Positions 1 to 46,136 of a stretch of 46,136 bases of DNA are shown piece after piece. This stretch comes from Acidimicrobiales bacterium (GTDB taxonomy: Bacteria; Actinomycetota; Acidimicrobiia; Acidimicrobiales; AC-9). Position 1 is the first letter of the stretch, and each line of letters starts with the position of its first letter. The notes under the pieces are model-generated. The model did not search any database. It was not told the origin of the DNA and saw only the letters and a list, made by a program, of their open reading frames with translations. The position numbers were made by a program, and so were the translations under genes. The DNA lies in NCBI GenBank assembly GCA_036491125.1, contig DASXCO010000051.1, forward strand, positions 1-46,136, in the 5' to 3' direction.

Positions 1-572
1 GCGGCGGAGTTGGGACCGCTCGAGTCCGAGGTGTGCCGCATGGCGATCGTGATCTGGTTCGGTGTCACACCGTTGTAGGTGGCCCCGCCGTTGTTGCCCG
101 TGAACTGTCCCACGCAGGGCGCCGCGTACTGCGAGAAGGGCAGCTGCCGCACACCCGGCTTGCACGGGAAGCCACCCCGGGTCGTGCCGGCACCCGCCTG
201 CGCGGTGCCGACGCCGGCTGCTGTGCTGGGGCCGTTCGCGGCGATGGCGCCTGACCCGGTGCCGCCCGAGCCTCCCGCTGCCGCGCCGGGCCCGCCCGTG
301 GTGACCCCACCGGCTCCGGCCGTGCTCCCGGCCTGGAACTGCGAGGGGTTGCCGTACTGGTTGGAGCCTCCCGCAGCCAGGCCGTTGCCGAGCCCCCCGC
401 CTGCGACCGTCGGGAAGAGGGACAGCGCGAGGGCGCCGAGGGCGCCGCAGACGTACAGCAGCGCATAGCGGCGTATGTGGTACGCCAGCCTCAGGGCGCT
501 GCGACCGAACGGGTCCGTTACCTGGCCCAGCGACTCGTCCTGTTGTCTAACCGTTCTTACCGTGGTGCGCAC
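1..572 (-). CDS. Exported solute-binding-type protein, N-terminal part (runs off the left edge)
   Basis: This reading frame runs off the left edge, and about 190 residues are visible. The start chosen is GTG at 572-570; an in-frame TAG lies just upstream. A basic N-terminus is followed by a hydrophobic segment around residues 38-55 (core ALLYVCGALGALALSL), which is a signal peptide or membrane anchor. Next comes a Gly/Ala/Ser/Thr-rich linker, and then a Cys-containing section ending in CVGQFTGNNGGATYNGVTP and QITIAMRH. A flexible linker followed by 'GVT..xI.I' is how many actinobacterial branched-chain-amino-acid-type binding proteins enter their type 1 periplasmic-binding fold. The binding domain itself lies outside the window, so the assignment rests on the N-terminus alone. 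The 126 bases between this start and 698 hold nothing I recognise. Confidence 0.6.
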   Translation of the reverse strand, partial: MRTTVRTVRQQDESLGQVTDPFGRSALRLAYHIRRYALLYVCGALGALALSLFPTVAGGGLGNGLAAGGSNQYGNPSQFQAGSTAGAGGVTTGGPGAAAGGSGGTGSGAIAANGPSTAAGVGTAQAGAGTTRGGFPCKPGVRQLPFSQYAAPCVGQFTGNNGGATYNGVTPNQITIAMRHTSDSSGPNSA

Positions 573-698
573 GACCCGGTCCTACGCGCCAGCTGTATGC
601 CCCCGTTCCCCAACACACCTACTCCCCAGTCTTCTTGGCCCCCCAGAGCGCCGACCTCACGTGTGGCGGCGAAATCGCGTTGTCAGTCAATTCGTGAT

Positions 699-1874
699 CT
701 ATGCGACTGCCACCTCCGCATGGCCTACGGGGCGCCTGCCGCCGTAGAGGAGCTCGGCCAAATTGCCTCGATAGAAGCGTTCCCGGTCGGCCTCGCTCGA
801 AGCGCCGAGCTCCGCTTCGAACTTGGCCAGAGGATCCTTGCCCCCCTCGGGATGGGGGTAGTCGGTCGAGAACATGAACAGCTCGGGCCCGGCCTGCTCG
901 ATCATCCATCCCACCGGCTCGCCGGCGAAAGGCGTGAACTTGAGGTGTCGGCGAACATACTCCGAGGGTGTGAGCTCGAGGTTGCGAAGTGGTTCCTCGG
1001 TACGGCGAAATGCGCGCTGGCCATACTCCAGGTGGCGCATCCAGGAGACGACCCAGCCGGCGCCCTGCTCGATGCACCCTCCCCTCAGCTTCGGGAAGCG
1101 ATCGAAGAGCCCATCGAAGATGAGTGCGCCGAGGAACAGCTCGGGTGAGTGGTGGATGGCGAGGAAGTCCTTCGAGCGGATGTTCTCGCCACCACCGAGG
1201 TGATCTGTGACCGGCATCTCGTTGTTGTGGAAGGCCGGGTCGAGCAGTCGACCTCCGCCGCCGACGTGCAGCACGAAGGGGACGTTCCCCTCGCTCAAGA
1301 CCTCCCAGAACTGGTCGAGATCCGGGTGCGTTGGTGCGAGCGAGCCGGCGGCGGTCGACGGCACCATCACCGCAGCGCAGCCCGCTTCGATCGCCTCGAC
1401 CGTCAGCGCCGTGGCCCGGGCCGGGTCGACGAGCGGCACGAAGGCGACCGGGAGCAGGCGGGGATCGCCAGAGCAGAAGTTGGCCATGGCCCGGTTCTGC
1501 GCCGCGCTGCCCGCGTACAGCCGGTCGACGTCGCGTCCAGTGAACATTGCGGTAGCGAAGGTGGCGAACACCAACTGGGCGTCGAAGCCGAGCAGGTCCA
1601 GGACACGGCTCCGCTCCTTTGGATCGAAGCCGCCCATGGCGTGCCAGCCCTTGTCCGATAGCAGCCTCTCCTCGGCCAGGGCCGCCTTCGCGGGGTCCGA
1701 TCGGCGCTCCTCGGCGGTGGCGACAGCGTTCTCGAGCACTGGCGCCAGCGCGTCCATCCCACGACGACGGAGCCGGTCCCGCTGGTCGGCGTCGATGAAG
1801 CCGTCGAGGAAATCGGCCAGCTCCATGACGTGACTGTCAGCGTCGAGGATGGTCCGCTCGCCGGCGTACGTCAT
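699..1874 (-). CDS. Amidohydrolase_2 family metal-dependent hydrolase/decarboxylase
   Basis: This 391-residue protein has the TIM-barrel amidohydrolase_2 pattern. Near the N-terminus is LDADSHVME (D11, D13, H15), the usual first metal-binding strand. In the middle are FVLHVGGGG and GCIEQGAGW, and near the C-terminus is FSTDYPHPEGG with the conserved Asp. The family includes ACMSD-like and resorcylate-type decarboxylases as well as hydrolases, so the reaction cannot be named. The ATG at 1874 is preceded by GGGAGA at good spacing; a longer frame reaches back to 1982 but would cross the operator. The gene is divergent from a TetR gene, with repeated operator-like sequences between them, so repression by that TetR is likely. 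It is one of four such proteins in the window. Confidence 0.85.
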   Translation of the reverse strand: MTYAGERTILDADSHVMELADFLDGFIDADQRDRLRRRGMDALAPVLENAVATAEERRSDPAKAALAEERLLSDKGWHAMGGFDPKERSRVLDLLGFDAQLVFATFATAMFTGRDVDRLYAGSAAQNRAMANFCSGDPRLLPVAFVPLVDPARATALTVEAIEAGCAAVMVPSTAAGSLAPTHPDLDQFWEVLSEGNVPFVLHVGGGGRLLDPAFHNNEMPVTDHLGGGENIRSKDFLAIHHSPELFLGALIFDGLFDRFPKLRGGCIEQGAGWVVSWMRHLEYGQRAFRRTEEPLRNLELTPSEYVRRHLKFTPFAGEPVGWMIEQAGPELFMFSTDYPHPEGGKDPLAKFEAELGASSEADRERFYRGNLAELLYGGRRPVGHAEVAVA

Positions 1875-1910
1875 GCCGTCTCCCTTGGGTCCCAACTCGC
1901 AGTGACGCCC

Positions 1911-1930
1911 TGTCACCGATGTCGGTGACA
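1911..1930. promoter_or_regulatory. 20-bp perfect palindrome, probable TetR operator
   Basis: TGTCACCGATGTCGGTGACA is a perfect inverted repeat with 9-base arms and a 2-base centre. It lies between the divergent amidohydrolase and TetR genes. Such palindromes between a TetR gene and its divergent neighbour are typical autoregulatory operators. Binding by this TetR is inference. Confidence 0.65.
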
Positions 1931-1991
1931 GAATGACACCTCCACTCGCGCTCGCGCAAGCCGGGTGGGAAATCGGTGACACAATGACACC
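1922..1991. repeat. Pair of 19-bp direct repeats in the amidohydrolase/TetR intergenic region
   Basis: TCGGTGACAGAATGACACC at 1922-1940 recurs at 1973-1991 as TCGGTGACACAATGACACC, with one mismatch. The first copy overlaps the right arm of the palindrome at 1911-1930. The second ends one base before the TetR GTG start and contains CACAAT at 1980-1985, which could be the -10 element of a leaderless TetR transcript. The arrangement suggests two operator units, one for each divergent promoter. Confidence 0.6.
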
Positions 1992-2654
1992 GTGAGCCCA
2001 GGGAGCCCCCAGCCGAGCATGAGGCGCGGTAGACGGCCGACCACATCCTCAGCGCCCGAACCACTCGAACCAGCGCGGCTCAGCCGAGCCGAACGGCGAG
2101 ACGCCCTGCTCGACGTCACGGCCGAGCTCATGGAGTCAGTGGAAATCGACGCGGTCACTATGGACGCCGTGGCCGAGCGCTCCGGGGTGAGCCGGCCGCT
2201 CGTGTACAAGCACTTCGCCAACCGCGGCGAGATGCTGGGCGCGCTCTACCAGCGAGAGGCGGCGCACGTCCATGCCGAGATGTCCGCCCAGGTCACGGCG
2301 GCCGACACGCTCGAAGACATGTTCCGGGCTCTCATTCGCGGTGCTCTCCAAGCGCGCGCCAACCGCGCCCCCGCCCTGACTGTGCTCCGGGCCGCTGGCG
2401 TGCGCAGCCGTGAGCTGCGCGACGAGCAACGCCGGCGAGATCGGACGACGCTGCGGTTCTTCGCGACTCGCGCCGTCCGCGAGCTCCAGCTGGACGAGCG
2501 AACTGCCAAGGCTGGCGTCGCCATCCTGTTGGGTGCCGTCGAGGCGGTGCTCGCCCAATGGCGGGTGCGGCCGACGCGTGAGCATGCGGCCCTGCTGGAG
2601 GACACCTACGTGGCGCTGGTCATGGGCGGGCTCGACGAGCTGGCCCGGCGTTAG
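1992..2654 (+). CDS. TetR/AcrR family transcriptional regulator
   Basis: This 220-residue regulator has an N-terminal helix-turn-helix in the segment from RLSRAERRDALLDVTAELM to VYKHFANRGEMLGALY, including the recognition part RSGVSRPLVYKHF. A helical ligand-binding domain of about 140 residues follows. The first 20 residues are Pro/Arg/Ser-rich and probably disordered. The start used is GTG 1992, directly after an operator-like repeat. ATG 2019 (MRRGRRPT...) is in frame and equally plausible, since neither has a clear ribosome binding site. The gene is divergent from the 699-1874 amidohydrolase, its likely target. Confidence 0.9.
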   Translation: MSPGSPQPSMRRGRRPTTSSAPEPLEPARLSRAERRDALLDVTAELMESVEIDAVTMDAVAERSGVSRPLVYKHFANRGEMLGALYQREAAHVHAEMSAQVTAADTLEDMFRALIRGALQARANRAPALTVLRAAGVRSRELRDEQRRRDRTTLRFFATRAVRELQLDERTAKAGVAILLGAVEAVLAQWRVRPTREHAALLEDTYVALVMGGLDELARR

Positions 2655-2801
2655 CCAGTGGCTGCGGTGTTAGGGTGACCGCTCATCTTCTGAGGCGACG
2701 ATGCGAACGCGCTGCGACTTCGGAGGCCAGATCCAGAGCGGCCAGGCGCTGGTCGGGACCCCGAGAGGTGCGCTGACAGACAGGGAGGTGACGGTCCGCC
2801 G

Positions 2802-3974
2802 ATGAGCGATCGAACGCTGCGGGGCCTGACGGCGATCGTGGGTGTCGCCGACGACGTGTCGCCGACAGGAGAGCTCGAGCGGCACGGCCGGCGCCTCGAG
2901 GCGGCCATGGTCAGCGAGGCCCTGGCCGACGCCGGGCTCACCCTCGCCGACGTCGACGGGATCTGCTACGCAGGCATGGCGACTGGCCTGGCCGAGTACC
3001 TCGGCGTCCACCCTCGTTATGTCGACGGGACGATGGTGGGCGGCTCGAGCTACGAGTTGCACCTGGAGCACGCGGCAGCTGCGATCGCCGCCGGGCTGTG
3101 CGAGGTGGTCGTCAGCGTCTATGCCGCAACGCCACGGAGCGACCGGCGGCGTGGCGCCGGCGGGCAGCGGGGTGGTCCGGCGTTCGGCGGACCGAACCCG
3201 ATGGCCGAGTGGGAGATGCCCTACGGGCTCGCCATGCCGATGGGTGCGTACGCGCTCGCCGCTAGCAGGCACATGGCCTGCTACGGCACCACCTCGGAGC
3301 AACTGGCCCAGATCGCCGTCGACACCCGGCGGTGGGCGGCGATGAATCCCCGCGCCCGCTTCAGGGATCCGATCACGATCGCCGACGTGCTTGCCTCGCC
3401 GATGCAGGCCTCCCCGTTGCACCTGTTGGACTGCTGTCTTGTCACCGATGGTGCGGGTGCATTCGTCGTGACATCGGCCGAGCGAGCCGGAGACCTGGCC
3501 AAGCCTCCGATCTACGTGCTCGGTGCGGCAACCGGCAGCGACCACCAGATGATCTCCCAGATGCCGGACCTCACCACGACGGCAGGCGCCCGTTCGGGCC
3601 CTGCCGCCTTCGCGATGGCGGGGATCAAGCCCGACGAGGTCGACCTCCTGATGGCCTACGACTCGTTCACGATCACCGCACTTCTGCACCTCGAGGACCT
3701 CGGGTTCTGTCCCAAGGGTGAGGGCGGCGCGTTCGCCGAGGACGGCAAGCTCGGACCGGGCGGTTCGTTGCCCACGAACACCAATGGCGGCGGCCTCTCG
3801 TACACACACCCCGGTCAGTACGGGATGTTCCTCCTCGTGGAGGCGGTCCGGCAGCTGCGGGGCGAATGCGGGTCGCGCCAGGTCATCGACCCCCAGATCG
3901 GCGTGGCCCACGGCTCGGGCGGGGTGCTCTCGACCATGGGCACGATCGTGCTCGGGACGGGTTCGACGAGATGA
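2802..3974 (+). CDS. SCP2-type thiolase-like protein, possibly an aldolase
   Basis: This is a 390-residue member of the thiolase superfamily of the lipid-transfer/SCP2 type. The region where a thiolase carries its nucleophilic Cys reads VGGSSYELH (S82-S83-Y84), so no Cys is present there. Where SCP2 thiolases have an HDxF-like motif this protein has AYDSF (Y286, D287). The C-terminal NTNGGGLSYTHPGQYG and HGSGGVLS motifs are retained. Loss of the Cys with a Tyr in the His position resembles Ltp2-like retro-aldolases of steroid side-chain degradation, which work with a DUF35 partner. Here a DUF35 gene overlaps the stop codon by 4 bases. AGGGAGGTGA precedes the ATG. The aldolase role is inference; the family call is firm. 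Confidence 0.85.
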   Translation: MSDRTLRGLTAIVGVADDVSPTGELERHGRRLEAAMVSEALADAGLTLADVDGICYAGMATGLAEYLGVHPRYVDGTMVGGSSYELHLEHAAAAIAAGLCEVVVSVYAATPRSDRRRGAGGQRGGPAFGGPNPMAEWEMPYGLAMPMGAYALAASRHMACYGTTSEQLAQIAVDTRRWAAMNPRARFRDPITIADVLASPMQASPLHLLDCCLVTDGAGAFVVTSAERAGDLAKPPIYVLGAATGSDHQMISQMPDLTTTAGARSGPAAFAMAGIKPDEVDLLMAYDSFTITALLHLEDLGFCPKGEGGAFAEDGKLGPGGSLPTNTNGGGLSYTHPGQYGMFLLVEAVRQLRGECGSRQVIDPQIGVAHGSGGVLSTMGTIVLGTGSTR

Positions 3975-4372
3975 CGAAGTTCTTCGAGCCGCCGATATCG
4001 GACAGCGCCATCCAGTTTTGGGACTCGACCCGCGAACGTCGACTGGTGCTCCCTTGGTGCGCGGCGTGCGAGCACCCCTTCTGGTATCCGCGAGAGGTCT
4101 GCCCCCGTTGCCTCGGCGGGCCCGTCGAGTGGCGTGAGGCTTCGGGCAGCGGCGAGGTCCACGCAGTGAGCGTGCAGCACCGGCCGGGTCCGATGCGTGA
4201 TCCGGCTGCGGGTCCGTACGCCGTCGCCCTGGTCGATCTGGCCGAGGGGGTGCGGATCATGACGAACATCGTCGGCTGCGAGCCCGACGCGGCGACGGTG
4301 GGGATGGCTGTGCGGGTGACTTGGGAGCCGCTTGCCGACGGCCGCCACCTCGCCCAGTTCGAGCCCGCTTGA
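3971..4372 (+). CDS. DUF35 / Zn-ribbon OB-fold acyl-CoA-associated protein
   Basis: This 133-residue protein has an N-terminal helix and a rubredoxin-like zinc ribbon (WCAACEHPF ... VCPRC, two CxxC pairs at about residues 30-50), followed by an OB-fold section from about residue 55 to the end. DUF35 proteins partner SCP2-type thiolases, HMG-CoA-synthase-like enzymes and MaoC-type hydratases, and help position the CoA thioester. The start ATG overlaps the thiolase stop as ATGA, which implies translational coupling and a protein complex with the thiolase-like partner. Confidence 0.9.
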   Translation: MTKFFEPPISDSAIQFWDSTRERRLVLPWCAACEHPFWYPREVCPRCLGGPVEWREASGSGEVHAVSVQHRPGPMRDPAAGPYAVALVDLAEGVRIMTNIVGCEPDAATVGMAVRVTWEPLADGRHLAQFEPA

Positions 4373-4398
4373 CGCGAGAGAAGAAGGAAGGGGCAGAG

Positions 4399-5280
4399 GT
4401 GAGCGAGATCTGCCGGGGACGGGTCGCCGTCGTCACAGGCGCGGGTCGTGGCGTCGGTCGGGGGCACGCCCTCGAGCTCGCCCGCCAGGGCGCCAGCGTC
4501 GTCGTGAACGACCTGGGCGGCTCGATCGACGGGACCGGTGCCGACGCCGGGCCGGCGAAGGCCGTCGTGGACGAGATCCGGGGACGGGGCGGGGAGGCGG
4601 TGGCCAACACCGACGACGTCGCCGAATGGGAGGGTGCACGACGCCTCGTCGAGACGGCCACCGGCGCCTTCGGCAAGCTCGACATCCTCGTCAACAACGC
4701 CGGCATCCTACGGGACCGGATGCTCTTCAACATGACCGAGGAGGAGTGGGACGCGGTCGTTCGTGTCCACTTGAAGGGCACGTTCGCCCCGACACGCTGG
4801 GCCGCGTCCTACTGGCGGGACGAGCACAAGGCCGGGCGTCTCCCCGACGCCCGGGTGATCAACACGTCATCGACCTCCGGGCTGTTCGCCAACCCCGGCC
4901 AGAGCAACTACGGGGCGGCGAAGTCCGGGATCGCCACCTTCTCGATCATCGCCTCCAAGGAGTTGGGCCGCTACGGCGTCACCGTCAACGCCATCGCCCC
5001 CGGAGCCCGCACCCGCATGACCGAGGACCTGGGCGGCAGAGCAGCGCCTCCGGCGGGGGAATGGGACGATCGAGCTCCTGAGAACGTGGCCCCGCTCGTC
5101 GCCTGGCTGGCGAGTCCTTCCTCGCGCCACGTCACCGGCCAGGTGTTCCTCGTCGGGGGTGGCCGCGTCGGTGTCGCGAGGGGGTGGGAACGGGGTCCGG
5201 GAGCCGATCACGGCGCCCGGTGGGAGCCGGCCGACCTGGACGACGTCGTCCCCGGCCTGCTGGCTGAGACAGAGACCTGA
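4399..5280 (+). CDS. SDR, multifunctional-enzyme-2-type 3-hydroxyacyl-CoA dehydrogenase
   Basis: This 293-residue short-chain dehydrogenase has the NAD(P)-binding VTGAGRGVGRGHA near the N-terminus, VVVNDLGGSIDG after strand 2, the NNAG motif (LVNNAGILRDR), and a catalytic set with Ser in INTSSTSG and Tyr/Lys in NYGAAKSG. The VVNDLGG and RDRMLFNMTEEEWD signatures are characteristic of the dehydrogenase domain of peroxisomal-type multifunctional enzyme 2 (HSD17B4/FOX2-like), which oxidises 3-hydroxyacyl-CoA. The start is GTG 4399, preceded by GAAGGAAGGGG. The C-terminal 40 residues extend beyond the usual SDR core and look variable. Third gene of the 2802-6078 operon. Confidence 0.87.
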   Translation: MSEICRGRVAVVTGAGRGVGRGHALELARQGASVVVNDLGGSIDGTGADAGPAKAVVDEIRGRGGEAVANTDDVAEWEGARRLVETATGAFGKLDILVNNAGILRDRMLFNMTEEEWDAVVRVHLKGTFAPTRWAASYWRDEHKAGRLPDARVINTSSTSGLFANPGQSNYGAAKSGIATFSIIASKELGRYGVTVNAIAPGARTRMTEDLGGRAAPPAGEWDDRAPENVAPLVAWLASPSSRHVTGQVFLVGGGRVGVARGWERGPGADHGARWEPADLDDVVPGLLAETET

Positions 5281-5283
5281 GCG

Positions 5284-6078
5284 ATGGGCGCGCTGGATGG
5301 AAGGGTCGCGTTGGTCACAGGGGCCAGCCGGGGGATCGGTGAGGCCATCGCCCGGCGGTTCGCGGGCGAGGGCGCGGCCGTTGGCGTCTCGGCCCGGACC
5401 GTGGTCGAAGGGGACCATCCGCTGCCGGGCAGCCTGGAAAGCACGGTTCGATCGATCATCGAGTCTGGTGGGGCCGCCTTCGCGGTGGCCGCCGATCTCG
5501 CCAACGAGGAGGACCGGCGATCGCTCGTCGCCACGGTCGAGCACAAGCTGGGACCGGTCGACGTGCTCGTCAACAACGCCGCCGTCACCTACTTCGAGCC
5601 GGTGCAGGACTTCGACGGACGGCACTACCGGCTGATGTTCGAGGTGCAGGTCCGGGCTCCGTTCGAGCTCGCCCAGCTGGTGATGCCCGGGATGCGCGCC
5701 CGTCGCCGCGGTTGGATCCTCAACATCTCGTCGGGCGCCGCTCGCCATCCCCAGGGCCCGCCCTACCGGCGAGGAGTGCGCGGTGGTGCCGTGTACGGGA
5801 TGTGCAAGGCGGCGTTGGAGCGGTTCACGACGGGTCTGGCCGCCGAGGCCTACGATGACGGGGTCGCCGTCAACGTCCTGTCACCCTCGGGACTGGTGGC
5901 GACGCCCGGAGTTGTCCACCACGGCCTCGACCGGGCCATGCCGCCGGACGCCTTGGAGCCCGTCGAGGCGATGACCGAGGCGGCGCTCGTGCTGTGCACG
6001 GGTGATCCGGCGACGATGACGGGGCGAGTCGTGTACGCCAAGCCCCTGCTGGCGGAGCTCGGCGGGCGGCCCAGCTAG
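5284..6078 (+). CDS. SDR family oxidoreductase
   Basis: This 264-residue SDR has cofactor motif TGASRGIG at residues 13-20, NNAA in the VLVNNAAVTYF segment, Ser in LNISSGAAR and the Tyr-x-x-x-Lys pair in YGMCKAALE. The substrate is unknown. It starts 3 bases after the stop of the preceding SDR and so belongs to the thiolase/DUF35 operon, which suggests oxidation or reduction of the same acyl-CoA or cyclic intermediate. It ends 4 bases before a convergent gene on the other strand. Confidence 0.85.
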   Translation: MGALDGRVALVTGASRGIGEAIARRFAGEGAAVGVSARTVVEGDHPLPGSLESTVRSIIESGGAAFAVAADLANEEDRRSLVATVEHKLGPVDVLVNNAAVTYFEPVQDFDGRHYRLMFEVQVRAPFELAQLVMPGMRARRRGWILNISSGAARHPQGPPYRRGVRGGAVYGMCKAALERFTTGLAAEAYDDGVAVNVLSPSGLVATPGVVHHGLDRAMPPDALEPVEAMTEAALVLCTGDPATMTGRVVYAKPLLAELGGRPS

Positions 6079-6082
6079 CGCG

Positions 6083-7585
6083 CTAGACCACCGGCACCGG
6101 GCGGCCCGCCTTGAAGGCCGCGATCACCTGGCCGAACGCCTCCAGAGAACCGGGAGTGGCCACGTCGGGAAGGGAGACGATCGCCGTCTGGACGCCGGCT
6201 TCCGCGAGGTCCCGATAACGCCCGACGTGCTCCTCGACGGTGCCGGCGCCGAGCCGGTGCCCGACCTCCTCCGGCGTCGCCGAACGGGGCCGGTGCCGGT
6301 CCAGCGCGGCCCGCAGCTCACGGCGGGTGGGCGCCACGAGGGCCGTGGACAGATGGGTGACGCCCACCTCCGTCGGATCCCGGCCCAGCCGGTGGCAGTG
6401 GTCGGCGAGCACGGAGATCTTGTGGCGGACCGTGGCGGGATCGCCCGTCAGGTTGCAGGCGTCGGCATACGTGGCCGCCAGCCGCAAGGTCGTCCGTTCG
6501 CCGGACCCGCCGACGAGGATGGGCACATGCTGCTGGAGGGGCCTCGGGTAACACAGCGCCTCGGTCATGCTGACGACCTTGCCGTCGAACGGCGGTGAGC
6601 CCGGACCCCACATGAGGGGCAGGAGCTGCAGCGCGTCCTCGAGCAGCGCGTAGCGCTCGGCCAGCGGCGGAAACCTCCAGCCGTACAGACGGTGCTCGTG
6701 TTCCCACCAGGCAGCGCCGAGCCCGCAGATGGTGCGCCCGCCGCTCAGGACGTCGAGCGTGGCGACGATCTTGGCCAGGTGGGCGGGATTGCGCAGCGTC
6801 ACCCCCGTGACCAGCGTGCCCAGCCGGGCTGTCCGGGTGCACGCCGCCAACCATGCCAGCGTGGTCCAGGCTTCGGGCAGGTCGTCCCAGCGCCGCCCCA
6901 CCTGGGGGATCTGCACCATGTGGTCCATCAGCCAGATGCTCGAGAAGCCGACCGACTCGGCGGTTGCGGCGACATCGGCCAGCCAGGGGGCAAATGGTGC
7001 CTCAGGTGGCCTGCCGGCGAAGGATGACAACTGGAGCCCGAAGCTGAGGGGGAGGGGGGCGTTCCGCTGGCGGGCAGCCGACGCGGGGGCGTCGACGAGG
7101 TCGGCGGGGACGACCTCGACCGGCTCCGCCGGATGCACCCCGCCGAAGCCCTCGTCGCCCACCAGTGCCGCAGCCTCGTCGCGGGCCGCGAGCTGTGCCG
7201 TCAGGACCTTCGCCGGCACCGGGTCCCTCCGCGTCCGGTTGCGGGCCCGGCACGTCTCGGCCGGGGTATCGAACACCACTGCACGGCACGCCACATCGTG
7301 TCGGCGTGCGAGCTCCACGTAGCCGCGGCGGCGGGCGGGGTCCAGGCCGAGGGTGTCGACCACCGTCAGCAAGCCCCGCGCCAGACGGCGTTCGAGGACG
7401 AGATCGAGCACGTCGAAGGCGTCGGTGCCCGACCGCTGGTCCTGGTCGCCGACCCCCACCAGAGCGCGCAGCGCGTCGGACGAGACGACCTGCCCGGAGC
7501 GGAACTGCTCGGCCGCCCAGCGGGACTTGCCCGCGCCGGACGGCCCGACGAGCACGACCAGGCAGGAGGCGGGAAGACGCATCAC
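6083..7585 (-). CDS. Fusion: P-loop kinase-like domain + luciferase-like (LLM) oxidoreductase
   Basis: This 500-residue protein joins two domains. Residues 1 to about 165 are a P-loop NTPase of the AAA_33/polynucleotide-kinase-like type, with Walker A GPSGAGKS at 14-21, SSDALR, TVVDTLGLD and an Arg-rich lid (RARNRTRRDPVP). After a short linker, residues from about 178 onward are a luciferase-like monooxygenase barrel, with LPLSFGLQL, SIWLMDHM, ARLGTLVTGVTLRNPAHLAK, and the LLM motifs GLGAAWWEHEH and VPILVGGSG. The LLM part resembles the Rv1855c-like group expected to use F420. The start is GTG 7585 with ATG 7582 immediately after; neither has a strong ribosome binding site. The function of the fusion is unknown. 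Confidence 0.85.
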   Translation of the reverse strand: MMRLPASCLVVLVGPSGAGKSRWAAEQFRSGQVVSSDALRALVGVGDQDQRSGTDAFDVLDLVLERRLARGLLTVVDTLGLDPARRRGYVELARRHDVACRAVVFDTPAETCRARNRTRRDPVPAKVLTAQLAARDEAAALVGDEGFGGVHPAEPVEVVPADLVDAPASAARQRNAPLPLSFGLQLSSFAGRPPEAPFAPWLADVAATAESVGFSSIWLMDHMVQIPQVGRRWDDLPEAWTTLAWLAACTRTARLGTLVTGVTLRNPAHLAKIVATLDVLSGGRTICGLGAAWWEHEHRLYGWRFPPLAERYALLEDALQLLPLMWGPGSPPFDGKVVSMTEALCYPRPLQQHVPILVGGSGERTTLRLAATYADACNLTGDPATVRHKISVLADHCHRLGRDPTEVGVTHLSTALVAPTRRELRAALDRHRPRSATPEEVGHRLGAGTVEEHVGRYRDLAEAGVQTAIVSLPDVATPGSLEAFGQVIAAFKAGRPVPVV

Positions 7586-7668
7586 CTCAGTCTGGTCCAG
7601 CCGGGCCTGGCGAGGCCGGCAACGGGCCGGTGTAGCCTGACCACCGCTTCGATCGATTGCACCGCTCG

Positions 7669-7728
7669 AGTAGCCCGGCCCAGGATGCCGGCTCGAGGAG
7701 TAGCCCGGCCCAGGAGGCCGGCTCGAGG
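7669..7728. repeat. Two tandem copies of a 30-bp repeat upstream of the DoxX gene
   Basis: Copy 1 is 7669-7698 and copy 2 is 7699-7728; they differ at one base (GGATGCC against GGAGGCC). Each contains a short inverted repeat; in copy 2 CCGGCC and GGCCGG flank CAGGA. Because 30 is a multiple of three, an upstream frame would read it as a repeated SSPAQ-AGSR peptide, but it most likely lies in the leader of the downstream gene. Confidence 0.8.
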
Positions 7729-7743
7729 AGAGGGAGAGATCAC

Positions 7744-8262
7744 GTGCGTAAGGGGAGGGCCACAGGCCACGACAGCGACATCCCGGCGCTGCTGCTCCGC
7801 CTCGCTCTGGGTCCCATGCTGATCACGCACGGCTACAACAAAGTGAAGGGCGCGGGCGGCCTGGAGGGGACGGCGAAGTGGTTCGACGGGCTCGGGCTCA
7901 GGCCGGCGTGGGTGCACGCCCGCCTCGCTGCGGCCACCGAGATCGGCGCAGGAACACTCATCACCATCGGCGCACTCAATCCGCTCCCGGCGGCTGCCGT
8001 CATCGGGCTGATGACGACGGCGGCGGCGACTGACCACCGAGGGAAGGGCTTCTTCATCTTCAAGGGCGGATGGGAGTACGTCGCCGTCGTGGGCACGGCG
8101 GCGGCCGCCCTGGCGTCGCTCGGCTATGGGCGCTTCTCGCTGGACCACCTGCGGGGTAAGCAGCGGTCGGGCGTGGGGTGGGCGCTGGCGGCGACGGCCC
8201 TCGGCGCCGGCAACGCCGGCGCCTTGGTGGCCGCTTCCTACCGACCCGACCAGAACACCTGA
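7744..8262 (+). CDS. DoxX family membrane protein
   Basis: This 172-residue integral membrane protein has about four hydrophobic segments. The N-terminal pattern is IPALLLRLALGPMLITHGYNK, followed by hydrophobic stretches around LITIGALNPLPAAAVIGLM, VAVVGTAAAALASLGYG and the C-terminal ALAATALGAGNAGALVAAS. The 'LLLRLxLGxxLxxHGxxK' start and the GKGFFIFKGGWEY loop are typical of DoxX/SURF4-type proteins, whose biochemical roles are mostly undefined, although some sit in redox complexes. The start is GTG 7744, preceded by GAGGAGAGGGAG. A frame reaching back through the tandem repeat to 7657 exists but has a worse start. Confidence 0.82.
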   Translation: MRKGRATGHDSDIPALLLRLALGPMLITHGYNKVKGAGGLEGTAKWFDGLGLRPAWVHARLAAATEIGAGTLITIGALNPLPAAAVIGLMTTAAATDHRGKGFFIFKGGWEYVAVVGTAAAALASLGYGRFSLDHLRGKQRSGVGWALAATALGAGNAGALVAASYRPDQNT

Positions 8263-8313
8263 CCCTCTGGGCGGTCGCTGTTCATTGAGCAAGCGTCCCG
8301 GTCGCGCGTCAAT

Positions 8314-9408
8314 TCACGGCGACGGCGGCGGGTTCGCCCAGACGTAGCGGGCCAGCGCCGGCTCGGCGCCGGTGTGCGGATAGGTCGCGACGACGGTCAC
8401 AGCCCCGAGCGCGTAGCTGGCATAGTCGGCTGGAAAGGTGAGCGGATCGACTCCCGGCTGGAACGGTGTGGTGCACACCGAGGTCGGGATGCGGGAGGCC
8501 TCGGCGGGGCCAGGATGGGTGAACGCATCGAGGGCGACGGCGTAGGCGACCGGGTCGTAGGACCCCATGGCCAGGTGCTCAGAGACGTCGGCCGGACAGA
8601 TCTGTTGGGCGGCGATGTTGACGACGGCGCCCCCTCCAGTGTGCAGCGACGAGCTACCCGACGCATCGAGATTCGGGAAGACCACCTCGTCGACGCGGCT
8701 GTAGACGACGCTGTAGGAGATGCCGGCGAAGGTCTCCGCCGCGCTGTTCAGGGCAGCGAGGAAGTGGGAGCCGGTCCGCTGCTGCCAGATGGAGGGGGCA
8801 CACGACAGCGCGCAGATCCCGTTGGCGTCGAGGGTGCCGTGGTTGGAGGGGTCGATGGCCACCAGGTCGTCGACCAGGGTCCGGGTGTCGGGCCAGAAGC
8901 GTAAGGCCCACCGGGGCACCATTCCGCCCTGGCTGAAGCCGAGGACGTCGACCTTGCGCCCCGACATCTGGTGCATCGTCCGGAGGGCGTAGACGATGTA
9001 CTCACCAGCCGTCTGGATGTCGGACATCCCGTGGCCGGGAAGCGTCACCGCGCAGTAGGGCAGCTGGAGGGCGCTGAACGCCCGTTCGTAGTTCCACGAG
9101 AAGTTCGGGGCCGGGGTGAGGGCGGTGCCCGCCACGAGGAGCACGGGTTCCCGGGTGGCGGCGGCGACGTTGCCCGTGCAGGCGAGGCTGGCGGCCAGGT
9201 CGGTGACGGGAACGTCCAGCGGCGGTCCGGGGCGATCCGGGGGAGCGTAGGAGCCGGCCGACGACGGGGCCGAGCCGGTCGCGCTCGCCACTCCGCCCGG
9301 CGCCGTGACGACCAGGGCGACTGTGAGGAGCAGGGCCAGCACCATACCGACCACGACGGCCAGTATCGCCCAGATCTGCCGCGATGGCTCACCCGACCAG
9401 CTCAGCAC
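8314..9408 (-). CDS. Secreted CalB-like lipase (alpha/beta hydrolase)
   Basis: The protein is 364 residues from GTG 9408. An N-terminal hydrophobic segment (IWAILAVVVGMVLALLLTVA, residues about 11-31) serves as signal or anchor. The hydrolase domain matches the pattern of Candida antarctica lipase B: VLLVAGTAL oxyanion region, VDVLGFSQGGMV with nucleophile S159, the stretch APSIWQQRTGS, the acid in VVYSRVDEVVFP, and a His in VSEHLAMG. From established knowledge of CalB homologues the expected reaction is ester or triglyceride hydrolysis outside the cytoplasm. A longer frame runs to 10329 but would overlap the entire GDSL gene and is spurious. It is convergent with the DoxX gene and divergent from an SGNH lipoprotein gene. 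Confidence 0.85.
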   Translation of the reverse strand: MLSWSGEPSRQIWAILAVVVGMVLALLLTVALVVTAPGGVASATGSAPSSAGSYAPPDRPGPPLDVPVTDLAASLACTGNVAAATREPVLLVAGTALTPAPNFSWNYERAFSALQLPYCAVTLPGHGMSDIQTAGEYIVYALRTMHQMSGRKVDVLGFSQGGMVPRWALRFWPDTRTLVDDLVAIDPSNHGTLDANGICALSCAPSIWQQRTGSHFLAALNSAAETFAGISYSVVYSRVDEVVFPNLDASGSSSLHTGGGAVVNIAAQQICPADVSEHLAMGSYDPVAYAVALDAFTHPGPAEASRIPTSVCTTPFQPGVDPLTFPADYASYALGAVTVVATYPHTGAEPALARYVWANPPPSP

Positions 9409-9438
9409 AGGTGGCCCCAGGTCGCGACGACCTATCGG

Positions 9439-9444
9439 TACTAT
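9439..9444 (+). promoter_or_regulatory. Possible -10 element for the SGNH hydrolase gene
   Basis: TACTAT lies 12 bases before the ATG at 9457, which would give a very short leader. No convincing -35 element is visible. The divergent gap is only 48 bases, so both lipase promoters must overlap. Confidence 0.3.
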
Positions 9445-9456
9445 GGCCCTTCGGAC

Positions 9457-10386
9457 ATGGCGGGGTACCCAACGAGGGCGCGGCTGGGATCGCCGCGGGC
9501 CGTGACGCTGGCGCTGGCGGCCGTCGTGCTCGGTGCGGCGGTGCTCAGCGGCTGCTCCTCGTCGGCTTCGTCGTCCTCCTCCACGACCTCGACGTCCAGG
9601 CCCAGCAACAACACCAGGTACTACGTCTCGTTGGGCGACTCGTACGCCACGGGGGTCCAGCCTGATGCGGCCGGCAACAGCGCTCCGACCAACCAGGGCT
9701 ACCCCGACGACCTGTACAACGACGTCAGGCCAAGCGTGCCCGACCTCCAGCTCGTCAAGCTGGGGTGCTCGGGCGAGACGACCACGACGGCTATCAAGGG
9801 AGGGACCTGTCACTACGCCGAGGGATCGCAGCTGGCCGCGGCGACATCCTTCATCCGTGCCAACCAGGGCTCGATCGCCTTCGTGACTGTCGAGCTCGGC
9901 GCCAACAACTTCGAGGCCTGCGTGACGAGCGGCAACGTCGACAGCGGTTGCCTGCTGGACGAAATCTCGACCGTGGAGACCGAGCTGCCGCAGATCTTCC
10001 AGCAGCTGCGCGACGCGGGCGGCCCGCAGATGAAGATCGTGGCCATGAACCTCTTCGACCCGTTCCTCGCCGCGTGGCTCTCGGGGCCATCGGGGCAGAC
10101 CGTGGCCCAGCAGAGCGTCGAGGTTCTGCGAGAGTTCAACACCGCGCTTCGGTCCATCCACCGCGCAGCGAACGCCCGAACCGCCAACGTGGCCAGCGCC
10201 TTCTCGACCTACGACAGCTTCTCGACCACTACGGAGCTTCCGGGGTACGGGAGCGTCCCGGTCGCCGTGGCGAGAATCTGCCAGTGGACGTGGGCCTGCG
10301 CGCCGCCACCGCAGGGCCCGAACGAGCATCCCAACGCCGAGGGCTACCAGCAGATCGCCAACGCGTTCAGGCCCCTCGTCAGCTGA
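9457..10386 (+). CDS. SGNH/GDSL hydrolase lipoprotein
   Basis: This is a 309-residue protein with a lipoprotein signal: after a basic start (YPTRARLGSPR) comes a hydrophobic core and the lipobox LSGC with the acylated Cys at residue 33, then a Ser-rich linker. The SGNH blocks are present: YVSLGDSYATG with nucleophile S62, the Gly of LGCSGETTTT, GANNFE with N150, and NEHPNAEGY with H291. This family cleaves lipid or carbohydrate esters at the cell surface. Four Cys pairs are plausible disulphides (for example those in TSGNVDSGC and VARICQWTWAC). It is divergent from the CalB-like lipase and may share its regulation. Confidence 0.88.
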   Translation: MAGYPTRARLGSPRAVTLALAAVVLGAAVLSGCSSSASSSSSTTSTSRPSNNTRYYVSLGDSYATGVQPDAAGNSAPTNQGYPDDLYNDVRPSVPDLQLVKLGCSGETTTTAIKGGTCHYAEGSQLAAATSFIRANQGSIAFVTVELGANNFEACVTSGNVDSGCLLDEISTVETELPQIFQQLRDAGGPQMKIVAMNLFDPFLAAWLSGPSGQTVAQQSVEVLREFNTALRSIHRAANARTANVASAFSTYDSFSTTTELPGYGSVPVAVARICQWTWACAPPPQGPNEHPNAEGYQQIANAFRPLVS

Positions 10387-10390
10387 TCAA

Positions 10391-11164
10391 TCAGTACACC
10401 TCGGCCGTGACCGAGTACCACTGCCGCTCGTCGAGGAGGTCGAGCAGCGCGCCCAGCTCCACCGCCATGCCGTCGCCGCCGCGACGAGCGGGCAGGAACC
10501 GGTCCCGCAGGTCAGCGCGCAGATCGACGACCTCGGCCGGGTCGCGGCGCCACTCCTCGCCCTCGAGCACGTGCCAGAGCAGACGCCGGGTGGCCGCCCC
10601 GTCGAGCACCCACTCGTAGCTGCCCCACTCGAACTGGCGGATGGGGCCTTCGATGGTGTGGGCGTGCCGGAGGGCGGCGAGGGTGGCGGCGGCGTGGCGC
10701 CCGCCCCAATTGACCTGAAAGCCGGGCCCGTCCAGTCCCCGCAGCTGCACGTGGTACAGGTGGGCCGCGGCCTCCGTCGCGGCGTCCGATGGAGGGGTCC
10801 GCAGCGTACGCGGCGGCTGCTCGGCGGGCGCTGCTGCGCCTGCTCGCGTCCGCTGCGAAGTGGTCGATCGGCGTTCTGGTCCTCGGTCCGTGAACGCCGC
10901 GTCTTGGCGCGGCGGACGTTCACCGGCGCTGTCGGCGCGCCGCCGGCCGGGGGCGACCAGCGGCCGGTCGTACCGCTCGCGGATCGACCGCATAGCCGCG
11001 GTTGCGTCGCGCATGCGCCGGGCGCCTTCGGCCTGGACATCCTCCCGCAGCCCCCGCAACCGGTCAGGATGGAACAGCTCGGCCAGTCGCCGGTAGGCCG
11101 CCCGAGCCTCGGCCAGGGTCGCGTCCGGGGGGAGGCCGAGCACCTGGAAGGGATCCGATCCCAC
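10391..11164 (-). CDS. J-domain (DnaJ N-terminal-like) protein
   Basis: This 257-residue protein has an N-terminal J domain (PFQVLGLPPDATLAEARAAY ... LFHPDR) with the HPD tripeptide at residues 32-34, the motif that stimulates Hsp70 ATPase. A disordered Arg/Pro/Ala-rich segment (about residues 70-135) follows, then a C-terminal domain of about 115 residues (LYHVQLRGLDGPGF ... LRDRFLPARRGG) that I do not recognise. It lacks the zinc-finger and G/F region of true DnaJ. It is convergent with the SGNH gene, whose stop lies 4 bases away. Confidence 0.82.
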   Translation of the reverse strand: MGSDPFQVLGLPPDATLAEARAAYRRLAELFHPDRLRGLREDVQAEGARRMRDATAAMRSIRERYDRPLVAPGRRRADSAGERPPRQDAAFTDRGPERRSTTSQRTRAGAAAPAEQPPRTLRTPPSDAATEAAAHLYHVQLRGLDGPGFQVNWGGRHAAATLAALRHAHTIEGPIRQFEWGSYEWVLDGAATRRLLWHVLEGEEWRRDPAEVVDLRADLRDRFLPARRGGDGMAVELGALLDLLDERQWYSVTAEVY

Positions 11165-11273
11165 CGACCGTCAGGTTAGAGGCTGCAGGAGCGATGTGGG
11201 CAAATTGACCGTGTTGCGTCAAGGCCGTGGCGCCCGCTCCGGGGCCGCTGCGCCGCTGCCTTCGCCGGCCTCC

Positions 11274-11594
11274 TCAGCCTCCGGGCGACCGGTACTCGGC
11301 CGACTTCTTGCTGGCAGCGTCGAGCTCCTCCGGAGTGAGCAGCACCGTCGTGGTCGTCTCGACACCGCCCGACGAGCTCACCGTCAGGGCCAGCGCGGCC
11401 GCCGAGGCGTGGTCGGGAAGATCGAGGATCGTGATGACGTCGGTCTCGCCGAAGGCGAAGTAGAACTGGTCTACGCTGCCTCCGACACTCTTGGCCGCAG
11501 CCTCGGTCGCCTTGCGCCGAGCGGTTCCTCCCTTGTCGAGAAGGCCCTTTGCTCCGTCTGCCGTGTACACCGCCTGGATCAGGTACTTGGGCAC
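11274..11594 (-). CDS. GYD domain protein
   Basis: This 106-residue protein starts PKYLIQAVYTADGAKGLL and has the GYD-type signature VDQFYFAFGETDVITILDLP. GYD proteins are small alpha/beta (ferredoxin-like) proteins of unknown function, common in Actinomycetota. The start is GTG 11594 with GGGGAGG upstream. It lies 109 bases upstream of the J-domain gene on the same strand; that gap shows no clear signal. A purine-rich tandem repeat fills its leader. Confidence 0.85.
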   Translation of the reverse strand: MPKYLIQAVYTADGAKGLLDKGGTARRKATEAAAKSVGGSVDQFYFAFGETDVITILDLPDHASAAALALTVSSSGGVETTTTVLLTPEELDAASKKSAEYRSPGG

Positions 11595-11608
11595 GATCCT
11601 CCCCTTCC

Positions 11609-11652
11609 TCGCTCCCTCGTCGCTCCGTCCTCGCTCCGTCCTCGCTCCCCGT
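11609..11652. repeat. Four tandem 11-bp repeats between the GYD and SDR genes
   Basis: The units are TCGCTCCCTCG, TCGCTCCGTCC, TCGCTCCGTCC and TCGCTCCCCGT on the + strand. On the - strand they give a GAGG/GGAGCGA-rich leader just upstream of the GYD start. It is simple-sequence in character and may be neutral. Confidence 0.75.
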
Positions 11653-11683
11653 CACGCCGGTGGCAGCAGCCTCGCGCCGATGC

Positions 11684-11714
11684 TTGTCGGTCGCAAGGCG
11701 CCTGCGGATATACC
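11684..11714 (+). promoter_or_regulatory. Candidate promoter for the SDR at 11723
   Basis: TTGTCG at 11684-11689 and TATACC at 11709-11714 form a plausible -35/-10 pair, but the spacer is 19 bases, longer than ideal. The -10 lies 8 bases before the ATG, so the transcript would be leaderless or nearly so. Confidence 0.35.
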
Positions 11715-11722
11715 GTAGGACC

Positions 11723-12580
11723 ATGCCCTCGGGAGCCGTGCTCGTGACCGGCGCCTCGAGTGGTATCGGACGGGCGTGTGCGCTCCACATCGACGGGCTC
11801 GGTCACCATGTGTTCGCGGGCGTCCGCACTCAGTCTGCCGCCGAGAGCCTACGGCGGGCCGCCAGTGACCGGCTGACCCCGGTGATGCTGGACGTGACCG
11901 ACGCCGGTGCCATTGACGCCGCCGTCGAGTCGATCGACTCGACCCTAGACGGCCGCGGCCTGGCCGGCGTGGTCAACAACGCCGGCGTCGCCCGGGGAGG
12001 TCCGATCGAGTACCTCCCGATCGAGGAGTGGCGCACCCAGCTCGAGGTCAACGTGATCGGTCAGGTGGCGGTGACGCAGGCGATGATGCCGTTGCTGCGT
12101 CGAGGGCGTGGGAGGCTCGTGTTCATCGGCTCCATCGGCGGCCGGGTGGGCACGCCGCTCCTGAGTCCCTACGCGGCGTCGAAGTTCGCCCTCGGAGGCA
12201 TCGCCGAGTCGCTGCGCCACGAGCTCCGCCCGTTTGGTCTACGGGTCGTCCTCGTCGAGCCCGGCGCGGTCAAGACCGACATCTGGGAGAAGGGCCGGCG
12301 CTATGCCGACGAGATGGAGCAGGTCCTCCCGCCCCAGGCCACGTCGCTCTATGGCGACGCCATCGCCGGTTTGCGCCGGTCGATCGACCAGCAGGACCGC
12401 ATGGGCATTCCTCCCGAGCAGGTCGCCAAGGTCGTGGCGCGCGCCCTGTTCTCCAGCCGTCCCAGGACTCGGTACCTGGTGGGTCGCGACGCCCAGGCAG
12501 CGGGGGTGATCGCCAGGCTCCTCCCGGACTCGGCCAAGGATGCCATCGTACGGATGATCGGCGGGCTGCAGCCCCGATAG
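11723..12580 (+). CDS. SDR family oxidoreductase
   Basis: This 285-residue classical SDR has GAVLVTGASSGIGRA at the N-terminus, VVNNAGVARGGP, Ser in VFIGSIGGR and the catalytic Tyr/Lys in SPYAASKFALGG. VEPGAVKTDIW matches the 'PG.v.T' region of the retinol/3-ketosteroid-type SDRs, which act on hydrophobic alcohols; the substrate is not resolved. The C-terminal 60 residues (VAKVVARALFSSRPRTRY...) are helical, as in that group. The ATG at 11723 follows TAGGACC. It is probably monocistronic or leads into the phosphotransferase gene 72 bases downstream. Confidence 0.86.
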   Translation: MPSGAVLVTGASSGIGRACALHIDGLGHHVFAGVRTQSAAESLRRAASDRLTPVMLDVTDAGAIDAAVESIDSTLDGRGLAGVVNNAGVARGGPIEYLPIEEWRTQLEVNVIGQVAVTQAMMPLLRRGRGRLVFIGSIGGRVGTPLLSPYAASKFALGGIAESLRHELRPFGLRVVLVEPGAVKTDIWEKGRRYADEMEQVLPPQATSLYGDAIAGLRRSIDQQDRMGIPPEQVAKVVARALFSSRPRTRYLVGRDAQAAGVIARLLPDSAKDAIVRMIGGLQPR

Positions 12581-12652
12581 ATGTCCTGAATGCGCGCCCG
12601 GCACGCGGCAGGCGCCTCCGGTAGTGTGCCCGGCGACCGCAGGAGGTCACGG

Positions 12653-13792
12653 ATGCCCGAGCAGCCGGGCCACGGGGGCCCCGAGATCACCGAGCTGCGA
12701 CGCTCGAGCCGAGAGCCGGAGGACGTGCGGCGCCGCCTCGAGTCCTGGCTCGCCCTGCGGATGCCAGCGGGAAGCGCCCCTATGGTGACCCAGGTCCACC
12801 CGACGGAGGCGACCGGCGTCTCCACCGAGACGCTGCTGTTCGAGGCCCGCTGGACCGAGGGCCGGCGGGTTCGCTCGGAGCAGCTGGTGGCGAGAGTGGC
12901 GCCTGATCAGGTCGACGTCCCCGTGTTTCCGACCTACGACATGGAGCGCCAGTTCCAGGTGATGCGGCTCGTGGGCGAGCACTGCTCGGTGCCGGTCCCT
13001 CAGGTCTGGTGGCTCGAGCTCGACGCCCGGGCGCTCGGGACCCCCTTCTTCGTGATGGGCCGGGTCGAGGGGCAGGTTCCTCCTGACGTCATGCCCTACA
13101 ACTTTGGTGACAGCTGGCTCTATGACGCCGCCCTGCCGGACCGGTCGCGGCTGCAGCAGTCGATCGTGAGTGTGCTGGCGGAACTGCACGGGATCGGCCA
13201 GCCCGCTGAGAGATTCGCCTTCCTCGAGTACGAGCAGTCGGGCGCCACGGCGCTGCGCCGCCATGTCGCCGATCGGGGCGCCTGGTACGAGTACGCGGCC
13301 GCCGGGCTCCACTCGCCGCTGATCGAACGCGGGCTGGCCTGGCTGGACGAGCACCTGCCCGCCGACGAGGGGACGACGGTGCTGAGCTGGGGTGACGCTC
13401 GTGTCGGCAACGTGCTGTTCCGCGAGTTCGCACCGGTGGCGGTGCTCGACTGGGAGATGGCCGGGCTGGGGCCGAGGGAGCTCGACGTGGCCTGGCTGGT
13501 CTACTCGCACCGAGCCTTCGAGGACCTCGCCGCCGAGTTCGAGCTGCCCGGGATGCCCGACTTCCTCCGTCGGGACGACGTGGCCGAGGCGTACGAGGCC
13601 CTCAGCGGGCACCGCCTGCGCCATCTCGACTTCTACCTGACGTACGCGGCGGTGCAGTGGGCCATCGTGTTCCTCCGTACCGGACTGCGCCAGGTGCACT
13701 TCGGAGAGATCGAGATGCCCGACGATGTCGACGGACTGCTTCGCAACGCAGCACCGTTGGAACGAATGTTGGCCGGCAAGTACTGGGAGTGA
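12653..13792 (+). CDS. APH/choline-kinase-fold phosphotransferase family protein
   Basis: The protein is 379 residues from ATG 12653, with AGGAGGT in ideal position. The kinase-like C-lobe shows the catalytic loop SWGDARVGNVLF (D248, N253) and the metal-binding Asp in VLDWEMAGLG (D266). The N-lobe has QLVARVAPD and the hinge-like FFVMGRVEGQ. Proteins of this group, including the ACAD10/11 kinase-like domain, phosphorylate small hydroxylated molecules. Resistance to aminoglycosides is not implied. The next gene begins one base after the stop, so the two are cotranscribed and probably act in one pathway with the downstream hydrolase. Confidence 0.85.
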   Translation: MPEQPGHGGPEITELRRSSREPEDVRRRLESWLALRMPAGSAPMVTQVHPTEATGVSTETLLFEARWTEGRRVRSEQLVARVAPDQVDVPVFPTYDMERQFQVMRLVGEHCSVPVPQVWWLELDARALGTPFFVMGRVEGQVPPDVMPYNFGDSWLYDAALPDRSRLQQSIVSVLAELHGIGQPAERFAFLEYEQSGATALRRHVADRGAWYEYAAAGLHSPLIERGLAWLDEHLPADEGTTVLSWGDARVGNVLFREFAPVAVLDWEMAGLGPRELDVAWLVYSHRAFEDLAAEFELPGMPDFLRRDDVAEAYEALSGHRLRHLDFYLTYAAVQWAIVFLRTGLRQVHFGEIEMPDDVDGLLRNAAPLERMLAGKYWE

Positions 13793-13793
13793 G

Positions 13794-14900
13794 ATGCCCG
13801 TTCCCCTCGATGAGTACCCGATCCACCAGACCCCACTGTCGATGGAGTACGTCGGCTCGAGCGATCGCAACTTCTACGACCGCAGCTACTTCAACGCCCA
13901 CGACCGAACCGGTGACGTCTTCCTCATCAGCGGCCTCGGTGTGTACCCGAACCTGGGAGTCATCGACGCTTACGTCACGGTGCGTCGCGGCGACCGGCAG
14001 TGGGCGGTGCAATGCTCCGACGCGCTCGGCGACGATCGTCTCGATCAGCGCGTGGGTCCGTACCGGGTCGAGGTGCTGGAGCCGCTGCGCCGCCTGCGGC
14101 TGGTCTGCGACGCCGCCGACCACGGGATCGCCTGCGACCTGACGTGGGAGGGGTCGTTCCCCGCCGTGCAGGAGCAACCCCACCTCATGCGGACCGGTAG
14201 CGGGCGGGCCATCATCCAGGCCTCGCGCTTCGCCCAGGTCGGCACCTGGAGCGGCATGCTCCAGGTCGGGGGCGAAGAGCTGACCGTCGACGACGACCGC
14301 TGGGTCGGCGCCCGCGATCGGTCGTGGGGGATACGTCCCGTGGGCGAGCCCGAGCCGGCCGGGCGAGCGGCGGACCAGCCCATCGAGGGCATGTGGTGGC
14401 TCTACGCTCCGCTCCGCTTCGACGACTACGCCGTCCTCGTGATCGTGCAGGAGCAGCCGGACGGGTTCCGCACGCTCAACGACGCAGTGCGGGTGTGGCC
14501 GGACGGGCGGCGCGAGCAGCTGGGCTGGCCAGGGGTCGAGATCCGTTACCGGTCCGGCACCCGTCACCCCGAGCGGGCGACGCTTCATCTCCAGGAGCGC
14601 GACGGCAAGCCGCTGGCCATCGAGGTCGACACCCTGGGGTTCGTGGCCCTCCACGTGGGCGCCGGGTACGGGGGCGATCCCGACTGGGGGCACGGGCGGT
14701 GGCAGGGAGAGGGCTGGGTCGAGGGCAGGGAATACGACCTGACCGACCCCGGCATCGTCGCCCGCACCCCGTTCGGCGTCGTCGACCACGTGGCACGGGC
14801 CACGTGCAACGGCTCAGAAGGTTGGGGCCTGTTCGAGCATGGCACCTTCGGGCGTCACGATCCGTCGGGCTTTGCCGACTGGGGGTCGGTCGCTCCCTGA
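13794..14900 (+). CDS. Conserved protein of unknown function (possible lipocalin-like / AttH-CrtC-type fold)
   Basis: This 368-residue protein has no signal peptide and no membrane segment. It is rich in beta-strand-like alternations and Trp/Gly motifs (VGARDRSWGIRPVG, GMWWLYAPLRFDDYAVLV, EIRYRSGTRHPERATLHL). The 'DRSWG.RP' plus 'WW..A...DD' pattern recalls AttH/carotenoid-hydratase-like beta-barrel proteins that often sit next to phosphotransferase genes. I hold this fold assignment loosely. It starts one base after the phosphotransferase and overlaps the downstream hydrolase, forming a tight three-gene unit. Confidence 0.6.
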   Translation: MPVPLDEYPIHQTPLSMEYVGSSDRNFYDRSYFNAHDRTGDVFLISGLGVYPNLGVIDAYVTVRRGDRQWAVQCSDALGDDRLDQRVGPYRVEVLEPLRRLRLVCDAADHGIACDLTWEGSFPAVQEQPHLMRTGSGRAIIQASRFAQVGTWSGMLQVGGEELTVDDDRWVGARDRSWGIRPVGEPEPAGRAADQPIEGMWWLYAPLRFDDYAVLVIVQEQPDGFRTLNDAVRVWPDGRREQLGWPGVEIRYRSGTRHPERATLHLQERDGKPLAIEVDTLGFVALHVGAGYGGDPDWGHGRWQGEGWVEGREYDLTDPGIVARTPFGVVDHVARATCNGSEGWGLFEHGTFGRHDPSGFADWGSVAP

Positions 14901-16396
14901 GCACCGACCTGGTGATCCGGGGCGCGACGGTCTATGACGGCTCCGCCGGCACTCCGCGTCATGCGGACGTCGCGGTAACCGGGCAGCGGATCGCTGCCAT
15001 CGGCGACCTCACGGCCGAGGCCGCCGGCACCGAGGTCGACGGTCGAGGCCTCGCCCTTGCACCCGGCTTCATCGACGTGCACAGCCACGACGACTTCGCC
15101 GTGTTCCTCACGCCCGCCATGGACTTCAAGGTGGCCCAGGGTGTCACGTGCGACGTCGTGGGCAACTGCGGGCTCGGCGCTGCGCCGTTGCTGGCCGCTG
15201 GTACGTCCATGGCGGTCGTTGTCGCCGACGCGCAGCGCGCATCCCTCCCCGCATGGGACGGGTATGGCGGCTACCTGGACGCGATCGACGCCGATCCCCC
15301 GAGCATCAACCTGGCCGTTCTGGTCGGTCACGGCACCGTGCGAGTGGACGCGGTGGGCAACCAGCGCCGGCCGCCGACCGGCGCCGAGCAAGCGAGGATG
15401 GTCGACCTTCTCGAGGAGGGGCTGGGCGCCGGCTGCGTGGGCTTCTCCACGGGCCTCATCTACGAACCGGGTCGCTACTCCACGTCCGAAGAGCTGGTGG
15501 CGCTGGCCAGCGTCATGGCGAGCCACGCCGGCGTCTATGCCAGCCACATGCGCAACGAGTCCGACCGACTGCTCGACGCGGTGGCCGAGACCATCCACAT
15601 CGGTGAGGCGGGCGGCGTACCAGTCCAGATATCGCACCACAAGGCGAGCGGTCGGGGCGCGTGGGGTCTGGTCAGAGACTCACTGGCGATGATCGACGAG
15701 GCCCGGGCTCGGGGCACCGACGTCACCGCCGACCAGTACCCGTACACCGCAGCCAGCACCAGCCTCGCTGCTGTGGTCCAGAACTACGAGGAGGGTGCGT
15801 CTGGCCTCGGTCCGACCGACTGGTCGGCCGTCGTCATGGCCTCGTCGCCCGGTCACCCTGCCTGGGAGGGCGCCTCGCTGACTGAGCTGGCCGACAGGTT
15901 CGGGGTCGATCCCGTCGACGCAGCGCGGAGAGTCGTCGATGCCGAAGGTTACGCCGCCGCGGTCGTCATCCACTCGATGAACGAGGAGGACGTGCGCACG
16001 GTCATGGCCCATCCCAGCACGATGATCGGATCCGACGGCCTCCCGACGGTCGGCGGCCGACCACACCCCCGCCTCTACGGCACGTTCGCCCGGGTCCTCG
16101 GGCGCTACGTCCGCGACGAACGGGTGCTCACCCTCGAGGAGGCAATCCACCGCATGACTGGCATGCCGGCGGCCAAGTTCGGTCTCGCGGAGCGGGGCGT
16201 CATCGAGGCCGGGGCTTGGGCGGACCTGGTCCTGTTCGATCCCGCCACGGTGGATGACGTCGCGACCTACGAGTCGCCCCGCCGACATCCCGTAGGGATT
16301 CGAAGCGTGTGGGTGAATGGAACGCTCGTGGTCCGCGATGGTGTCCACACCGGCGAGCGACCTGGTCGGGCGGTGCGCAGGGCGCAGACGTCCTAG
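14897..16396 (+). CDS. N-acyl-D-amino-acid deacylase / D-aminoacylase-like amidohydrolase
   Basis: This is a 499-residue metal-dependent hydrolase. It has the N-terminal beta-sandwich start DLVIRGATVYDGSAGTPRHA, GFIDVHSHDDF with the metal HxH, VGNCGLGAAP, YASHMRNESDRLLDAV, VQISHHKASG and the Asp-bearing IGSDGLPTVGG, and it ends with the typical VIEAGAWADLVLFDP. This order matches D-aminoacylases and related N-acyl-amide hydrolases; the natural substrate is unknown. The start is uncertain: the N-terminus fits best from CTG 14897, which overlaps the upstream stop as CTGA. GTG 14912 is the nearest standard codon but would cut the first strand. Confidence 0.85.
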   Translation: MSTDLVIRGATVYDGSAGTPRHADVAVTGQRIAAIGDLTAEAAGTEVDGRGLALAPGFIDVHSHDDFAVFLTPAMDFKVAQGVTCDVVGNCGLGAAPLLAAGTSMAVVVADAQRASLPAWDGYGGYLDAIDADPPSINLAVLVGHGTVRVDAVGNQRRPPTGAEQARMVDLLEEGLGAGCVGFSTGLIYEPGRYSTSEELVALASVMASHAGVYASHMRNESDRLLDAVAETIHIGEAGGVPVQISHHKASGRGAWGLVRDSLAMIDEARARGTDVTADQYPYTAASTSLAAVVQNYEEGASGLGPTDWSAVVMASSPGHPAWEGASLTELADRFGVDPVDAARRVVDAEGYAAAVVIHSMNEEDVRTVMAHPSTMIGSDGLPTVGGRPHPRLYGTFARVLGRYVRDERVLTLEEAIHRMTGMPAAKFGLAERGVIEAGAWADLVLFDPATVDDVATYESPRRHPVGIRSVWVNGTLVVRDGVHTGERPGRAVRRAQTS

Positions 16397-16527
16397 GTTG
16401 TCTGCATGTCCCGTGCCCTTTGCCCGACCGTTCGATATCCTCGTCGCGAGTGCGGGCCCGAGTGGGCGGGCAGGGTGAGAATCGGGGGGAACTGGTCGTG
16501 CTGAGTCGTCGCCTGCCTGGGAGGTAG

Positions 16528-16564
16528 CGAATCGGTCCTCTCGGACCAGCTGTTTTAGCGATTC
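16528..16564. other. Nested inverted repeats in the gap before the IPT/TIG gene
   Basis: GAATCG (16529-16534) and CGATTC (16559-16564) enclose a perfect hairpin, GGTCC-TCTC-GGACC at 16534-16547, with TGTTTTAG between. It may be a structured leader or a weak terminator for the upstream operon. The rest of the 271-base gap (16397-16667) shows nothing I recognise. Confidence 0.45.
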
Positions 16565-16667
16565 CCACGTCTGTGTGTGACAATCGCAGCGCGGGCGTCG
16601 AGGCCTTCATCGGACCACCGGCTGGTGGTCTGGTTGGAGGCCGTCGAGAGGAATAGGGGATGTCGTC

Positions 16668-17414
16668 ATGGACATTGATGACGCCGTAGGTGTCCCTCGA
16701 GACCAGTCGGAACGCTCTGGACTTCGAGAGCCAGCGCTCAGGGCGATGGCCGATGCGGCTCGGCGGGCTCGTGAAACTCCGCTACCGCCACCTCCTTCAC
16801 CTCCCGGCGCTCCGCTGCCGCCACTTCCATCGCCTCCGCTCCCTCCGCCGCTTCCAAGTCCACCGAGACGCCGGAGGCTCGGTCGGGCGGCCGAAGCCGG
16901 GATTCTCGCTGGGGTGGTGATCGCCGCCAGCGTGACGATCGCCCTCAGCACCGGGGGGACCTCGACGACCTCTCGCACGCGGTCTATTGCCCCGGCCAGC
17001 CCAGGACCGCCAGCTACTTTGCTGACGCCTCGGGGGGCTCCGACCCCGATCCCCGCCAGCCCCTCGCCTCCACCACCGCTGCAACCAGCTCCGGAGACCA
17101 CCACGGCGCCTTCTCTGCTCGCGCCTCCGGTGACGGCGGCAGCACCCGCGCCAAGAGGTGCACCGGAGATCTCGTCCATCAGCCCATCTGGGGGCACCGC
17201 CGGACAGGTGGTGGTGATCTCTGGCACCAACCTGATCAGCGCTGACGGACAGATTCTGGCGCGCTTCAACGGGGCGGCGGCGCCGACCCGATGTCCCGCT
17301 CGGACGTCCTGCTCGATCACCGTGCCCGACATCTCGTCGCCTGTATCAACAGTCTCGGTGACGGTGACAACCGGAGCCGGAACGTCGAACGCCCTCACCT
17401 TCTCCTACGGGTGA
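16668..17414 (+). CDS. Pro-rich single-pass membrane protein with IPT/TIG domain
   Basis: This 248-residue protein has four parts. A cytoplasmic N-terminus contains a proline-rich run (about residues 38-66, PPPPSPP-type repeats) ending in a basic cluster RRRR at 67-70. One membrane segment follows at about 78-95 (AGILAGVVIAASVTIALS). A Thr/Pro/Ser-rich extracellular stalk runs to about residue 163. The last part is an immunoglobulin-like IPT/TIG domain (ISSISPSGGTAGQVVVISG ... NALTFSYG) with two Cys that could pair. IPT/TIG domains are binding or structural modules at the cell surface. The ATG at 16668 was chosen as the first in frame. I cannot link it to the catabolic genes. Confidence 0.75.
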   Translation: MDIDDAVGVPRDQSERSGLREPALRAMADAARRARETPLPPPPSPPGAPLPPLPSPPLPPPLPSPPRRRRLGRAAEAGILAGVVIAASVTIALSTGGTSTTSRTRSIAPASPGPPATLLTPRGAPTPIPASPSPPPPLQPAPETTTAPSLLAPPVTAAAPAPRGAPEISSISPSGGTAGQVVVISGTNLISADGQILARFNGAAAPTRCPARTSCSITVPDISSPVSTVSVTVTTGAGTSNALTFSYG

Positions 17415-17442
17415 GGCCTGGAGTCTCGAGGAGAACACGTTC

Positions 17443-17448
17443 TAGAGT
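17443..17448 (+). promoter_or_regulatory. Possible -10 element of a leaderless P450 transcript
   Basis: TAGAGT fits the TANNNT form of actinobacterial -10 boxes and lies 8 bases before the P450 ATG (17457). That ATG has no ribosome binding site at normal spacing; the nearest GAGGAGA is more than 20 bases away. Both facts fit leaderless translation. Confidence 0.35.
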
Positions 17449-17456
17449 GTCGCTCG

Positions 17457-18641
17457 ATGGTGACTCGCGAGATCGACCTCCTCGACGGCGACTTCTACGC
17501 CGGCGACCCCTACCCGACGTACGCGTGGATGCGAGAGCACGCGCCGCTGTATTGGGACGCGACGAACGAGCTCTGGGGCGTCTCCCGCTACGACGACGTG
17601 CTCGAGATCGAGAAGCGCAAGGACGTCTTCATCAACTCTGATCAGAAGAAGGGCGGCTACCGGCCCAACATCCCCGCCGATCCCGCCATGATCGGCCTCG
17701 ACGACCCCCTGCACCACAAGCGGCGTGGGCTCGTGTCTCGTCGCTTCACCCCTCGAGCCGTCGCCGACCGCGAGGAGCACGTCCGGGCTACCGTCAACCG
17801 GCTCTTCGATGTCGTCGAGGCCAAGGGCGGAGAGGCCGAGATCGTGGACGAGCTGGCAGCGCCTCTTCCCGCCATGACGATCGCCTGGCTGCTCGGCTTC
17901 GGGGAGGACGCCTGGCCCCAGCTCAAGGCGTGGTCAGAGCGGACGATCGCCCTTGGCGGCGGGCCGCGGTACATGAATGACGACGGCATGATGGCGGCGA
18001 TGGAGTTCGCCCAGGCCACGTCGGAGCTCCACAGTGCGAGAGTCGGGTGTCCGGCCGACGACGTGATGTCGATCTGGACACAGACCGACGTCGAGGGCCA
18101 GCCACTCGGGGTCGACACGGTCATCTCCGACTGCCTGCTGCTGCTCGACGGAGGCGCCGAGACGACGCGGACCGTGATTGCTCGCACGCTCCTCAACCTG
18201 ATCGGCTGCCCGGACCAGTGGGAGCTGCTCCGGAACGGGGCCGACCTCGGCGTCGCCACCGAGGAGTTCATTCGCTACGTCACGCCGATCCACAACATGT
18301 GCCGGGTGGCCCGGATCGACACCGAGGTTGCCGGGCACGAGGTTGGCGCCGGCCAGCAGGTCGTTCTGATGTACAGCTCGGCCAACCGTGACCTCGCCCA
18401 CTTCGCCGACCCCGAGCGCTTCGATGTCTCCCGCCAGCCCAACGACCACCTGGCATTCGGGTTCGGCACCCATTTCTGTCTGGGAGCGGCGCTGGCCCGC
18501 ATGGAGATCCGGCTCTTCTTCGAGGAGCTGGTCCGCCGGGTGCGGAGCCTGCGGTTGGTGCCGGGCACCCGTCCGGTGGAGATGCCCAACGCCTTCGTGT
18601 TCGGTCTGAAGTCGGCCCACGTGGCCTTCGAGTTCGACTGA
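17457..18641 (+). CDS. Cytochrome P450
   Basis: This is a 394-residue soluble bacterial P450. The heme-binding loop FGFGTHFCLGAALAR places the Cys ligand at residue 341. The I-helix oxygen-activation motif is LLDGGAETTRT (residues about 229-239). The K-helix E-x-x-R lies in EEFIRYVTP, and DDPLHHKRRGLVSRRFTP is the C-helix heme-contact region. The DGGAETTR variant and overall length resemble actinobacterial P450s of the steroid/terpenoid-hydroxylating groups, but I cannot name the CYP family. It needs ferredoxin and reductase partners; none is seen in this window. It is convergent with the next gene, with 20 bases between. Confidence 0.9.
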   Translation: MVTREIDLLDGDFYAGDPYPTYAWMREHAPLYWDATNELWGVSRYDDVLEIEKRKDVFINSDQKKGGYRPNIPADPAMIGLDDPLHHKRRGLVSRRFTPRAVADREEHVRATVNRLFDVVEAKGGEAEIVDELAAPLPAMTIAWLLGFGEDAWPQLKAWSERTIALGGGPRYMNDDGMMAAMEFAQATSELHSARVGCPADDVMSIWTQTDVEGQPLGVDTVISDCLLLLDGGAETTRTVIARTLLNLIGCPDQWELLRNGADLGVATEEFIRYVTPIHNMCRVARIDTEVAGHEVGAGQQVVLMYSSANRDLAHFADPERFDVSRQPNDHLAFGFGTHFCLGAALARMEIRLFFEELVRRVRSLRLVPGTRPVEMPNAFVFGLKSAHVAFEFD

Positions 18642-18661
18642 GCCGGGCCTTTGCGGGTCCG

Positions 18662-19540
18662 CTAGCGTTCGAGCCCGAGCACGCGGAGGGCGTTGGTGCG
18701 GAGGAACTTGGGCCAGACGTCGTCCTTGATGCCCACGGCCGGCAGCTCGGTCATGATGCGCTCGAGTGACAGGCCCATCGGGAAGTACCCCGCGTAGATG
18801 ATCTTGTCCGCACCCCTTGTGTTGGCGTAGTCGATGACCGCCTTCGGGTAGTACTTCGGCGCGAAGGCGCTCGTCGAGTAGTGCAGGCCCGGCCACTTGA
18901 GCATGAGCTTGACAGCCAGCTCGGTCCACGGCTCACAGCCGTGGCGGGTGACGAAGATCAGATCCGGAAAGTCGTACATCACCTCGTCGATGAGCTCGAC
19001 GTGCTGGGGAGCGAACTTGAGGCGCGGTCCAGGCACGCCGGCGCAGCAGAAGATCGGGATCCCCAGCTCGATGCACCTGGCGTAGATGGGGTACATCTTC
19101 TTGTCGTTGATCGCCACCTGGGGGAAGGTGCCGGCGGGGAAGACCCCTGCGGCCCGGACGCCCAACGTCTCGTGCTCGCGCACCAGCTTGCGGATGCCCT
19201 CCATACCCTCGTTGGGGTCGATATTGGCCGAGGGGATGAAGCGGTCGGGATGCCGGCGGATCGCCTCGGCGCCGACCCCGTCGGGATCGCCCACGCCGAT
19301 GAGTCCCTTGTCGATGCCCCAGGTGTCCATCTCCCGCAACGTGAGCCCGATCCTGTTGTCTGTGCCACTGACGTCCTTGTCGGGGACGTCCTTGAACATG
19401 TACTCGGCGGGAAAGGCGAACTCCTCCCGCGACTGCACGTCCTTGGTCTGGCGGGTGATGAAGCGGTAGAGCGCCTTCAAATCGCCGCCCGGGAACCCGA
19501 TCATGGTGTCGACGATCCCGACATCATTGGGCATGGTCAT
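18662..19540 (-). CDS. Amidohydrolase_2-like protein with degenerate metal site
   Basis: The protein is 292 residues, with ATG 19540 preceded by AGAGGTGA. It has the amidohydrolase_2 scaffold (IGLTLREMDTWGIDKGLIGV, DRFIPSANIDPNEGMEGIRK, HETLGVRAAGVFPAG, FPDLIFVTRHGCEPW). However, the first-strand motif reads VDTMIGFP instead of DxH, the mid-barrel His segment reads IFCCAGVPGPR, and the terminal Asp motif (STDYPH in its relatives) reads IIYAGYFPMG. Most expected metal ligands are therefore absent. It may use another mechanism, or bind without classical catalysis. A same-strand SDR starts 123 bases upstream of its ATG region and may be cotranscribed. Confidence 0.78.
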   Translation of the reverse strand: MTMPNDVGIVDTMIGFPGGDLKALYRFITRQTKDVQSREEFAFPAEYMFKDVPDKDVSGTDNRIGLTLREMDTWGIDKGLIGVGDPDGVGAEAIRRHPDRFIPSANIDPNEGMEGIRKLVREHETLGVRAAGVFPAGTFPQVAINDKKMYPIYARCIELGIPIFCCAGVPGPRLKFAPQHVELIDEVMYDFPDLIFVTRHGCEPWTELAVKLMLKWPGLHYSTSAFAPKYYPKAVIDYANTRGADKIIYAGYFPMGLSLERIMTELPAVGIKDDVWPKFLRTNALRVLGLER

Positions 19541-19663
19541 GTGGCGTCACCTCTCGTGAGCATCTGCGGGGATCAATTGCGGCGGTTCGCAAAACAGTCG
19601 AGGGCCTCCCACAGAGGGACGGCCGGCTCGATCGGTGATGCGCGCGTGTTACGGGTTCGTCGC

Positions 19664-20491
19664 TCACGGATCGAACGGTCGGTTGGTCCACGACCGGCCC
19701 CTTCGACGCGAGGACGGGAACCAACCGCCGGCCGCCCCGGTCCCACCGTCGGTGGGGATCGTGTGGCCGACGAGGAAGTCGGAGAGCTCGCTGGCCAGGA
19801 AGACCAGGACGCGGGCCTGATCGAGTGGCTCGCCCATCCGACCGACCGGGAGGAACGTGGGCCACTTGTCCCGCAACTCGGGAGGATCGAACCGCTCGAA
19901 GTCGGACTGCTTCGACTGGGTGAGGTCGGGGGCTATGCCGTTGACCTTGATGCCCTTGCCCGCGAGCTCGACCCCGAGGCACCGCGTGAAATGGATCGCC
20001 GCGGCCTTGAACGCACCGTACACACTGTCGGGCGGGTAGCCCCGGACACCCTCTATCGATGAGACGTTGATGATCGTCCCGCTGGCGCGAGCGAGCATCG
20101 AGGGGAGGAACGCATAGCTGACTCGCAGGATGTGCAGGAGGTTGACCTCGTACAGCGCCTGCCAGTGATCGGGCCCGCCCTCGGCGAACGACGGTGGTAG
20201 GTGCACCCAGTGGCCCACGTTGTTCACGAGGACGTCGATGGGTCCGTGCTGGTCGAGGACGCGGTCTCGCATCTGGTCGACCTGGGCCGCGTCGCGGACG
20301 TCGACAGTGATCGCCGTCGCGGTCCCGCTGTCAGAGATGATGTGCTTGGCGACGTCCTCCGCGGCATCTCCGTCTATGTCGACCACGAGCACCGCGGCCC
20401 CTTCGGAGGCGTACAACTCCGCGGCTGCGGCCCCGATGCCGGCGCCGGCGCCGGTGATCAGAGCCAGTTTGCTCGCCAGCAGTGGCTTCAC
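19664..20491 (-). CDS. SDR family oxidoreductase
   Basis: This is a 275-residue SDR starting VKPLLASKLALITGAGAGIG. It has VLVVDID (NAD-type acidic residue after strand 2), VLVNNVGHW, Ser in INVSSIEG and Tyr/Lys in VYGAFKAAAIH. An unusual proline- and Asp-rich loop (GIAPDLTQSKQSDFERFDPP) replaces the usual 'PG.v.T' region. The GTG at 20491 gives the standard SDR N-terminus; GTG 20557 would add 22 residues with no better ribosome site. The C-terminal tail is Arg-rich. It is divergent from the esterase gene at 20650. Confidence 0.83.
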   Translation of the reverse strand: MKPLLASKLALITGAGAGIGAAAAELYASEGAAVLVVDIDGDAAEDVAKHIISDSGTATAITVDVRDAAQVDQMRDRVLDQHGPIDVLVNNVGHWVHLPPSFAEGGPDHWQALYEVNLLHILRVSYAFLPSMLARASGTIINVSSIEGVRGYPPDSVYGAFKAAAIHFTRCLGVELAGKGIKVNGIAPDLTQSKQSDFERFDPPELRDKWPTFLPVGRMGEPLDQARVLVFLASELSDFLVGHTIPTDGGTGAAGGWFPSSRRRGRSWTNRPFDP

Positions 20492-20649
20492 GCTGTCACC
20501 GCCCGGGGACCTTATCCGCTTCGGTGCCGTCGGCGCCGACCCGATAGGGTCACTCACAACTGGTCAAGTCCCTTGTGCATATGATCTCCGCCATCAGTCG
20601 AACGGCTTCGGCCTCGTCGGAGGCGAAGGCGAAGGTCGGGAGGTACCCC

Positions 20650-21627
20650 GTGTCTGCCAGCCGATCACCCGAATCGAGCATCCTCACGACCCCGGCCGGG
20701 GCGCGAGCGCCCGAGCTGGACCCCGAGCTGGCGCAGCTGGCCGCGGCGTTCCCCGACCTGACCATCGACGACGCCAGCCTGCCCACCCTTCGAGGCCAGC
20801 TCGCGGACATGGTGCAGGCGACGGAGCCGTCGGCCGGAGTGACCCGTACTGACCACGTTGTCGACGAGGAGGCGGGAGTCGTCGTCCGCGTGCACCGACC
20901 GGTGCAGGCGTCGGGTCCGCGAGCGTGCGTCTACTCGATGCACGGCGGAGGCTATGTGATCGGCGACCGAAGCATGGACGACCAGCGACTCGACAGCTGG
21001 TCCTCACGCTTCGGCTGCGTGGGCATCTCGGTGGAGTACCGCCTGGCGCCCGAGCACCCGTTCCCTGCCGCCCACGAGGACTGCTTGACGGGGCTCGAGT
21101 GGGTCTTCGGACATGCCGACGAGCTCGGCGTCGACCCGGCGCGAGTGGGGATCGCAGGTGTCAGCGCAGGAGGAGGTCTGGCGGCCGCGCTCGCCTTGGC
21201 GGCGCGGGACCGTGCGATCCCGATCAGGTTCGCGATGCTCGAGGCGCCGATGCTCGACGACCGCCAGATCACGCCCTCGAGCCAGTACGAAGACCTGGTG
21301 ATCTGGAGCAGGGCGTCCAACTCCTTCGGCTGGCGTGCCTACCTGGCGGGGCTGCATTCCGAGGTGCCGGCCGAGGCGGCACCCGCCCGGGCCGAGGATC
21401 TCAGCGGGCTACCGCCAACCTTCATCTGTGTCGGTGGCGCCGATGGGTTCCGCGACGAGAGCATCGACTACGCGCGACGGCTCGGTGAGGCCGGTGTGCC
21501 CACCGAGCTGCACGTCTACCCCGGTGTACCCCACGGCTTCGAGCTGTTCGTCAACACCCGCGTCGCCCGGCAGGCCCACCAAGACATCGAAGAGTGGGTG
21601 GAGCGCCAGCTCCGTCAGGTGGCCTGA
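20650..21627 (+). CDS. Alpha/beta hydrolase, hormone-sensitive-lipase family esterase
   Basis: The protein is 325 residues from GTG 20650, which has GGGAGG at good spacing; an earlier frame start at 20575 has none. The HSL-family oxyanion motif is SMHGGGYVIG (His at 98). The nucleophile is S172 in GVSAGGGLA, the acid is D265 in GGADGFRDES, and the His is H295 in VPHGFELF. EYRLAPEHPFPAA is the usual family IV motif. These esterases cleave short- to medium-chain or bulky esters in the cytoplasm. It is convergent with the luciferase-like gene, with 9 bases between. Confidence 0.9.
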   Translation: MSASRSPESSILTTPAGARAPELDPELAQLAAAFPDLTIDDASLPTLRGQLADMVQATEPSAGVTRTDHVVDEEAGVVVRVHRPVQASGPRACVYSMHGGGYVIGDRSMDDQRLDSWSSRFGCVGISVEYRLAPEHPFPAAHEDCLTGLEWVFGHADELGVDPARVGIAGVSAGGGLAAALALAARDRAIPIRFAMLEAPMLDDRQITPSSQYEDLVIWSRASNSFGWRAYLAGLHSEVPAEAAPARAEDLSGLPPTFICVGGADGFRDESIDYARRLGEAGVPTELHVYPGVPHGFELFVNTRVARQAHQDIEEWVERQLRQVA

Positions 21628-21636
21628 CACAGCGGC

Positions 21637-22608
21637 TCACCCGGTAGCCGCGGCGGCAGCGGCGGCCTCCAGGTAGGGCCACGCCAGGCTGGGAGGGAGG
21701 CCCCCGACGAGGGGCTGGAGGGCGAGCGGGAAGCCCCGGCCGACGTGTGCGGCGGCGTCCGCGGGGGTGATGATCTGGTAGGGGCCGTGCTCGGCGCGAA
21801 GCTCGTCGATCGTCTTCGCCCGGGAGACCGAAGTGCTGAGCTCCCGGCCCGAGAACCAGCGCCCGTAGCCCAGGGCGTCGACCAGTAGGTACTCGCCGAT
21901 CTCGTCCCAGGCTCGATCGGGGTCCTCGGCCACGAACACCGTTGGGGGCGACTCGGGCGATGGCAACACGCAGCCCGGCGCGTCCACGCCCGCAGCGGCC
22001 GCCTCGCTGCGGTAGGCGCGCTCGAGCTCGGCGTGAGGCTTCTCGGCGACGAACGGCATTCCCAGTCGGCCCGCCCGCCGCGCCGCCGCCTCGCTTCCCC
22101 CGCCGTAGGCCAGGACCGGCCCGCCGTGCGTGAACGGGAGTGGGCGCACCAAGGCCCGTCTCCCATCGACCTCGACCGGCTCGCCGGTCCAGGCCCGGCG
22201 GAGGAAGGCGATCCGCTCCTCGGCGAGGCCACCCCGCCCCCGCCGGTCGACTCCGAACATCTCGAGCTCTTCGGAGCGGTAGCCGATCCCGATGATGTAG
22301 GACACCCGACCCCGGCTCAGGTGGTCGACGACCGCAAGGTCCTCGGCCAGCTTCACCGGCTCGTAGAAGATGAGAAGGAGAGCGCCCACGATGATCGGCA
22401 GCGTTGTCGTCCTTGCCGCGAGGGCAGCCGCCATGGGGACCGGCGAGGGGAGGTAGCCGTCGTCGCTGGCATGGTGCTCGGAGACGACGGCGCTGAGGCA
22501 CCCGTGAACCTCCCCCCAGGCCGCCATGTCGAGAGCCGCCCGGTAGAGGTCGGCACGGCCGTCTGCGTCGCTCATCGTGGCCCGCATGCCGAATCGCATG
22601 GTGAACAT
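21637..22608 (-). CDS. Luciferase-like (LLM class) flavin/F420-dependent oxidoreductase
   Basis: This 323-residue LLM-family protein starts MRFGMR and has CLSAVVSEHHASDDGYLPSP, LPIIVGALLLIFYEPVKLAE and the conserved barrel section VDHLSRGRVSYIIGIGYRSE. These motifs are typical of F420- or FMN-dependent monooxygenases and dehydrogenases. The C-terminus is Ala-rich. ATG 22608 is used; ATG 22599 is also possible. It is divergent from the ABC importer genes, and the gap carries the tandem AT-rich operator described separately, so the two units are likely co-regulated. Confidence 0.85.
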   Translation of the reverse strand: MFTMRFGMRATMSDADGRADLYRAALDMAAWGEVHGCLSAVVSEHHASDDGYLPSPVPMAAALAARTTTLPIIVGALLLIFYEPVKLAEDLAVVDHLSRGRVSYIIGIGYRSEELEMFGVDRRGRGGLAEERIAFLRRAWTGEPVEVDGRRALVRPLPFTHGGPVLAYGGGSEAAARRAGRLGMPFVAEKPHAELERAYRSEAAAAGVDAPGCVLPSPESPPTVFVAEDPDRAWDEIGEYLLVDALGYGRWFSGRELSTSVSRAKTIDELRAEHGPYQIITPADAAAHVGRGFPLALQPLVGGLPPSLAWPYLEAAAAAAATG

Positions 22609-22679
22609 GGCCCGAAACCTATGTCCCTGTCGGGGGACGAGGGCGCTCGTTGCGCCCCGGGGTGCCAGCCGCTACGTTT

Positions 22680-22708
22680 GCATAAAGTATCGGATAAAGT
22701 ATTCGAAC
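22680..22708. promoter_or_regulatory. Tandem AT-rich operator-like element (copy A) before the ABC importer
   Basis: ATAAAGTAT occurs at 22682-22690 and again at 22694-22702, with a 12-base period. The - strand of this block begins TTCGAATACTTTATCC and matches the element at 31721-31748 in 21 of its first 24 bases. It sits in the 261-base divergent gap between the luciferase-like gene and the binding-protein gene and contains several -10-like hexamers. The rest of the gap shows no other signal. Confidence 0.6.
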
Positions 22709-22869
22709 TGTCGTACGGGCGAGTGCTGTGATCAAGGGGGGCATCTTCATATGCTCACGCTGCGAAGCTCCAGGCCACCGAAATGGTCCACGCCTCGGGC
22801 TGTCGCCGGCTCGACGCGCCGGAGCGGCCGTGCCCTGGTGGCGACGTACCGGGAACGGAGGAACCACTC

Positions 22870-24180
22870 GTGAAGTTGCGCACGGGATCCAAGGCCGGCG
22901 CGGTCGCCCTTCTTACGGCAGCGCTGGCCGCGGCAGGGTGTAGCAGCGGCTCGTCGGGCGGTTCGTCGAGCCCGGGGACGTCGTCGTCGTCTGGGTCGGC
23001 CGCGTCGTCGTCTGGGTCGGCAGCGTCGTCGCGGGGTTTCGACGGCCACACGATCAAGGTCGCCGGGATCAGCGAGCTGTCGAACTTCGCCGGAGCCGAG
23101 ATCGGCTCAGAAGCGCGCTTCAAGAGAGCCAACGACACCAACGAGCTGAACGGCATCAAGATCCAGTTTCAGGAGATGGCGAACTCGAACTTCGATCCGG
23201 CCACGGCCTTGTCGGAGGTTCGCCGCCTCGTGACACAGGACCAGGTCTTTGCCATCGTGCCCGACCTCTCGGCCGAGAACCCGGGGCCGTACCTGGCTCA
23301 GCAGCAGGTCCCCTACCTCGGGTACGGGTTCGACACCAGCTATTGCAGCCCCACGCCGTCGACGTCGGTATGGGGCTTTGGCTACAACGGCTGCCTGGTG
23401 CCGACGAACCCGCCGAAGATGCCCGACTCCTTCAGCAACCTCTACAAGTACGTGAGCGGCAAGACCGGCAAGCAGCACCCGACCATGGCGCTCTTCTCCA
23501 GCGACATCCAGTCGGGCAAGGACGCCACCAAGTTCCAGGCCTCGGCGGCCCAGGGTGCCGGCTTCAACGTTGTCTACGCCAAGGGGGTCTTTCCGACTGT
23601 CACCTCTGACTACACGCCCTACGTCCAGCAGTGGCTGAGGGCCGCCGGCGGTAAGGCGCCTGACACGTTGACCTGCCTGGCGGCCACGCAATGCATCCAG
23701 ATCTGGCAGGCGGTGCAGGCGGCGGGCTACCAGGGCACCTTCTACCACACGCTGGGTAACGTCGATGCGCTGGCGAAGGTGTTCGCAGGCACTTACACGG
23801 CCGCCTTCTACAACACGGACACGGCGTCGAACCCCGGACTGGCCCAGATGCAAGCCGACTTCCAGGCGTTCAAGCCGGGCACCGCGCTCACCGGGTATTC
23901 CAACGTGCCGGCCTACTTCGCCGCCGATATGTTCATTCAGGCCGTGAAGAAGGTGGGGCGGAACATCACCCCCCAAGCCGTGCAGAAGGCACTTTCGACC
24001 ATCACCTGGCAGATTCCGGGGTTTGTCGGTCCGACCGTGTACCCGTCCTCGACCGCGGTGCCGACGCCAGCATGCACCGAGCTGCTAGCCGACCCGCCCG
24101 GGGGATCCGGGTACCAGATCGTCGAGCCCTTCAGCTGCTCGAACCGCCAGATCTCGATCGACCCGAACTTCACAGGATGA
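22870..24180 (+). CDS. ABC importer substrate-binding lipoprotein (branched-chain amino acid type)
   Basis: The protein is 436 residues from GTG 22870, with GGAGG 8 bases upstream. The signal peptide KLRTGSKAGAVALLTAALAA ends in an AAGC lipobox with Cys24. A Ser/Gly/Ala linker encoded by a 21-bp tandem repeat follows. From residue about 60 the type 1 periplasmic-binding fold begins (HTIKVAGISELSNFAGAEIG, FQEMANSNFDPATALSEVRR, VFAIVPDLSAENPGPYLAQQ). In this family (Peripla_BP_6) ligands include amino acids but also aromatic and cyclic acids. The importer genes follow downstream, so this is its binding protein. Confidence 0.9.
   Translation: MKLRTGSKAGAVALLTAALAAAGCSSGSSGGSSSPGTSSSSGSAASSSGSAASSRGFDGHTIKVAGISELSNFAGAEIGSEARFKRANDTNELNGIKIQFQEMANSNFDPATALSEVRRLVTQDQVFAIVPDLSAENPGPYLAQQQVPYLGYGFDTSYCSPTPSTSVWGFGYNGCLVPTNPPKMPDSFSNLYKYVSGKTGKQHPTMALFSSDIQSGKDATKFQASAAQGAGFNVVYAKGVFPTVTSDYTPYVQQWLRAAGGKAPDTLTCLAATQCIQIWQAVQAAGYQGTFYHTLGNVDALAKVFAGTYTAAFYNTDTASNPGLAQMQADFQAFKPGTALTGYSNVPAYFAADMFIQAVKKVGRNITPQAVQKALSTITWQIPGFVGPTVYPSSTAVPTPACTELLADPPGGSGYQIVEPFSCSNRQISIDPNFTG
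22984..23025 (+). repeat. Two 21-bp tandem repeats in the lipoprotein linker
   Basis: Copies at 22984-23004 and 23005-23025 differ at one base. They encode repeated SSSGSAA-type linker units right after the lipidated Cys, probably a flexible spacer to the membrane. Confidence 0.8.
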
Positions 24181-24324
24181 CAACGCACCTCATCCTGCTG
24201 GACCTGGGAGGCGCGGGGCTGGGGCGGGCTCGCGCTGTGACGTCGCGTTGAGTGGGCATGGCGCTGGGGGCGTGGAGGCCCCCGAGTCGCCAAGATGGAG
24301 TGAGCGGCGATCAGGGGACGACCG

Positions 24325-25161
24325 ATGAGCACCCGCCCTGTCTCGCTTGCCTCCACGAACTCGGCACCGTCGGAGGCGGCCGTGCTGGTGCTGGAGGACA
24401 TCGCCGTCCGCTTTGGTGGGGTCACGGCGCTGGGGGGAGTGTCGCTGACCGTGGGCCGAGGTGAGGTCTGCGGATTGATCGGCCCCAACGGAGCGGGGAA
24501 GACGACCCTGTTCGACGTGGTGTCGGGAGTCCGTCGTCCCGAGCGGGGCCGCGTCGTGATGGACGGCGTCGACATCAGCTCACTCGGGCCACCGCAGCGG
24601 TGCTGGAAGGGGATGCGCCGTACCTTCCAGCGGGTCCAGACCTTCGGCTGGTTGACCGTGGAGGAGAATGTGCTGGCCGCGACCGAGTGGCGCGGCGGCG
24701 GGGGTGGGCTCCTGGCCGATCTCGTCGCCCTGCCTACCCGCCGTCGCCGGGAGCGAGCTCGCCGCGCCTTGGCCGACGGTGCGCTCGAGCGCTGCGGCCT
24801 CACGAAGGTGCGCTCGGAGTACGCCGGGTCGCTGCCCATCGGCATCGCCCGGATGGTCGAGTTCGCCCGGGCGACCGTGGAGCCGCCCCGGTTGCTGTTG
24901 CTGGACGAACCGGCGGCCGGTCTGGACGAGGAAGAGGCAGGTCGACTCGGCGAGCAGATCGAAGCAGTACGAGCGGAAACCGGGTGCGCCGCGCTCCTGG
25001 TGGAGCACAACTCGGGTTTCGTAATGGCGCGCAGCGACCGGGTCGTGGTGCTGGCGTTGGGATCGGTCCTGGCCATCGGGTCGCCCGAGGCGATCCAGGC
25101 CGACCCGATGGTGCGGAGTGCCTACCTCGGAGATGGTTCGCCCAATGGGGGAGGGAGGTAG
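24325..25161 (+). CDS. livG: LivG-like ABC transporter ATP-binding protein
   Basis: This 278-residue ATPase has Walker A GPNGAGKTT (K59), a Q-loop in RRTFQRVQTFGWLTVEENV, Walker B LLLLDEPAAGLDEEE and the switch His in LLVEHNSGF. The C-terminal GSVLAIGSPEAIQADPMV, typical of LivG, is present. The signature position, normally LSxGQ or LPYGQQR, reads SLPIGIARMVE (from residue 169), an unusual variant lacking the Gln. A 144-base gap separates it from the binding-protein gene, with no feature seen in it. The fused permease gene begins 7 bases after its stop. Confidence 0.87.
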   Translation: MSTRPVSLASTNSAPSEAAVLVLEDIAVRFGGVTALGGVSLTVGRGEVCGLIGPNGAGKTTLFDVVSGVRRPERGRVVMDGVDISSLGPPQRCWKGMRRTFQRVQTFGWLTVEENVLAATEWRGGGGGLLADLVALPTRRRRERARRALADGALERCGLTKVRSEYAGSLPIGIARMVEFARATVEPPRLLLLDEPAAGLDEEEAGRLGEQIEAVRAETGCAALLVEHNSGFVMARSDRVVVLALGSVLAIGSPEAIQADPMVRSAYLGDGSPNGGGR

Positions 25162-25168
25162 CGGCAGC

Positions 25169-28054
25169 GTGACCAAGCTGTTGAACCTGGTCCTTTCTGG
25201 CGCGGTGACCGGGTCGATCTACTCCATCATGGCCTCCGGGCTCGTTCTGACCTACACGACGTCGGGGATCTTCAACTTCGCTCACGCCGCGGTCGCCTTC
25301 GCCGTCGCCTACCTCTACTACCAGCTGCACTCCGGTCTGGGCGTACCCATCGTTCCGGCCCTGCTGATATCGGTGCTGATCTTCGCTCCGTTGCTGGGAT
25401 TGCTGCTGGACTGGTTGATCCTTCGCCGTCTCGCCAAGGCACCGGTGTACGCCCGTATCGTCGGGACCATCGGCCTGCTCGTCGCCCTCCCGGCCCTGAT
25501 GCAGTGGCTGGTGGTCACCCTCGGCAACAACGTGCTCGGCCTGGGTCTGCTCGGCAACGCGGCGTCCTCACAGGGGGGCGGCCAGGTGCCGGGGGTGGGC
25601 CCCAACCCCGCGCACGTGTACCACCCCCTGCACGGGGTGGCGCTGACCTCCGACCAGCTGGCCGTGTTCGTGGTCGCCGCCCTCGCCGCCGCCGGCCTCT
25701 GGTTCCTACTGCGCCGCACACGGGTCGGCCTGGAGATGCGCGCGGTCGTCGACCGCGACAGCCTCGCCGGGCTTCGGGGCGTCAACTCCGGGCGCACCTC
25801 AGCCACCGCCTGGATCCTCACCATGATCCTCGCCGGCCTCGGCGGTGTGCTCATAGCCCCCCTCTTTCAGCTCGACGACACCACCTTCACCCTCGTCGTG
25901 CTCGGCTCACTGGCCGCCGTGGTGCTCGGCGGGCTGCGCTCCCTGCCCATCGCGTTCGCCGGGGGCCTGTTGCTCGGCGTGGTGCAGAACCTCATCGCCG
26001 GCTACAACAACGTCCTGCCCAGCTTCATCGGCAACCTGACCGGCCTCCGATCGGCCGTGCCGTACCTACTCGTCCTGGTGCTGGGCTTGATCATCGGTCG
26101 GGACCGCTCCCGTCAGGCGGGCTCGGTCGCCGAGGAGCGGTCGCCGCCCGACCATCGCCGGGGGATGTCCGCGCTCCGCCGGAGGCTGCCGTGGGCGGTC
26201 TTTGTCGTGCTCCTGGTCGGGTTCTCGATGCAGTGGCTGAACGTGTCCTGGCTGCGGGCCGACACCTACGACCAGACCGTGATCGCCCAGGGGCTCGCCA
26301 CCGCCATCATCTTCCTGTCGTTCGTCATCGTGACGGGAATGGGGGGCATGGTCAGCCTTGCCCAAGCGACCTTTGTCACCGCAGGCGGGTTCGCTGCCGG
26401 GTGGGCCCTCAGCCGGAACTGGGGCATCGACATCCCGCTCATCGCCTCGCATGGACACCTCAACTTCGCCTGGGCAGTGCTCATCGCCACTGTCGCGGCG
26501 GCGGCATTGGGGGCGCTGATCGCCTTGCCAGCCGTCCGGCTGGGCGCCGTCTACCTGGCTGTCTGGTCACTGGCGGCCGCATTCTTCTTCTCCTTGGTGC
26601 CCTTCGCCTACGACGCCATCGGCAAGGGGCAGCTGGGCTGGACCATCCCGTCCCCGGGATTGAACGTGCCAGGTCTCAACTGGGTGCACACCCTTGCGGC
26701 CCCTCAGGGCGGGGCGTTCAACTTCAGCCGCCTGGCCGACCAGATTCTTCTCTTCTTGGCCGTGTTCGGCGTGATCACGGCCGTGATCCACGCGCTGCTG
26801 CGCTCGGCGTCGGGACGAGCGATGCTCGCCGTGCGCAGCTCTCCCATCGCAGCTCAGGCATTCGGCATCCGAGCCAACCGCACCAGGATCCTCATCTTCG
26901 CCCTGTCGGCCGGCATCGCCGGGCTCGGTGGGGTCATGCTCAGCTTGTTCTCGTCCGCCGCCAGCAACAGCACCGCGCCGCCACTCATCGGCCTCGTCTG
27001 GCTGGCGGTGGTCGTAGTGTTCGGCATTCGCCGGCCGGGCGGTGCGCTCCTTGCCGGCTTGTTCGTCGCCGGGGCCACCGCGTTGTTCCACTGGATGTCG
27101 TCGGTCCTACCCGGCGGCTCGATCAACACGCTCGTCACCTCGGTCTACTTCGTCCCGATCCTGTCGGGCCTCGGTGCCATCCAGCTCGCCCGGGAGCCCG
27201 ACGGCATTCTGTCGCTGGCGGGCCGGACGCGGCTGAGGTGGCCCGGAACGAGGCGGCGGGAGCGGATCGCCGCGGTCGAGGCTGGTATGCACGGCGGCAC
27301 GGTCCCTGAGCATGAGCGGACCCACACCGGCGCGGCCGCCACGGGACCCGGCGATCCCGACGCCGCCCTGTCGCTCTCAGGAATCGTCGCTGGTTATGGC
27401 GACGCGGAGGTCCTCCACGGGGTGACGATGAACCTCTACGCCGGAAAGGTCATCGCGCTGCTCGGCGCCAACGGCGCTGGAAAGTCGACTCTCTGTGGTG
27501 TCGCCGCCGGCCTGGTCGCGCCCACCGACGGAAGCATCACGCTGAAGGGGACCGACCTCACTGCTCGCCCCGCCTACCAACGCGCCCGTGCCGGCCTCGT
27601 GTTGGTCCCCGAGGCGCGCGGGGTGTTCCCTGGCCTCACGGTCGAGGAGAATCTCTCTGTGTCTCTCCGTGTCCCTCAGGACCGGGAACGGGCCTACTCG
27701 CGCTTTCCCCTCTTGGCCCAGCGCCGCAATCAGCACGCGGGCCTGCTGTCCGGCGGCGAGCAGCAGATGCTGAGTCTCGCTCCGGCGCTGGCCGATCCTC
27801 CAGCGGTGCTGATCGCCGATGAGCCCACGCTCGGACTGGCACCGCTCGCGGCCGAGGAGGTCTTGCGGGCGATCCTCGAGCTGCGTGACGACGACACGGC
27901 CGTGCTCCTGGTCGAAGAGCACGCCCAGAACGCCCTTCAGGTCGCTGACTCGGTCGTCTGCATGGACCTGGGCCTCGTGACCTGGACTGGCGCCACGGCG
28001 GAGGCGGACATCGACCAGCTCAGCGCCACCTATCTGGGAAGCGCCAAGGCGTGA
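25169..28054 (+). CDS. LivH-LivM-LivF triple fusion (two permeases and an ATPase)
   Basis: This 961-residue polypeptide starts at GTG 25169. Residues 1 to about 320 are a LivH-like permease (ASGLVLTYTTSGIFNFAHAA, ARIVGTIGLLVALPAL, MRAVVDRDSLAGLRGVN). A basic linker leads to a LivM-like permease from about 333 to 690 (GMGGMVSLAQATFVTAGGFA, ALPAVRLGAVYLAVWSLAAA, MLAVRSSPIAAQAFGI). A charged linker then leads to a LivF-like ATPase from about 715 to the end: Walker A GANGAGKST (K772), signature LSGGEQQ (near 861), Walker B VLIADEPTLGLAP and switch LLVEEHAQNA. Separate LivH, LivM and LivF are the norm. No frameshift is visible across the junctions. With the LivG-like ATPase and the lipoprotein this gives a complete importer. 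Confidence 0.92.
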   Translation: MTKLLNLVLSGAVTGSIYSIMASGLVLTYTTSGIFNFAHAAVAFAVAYLYYQLHSGLGVPIVPALLISVLIFAPLLGLLLDWLILRRLAKAPVYARIVGTIGLLVALPALMQWLVVTLGNNVLGLGLLGNAASSQGGGQVPGVGPNPAHVYHPLHGVALTSDQLAVFVVAALAAAGLWFLLRRTRVGLEMRAVVDRDSLAGLRGVNSGRTSATAWILTMILAGLGGVLIAPLFQLDDTTFTLVVLGSLAAVVLGGLRSLPIAFAGGLLLGVVQNLIAGYNNVLPSFIGNLTGLRSAVPYLLVLVLGLIIGRDRSRQAGSVAEERSPPDHRRGMSALRRRLPWAVFVVLLVGFSMQWLNVSWLRADTYDQTVIAQGLATAIIFLSFVIVTGMGGMVSLAQATFVTAGGFAAGWALSRNWGIDIPLIASHGHLNFAWAVLIATVAAAALGALIALPAVRLGAVYLAVWSLAAAFFFSLVPFAYDAIGKGQLGWTIPSPGLNVPGLNWVHTLAAPQGGAFNFSRLADQILLFLAVFGVITAVIHALLRSASGRAMLAVRSSPIAAQAFGIRANRTRILIFALSAGIAGLGGVMLSLFSSAASNSTAPPLIGLVWLAVVVVFGIRRPGGALLAGLFVAGATALFHWMSSVLPGGSINTLVTSVYFVPILSGLGAIQLAREPDGILSLAGRTRLRWPGTRRRERIAAVEAGMHGGTVPEHERTHTGAAATGPGDPDAALSLSGIVAGYGDAEVLHGVTMNLYAGKVIALLGANGAGKSTLCGVAAGLVAPTDGSITLKGTDLTARPAYQRARAGLVLVPEARGVFPGLTVEENLSVSLRVPQDRERAYSRFPLLAQRRNQHAGLLSGGEQQMLSLAPALADPPAVLIADEPTLGLAPLAAEEVLRAILELRDDDTAVLLVEEHAQNALQVADSVVCMDLGLVTWTGATAEADIDQLSATYLGSAKA

Positions 28055-28086
28055 GGGAGGCGACGTGGCAGTGCGTGATCGACTCG

Positions 28087-29001
28087 TCAGGTCGCCAGGG
28101 GAAGGCCGTGTCCCTCGGCGCCACCCACGGGATTCTCCGTCTTTCCGAAGCGATCAGCCCGTTGGCGCAGCGTGTTGGCCATACCGTCGACGGGGCCCAG
28201 GGTGATGACGAAGCGACCGGCAACGATGCCGTCGAGGACGGCGTCGGCGAGCTCGTCGAGGGGCTGCAGGGGGAGCCCGCGTCCTGCCTTTGCCGCCTGT
28301 TCCTTGAGCGACTCGATGGTGAGGGGTTCGGTCGGACGAGGTACCTCCCGCCCCCATCGGGCCGGGCGATTGCGGTCGCTCGTCCACATGCCGGTGGCGA
28401 GCAGCCCCTTCCCGCTCGGGAAGAAGAGCGAGGCGGCCACGTTGGCCCCGACCTCCTCGAGCTGGACGCCCAGGCACTCCGTCAGGATTGACACAGCGGC
28501 CTTGCTCGCCGCGTAGGCCGAGGCGGTGGGCATCGGCGTGATGCCGCCGTCTCCGGAGGTCGTGTTGATGACGTAGCCCGGTTCGCCGCTGGCGATCATC
28601 CGCGGAACGAACGCCTGGATGCCGAAGATCACCCCGTTGACATTGACGGCGTGCACCCACCTCCAGTCGTTCGGTGTCGTCTCCCACACCTTGGCCGCAG
28701 GAGCGCCGACCCCGGCGTTGTTGAACAGCAGATTGGTCCGTCCGAAGCGCTCGTACACCTGGTCGGCGAGGGATCTGACCGACTCGAAGTCAGTGACGTC
28801 GGTGACGACAGCCACCAGCTCTCTGCCCGGGGGGGCCGCCACCTCGTCGATCGCACGGTCGAGCGCCTTCTTCTCGACGTCCGCGATCACCACGTCTGCG
28901 TCGGCGGTCAGGAGCGCTTCACACAGGGCCCTGCCGATGCCCGAGGCACCTCCGGTGACGACTGCGACCTTGCCGCTGAAGCTCGTGATCGGGCTCGACA
29001 T
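28087..29001 (-). CDS. SDR family oxidoreductase
   Basis: The protein is 304 residues from ATG 29001, with GAGGAGA upstream. It has VAVVTGGASGIGRALCE, VVIADVEKKALD (acidic residue favouring NAD), LLFNNAGVGA, Ser in INTTSGDGG and Tyr/Lys in SAYAASKAAVS. After the active site, VAASLFFPSGKGLLATGMW is a longer variant of the substrate loop. It is convergent with the transporter gene, with 32 bases between, and divergent from a SnoaL-like gene across a strong palindrome. Confidence 0.86.
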   Translation of the reverse strand: MSSPITSFSGKVAVVTGGASGIGRALCEALLTADADVVIADVEKKALDRAIDEVAAPPGRELVAVVTDVTDFESVRSLADQVYERFGRTNLLFNNAGVGAPAAKVWETTPNDWRWVHAVNVNGVIFGIQAFVPRMIASGEPGYVINTTSGDGGITPMPTASAYAASKAAVSILTECLGVQLEEVGANVAASLFFPSGKGLLATGMWTSDRNRPARWGREVPRPTEPLTIESLKEQAAKAGRGLPLQPLDELADAVLDGIVAGRFVITLGPVDGMANTLRQRADRFGKTENPVGGAEGHGLPLAT

Positions 29002-29030
29002 CGCTGCTCTCCTCGAGTCAGGTGTCCTCG

Positions 29031-29049
29031 ACATATATCTGATATATGT
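29031..29049. promoter_or_regulatory. 19-bp perfect palindrome between divergent SDR and SnoaL-like genes
   Basis: ACATATATCTGATATATGT has 9-base arms around one central base. A smaller inverted repeat, CTCGA-TAAT-TCGAG, follows at 29061-29074. In a genome this GC-rich an AT-rich perfect palindrome in a divergent promoter region is a strong operator candidate. The regulator is unknown; TetR or GntR members in this window are candidates. Confidence 0.6.
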
Positions 29050-29096
29050 ATCATAACTCGCTCGATAATTCGAGGGCAATCGGGAGAGAATCACTC

Positions 29097-29546
29097 ATGA
29101 CCTGGTCCGACCAGATCGCCGATCGGCTTACCCTGCGCGAGGTGTCAGACCGGTACGCAAGGGCAGTTGATCGACGCGACGCCGACGCCATCGCCGACAT
29201 CTTCACCGAGGACGCCGAGCTCAGCATTCATGAGCCCGCAGAGGCCGAACCGCCCTCCCGAGTGCTTCGAGGCCGCAGCGAGATCAGTGGGATCCCGCGG
29301 TTGATCGCTCGGTATCCCAAGACCTTCCACTTCATGGGGAACGCTCTCTACGAGATCGACGACGACTCGGCAACGGGTGAGGTCTACTGCGTGGCTCACC
29401 ATCTGACCCACGACCCTGCAGGTGCGACTGACTACGTCATGCTCATCCGGTACCTCGACGCCTACCAGCGGTGCGACGATGGTCGTTGGAGGATCAGCAG
29501 TCGTCGTCTCCTCGTCGACTGGACCGAGGATCGCGCGACCGGCTGA
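29097..29546 (+). CDS. SnoaL-like / NTF2-fold protein
   Basis: The protein is 149 residues from ATG 29097, with GGGAGAG at good spacing. The start LTLREVSDRYARAVDRRDADAI and FTEDAELSI is the standard opening of SnoaL_4-type NTF2-fold proteins, followed by ARYPKTFHFMGNALYEID and a C-terminal RWRISSRRLLVDW. Members act as dehydratases, isomerases or hydroxylase-associated proteins on cyclic substrates such as steroids and aromatic compounds. It lies 113 bases upstream of a P450 on the same strand and may be cotranscribed with it. Confidence 0.85.
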   Translation: MTWSDQIADRLTLREVSDRYARAVDRRDADAIADIFTEDAELSIHEPAEAEPPSRVLRGRSEISGIPRLIARYPKTFHFMGNALYEIDDDSATGEVYCVAHHLTHDPAGATDYVMLIRYLDAYQRCDDGRWRISSRRLLVDWTEDRATG

Positions 29547-29659
29547 AAGGCGAGATGCGCCTGCACGCGGTGGCCGGAGTGCCTACAATATACGATCTGA
29601 GGCCACCCGCCAAGGGGAGCAGTGCTCCCAGGCCGACTGGAGGTTGAGCGCTGACCGTC

Positions 29660-30850
29660 ATGGAGGACATCTACTGGGACCCGTTCGACACCGACATCGA
29701 CACGAATCCCTACGAGATCTGGCGCAGGATGCGGGATCGCGCTCCTGTGTACCGGAACGAGCGCTACGACTTCTGGGCTCTCAGCCGCTTCGACGACGTC
29801 CAGGCCGCCCACCATGACGTGGCGACCTACATCTCCGGACGGGGCACGGTGCTGGAGATGATGGGCGCCGAGATGAGCGAGGCCGGCCCCATGATGATCT
29901 TCATGGACCCGCCCGAGCACGACCGGCTTCGCCAGCTCGTATCGCGGGCGTTCACACCCAGACGGGTGGCGGCCCTCGAGGAGCGCGTCCGTGAGGTGTG
30001 CAGTGAATATCTCGACCCACAAGTGGGAGGGGACGGGTTCGACTACCTCCGTGACTTCGGCGCCCAGCTTCCGTCGCGGATCATCTCCCACCTGCTGGGG
30101 GTACCGCCGTCGGACCGGCCCGCCGTTCTCGAGCTGATAGACACCCTGTTCCACATCGAGCCCGGTGTCGGGATGATCAACGACGTTTCGCTGACCGCCG
30201 GGATCGAGCTCAACCAGTATCTCCATGGTCAGCTCGAGGAACGCCGCCGTCACCCCCGTGACGACCTCCTCACCGGCCTGGTCCAGTCCGAGCTGACCGA
30301 CGAGACTGGCGCACCTCGGCGCCTCACCGACGAAGAGAGCGCCAGCTTCGCCAATCTTCTCGTCAGCGCCGGCACCGAGACAGTCGCACGGCTCCTCGGT
30401 TGGGCCGCCGTCGTCTTGGCCGACTACCCGGAGCAGCGGGCGGAGCTGGCGGGTGACTCCTCCCTCCTCCCCAAGGCGGTCGAGGAGCTGCTCCGCTTCG
30501 AGGCCCCGTCACCGGTGCAGGGACGATGGGCCACCAGAGAGGTGGAGCTCCACGACAAGGTCATCCCGGCGCAGTCGAAGGTGCTGCTCCTCACCGGCTC
30601 GGCCGATCGCGACGAGCGCAAGTACCCCGACGCCGATCGCTTCGACATCCATCGTCAGATGGACGGCCACGTCGCCTTCGGATTCGGGACCCACTTCTGC
30701 GTGGGCGCCGCCCTTGCCCGCCTCGAGGGTCGAATCGCCCTGGAGGAGACGCTGGCTCGCTTCCCACGGTGGGAGGTCGATCACGAGCACGCCGAACGCC
30801 TCCACACCAGCACGGTCCGGGGCTACAAGAGGGTCCCCATTCTGGTCTGA
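29660..30850 (+). CDS. Cytochrome P450
   Basis: This 396-residue P450 has heme-binding VAFGFGTHFCVGAALAR with the Cys ligand at 347, I-helix LVSAGTETVAR (A237-G238-T239-E240-T241), E-x-x-R in VEELLRFEAP, and the C-helix region DPPEHDRLRQLVSRAFTPRR. The PF/WDP N-terminus and FDIHRQMDGHVAFG are typical of actinobacterial class I enzymes. It is different in sequence from the P450 at 17457, so this is not a recent duplication. An AT-rich segment TACAATATAC at 29584-29593 may be part of its promoter. GGAGG lies 15 bases before the ATG, so the start is a little uncertain. Confidence 0.9.
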   Translation: MEDIYWDPFDTDIDTNPYEIWRRMRDRAPVYRNERYDFWALSRFDDVQAAHHDVATYISGRGTVLEMMGAEMSEAGPMMIFMDPPEHDRLRQLVSRAFTPRRVAALEERVREVCSEYLDPQVGGDGFDYLRDFGAQLPSRIISHLLGVPPSDRPAVLELIDTLFHIEPGVGMINDVSLTAGIELNQYLHGQLEERRRHPRDDLLTGLVQSELTDETGAPRRLTDEESASFANLLVSAGTETVARLLGWAAVVLADYPEQRAELAGDSSLLPKAVEELLRFEAPSPVQGRWATREVELHDKVIPAQSKVLLLTGSADRDERKYPDADRFDIHRQMDGHVAFGFGTHFCVGAALARLEGRIALEETLARFPRWEVDHEHAERLHTSTVRGYKRVPILV

Positions 30851-30881
30851 GGCGCGCCGCGCCACCCGGGCCGGCCTCTGG

Positions 30882-31646
30882 TCAGCGCACGGCGTCGTAG
30901 CGACTGTGGGCGTAGGGCTCGAAGGCATCGGGGTCAACCGGACCGACCACCTTCGGCTCGTGCGTCGCCCGCCGGATGGTCCAGCTCGTCGACACCGTGT
31001 CGACGACGGGGAGGTCGACGACAGGACAGCTCGGAAGGTCGCGCAGCACCAGCTTGCCTTCGACCCGCTCCAGTGACTGGGGGGCACGAACCTGGTCGAC
31101 ACGCACGAGGAGAGGACCCGCGTCGAAGCCGTCGCCGTCCACGGCGGGAAGGAACTTGAACCACCACTGGATGGCGGGGTACTCGGCCGGTGTCTCCAGC
31201 TTCTCGACGACATCGCCGATGATCTCCACGAAGGTGACGCCCTGGCGACTCATGCGGCCTTCCACGTGGTCACCGTCACGCGTCAGCTCGATGTCGGCCA
31301 GCTTCTTGGGCTCGCCGAACCTCTCCCGGCTGATCGAGACGGCCGGCTCGAGGTCGATGGGGATCAGCAGCGGATACTCACCCGTCTCGCCCCGGTACCT
31401 GGCGTCGACCGCGAAGTACCCGACCATCTCGTGGTACGTGAAGTCACCGAACTGAAGGTTGATCTCCGTGATGCGGGTGTGGACCCGAGGCTCGTCGGGA
31501 GGCTCCAGGGGTGGTGGGATGACCGCTGCCAGGACGTCAGGGTCGGTGAGGTACACGGCCTCCAGCGACGGCAAGACGGGTGAGAAGCTGTTGGCGCCGT
31601 GGGACTTCCCTGTCGGAGGCTCCCTCACCCAACGGTTCTGGCTCAT
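30882..31646 (-). CDS. Acetoacetate decarboxylase family protein
   Basis: The protein is 254 residues from ATG 31646, with GAGGGGG upstream. ADC-family features include ITEINLQFGDFTYHEMVGYF, YPLLIPIDLEPAVSISRERF and GEPKKLADIEL. The adjacent lysines K114 and K115 fall where acetoacetate decarboxylase carries its Schiff-base lysine and the neighbouring pKa-lowering lysine. Many family members decarboxylate other beta-keto acids or act as aldolase/dehydratase-like Schiff-base enzymes, so the reaction is open. It is divergent from a TetR gene; the gap holds the operator-like element copy B, so TetR control is likely. Confidence 0.85.
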   Translation of the reverse strand: MSQNRWVREPPTGKSHGANSFSPVLPSLEAVYLTDPDVLAAVIPPPLEPPDEPRVHTRITEINLQFGDFTYHEMVGYFAVDARYRGETGEYPLLIPIDLEPAVSISRERFGEPKKLADIELTRDGDHVEGRMSRQGVTFVEIIGDVVEKLETPAEYPAIQWWFKFLPAVDGDGFDAGPLLVRVDQVRAPQSLERVEGKLVLRDLPSCPVVDLPVVDTVSTSWTIRRATHEPKVVGPVDPDAFEPYAHSRYDAVR

Positions 31647-31720
31647 ACCCGCGCCCCCTCGGCTCTGCCGGGTCGGTTGCTCGACTTCCGTCGCTTCGAC
31701 TTTTCCCTCTTCTAAGCAGA

Positions 31721-31748
31721 TTCGAATACTATATCCGAAACTATCGCC
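31721..31748. promoter_or_regulatory. Operator-like element (copy B), shared with 22680-22708
   Basis: The block begins TTCGAATACTATATCCGAA, itself a 19-base imperfect palindrome (arms TTCG-ATA and TAT-CGAA), and continues into a second half-site AACTATCG. It matches the minus strand of 22681-22708 at 21 of the first 24 bases. It lies between the ADC-like gene and the TetR gene, the expected place for a TetR autoregulatory operator. Confidence 0.65.
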
Positions 31749-31858
31749 TGTTTCCTCCGGGCGCAACGGGACGCTCGGTAGCATCGTGGCGCAGCTGCCG
31801 GCCGAGGCCGGCCCGACGCAGGGAGGACCGAATAGGCGACGCTCGGCACGACTCCGGA

Positions 31859-32596
31859 ATGACCGCGGCCGGCAGTGACCGGTCGCCCCGGCGGGCCGGA
31901 AGGCCTCCCCGCATCGACCGGGAGACGATCGCTCGCACCGCGGCCGAGATGGGCTTGGACCGGGTCACCATGAAAGCGGTGGCTGATCGGCTGGGGGTGA
32001 GCGTCCCCGGTCTCTACCACCACGTACGAAGCCGTGACGACCTGATCCGCCTGGCCGCCGAGTACGCCGCCTCCCACATCGACGTTCCGAGCGACCGGGG
32101 CCAGCACTGGTCGGTCTGGTTGCTCGAGTGGGCGGAGTACGTGCGTGCCGCGCTGACGTCGCTGCCCGACGTTCTCGGGCAGTTCCTGAGCGGGTCGATC
32201 GGGATGGACCGGATGGTCGACCATCTCGATGCGGTCATCGAGCTCATGACCGCGCAGGGCTTTTCGCCGGCCGAAGCCATCGATGCGTTCCGCCTCGTGA
32301 GCGCCACGTCGCTGGGTGTCGCCGTCGGGGAGATCCGAGAGGCGAGGGAGGCCGAGGCGGGGCGGTCCTCGGTCGCCGAGTACCACCGGCTCCTGGCCCG
32401 CCGCCGGCCCACCGAGCTCACCCAGATCCGCAAGCTGGTCGGCGCCCCCGAGCAGCTGGCGCCGTCGTTCGAGGAGCAGATCCGCACCGTGCTGGTGGGC
32501 ATCGCGGCGAGGCGGGGCGAGCCATGGGAGCAACTGCCGGCTCTGGCGCGGCACGTCAACGCCGAGGGCCGAGGCACGGGCTTCATGCATCCCTGA
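31859..32596 (+). CDS. TetR family transcriptional regulator
   Basis: The protein is 245 residues from ATG 31859. The N-terminal DNA-binding domain includes RPPRIDRETIARTAAEMGLD and the recognition region VADRLGVSVPGLYHHVRSRD. The C-terminal domain resembles the TetR_C group with long helices (EAIDAFRLVSATSLGVAVGE). There is no clear ribosome binding site before the ATG. It is divergent from the ADC-like gene, with the element at 31721-31748 between them. A nearly identical element in front of the ABC importer suggests it also controls that unit; this is inference. Confidence 0.88.
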   Translation: MTAAGSDRSPRRAGRPPRIDRETIARTAAEMGLDRVTMKAVADRLGVSVPGLYHHVRSRDDLIRLAAEYAASHIDVPSDRGQHWSVWLLEWAEYVRAALTSLPDVLGQFLSGSIGMDRMVDHLDAVIELMTAQGFSPAEAIDAFRLVSATSLGVAVGEIREAREAEAGRSSVAEYHRLLARRRPTELTQIRKLVGAPEQLAPSFEEQIRTVLVGIAARRGEPWEQLPALARHVNAEGRGTGFMHP

Positions 32597-32610
32597 CCCG
32601 ACCACCCACC

Positions 32611-32639
32611 TTGACGTCTCGGGGGGACTTTCTGATAAC
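32611..32639 (+). promoter_or_regulatory. Promoter of the amidohydrolase-Rieske unit
   Basis: TTGACG at 32611-32616 and GATAAC at 32634-32639 are separated by 17 bases, an ideal -35/-10 arrangement. The -10 overlaps a near-palindrome GATAACGTTTTC (32634-32645), a possible operator. The predicted start of transcription is about 50 bases before the ATG at 32699. Confidence 0.55.
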
Positions 32640-32698
32640 GTTTTCGAGTACGCGTCGGAATCCTTGGCACGCGTCCCGAGGCCCCGATTGGGAGATCG

Positions 32699-33919
32699 AT
32701 GAATCGCTATCTGGTGATCTCGTCCGACGGTCACGCGGGACCCCCCGCTGCTCAGTACCGCACGTACCTCGATCCCCGGTACCGAGCCGCATTCGATGAC
32801 CACCTGGAGGCGATGAAGGGGCTCCTCGAGGCGGCAAACGTCGAACGGCAGAGCTCCGAGTTCATCGCCAAGTGGGAGAAGCTCACGGGCGGCGATGGCG
32901 GTCTGCTGGCTGCGTACGACTCCGAGTACCGCAACAAGGTGCTTGACGGTGAGGGCGTCACCGCCGAGGTGCTCTTCCCGGACGCCGACGTCCTGGGCAC
33001 CGGGCGGGTGGCGGCGTCACCCTTCGGCTCAGGCCTCGCCGGTGGGACCGGCACCGATCCCGAGCTCGTCATGGCCGGGGCCACGGCCCACAACCGCTGG
33101 CTGGCCGATTTCTGCTCCGAGGCGCCCGACCGGCGGATAGGGGTGGCCGTGGTGCCCATCCTCCACGACATCGACGCGGCCGTCGCCGAGATCGGCGCCG
33201 CCCGCGAGCGTGGCCTGCGAGGGGTCATGATCCCGACCAGGTGGTTCGATCAGCCCGCCTACCACCACCCCCGGTATGACCCGGTGTGGAGCTCCTGCGA
33301 AGAGCATGGCATGGTCCTGCACACGCATTCGGGCGCCGGACCGGCGGACTACGGCGAGGGACCGGGAATGATCGCCATCTACGCGACCGAGGCGCACTGG
33401 TGGGCAGCGAGACCGTTGTGGGTGCTGATCTGGTCGGGCGTGTTCGAGCGGCACCCCGGGCTCAAGTACGTGGTGGCCGAGAACGGCGCCTGGTGGGCGC
33501 CAGACATTCTCGACAAGATGGACGAGAAGTACCTCGGCGGGCACAACACCGCCAAGATGGGCAACGCCTTCCGAGCCGAGCTGACGATGAGGCCGACCGG
33601 GTACTTCGATCGCAACTGCTTCCTGGCGGCGTCGACGCCCGGCCAGGAGGACATCGACCGTCGACACGGGGTGGGCGTCGGGAACCTGCTCTGGGGTAGC
33701 GACCTGCCCCATCCAGAGGGCACCTTTCCGTACACCCACTACTGGATCCGCAGGCGCTTCCGCGACGTTCCCGAGGACGAGACCCGCCGCATGCTCGGCG
33801 CGAATGCCGCCGAGCTGTATGGGCTCGACGTAGCCAAGGTGACGGCGCAGGCCGAGCAGATCGGTCCGACGGTCGAAGAGGTGCACGGGGACCAGCCGGT
33901 GGAGCCGGCTCCAGCATGA
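32699..33919 (+). CDS. Amidohydrolase_2 family metal-dependent hydrolase/decarboxylase
   Basis: This 406-residue protein has an N-terminal metal motif SSDGHAG (D10, H12), mid-barrel VLHTHSGAGPADYG, VVAENGAWWAPDILDKMD, and C-terminal LLWGSDLPHPEGT with the conserved Asp. The metal ligands are intact, unlike the member at 18662. Related proteins open or decarboxylate cyclic acids. Its stop overlaps ATGA with an in-frame start of the Rieske gene, so the two are cotranscribed, suggesting that hydroxylation and hydrolysis act on one substrate. Confidence 0.87.
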   Translation: MNRYLVISSDGHAGPPAAQYRTYLDPRYRAAFDDHLEAMKGLLEAANVERQSSEFIAKWEKLTGGDGGLLAAYDSEYRNKVLDGEGVTAEVLFPDADVLGTGRVAASPFGSGLAGGTGTDPELVMAGATAHNRWLADFCSEAPDRRIGVAVVPILHDIDAAVAEIGAARERGLRGVMIPTRWFDQPAYHHPRYDPVWSSCEEHGMVLHTHSGAGPADYGEGPGMIAIYATEAHWWAARPLWVLIWSGVFERHPGLKYVVAENGAWWAPDILDKMDEKYLGGHNTAKMGNAFRAELTMRPTGYFDRNCFLAASTPGQEDIDRRHGVGVGNLLWGSDLPHPEGTFPYTHYWIRRRFRDVPEDETRRMLGANAAELYGLDVAKVTAQAEQIGPTVEEVHGDQPVEPAPA

Positions 33920-33960
33920 GTGACCCGAGGATCTACGCGCCTCGGGTCGAGGAGGAAGCG

Positions 33961-34995
33961 ATGTCTGTCTCGCAGAGCGACCGCGGCTCGGTGAGCCGGG
34001 AGTTCGCCGGGTTGCCCATGCCCGCCGACCAGGATCTGGTGTTCGACCGGGCTCGGCGACCTCGCGTGACCAGAGGGTCAGGGCGGCGGTTCCCCTTTCC
34101 GATCCCGAACGGCTGGTTCATCGTGGCCCGCGGCGACGAGCTCGACGTGGGCGACGTGATGCCGTTGTTCTATTTCGGGCGGGACCTCGTGCTGTATCGG
34201 ACGGCCGGGGGCGAGCCGAGGCTCCTCGACGCCCACTGTCCACACCTCGGGGCCAACCTGGCCGTCGGCGGACGGGTCGAGGGGGAGGTGATCCGCTGTC
34301 CGTTCCACGGCTGGTGCCTCGATGGCGAGACGGGTGCCTGCGTGGAGATCCCCTACAGCGAGAGCGACCACCTCCCCAACCGGGCGACGACGCGCACCTA
34401 CCCGACCCTGGAGCGCAACCACATGATCTGGGCCTGGCACCACCGGGAGGAGAAGCCGCCCTTCTACGACGTCCCCGTCGTAGCCGAGTTCCACGACGCG
34501 GACTGGGCGCCGATCATTTCTCGGGAGTACCAGGTCGCCAGCTGCTGTCAGGAGATGGCGGAGAACAACGTCGACTACGCCCACTTCAAGTACGTGCACG
34601 GTACCGATGCCATCCCTGAGGAGGAGTTCGTCGTCGACGGAACGTACAAGCGCTCGGTGGGCATGAACGGCAACTTCGTCCGCGAGGGCTTCGGCCTCGG
34701 GCTCGGCGTGCTCCGCGTGAGCGGGTACTGCACCTTCTTGTCGAGCACGACGCCGATCGACGAGGAGAACCTGCATGTCAGGTGGATCTTCACGGCGCCC
34801 AAGTCAGCGGGTGAGCACGTGAGTCAGCAGGCCGCCGAGAGCTTCTGCACCGGCGTCAGCCAGGACATCCCGATCTGGGAGAACAAGATCTACCGGGAGC
34901 GGCCGGTCCTGACGAAGTCCGAGCGGTCGATTCTCGAGCACCGCAAGTGGTCCGAGCAGTTCTACTCGTACCTTCCGGATGACAGCGTCAACTAG
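33961..34995 (+). CDS. Rieske non-heme iron oxygenase, KshA-like
   Basis: The protein is 344 residues from ATG 33961, with GGAGGAAGCG directly upstream; ATG 33916 would add 15 residues and overlap the previous stop. The Rieske [2Fe-2S] ligands are C93-x-H95 (CPHLGANLAVGG) and C113-x2-H116 (CPFHGW). The mononuclear iron site is NNVDYAHFKYVHG (D205 bridge, H208, H213) plus D302 in QDIPIWENKIY. CPHLGANLAVGG, with the C-terminal QDIPIWENK, closely recalls the oxygenase of 3-ketosteroid 9-alpha-hydroxylase and cholesterol-type Rieske enzymes. The substrate is therefore probably a polycyclic or steroid-like ketone, but this is inference. No dedicated reductase gene is present in the window. Confidence 0.88.
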   Translation: MSVSQSDRGSVSREFAGLPMPADQDLVFDRARRPRVTRGSGRRFPFPIPNGWFIVARGDELDVGDVMPLFYFGRDLVLYRTAGGEPRLLDAHCPHLGANLAVGGRVEGEVIRCPFHGWCLDGETGACVEIPYSESDHLPNRATTRTYPTLERNHMIWAWHHREEKPPFYDVPVVAEFHDADWAPIISREYQVASCCQEMAENNVDYAHFKYVHGTDAIPEEEFVVDGTYKRSVGMNGNFVREGFGLGLGVLRVSGYCTFLSSTTPIDEENLHVRWIFTAPKSAGEHVSQQAAESFCTGVSQDIPIWENKIYRERPVLTKSERSILEHRKWSEQFYSYLPDDSVN

Positions 34996-35013
34996 TGGAC
35001 ACCGGCCGCGCCT

Positions 35014-35823
35014 TTATGCGCCCCAACCCTTCTGTCGGCCGGTGATCAGCGCGCCGGTGAAGCCGCCGTCGGTGTCGAACACCTCACCGGTCACGTAGCT
35101 CAGCCGGGGGCTGTTGAGGAGGACGAGCGCCCACGCCTGCTCCTCGGGCGTCGAGTACCGCCCGATGGGACCGACGGCCATGTCGACCAGCTCCTTGCCG
35201 GCCAGGGCGTGGAAGGCCGGCATCATGGGTGTCTCGGTGGGGCCGGGGCAGATGCAGTTGAGGCGGATGCCCTTGTCGATGAGGTCGACCGCTCGCGAGG
35301 AGACCCACACGTTCATCAGCTGCTTGGTGAAGGCATAGGCGCTGTAGCCGACTGCGTCGGGGTGCGTCTCCATCCAGGCCTTGCCCGCCTCGAAGCCATC
35401 AGTCTCGACGAGGGGTTGCAGCGAGTCCAGCGCCTGCTGCCACCCGACAGCGGCCGCCGACGACACCGCGACCACGCCGGAGCCGGGTGGCAGGTTGGGC
35501 ACCAGCGACTCGATCAGGTGCCGGGCGCCGATGAAGTTGACCAGCACCGTGTCGAGGTCGGAGAACGGGGGCCCGGGCAACCCGGCGCAGCTGAACACGC
35601 CATCGACCGGCCCCCCGATGGCGCCGACCACCTTGTCGATGGACGCCCGCTCGCGAAGGTCGATCTCGAACGCCTGCCTGACCGGCTTGTCGACCGGCTT
35701 GACGTCGAGCCCCATCACGTCGGCACCGAGGTCGACGAGGATCGCCGCGGCCGCCTGTCCCATCCCCGACGCGGCGCCGGTCACGACGACGTGCTTGCCC
35801 TCGTATCCGAGCGGGTCTTGCAT
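35014..35823 (-). CDS. SDR, 3-alpha-hydroxysteroid-dehydrogenase-like
   Basis: The protein is 269 residues from ATG 35823, with GGAGA at good spacing; the longer frame upstream is spurious. It has VVVTGAASGMGQAAA, GLDVKPVD, and the atypical VFSCAGLPGPP in place of NNAG. DTVLVNFIGARHLIESLVP, Ser in VVAVSSAAAV and Tyr/Lys in YSAYAFTKQ follow, then CPGPTETPMMPAF. The short 'xxCAGL' and 'VNFxGARHL' pattern matches HsdA/coniferyl-alcohol-dehydrogenase-type SDRs, which oxidise hydroxysteroids or aromatic alcohols. It is convergent with the Rieske gene and lies 14 bases after the stop of the upstream same-strand gene. Confidence 0.84.
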   Translation of the reverse strand: MQDPLGYEGKHVVVTGAASGMGQAAAAILVDLGADVMGLDVKPVDKPVRQAFEIDLRERASIDKVVGAIGGPVDGVFSCAGLPGPPFSDLDTVLVNFIGARHLIESLVPNLPPGSGVVAVSSAAAVGWQQALDSLQPLVETDGFEAGKAWMETHPDAVGYSAYAFTKQLMNVWVSSRAVDLIDKGIRLNCICPGPTETPMMPAFHALAGKELVDMAVGPIGRYSTPEEQAWALVLLNSPRLSYVTGEVFDTDGGFTGALITGRQKGWGA

Positions 35824-35837
35824 GTGGTGGTCTCCGT

Positions 35838-37238
35838 TCACGATCGGCTCTCCTCGGACGCTACCCCTGCGCTCGACCGAGGCTCCATCAGGGGCGAGCT
35901 CCGGTTGGAGGGCCAGGTCGGTCGGAAGTAGCCGCGGAAGTGCAGGGCGCCGCGCCGCAGCTCCCGGATGGTCAGGAAGTCGCCTTTGTAGCCCCGGTGG
36001 TCGTACGGGGCGAAGGTGAGGCTGGTCCCGGGACCGCCGTTGGTGCACGGGAGCCACTTGAGGCGCTCGAGGCCGTCCTTCACCTCTCGGGGGGTGGCGA
36101 TGAGGGCATTGGCGATGCCGTGGACGGCCGCCCGGGCCGAGTCGTAGGCCAGGGCGACGACGACGTTCCTCGATGTCCGGCCGAAACGGGCGTCGAAGCG
36201 CTCGAGCATGGCCTCGTAGTTGGGGTTCGCCCCGTCCTCACCGAGCTGGTCGACGCCATGCCAGCCCTCGAGGCCCTCGGCCCATGCGTTGGAGTTCGAG
36301 TAGAACATGAACGCCGTCCCCATCATCCTCGGCGGGTCCCAGTCGATCGCCTTGAACGCCCGGGCGAAGTGGAACGTGCTGTAGCCGTAGCCGAGATAGA
36401 CGATGGCCTCGGCGCCCAGACGGCGCATGGTGGCGAGGTGGCGCTCGAGGTCGCGTGGGTTCGGCCCCAGCGTCACCTCCTTCACGATCTCCAGTCCCTC
36501 GTCGCGCGCTGCCGAGCGAAAGAAGTCGGCGTAATCGGACCCCGACGAGCCCCGCTCCCAGAAGAAGCCGACCTCGGTGTGACCCTGCTGGGCGCACCAT
36601 CCGGCGCACATCCGGCCCTCGATGGGGATGTCGCCATTGGCGACGGTGAAGCAGTACTCACCCGAGAAGCGGACGGCTCCCGTCCAGCCGAGGCAGGCGA
36701 CGCCGGTGGCGTTGATGGTGTCCCGCAGGGCCACAGAGTTGTCGGAGATCATGGGTCCGATCACGACGACACAGCCCTCCTCGACGAGGCGGCGGTAGCC
36801 GGCGATCACCTTCCGGTAGTTCTCGCGGGGCAGGCCGCGGGCGTCGACCGTGAAGATCTCGACCGGCCGGTCGTACACGCCCTCGTTGAGGGCGTCTTCG
36901 ATGGCGAGGATGGTCGGATCGATCCAGTCGGCCAGGAGCTGGCCCAGGTCCATGTCGATCAGAATGCCGATCTTCACCGGCTCGAAGGGGTCTCCCTGGG
37001 TCTGGAGGCCCCGGGTCGGGGGGTAGACGACGATGGACTCGACGGCCTTCTCACCCGACCTCCCGCCGCCTTGGTACCACGTCTCGTTCTCCCAGCCCCC
37101 GAGGGTCGCCGTGTCGACGCCGGACACCACGGTCGACACCGCCCGGTCCTCCTTGGCGATGCCGTGGTCGACGGGGGCGGGGAACATCCGCTCGGCGTAC
37201 CGCGCCTCGCCCTCGTGGCCGCTGCCGTCGTCTGCCAT
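35838..37238 (-). CDS. Type 1 periplasmic-binding-fold protein lacking a signal peptide
   Basis: The protein is 466 residues from ATG 37238, with GGGGAGCGGAG upstream. From about residue 85 the Peripla_BP_6/Leu-Ile-Val-binding fold is clear: EPVKIGILIDMDLGQLLADW, VEIFTVDARGLPRENYRK, EEGCVVVIGPMISDNSVALR, GYGYSTFHFARAF, and VVVALAYDSARAAVHGIANA. The first 80 residues are charged and hydrophilic (MADDGSGHEGEARYAERMF), with no signal peptide, lipobox or membrane segment. It should therefore be cytoplasmic, unlike normal binding proteins. It could be a ligand sensor like AmiC, or an enzyme partner. No permease genes adjoin it. An SDR follows 14 bases downstream of its stop, and an acyl-CoA ligase is divergent. 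Confidence 0.78.
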   Translation of the reverse strand: MADDGSGHEGEARYAERMFPAPVDHGIAKEDRAVSTVVSGVDTATLGGWENETWYQGGGRSGEKAVESIVVYPPTRGLQTQGDPFEPVKIGILIDMDLGQLLADWIDPTILAIEDALNEGVYDRPVEIFTVDARGLPRENYRKVIAGYRRLVEEGCVVVIGPMISDNSVALRDTINATGVACLGWTGAVRFSGEYCFTVANGDIPIEGRMCAGWCAQQGHTEVGFFWERGSSGSDYADFFRSAARDEGLEIVKEVTLGPNPRDLERHLATMRRLGAEAIVYLGYGYSTFHFARAFKAIDWDPPRMMGTAFMFYSNSNAWAEGLEGWHGVDQLGEDGANPNYEAMLERFDARFGRTSRNVVVALAYDSARAAVHGIANALIATPREVKDGLERLKWLPCTNGGPGTSLTFAPYDHRGYKGDFLTIRELRRGALHFRGYFRPTWPSNRSSPLMEPRSSAGVASEESRS

Positions 37239-37250
37239 CTCCGCTCCCCT

Positions 37251-37260
37251 CTGTATACAG
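37251..37260. promoter_or_regulatory. CTGTATACAG palindrome in a divergent promoter region
   Basis: The 10-base perfect palindrome CTGTATACAG lies 12 bases upstream of the ATG at 37238 and 82 bases before the ligase ATG at 37343. A GTATAC core is common in FadR-subfamily GntR operators, and a GntR gene of that subfamily lies at 42392. The link is inference. Confidence 0.45.
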
Positions 37261-37342
37261 TATGTAGCCTTCACCGCGGACCACGAGGTGCGCAAGCAGC
37301 GGCGCCTCCGGTGATCACGGGTATGCGTCAGTAAGGGTTCCT

Positions 37343-38998
37343 ATGTCCGACCAGGTGTGGATCAGCGACGAGCAGTTCACGATCAATGAGCTCCTGGACA
37401 GACGCCTGGAGGACGACCCCGACGGCGAGTACCTCGACGTCTGCGGGACCAAGCTCACCGCCGCCGGGGTGGCGTCGACGGCGAACCGGCTGGGCAACGC
37501 CTTGAGGGACCTCGGCGCTACCAAGGGAGAGCGTGTCGCCACGCTGATCGACAACTCGCCCGAGGCGCTGCTGGCGTGGTGGGGGGCCGTGCGCGGCGGG
37601 GCCATCGGTGTCCCGATCAACACGGCGTACAAGGGTTACTACCTCCGGCACCAGCTCCAGGACTCGGGTTCACGGGTCCTGGTCGTCGAGAAGGACCTGC
37701 TCGAGCGCGCCGTCGAGGTCGTCGGCCAGGTCGAGGGGCTCGACCACGTGGTGGTGGTCGACCAGGCCGACGATGGCGGTGCGGGCGCTGACGTCCCGGC
37801 CATGTCCGGGGTAAAGGTCCACCGGTGGGCCGACCTTCTCGGGGCGCCTGCCGACCAGCCGTCTGTGGACTGCCGGCCGTCCGATCTCGGTACCTTCATC
37901 TACACCGGGGGAACGACGGGGCCCTCGAAGGGCTGCATGCTCAGCCACAACTACCACGCCGCCCTCGCCCGCCAGATCGGCATCTGCTGGCAGCGCACGC
38001 CCGCCGACGTCGTGTGGACGCCCCTGCCCTTGTTCCACTTCAACGCCCTGACGACGGCTGTCCTCGGGGCGCTCCTGTTCGGTGGGCGGTCCGCCATCTA
38101 CCGGCGGTTCTCCGTCTCCAGCTTCTGGCCCGAGATGAACCGGGTGGGAGCCACCATCACCTCGAGCCTGGGCACCATGGCCTATCTCCTCGCCCACGAT
38201 GTCGACAGGCCGGAGATGCCGCGGTCGGGGCAACCTGCGGCCAACAAGACGCTGCGGTTGTTGGCGGCCGTGCCTCTGCCCGTCGAGGTCGACGGCGTCG
38301 TGCAGGAGCGGTTCGGCGTTCGGACGTTCAGCGGCGCCTACGGCGTGACCGAGGCGAGCCTGGTGTCCTGGCAGCCACCGGGCACGACCAATCGGCCCAA
38401 CGCGGCCGGCGTGCTCAACGACGAGTACTTCGACACCCGAGTGTTCGACGAGGACGATCGAGAGGTTCCTCGGGGCGTCGACGGAGAGATCGTCCTGCGC
38501 CCGAAGCGCCCTCACGTCATGTTCGAGGGTTACTGGGGCCGCCCTGAGGCAACCGTGGAGACCAGCAGGAACTGGTGGTACCACACCGGCGACGTAGGTC
38601 GCATCGACGAGGACGGCTACCTGTACTTCGTGGACCGCAAGGCCGACTACCTGCGGCGGCGGGGGGAGAACATCTCGAGCTTCGAGATCGAGCGGGTGCT
38701 GATGTCGCACGGTGCGCTCGCCGACGTGGCGGTCCACGCCGTGCCGAGCGAGCTGACCGAGGACGATCTCAAGGTCACGGCCACCATCAAGGAGGAGAGC
38801 TCGATCACCGAGGAGGAGCTGTTTCGCTGGTGCGTGGACCAGTTGCCGTACTTTGCCCTGCCCCGGTATATCGAATTCCGCGACCAACTTCCCCGCAGCC
38901 CGGTCGGTCGGGTCCTCAAGCGCGAGCTGCGAGCCGAGGCCATGACCGGAGCGACCTGGGACGCCGAGAAGGCCGGCGTCACCTACGAGAAGCGATGA
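37343..38998 (+). CDS. AMP-forming acyl-CoA synthetase/ligase
   Basis: This 551-residue member of the ANL superfamily has the P-loop FIYTGGTTGPSKG (residues about 186-198), PLPLFHFNALTTAVLGALLF, the A5 motif SGAYGVTEA, the adenylate-binding YHTGDVGRIDEDGYLYFVDR (hinge Asp), and the catalytic Lys526 in SPVGRVLKRELR. It would activate a carboxylic acid to its CoA thioester via an acyl-AMP; the chain or ring preference cannot be read. The CaiC-like layout fits side-chain or cyclic acid activation. It is followed by the CoA-transferase gene 52 bases downstream on the same strand. Confidence 0.9.
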   Translation: MSDQVWISDEQFTINELLDRRLEDDPDGEYLDVCGTKLTAAGVASTANRLGNALRDLGATKGERVATLIDNSPEALLAWWGAVRGGAIGVPINTAYKGYYLRHQLQDSGSRVLVVEKDLLERAVEVVGQVEGLDHVVVVDQADDGGAGADVPAMSGVKVHRWADLLGAPADQPSVDCRPSDLGTFIYTGGTTGPSKGCMLSHNYHAALARQIGICWQRTPADVVWTPLPLFHFNALTTAVLGALLFGGRSAIYRRFSVSSFWPEMNRVGATITSSLGTMAYLLAHDVDRPEMPRSGQPAANKTLRLLAAVPLPVEVDGVVQERFGVRTFSGAYGVTEASLVSWQPPGTTNRPNAAGVLNDEYFDTRVFDEDDREVPRGVDGEIVLRPKRPHVMFEGYWGRPEATVETSRNWWYHTGDVGRIDEDGYLYFVDRKADYLRRRGENISSFEIERVLMSHGALADVAVHAVPSELTEDDLKVTATIKEESSITEEELFRWCVDQLPYFALPRYIEFRDQLPRSPVGRVLKRELRAEAMTGATWDAEKAGVTYEKR

Positions 38999-39050
38999 GG
39001 CCCTCGCCGATCGCGTAGATTTCGAGCATGGGCGACACCAGGCGCTGTTT

Positions 39051-40274
39051 GTGACCGCACCTCTGGCATCATTGCGGATCGTCGAGTGCTCGATGCTCGG
39101 ACCGGGCGCCGTCACCACTGCTTTGGCCGACCTCGGTGCGGATGTGGTGAAGGTCGAGCCGCCGCAGGGTGACTACGTGCGGGAGATGACCTGGCCCATC
39201 GTGGACGGAGTCTCGCTCATGCACCTGCAGCTCAGCCGGGGAAAGCGCAGCGTCGTGCTCGACCTGCGCACCGAAGCGGGAAGGAGCGTCTTCCTCGACC
39301 TGGTGCGGGGAGCCGATGCCGTCGTGGAGGCCATGCGGCCCGGGGGGCTGGCCCGCCGCGGCCTGGGCTTCGAGCAGCTGCGGGAGGTGAATCCCCGCAT
39401 CGTCTTCTGCACGATCTCCGGCTACGGCATGACGGGCCCGTACCGTGCCCTGCCCAGCCACGGGATCGCCTACGACACCTGGGCCGGGGTCGTCACGCCG
39501 GAGCGCACCCCGGAGGGCTTCCCTGGTATCCCCGAGCACGTGTCGATCGGGATCAACGCCGGGCCCCTCTATGGAGCCCTGGCCATCCTGGCCGGCGTGA
39601 CCAACGCCCGGGCCACGGGCCAGGCGAGCCAGCTGGAGGTGGCGCAGTCCGACGCCGCCGCGGCGATGGACTGGCTTCGCAGCTCGACCTGGCGGGCCTA
39701 CGAACGGCCCGAGTCCGAGGTCACAGGCAACAAGTCAGACGACTACGAGCGCCGGCCTCCGGGCACGGCTGGAATGCGCGACGGGGTCCGCTACCAGATC
39801 TACGAGTCGGCTGACGGGTTCGTGATGCTGATGGCGTCCGAGCAGGCCTTCTGGAAGTCGTTCTGTGAAGGCGTCGGCCGGCCTGAGCTGTTCGAGCGCT
39901 GGCCCGGGTCGAAGCTCGCCGACCACGCCAAGGGCAATCTGGAGCTGCGGGCCATCCTCGCCGAGGTGTTCGCCGAGCGGAGCACCCAGGCCTGGATGGA
40001 CTTTGCCGGCCAGCACAACGTGCCCATCGCCCCGGTCAACTCGCCGAAGACGCTCGCCGAGGATCCGCAGTTCAAGGACCGCATGTCGTGGCTCCCCGCC
40101 TCCGAGCTGGGCGCCGACCTGCTCCCCAACCCCATCAAGGTCGTGGGCGAGGCGCAGCCCACCCCGAGTAGGGCACCGACGGTCGGCCAGCACACGGACG
40201 AGGTCCTGACCACGGTGCTCGGCTACGACGAGGCTCGCATGGCCGAGCTCCGCGCCGCCGGAGCCCTGGGGTAG
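39051..40274 (+). CDS. CoA transferase family III (CaiB/BaiF type)
   Basis: The protein is 407 residues from GTG 39051. It starts LRIVECSMLGPGAVTTALADLGADVVKVEPP, the canonical family III opening. LSRGKRSVVLDLRTEAGR, the GFEQLREVNPRIVFCTISGYG block, and an Asp nucleophile candidate D201 in AQSDAAAAMDW follow. These enzymes exchange CoA between a thioester and a free acid, and some are alpha-methylacyl-CoA racemases; the FCTISGYGMTGPY motif favours transferase. It is adjacent to a ligase, so both ATP-dependent and CoA-saving routes to the thioester exist in this cluster. It is convergent with the next gene, with 5 bases between. Confidence 0.88.
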   Translation: MTAPLASLRIVECSMLGPGAVTTALADLGADVVKVEPPQGDYVREMTWPIVDGVSLMHLQLSRGKRSVVLDLRTEAGRSVFLDLVRGADAVVEAMRPGGLARRGLGFEQLREVNPRIVFCTISGYGMTGPYRALPSHGIAYDTWAGVVTPERTPEGFPGIPEHVSIGINAGPLYGALAILAGVTNARATGQASQLEVAQSDAAAAMDWLRSSTWRAYERPESEVTGNKSDDYERRPPGTAGMRDGVRYQIYESADGFVMLMASEQAFWKSFCEGVGRPELFERWPGSKLADHAKGNLELRAILAEVFAERSTQAWMDFAGQHNVPIAPVNSPKTLAEDPQFKDRMSWLPASELGADLLPNPIKVVGEAQPTPSRAPTVGQHTDEVLTTVLGYDEARMAELRAAGALG

Positions 40275-40279
40275 GCCGG

Positions 40280-41566
40280 TCAGCGGCGGGGCGCGACCGG
40301 TGCCGCCCTGAGGCTCTGGAAGTACTCGACGTCGCTGTCATCGGGCGCGCGGCCCACCCGCGTGGTGGTGTCCACATCGGCCGCCTCGGCCCGCAGGGCG
40401 GCCACGTTCCACCGCTCCGGAGGTCGGGCGACCGCAGGATCGAACTGGAAGTGGCGCATGGCGTTCTCGTGGGTGATCTTGTCGATCTGGTCGTCGGTCA
40501 GGGACTGGAGAAGCGACTCGAGCGTCTCCGGTCCCCGGGGCCAGCTGCTGTCGGAGTGCGGATAATCCGATTCCCAACAGACGTTGTCGATGTTGAACTC
40601 CTCGATGAGCTTGATCCCAACCCTGTCGTTGATGAAACAGCACAGGACACGCTCGCGGAACACCTCGGCCGGGCCGGAGCCGGACGGGAAGCTGTGACGG
40701 GTCCAGCCCGCGTGGCGCTCCTGGGTGTGCTCGGCCCGCTGCAGGAAGTACGGGATCCACCCGATGTCCCCCTCGGTCAGAGAGAAGCGCAGGTTCGGGA
40801 ACCTCCACCAGAAGTCGGCCCACACGAGGTCCCCGAGCGAGTAGATCGACATCGCCGACGACAGGCTCATGGCCACGCTGGGCGGCGCGTCGGGTGAGGT
40901 CGCGGCGCTGCGGGAGGACGAGCCGACGTGCAGGCACAGCACGGTGCCGACCTCGGAGCAGGCGGCGAACAGCGGGTCCCAGTAGCCGCTGTGGATCGAG
41001 GGGAGCTTGAGGGCGGCGGGGTTCTCCGAATAGGTCACCGAATGACAGCCCTTGTCGGCCAGTCGGCGCACCTCGCCCGCGGCCAGCTCGACGTCGAAGA
41101 GCGGAAGGATCCCGCAGGGGATGAACCGGTCGGGATAGGCGGCGCACCACTCGTCGACGTGCCAGTCGTTGTACGCCTTGATCATGATCTCGTTGATGTG
41201 GCGGTCCGGGCCCTCGTTGAGGACCTGACCGGAGAACCCGGTCCAGTTGGGGAAGTTGAGCCCCGCCAGCTGCCCGCCGGCCGACATGTCCCGCACCCGC
41301 TCGCGCACGTCGTAACAGCCGGGACGCATCTCCTCGTAGCGCTGGGGGTTGACGTTGTACATCTCCGGAGGCTTGCCGGCCACGGCGTTGAGACCAAGGT
41401 TGCGGCCTGGCTTCTCGCCGTACCACCACTGCTGGAAGCCCCGTTCGTCCGTGACGACCCGAGGGGCGCGATCGCGGTACCTGGCTGGCACGTGAGCGTC
41501 GAACATGTCCGCCGGCTCGGCGATGTGGTCGTCGACGCTGATGAGGACCATGTCTTCGGGGCGCAC
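40280..41566 (-). CDS. Amidohydrolase_2 family metal-dependent hydrolase/decarboxylase
   Basis: The protein is 428 residues from GTG 41566, with AGGAGG 6 bases upstream. The metal motif near the N-terminus is ISVDDHIAEPADMF (D12, H14). The barrel has GILPLFDVELAAGEVRR and VLCLHVGSSSRS, and the C-terminal Asp is in CWESDYPHSDSSWP. The 'DDHI.EP.D.F' start with 'SDYPHSD' is a common actinobacterial amidohydrolase subgroup of unknown substrate, and differs from the members at 699 and 32699. It is divergent from a NIPSNAP-like gene with an AT-rich promoter element between them. Confidence 0.87.
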   Translation of the reverse strand: MRPEDMVLISVDDHIAEPADMFDAHVPARYRDRAPRVVTDERGFQQWWYGEKPGRNLGLNAVAGKPPEMYNVNPQRYEEMRPGCYDVRERVRDMSAGGQLAGLNFPNWTGFSGQVLNEGPDRHINEIMIKAYNDWHVDEWCAAYPDRFIPCGILPLFDVELAAGEVRRLADKGCHSVTYSENPAALKLPSIHSGYWDPLFAACSEVGTVLCLHVGSSSRSAATSPDAPPSVAMSLSSAMSIYSLGDLVWADFWWRFPNLRFSLTEGDIGWIPYFLQRAEHTQERHAGWTRHSFPSGSGPAEVFRERVLCCFINDRVGIKLIEEFNIDNVCWESDYPHSDSSWPRGPETLESLLQSLTDDQIDKITHENAMRHFQFDPAVARPPERWNVAALRAEAADVDTTTRVGRAPDDSDVEYFQSLRAAPVAPRR

Positions 41567-41592
41567 TGTGGGCCTCCTGGGTACGACTAGCC

Positions 41593-41608
41593 TCGTATTC
41601 TATATACC
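41593..41608. promoter_or_regulatory. AT-rich divergent promoter/operator element resembling copies A and B
   Basis: TCGTATTCTATAT at 41593-41605 matches TCGAATACTATAT of the element at 31721 in 11 of 13 bases. On the minus strand it contains TAGAAT (41602-41597), a good -10 box for the amidohydrolase; on the plus strand TATATA could serve the NIPSNAP-like gene. Similarity to the shared operator may reflect common promoter composition. Confidence 0.4.
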
Positions 41609-41634
41609 TTCCTGGCGAGGGGGCCCGAGGAGAG

Positions 41635-42390
41635 ATGTCCACGAACGAGAAGGTCTACATCCACGAGCTGGTCGACATCCTCGGCCACAATCGGGCTCGG
41701 TACATGTACCACATGACGGCCAATTGGAGCCCCATCGCCCAGGAGGAACGGCATCAGCTCTGCTACGGCGTGTGGGGTGTGGTGGGGAGCACGTCGTACT
41801 GGCCGAGGGTCCTCAACATATGGGAGGAGGACGGCTTCGACGGGCTGGCGGCATCGTTCGGTCACGAGTTCGAGCACCCGGGCCTCCAGGACCCCAAGCT
41901 GGCCAAGTGGTGGGCCGAGGCGGCCAAGTATCGCCGCGGCGGGGTGGACAGGATCCTCGTCCCCGCGCCGTGGAGTCGCACCATCGCGGAGCTGTGCGCC
42001 GACGGTGTACGGGGGCAGGTCTACGCCCACGAGCAGGTCGAGCTGCCGCAGGGCGGTTCCCGCGACTTCCTCGAGCACGTCCGGGACGCGGCCGTGCCGT
42101 TGTACGAGGAGCACGGCTGGGTGCTGGTCGGCGCGTGGGAGACGGCCATGACGAACGAGTCCGAGTGCATCCTGTTGTGGGCGATCCCGTCGTGGGATCG
42201 ATGGGCGGCCCTCGAGCGTGCCGAGCGGGTCGAGTGCGCCGACACCCCGATCAGACGGTGGCGGCGCGCCAGCTACGACCGGACCATCTCGTCCCAGCGC
42301 TTCCTCGTCGTCGACTCACCCCTGTCGCCGTTGCGCACCGGCCGCCAACCCAACAAGTCGGACAGGAGCGACGACTGGCAGGACCTCTGA
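41635..42390 (+). CDS. NIPSNAP-like (dimeric alpha/beta barrel) protein, two repeats
   Basis: The protein is 251 residues from ATG 41635, with GAGGAGAG upstream. Two related halves can be seen. In the first, VYIHELVDILGHNRARYMYH leads to YGVWGVVGSTSYWPRVLNIW. In the second, VYAHEQVELPQGGSRDFLEH leads to LVGAWETAMTNESECILLWA. Each has the beta-alpha-beta-beta pattern of NIPSNAP/ABM ferredoxin-like domains, whose members are small-molecule-binding or monooxygenase-like. I cannot assign a reaction. It is divergent from the amidohydrolase and convergent with the GntR gene, with one base between. Confidence 0.65.
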   Translation: MSTNEKVYIHELVDILGHNRARYMYHMTANWSPIAQEERHQLCYGVWGVVGSTSYWPRVLNIWEEDGFDGLAASFGHEFEHPGLQDPKLAKWWAEAAKYRRGGVDRILVPAPWSRTIAELCADGVRGQVYAHEQVELPQGGSRDFLEHVRDAAVPLYEEHGWVLVGAWETAMTNESECILLWAIPSWDRWAALERAERVECADTPIRRWRRASYDRTISSQRFLVVDSPLSPLRTGRQPNKSDRSDDWQDL

Positions 42391-42391
42391 G

Positions 42392-43090
42392 CTATCTGGT
42401 GTCTGCTCCGCCGGAGCCAGCGCTGTCGAGCAGGCCCCGCTGGCGGAGGACGGCGACGACATTGTCCGCCTGGCGTCTCATCATCCGCTGATACTCGGCG
42501 GCGGCCCGATCCCCGTCGCGGCGCTTCATGGCTCTGGCGATGGCCGTCAGCCCCCGGCGTTCGCCATCGATGGCGGCGGGGACGAGCTCGAAGAAGTTGC
42601 CCGGCACGAGTCCCGACATGGCCCGAAGCACGACGTTGATCCGTGGCGAGCGCGCCGCGCCCGTGATGGCGGCGTGGAAGTCGATGGCGAGGCTCTCGAG
42701 CTCCTCTGTGTCGTCGGTCTCGTTGAACGCCTCGGCCAGCTCGGCCAGCTTGTCCTCCAGGCCCGGCGCCTTGCGCGCCAGCGCCCGCTTGGCCGCGAAC
42801 CCGTACACCAGGCCGTAGAGCTCGTAGTGGTCTCGGACCGCCTGCTCGTCCAGTGCGGTGACGAAGGCGCCCCGGTGCAGCTCGATGGTCACCCAGCCGC
42901 CGCTCTCCAGGGCGATGAGCGCCTCCCGGATGGGGATGCGGCTGATCCCGAGGTCCTGGGCGAGCTCGTCCTGGGGTACCCGCTCGCCGGGGCGCAGCTC
43001 GCCCTCGAAGATCAGTCGCCGGATGTACAACGCGGCGTCGGTGCCGCTGCTGCGTCTGGCGAACTGTTGGGCAGAAGCGGTGCGAGGCAT
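42392..43090 (-). CDS. GntR family regulator, FadR (FCD) subfamily
   Basis: The protein is 232 residues from ATG 43090, with GGAGG 5 bases upstream. The N-terminal winged helix is YIRRLIFEGELRPGERVPQD and ELAQDLGISRIPIREALIAL, the classic GntR signature. The C-terminal FCD domain (VRDHYELYGLVYGFAAKRAL, SLAIDFHAAITGAARSPRI) carries the Asp/His residues that often bind a metal next to the acid ligand. Such regulators sense small organic acids or acyl-CoA. A longer frame to 43636 is antisense to the ligase and is rejected. Possible operators are at 43127-43139 and 37251-37260. Confidence 0.9.
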   Translation of the reverse strand: MPRTASAQQFARRSSGTDAALYIRRLIFEGELRPGERVPQDELAQDLGISRIPIREALIALESGGWVTIELHRGAFVTALDEQAVRDHYELYGLVYGFAAKRALARKAPGLEDKLAELAEAFNETDDTEELESLAIDFHAAITGAARSPRINVVLRAMSGLVPGNFFELVPAAIDGERRGLTAIARAMKRRDGDRAAAEYQRMMRRQADNVVAVLRQRGLLDSAGSGGADTR

Positions 43091-43122
43091 TGTCCTCCAG
43101 GGGGCGCAACGAGCTCCGTTTA

Positions 43123-43139
43123 TGATGCATATTGTATCG
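43123..43139. promoter_or_regulatory. Operator-like AT-rich site upstream of the GntR gene
   Basis: GATGCATATTGTATC (43124-43138) is an imperfect palindrome (GATnCA and TGnATC on opposite sides). GCATATTGTATCG at 43127-43139 matches GCATAAAGTATCG at 22680-22692 in 11 of 13 bases. It lies 33 bases upstream of the GntR start and probably overlaps its promoter. Confidence 0.45.
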
Positions 43140-43169
43140 AGACGGACCGTCGCCCGAGGTTGCCGGCGT

Positions 43170-44582
43170 TCAACTGGGCTCGACGATCGCCCGTGAGACG
43201 AGCTCGCTCCGCAGCAGCTTGCCAGCCTCGTTGCGAGGCAACAGCCCGACGTGCTTGAACGCGACCGGCACCTTGTAGGGCGCCAGGTGGTCGCGACATA
43301 GTGCTTCCAACTCACCGGCTCGAGCCTGTTCTCCGGTGAAGAAGGCGACCGGTACCTCGCCCAGACGGTCGTCGGGCGCTCCGACGACAGCCACATCTGC
43401 CACCGCGGGGGAGAGTCGTAGCACCTCCTCGACGTCGCCCGGGAACACCTTGTTGCCGCCCCGGTTGATGACGTCACTGGCGCGGCCCTCGATCCAGACG
43501 AACCCGTCGCCGTCCACCCGGGCGATGTCGCCGGTGTCGAGGTAGCCGTCGGCGTCCACGCGGTCGTCGAGATCGCCCCCTCCTGCGTAGCCGAGGGCCC
43601 GGTTGGGCGGCCGCACGTGGAGCCGCCCGGTCCCACCCGGCTCGAGGACCCTGGACTCGTCCCCGACGACTTTGATCTTCACCCCCGGATGGGGCCGCCC
43701 GACGGCGCCGATCTTCTCGGGGAAACCCTTGGCATCCGCCGCCGTCCAGCCGATGACCTCTCCGATCTCGGCCTGACCGTATCCGTTCAACACGAAGGCG
43801 TGGAACTGTTCGGTGAAGCGTCGAGCCTGGAGCGGCGAGAGCGGCGCGGTGATGCTGCGCACGTACTTGAGAGGAGAGAGGTCGGTGATGTGGGGATCGT
43901 CGTTGAGCATCGTGATGGCGGCCGGTGGCAGCACAGTGGAGCGGATCTGGAATCGTCGCACCAGGTCGGCGAACCCCCTCGCCTCGAACCTGTCGATGAT
44001 CACGAGGGCGGCGCCCGCCCGCAGTCCGAACAGCGCGTTGTAGATCCCGGCGTTGAGGGCGAGCGAGACCGGGATCAGATTGGGGGTCGGTCGGTGGGAT
44101 CGGTCGCCGGGGCCGGGTCGCAAAGGACCCAGCACCCGATCGATGAGCTCGAGGTAGGCCTCGTGCGTGTGCAGCACGGCCTTGGGCTCGCCGGTCGTCC
44201 CCGACGTCCAGAGAACGAACGCGATCCCCGGCTCGTAGGTGCGGCCCCGTGCGCGGGGAGCCAGGCCGGACTCGTCGAGCAGCGCCGCGGGTCGGGTCAC
44301 GTCCACCACGCGGTCGACCTCGTGCGATGGAGAGCGAGGATTGACGGGAACCCACACGCAGTCGGCCATCCAGGTGCCGAGCATGGCGATGACCGCCTCC
44401 GGACCGTTCGGCAGCTGGGCGGCGACGGCCTGGCCGGGATGGAGCCCGCTCTCACGAAGGGCCTTCGCCCACCCGGCTACCGCGCGCCGGACATCGCCTG
44501 CCGTGACAGACCGGTCGACCGTGTGCAGTAGGAGCTCGTCGTCGGAGAACGGATGGTCGGTGAGCAACGAGGTCAGGTTCAT
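43170..44582 (-). CDS. AMP-forming acyl-CoA synthetase/ligase
   Basis: The protein is 470 residues from ATG 44582, shorter than the ligase at 37343. It has the P-loop FVLWTSGTTGEPKAV (residues about 122-136), VLNGYGQAEIGEVIGW, the hinge region YLDTGDIARVDGDGFVWIEG and the C-terminal catalytic Lys in LLPRNEAGKLLRSEL. The N-terminal lobe is compact (DHPFSDDELLLHTVDRSVTA) but motifs A3-A10 are present. Its start overlaps the stop of the upstream gene as ATGA. The substrate is unknown. It is probably cotranscribed with the TPP-enzyme-like and enoyl-CoA-hydratase genes, and the GntR gene follows 79 bases downstream. Confidence 0.88.
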   Translation of the reverse strand: MNLTSLLTDHPFSDDELLLHTVDRSVTAGDVRRAVAGWAKALRESGLHPGQAVAAQLPNGPEAVIAMLGTWMADCVWVPVNPRSPSHEVDRVVDVTRPAALLDESGLAPRARGRTYEPGIAFVLWTSGTTGEPKAVLHTHEAYLELIDRVLGPLRPGPGDRSHRPTPNLIPVSLALNAGIYNALFGLRAGAALVIIDRFEARGFADLVRRFQIRSTVLPPAAITMLNDDPHITDLSPLKYVRSITAPLSPLQARRFTEQFHAFVLNGYGQAEIGEVIGWTAADAKGFPEKIGAVGRPHPGVKIKVVGDESRVLEPGGTGRLHVRPPNRALGYAGGGDLDDRVDADGYLDTGDIARVDGDGFVWIEGRASDVINRGGNKVFPGDVEEVLRLSPAVADVAVVGAPDDRLGEVPVAFFTGEQARAGELEALCRDHLAPYKVPVAFKHVGLLPRNEAGKLLRSELVSRAIVEPS

Positions 44583-45871
44583 GAGCTGTTCGCAACGCAG
44601 CCGCCCCACGCCACGACAGGGCCGGCGGCGTCGACCATCCGGCTCAGCTGTGTCGGGTCGGCCGCCAGCGATACCGGCTCGGGTCGATCGGCTACGGCCA
44701 GTCGTCTGAGCCGGTCCACGTGATCGGCGGGCGCCAGCGCCGGTCCCGACGGATCCCACACCTCGAGAGGGAGGCTGATGCCCAGTTGATCGGCGGCCTC
44801 GAGCACCGCTCGCACCGCCGGGCTCGGCGGTGCGTCCACGACCGCCAGCACCGACCGGGACGGACGGCGCAGCCGGGCGGCCAGGGCGCAGGCAGGAGCG
44901 AAGCCGCCGGCGTCGCGCTCCGCCGGCACCTGCACGGCGCCCAGCTCCGTCGTGGCCAGGGTGCGCGCCACCCAGTAGCCGGAGACGCCGGGGTCGGCCG
45001 CTACCAGGCCACCGGTGCCGAAGCACTGCCCGTAGTGGAGCGTCACCCGGGTGGGGGCGAGAGGACCCGCATCGACCGCCCAGCCCTGCTGGGTGACAGT
45101 GGCCAGGGCCGCCCGCAGGGGCGGCATGGTCAGCTCCGTGTCCGGCCGGGACCACCGCTCGGCGAGCGGCCCGAGAGAGCCCGGGGGTGCGACGAGGAAC
45201 GGCGCCACTTGCCAGCGCTCATCGGGGGCCTCGGCCGCGTCCACCCCGGTGGCCACGATCAGGTCGGCAGCTCCCAACCCGCCGAGCTCGAAGTCGAGCG
45301 CCTGGAGACCGACCGTGGCCCAGTGGTGTCGGCTGCGCCAGTCCAGCACGCCCTTGGCGCCCCAGGTGTTGAGCACGCCGAGACTGCCCACCGCGGCCAA
45401 GGCGTTCAGTCCCGATGTCGCCTTGCTCTCGACCACCCCCGGGCCGGCGAGGACGACCGGGGATCGGGCCGCCACCAATGCCTTCACGTGGTCGGGGTCG
45501 GGATCGATCCACCGGTCGACCGGCGGGGGGGCGGATGGCATCGCGTCAGGTGCCGGCGCATCCAGGTCGAGGTCCAACCGGAGGACGGCCGCGCCGCCAA
45601 CCGGGGAGATGTCGGCGTCGAGGAGATCTCTGGGATCGGTCAGGGCGAGCTCTTGTGCCGACGGCTCCGGGCTGGCTACGAGCAACCGGCCGTCGCCGCT
45701 GTGCACGGCGGCCGGCTGGCCGTTCACCCGCCGGTGGGCAGCCGCCAGCCTGGTGGCCACGACGGGGTCGTCGACCTCGACGACTCGCAGGCCGGTCAGC
45801 GATCGCCCGTACACGACATCGATCCCCCGCACGCGGAGCCACCGGCCCAGGAGCTGGCTCGCTGTGATCAC
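44579..45871 (-). CDS. Degenerate TPP-enzyme-like (acetolactate-synthase-fold) protein
   Basis: The protein is 430 residues from GTG 45871, overlapping the upstream stop as GTGA. The opening ITASQLLGRWLRVRGIDVVYG copies the N-terminal Pyr-domain helix of TPP enzymes, but that domain is reduced to about 100 residues and lacks the catalytic Glu segment. Residues about 120-255 match the central domain (PVVLAGPGVV, VLNTWGAKGVLDWRSRHHWA, ADLIVATGVDAAE). Residues about 275-365 resemble the PP domain (VAADPGVSGYWVARTL, AGGFAPACALAARL, VLAVVDAPPS), but the Mg/TPP-binding GDG...N motif is missing. The usual length is about 550. It may be a non-catalytic or repurposed relative. The tight overlaps with ligase and hydratase genes imply joint function. 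Confidence 0.7.
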   Translation of the reverse strand: MITASQLLGRWLRVRGIDVVYGRSLTGLRVVEVDDPVVATRLAAAHRRVNGQPAAVHSGDGRLLVASPEPSAQELALTDPRDLLDADISPVGGAAVLRLDLDLDAPAPDAMPSAPPPVDRWIDPDPDHVKALVAARSPVVLAGPGVVESKATSGLNALAAVGSLGVLNTWGAKGVLDWRSRHHWATVGLQALDFELGGLGAADLIVATGVDAAEAPDERWQVAPFLVAPPGSLGPLAERWSRPDTELTMPPLRAALATVTQQGWAVDAGPLAPTRVTLHYGQCFGTGGLVAADPGVSGYWVARTLATTELGAVQVPAERDAGGFAPACALAARLRRPSRSVLAVVDAPPSPAVRAVLEAADQLGISLPLEVWDPSGPALAPADHVDRLRRLAVADRPEPVSLAADPTQLSRMVDAAGPVVAWGGCVANSS

Positions 45872-46136
45872 GTGTCGCTCTGTTGTTGCGGCTTCGCCGC
45901 CCCGGGCGGGGCCCCATCCCCGCCCTCCTCCGAAGGGGCGGGGACCCCAGCCCCGCCGCCGGCCGTCGGAGGGGAGAGCGGCTGCCATACGGGCTCGCGC
46001 TTCTCGGCGAAGGCTCGGGGACCCTCCTCCTGGTCGGGGTGGCCCCACAGCGACGCCAGCTCCTTGCCCCCGGCCCGGCAGGCGTCGGTCAGCCCCAGCT
46101 CGAGGGCCTGCCACAGCGCCCGCTTGGTGGCGGCCA
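45868..46136 (-). CDS. Enoyl-CoA hydratase/isomerase family protein, C-terminal part (runs off the right edge)
   Basis: Only the last 88 codons are visible. ATKRALWQALELGLTDAC followed by EGPRAFAEKREPVWQ is the conserved C-terminus of crotonase-family enoyl-CoA hydratases. After that the protein continues for about 36 residues of Pro/Gly/Ala-rich low-complexity sequence, which relatives normally lack. This tail is encoded by a strongly self-complementary GC-rich stretch. The stop overlaps the next gene's GTG start. The crotonase active site lies outside the window. Confidence 0.8.
   Translation of the reverse strand, partial: AATKRALWQALELGLTDACRAGGKELASLWGHPDQEEGPRAFAEKREPVWQPLSPPTAGGGAGVPAPSEEGGDGAPPGAAKPQQQSDT
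45888..45944. repeat. GC-rich hairpin cluster (REP-like) inside the hydratase tail
   Basis: GCGGC-TTC-GCCGC at 45888-45900 is a perfect hairpin, and TCCCCGCCC (45917-45925) pairs with GGGCGGGGA (45936-45944) as a 9-base stem. The segment between is also C/G-homopolymeric. It may be a dispersed palindromic element fused into the reading frame. Other copies cannot be searched here. Confidence 0.55.

Follow-up and report, generated by a model that had tools for sequence, protein, structure and literature searches.

Closest described systems

The canonical Liv importer consists of one LivH, one LivM, one LivG and one LivF (1:1:1:1). The LivHMGF/BraDEFG importers of branched-chain amino acids (HAAT, TC 3.A.1.4) share with the locus described here both permease domains, both types of ATPase and a Peripla_BP_6 binding protein; here, however, three of the four core parts are in one chain and the scores are below the NCBIfam equivalog cut-offs. 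The UrtBCDE urea importer is also similar, UrtE being the best NCBIfam match of the fused ATPase and UrtB a permease model among the best 25, although both fall below their cut-offs (UrtE, 179.7 of 285.8 bits; UrtB, 96.4 of 250.3 bits). The locus is therefore not assigned to the urea importer UrtABCDE; nor are the scanned neighbours urease or nitrogen genes. A Thermotoga maritima ABC ATPase, PDB 1ji0, presumably of the LivF type, is a lone ATPase, whereas here the ATPase domain is fused to permeases. Actinobacterial H-M, H-M-G and H-M-F-G proteins likewise join Liv parts. The last two fuse LivG or both ATPases, however, whereas the H-M-F fusion leaves LivG free, and the clade to which the present protein belongs has Glu at the LivF switch. 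An H-M-F fusion was absent from the titles and abstract openings searched in the open-licence literature, and the available passages of PMC6703430, PMC3924187 and PMC2821768 describe none of this kind.

In an ABC dimer both ATP sites are composite: one subunit contributes the Walker A/B motifs and its partner the signature. The available passages of PMC6703430 likewise place each ATP between Walker A and a signature belonging to opposite cassettes, and report that the switch histidine of LptB, H195, is essential and touches the gamma-phosphate.

The fused gene and its neighbours

The window is the whole stretch of DNA analysed, 46,136 nucleotides from an Acidimicrobiales bacterium. As the preliminary description had stated, LivH, LivM and LivF are in one frame of 961 residues at 25169-28054 (+), which contains no internal stop and measures 1009 codons from stop to stop; the domains are recognised by Pfam and NCBIfam. 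The gene starts at GTG 25169, 7 nt after the stop of LivG, and a purine-rich, ribosome-binding-like stretch, GGGAGGGAGG, is present ahead of it at 25149-25158 (+). The order, in a single direction, is binding protein, LivG, H-M-F. The substrate-binding protein (22783-24180, +) is of the Peripla_BP_6 type (PF13458, 1.8e-35) and has an N-terminal lipoprotein-like AAGCSS, seen by eye; 18 of the 21 loci compared have such a Peripla_BP_6-type protein close to the fused gene.

The chain contains BPD_transp_2 (PF02653) twice and ABC_tran once. Its LivH-like permease domain covers residues 1-311 (25169-26101, +), with the best PF02653 stretch at 8-303, and its LivM-like permease domain residues 335-687 (26171-27229, +), with the second PF02653 stretch; both are supported by the helices of the structure model. 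These are separated by the H-M linker of residues 312-334 (26102-26170, +). The M-F linker, residues 688-727 (27230-27349, +), has an Arg-rich start and leads to the LivF-like ATPase domain at residues 731-961 (27359-28051, +), in which PF00005 is at 749-887. This domain has the signature LSGGEQ and a Glu at the H-switch position, residue 917. The class labels H, M, F and G follow profiles built here from first-pass matches rather than curated models.

The fused ATPase is of the LivF type, scoring 179.7 bits against UrtE and 148.9 against LivF compared to 86.9 against LivG (NCBIfam). The separate ATPase upstream (24325-25161, +; PF00005) scores 203.8 against LivG and 99.8 against LivF and has the PF12399 domain. 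Neither reaches an NCBIfam equivalog cut-off (LivF, 441; UrtE, 285.8; LivG, 362). Judged from these scores, the two are relatives of Escherichia coli LivF and LivG, and same-function orthology is not supported; with no curated cut-off reached, the cargo cannot be read from the families. The features of a Liv (HAAT) importer are nevertheless all present: two BPD_transp_2 domains in the chain, a fused LivF-type and a separate LivG-type ATPase, and a Peripla_BP_6-type binding protein. The H-M-F protein is therefore very probably, going by sequence, the membrane part and one motor of a binding-protein-dependent importer of this family, paired with the separate LivG.

Genes around H-M-F encode SDRs, a luciferase-like monooxygenase, a P450, two Amidohydro_2 proteins, an acyl-CoA ligase and a class III CoA-transferase. 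Because of these degradation and CoA-activation genes, the cargo may be guessed to be a ring-bearing or branched carboxylic compound that they act upon. They hint that a carboxylic compound, not necessarily an amino acid, is taken up and then activated with CoA. A Rieske oxygenase with KshA_C, of the 3-ketosteroid 9alpha-hydroxylase type, is found at 33916-34995 (+), near the P450 and CoA-activation genes. A 251-residue protein at 41635-42390 (+) has no Pfam or NCBIfam match; near H-M-F in genomes of the genus g35 it recurs together with an acyl-CoA ligase and an amidohydrolase. Another Peripla_BP_6 binding-type protein is present at 35838-37295 (-), with no permease gene noted alongside.

Linkers and translation of the joins

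The structure model of the chain (mean pLDDT 76.2, pTM 0.79, 13 rows) is confident over most of the three domains. Its pLDDT is below 50 at 312-334 and 688-727, which matches the linkers proposed beforehand near residues 320-333 and 690-715; shorter stretches of low pLDDT are also found within H and M. The nearest solved structure to the ATPase domain is 1ji0 (39% identity, TMt 0.87). Fold-search matches of the chain model are dominated by ATPase domains, and the permease part, compared by sequence with solved structures, gave no match at E up to 1. Coupling loops are cytoplasmic in the Liv importer family. Counting helices of the model from these loops, H would end in the cytoplasm and M would both start and end there, so the joins would need no additional membrane crossing.

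Across the clade the H-M linker is 20-23 residues long with a recognisable sequence. The M-F linker is variable in sequence and, by the domain bounds used, ranges from 14 to about 130 residues. The longest figures come from genus g35 and take in roughly 75 residues from the last part of M. Across 13 g35 genomes, dN/dS values are 0.085 for H, 0.142 for the H-M linker, 0.095 for M, 0.325 for the M-F linker and 0.059 for F, and the linker indels are in-frame. This indicates that the joins are translated.

The frame could be continuous and still yield separate H, M and F proteins through internal starts or processing. The M-F linker of the window does contain an ATG at 27287 preceded by GAGG, from which some free LivF could be made in this one genome. 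Among the 34 H-M-F genes examined, however, the junctions share no conserved internal start accompanied by a ribosome site, and in one genus the M-F linker evolves under coding constraint, making separate products very unlikely.

The probable LivG partner

Within a sample of 397 genomes of the order, the H-M-F profile (threshold >700 bits, next match 520) identified 29 genomes in 12 genera among the matches listed. A LivG profile was built from eight LivG proteins of loci beside H-M-F, its clade scoring at least 347 bits and the next match 323. This LivG clade is present in 28 of the 397 genomes, these being 27 of the 29 listed with H-M-F and one of the 368 others, G200. The association (Fisher p 2e-38) is drawn from counts inflated by relatedness, with 14 of the 29 genomes belonging to one genus; by genus, LivG accompanies H-M-F in 12 out of 12, and with the eight seed genomes removed it does so in 19 of 21.

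In genus g35, LivG is apart from H-M-F: in each of the 13 loci examined (L213-L225, one of which is that of G200), no further Liv part was found closer than roughly 4 kb. There H-M-F is found with its binding protein elsewhere than the lone LivG, and the LivG is still kept. The matching LivG was not detected by the profile in two H-M-F genomes, G347, where H-M-F is broken, and G363. These cases, and G200 without H-M-F, are perhaps draft gaps. In G347 (L105) H-M-F is interrupted by an in-frame TAG and the matching LivG is also not found.

A homodimer of the fused protein, (HMF)2, acting without LivG would be in keeping with the distance between the two genes in g35 and with the two genomes lacking a detected LivG. 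The co-occurrence of the LivG clade with H-M-F, even where unlinked, speaks against it and supports a separate LivG. Moreover, such a dimer would contain four permease halves and lack a His switch, since every one of the 34 clade members examined (30 of 30, plus L229, L230, L233 and L234) has Glu at this position of LivF. It is thus a very unlikely arrangement, and the separate LivG is, on this pattern of occurrence, the likely partner of the fused chain.

The proposal that the second ATPase is provided in trans by the LivG-type protein is upheld by this distribution, whereas the accompanying statement that LivG supplies the second ATPase site does not hold, both sites being composite. Similarly, the suggestion that fusion fixes the stoichiometry adds little, because unfused Liv importers already have one H, M, G and F.

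Distribution and origins of the fusion

The H-M-F frame is unbroken in 26 of the 29 genomes among the matches listed, corresponding to 27 loci as G142 has two. The others are G347, with its TAG, and G384 and G076, which are cut by contig ends. A whole frame that is open in 27 loci from 26 genomes of one clade is more than chance. The same architecture is present in related genomes, and no clade member was found with a separate F, so that the refuting case of separate proteins in all close relatives does not arise. An assembly or sequencing error, hiding a stop or frameshift that would separate livH, livM and livF in the source genome, a 251-contig draft that is 96.4% complete, is already refuted for the clade and can be dismissed, given the same open fusion in those 26 genomes, including the single-contig G004, G175 and G243, its presence in named isolates and the codon-type evolution of the linkers.

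Outside the order, H-M-F is present in Sphaerisporangium fuscum, Embleya sp. NBC_00888 (58.5% identity), Nonomuraea gerenzanensis and two further genomes. The Embleya and Nonomuraea genes are on plasmid records that have no annotation at the match. A search of 396 genomes of the phylum at E up to 1e-130 found the window, G004, full-length matches in G547 and G724, a partial match in G566 and an H-M match in G095. The fusion is thus spread over several actinobacterial orders; it is real, old and common to many distantly related actinobacteria. H-M-F should be seen as an established variant of a common transporter, being neither an error nor a new machine.

In a tree of the H-M part, from which ten near-identical g35 rows were left out beforehand, all 26 rows of this H-M-F clade are on one branch (SH-aLRT 100). 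The nearest relatives of the window protein are those of G338, which belongs to another family, and Embleya. The profile search did not find H-M-F in G001 and G002, of the same genus as the source genome, among the matches listed. Because of this absence and the placement of its nearest relatives, H-M-F is judged to be patchy and to have probably moved between lineages.

A second H-M-F group (L033, L034, L120 and L121) is located in the tree among systems of split H-M plus F, and one of these split systems, L060, belongs to the source genome itself. Placing both H-M-F groups in one clade is rejected (p-AU 1.4e-5), a value that is indicative, as it comes from 24 rows chosen after the tree had been seen and a simpler model. 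This rejection indicates that H-M-F arose at least twice.

Fusion of Liv parts in the source genome and elsewhere

There are 29 BPD_transp_2 matches in the source genome, which represent 14 Liv systems and one contig-end fragment. H and M are in one frame in 12 of these 14 systems, and other fused frames are H-M-G (L056 and L062), M-G (L051), G-F (L057), F-G (L052) and H-M-F-G (L058). The last of these, at 4620-9053 of its locus, joins both permeases and both ATPases in 1478 codons from stop to stop. In a set of 80 loci from named genomes, retrieved on the basis of similarity, H-M-G occurs in Rhodococcus, Frankia, Streptomyces and others, proteobacteria have M-G fusions, and H-M-F is limited to L133 and L134. 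The fusion is not exceptional in the source genome, where H-M fusion is the rule. Liv fusion is ordinary in this group and H-M-F is a rarer form of it.

ATP sites and proposed mechanism

The LivF signature is [LM]SGG[EQ] in 44 of 44 proteins of the order sample and in 82 of 82 from named genomes. LSGGQ is found in none of 48 LivG in the order sample and in 3 of 80 from named genomes. The switch His is present in every readable LivG of the order sample (47) and in all 80 from named genomes. Of the 42 readable LivF switches in the order sample, 39 are Gln, 3 are Glu and none is His, and the 82 from named genomes have 75 Gln, 3 Glu (the window, L133 and L134), 3 Lys and 1 His; both sets include the window. 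The second H-M-F lineage has Gln at this position in 4 out of 4. No statement of this LivF/LivG switch asymmetry in Liv proteins was found in the titles and abstract openings of the open-licence literature.

Because LivG has the switch His and LivF the standard signature, the motifs suggest one complete ATP site, made of the LivG Walker A/B and His switch with the LivF signature, and one degenerate site, although the three LivG proteins with LSGGQ count against the latter.

The LivH and LivM domains would then form a two-half membrane channel, with the LivF domain attached flexibly to LivM at its cytoplasmic end and paired with the LivG-type ATPase encoded by the immediately preceding gene. 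The complex would consist of one fused chain and one LivG, retaining the 1:1:1:1 composition of unfused Liv importers, and the binding protein encoded at 22783-24180 would hand over the substrate. Hydrolysis would be expected at the composite site of LivG Walker A/B and His switch with the LivF LSGGE signature. The other site, where the LivF Walker A/B with its Glu switch would face the degenerate LPIGI signature of LivG, may mainly bind ATP. A further, rather doubtful possibility is that LivF in this clade has become a permanently catalysis-poor half, serving as a tethered binding and signature platform, with LivG as the detachable motor and the importer running on one hydrolysis site. If so, the motor subunit LivG would be swappable, or could be regulated independently of the channel.

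Implications for the Liv family

The fusion has been settled to be genuine and old, and Liv parts have been joined in several ways in this order of bacteria (H-M, H-M-G, H-M-F and H-M-F-G). Less expected are the second origin, the retention of LivG where it is unlinked and the occurrence of Glu at the LivF switch throughout the clade. The motif pattern, with a His switch in LivG and the standard signature in LivF, poses a question for the Liv family as a whole, namely whether the two ATP sites differ in their job. H-M-F, which leaves exactly one ATPase free, would be a natural tool with which to test this.
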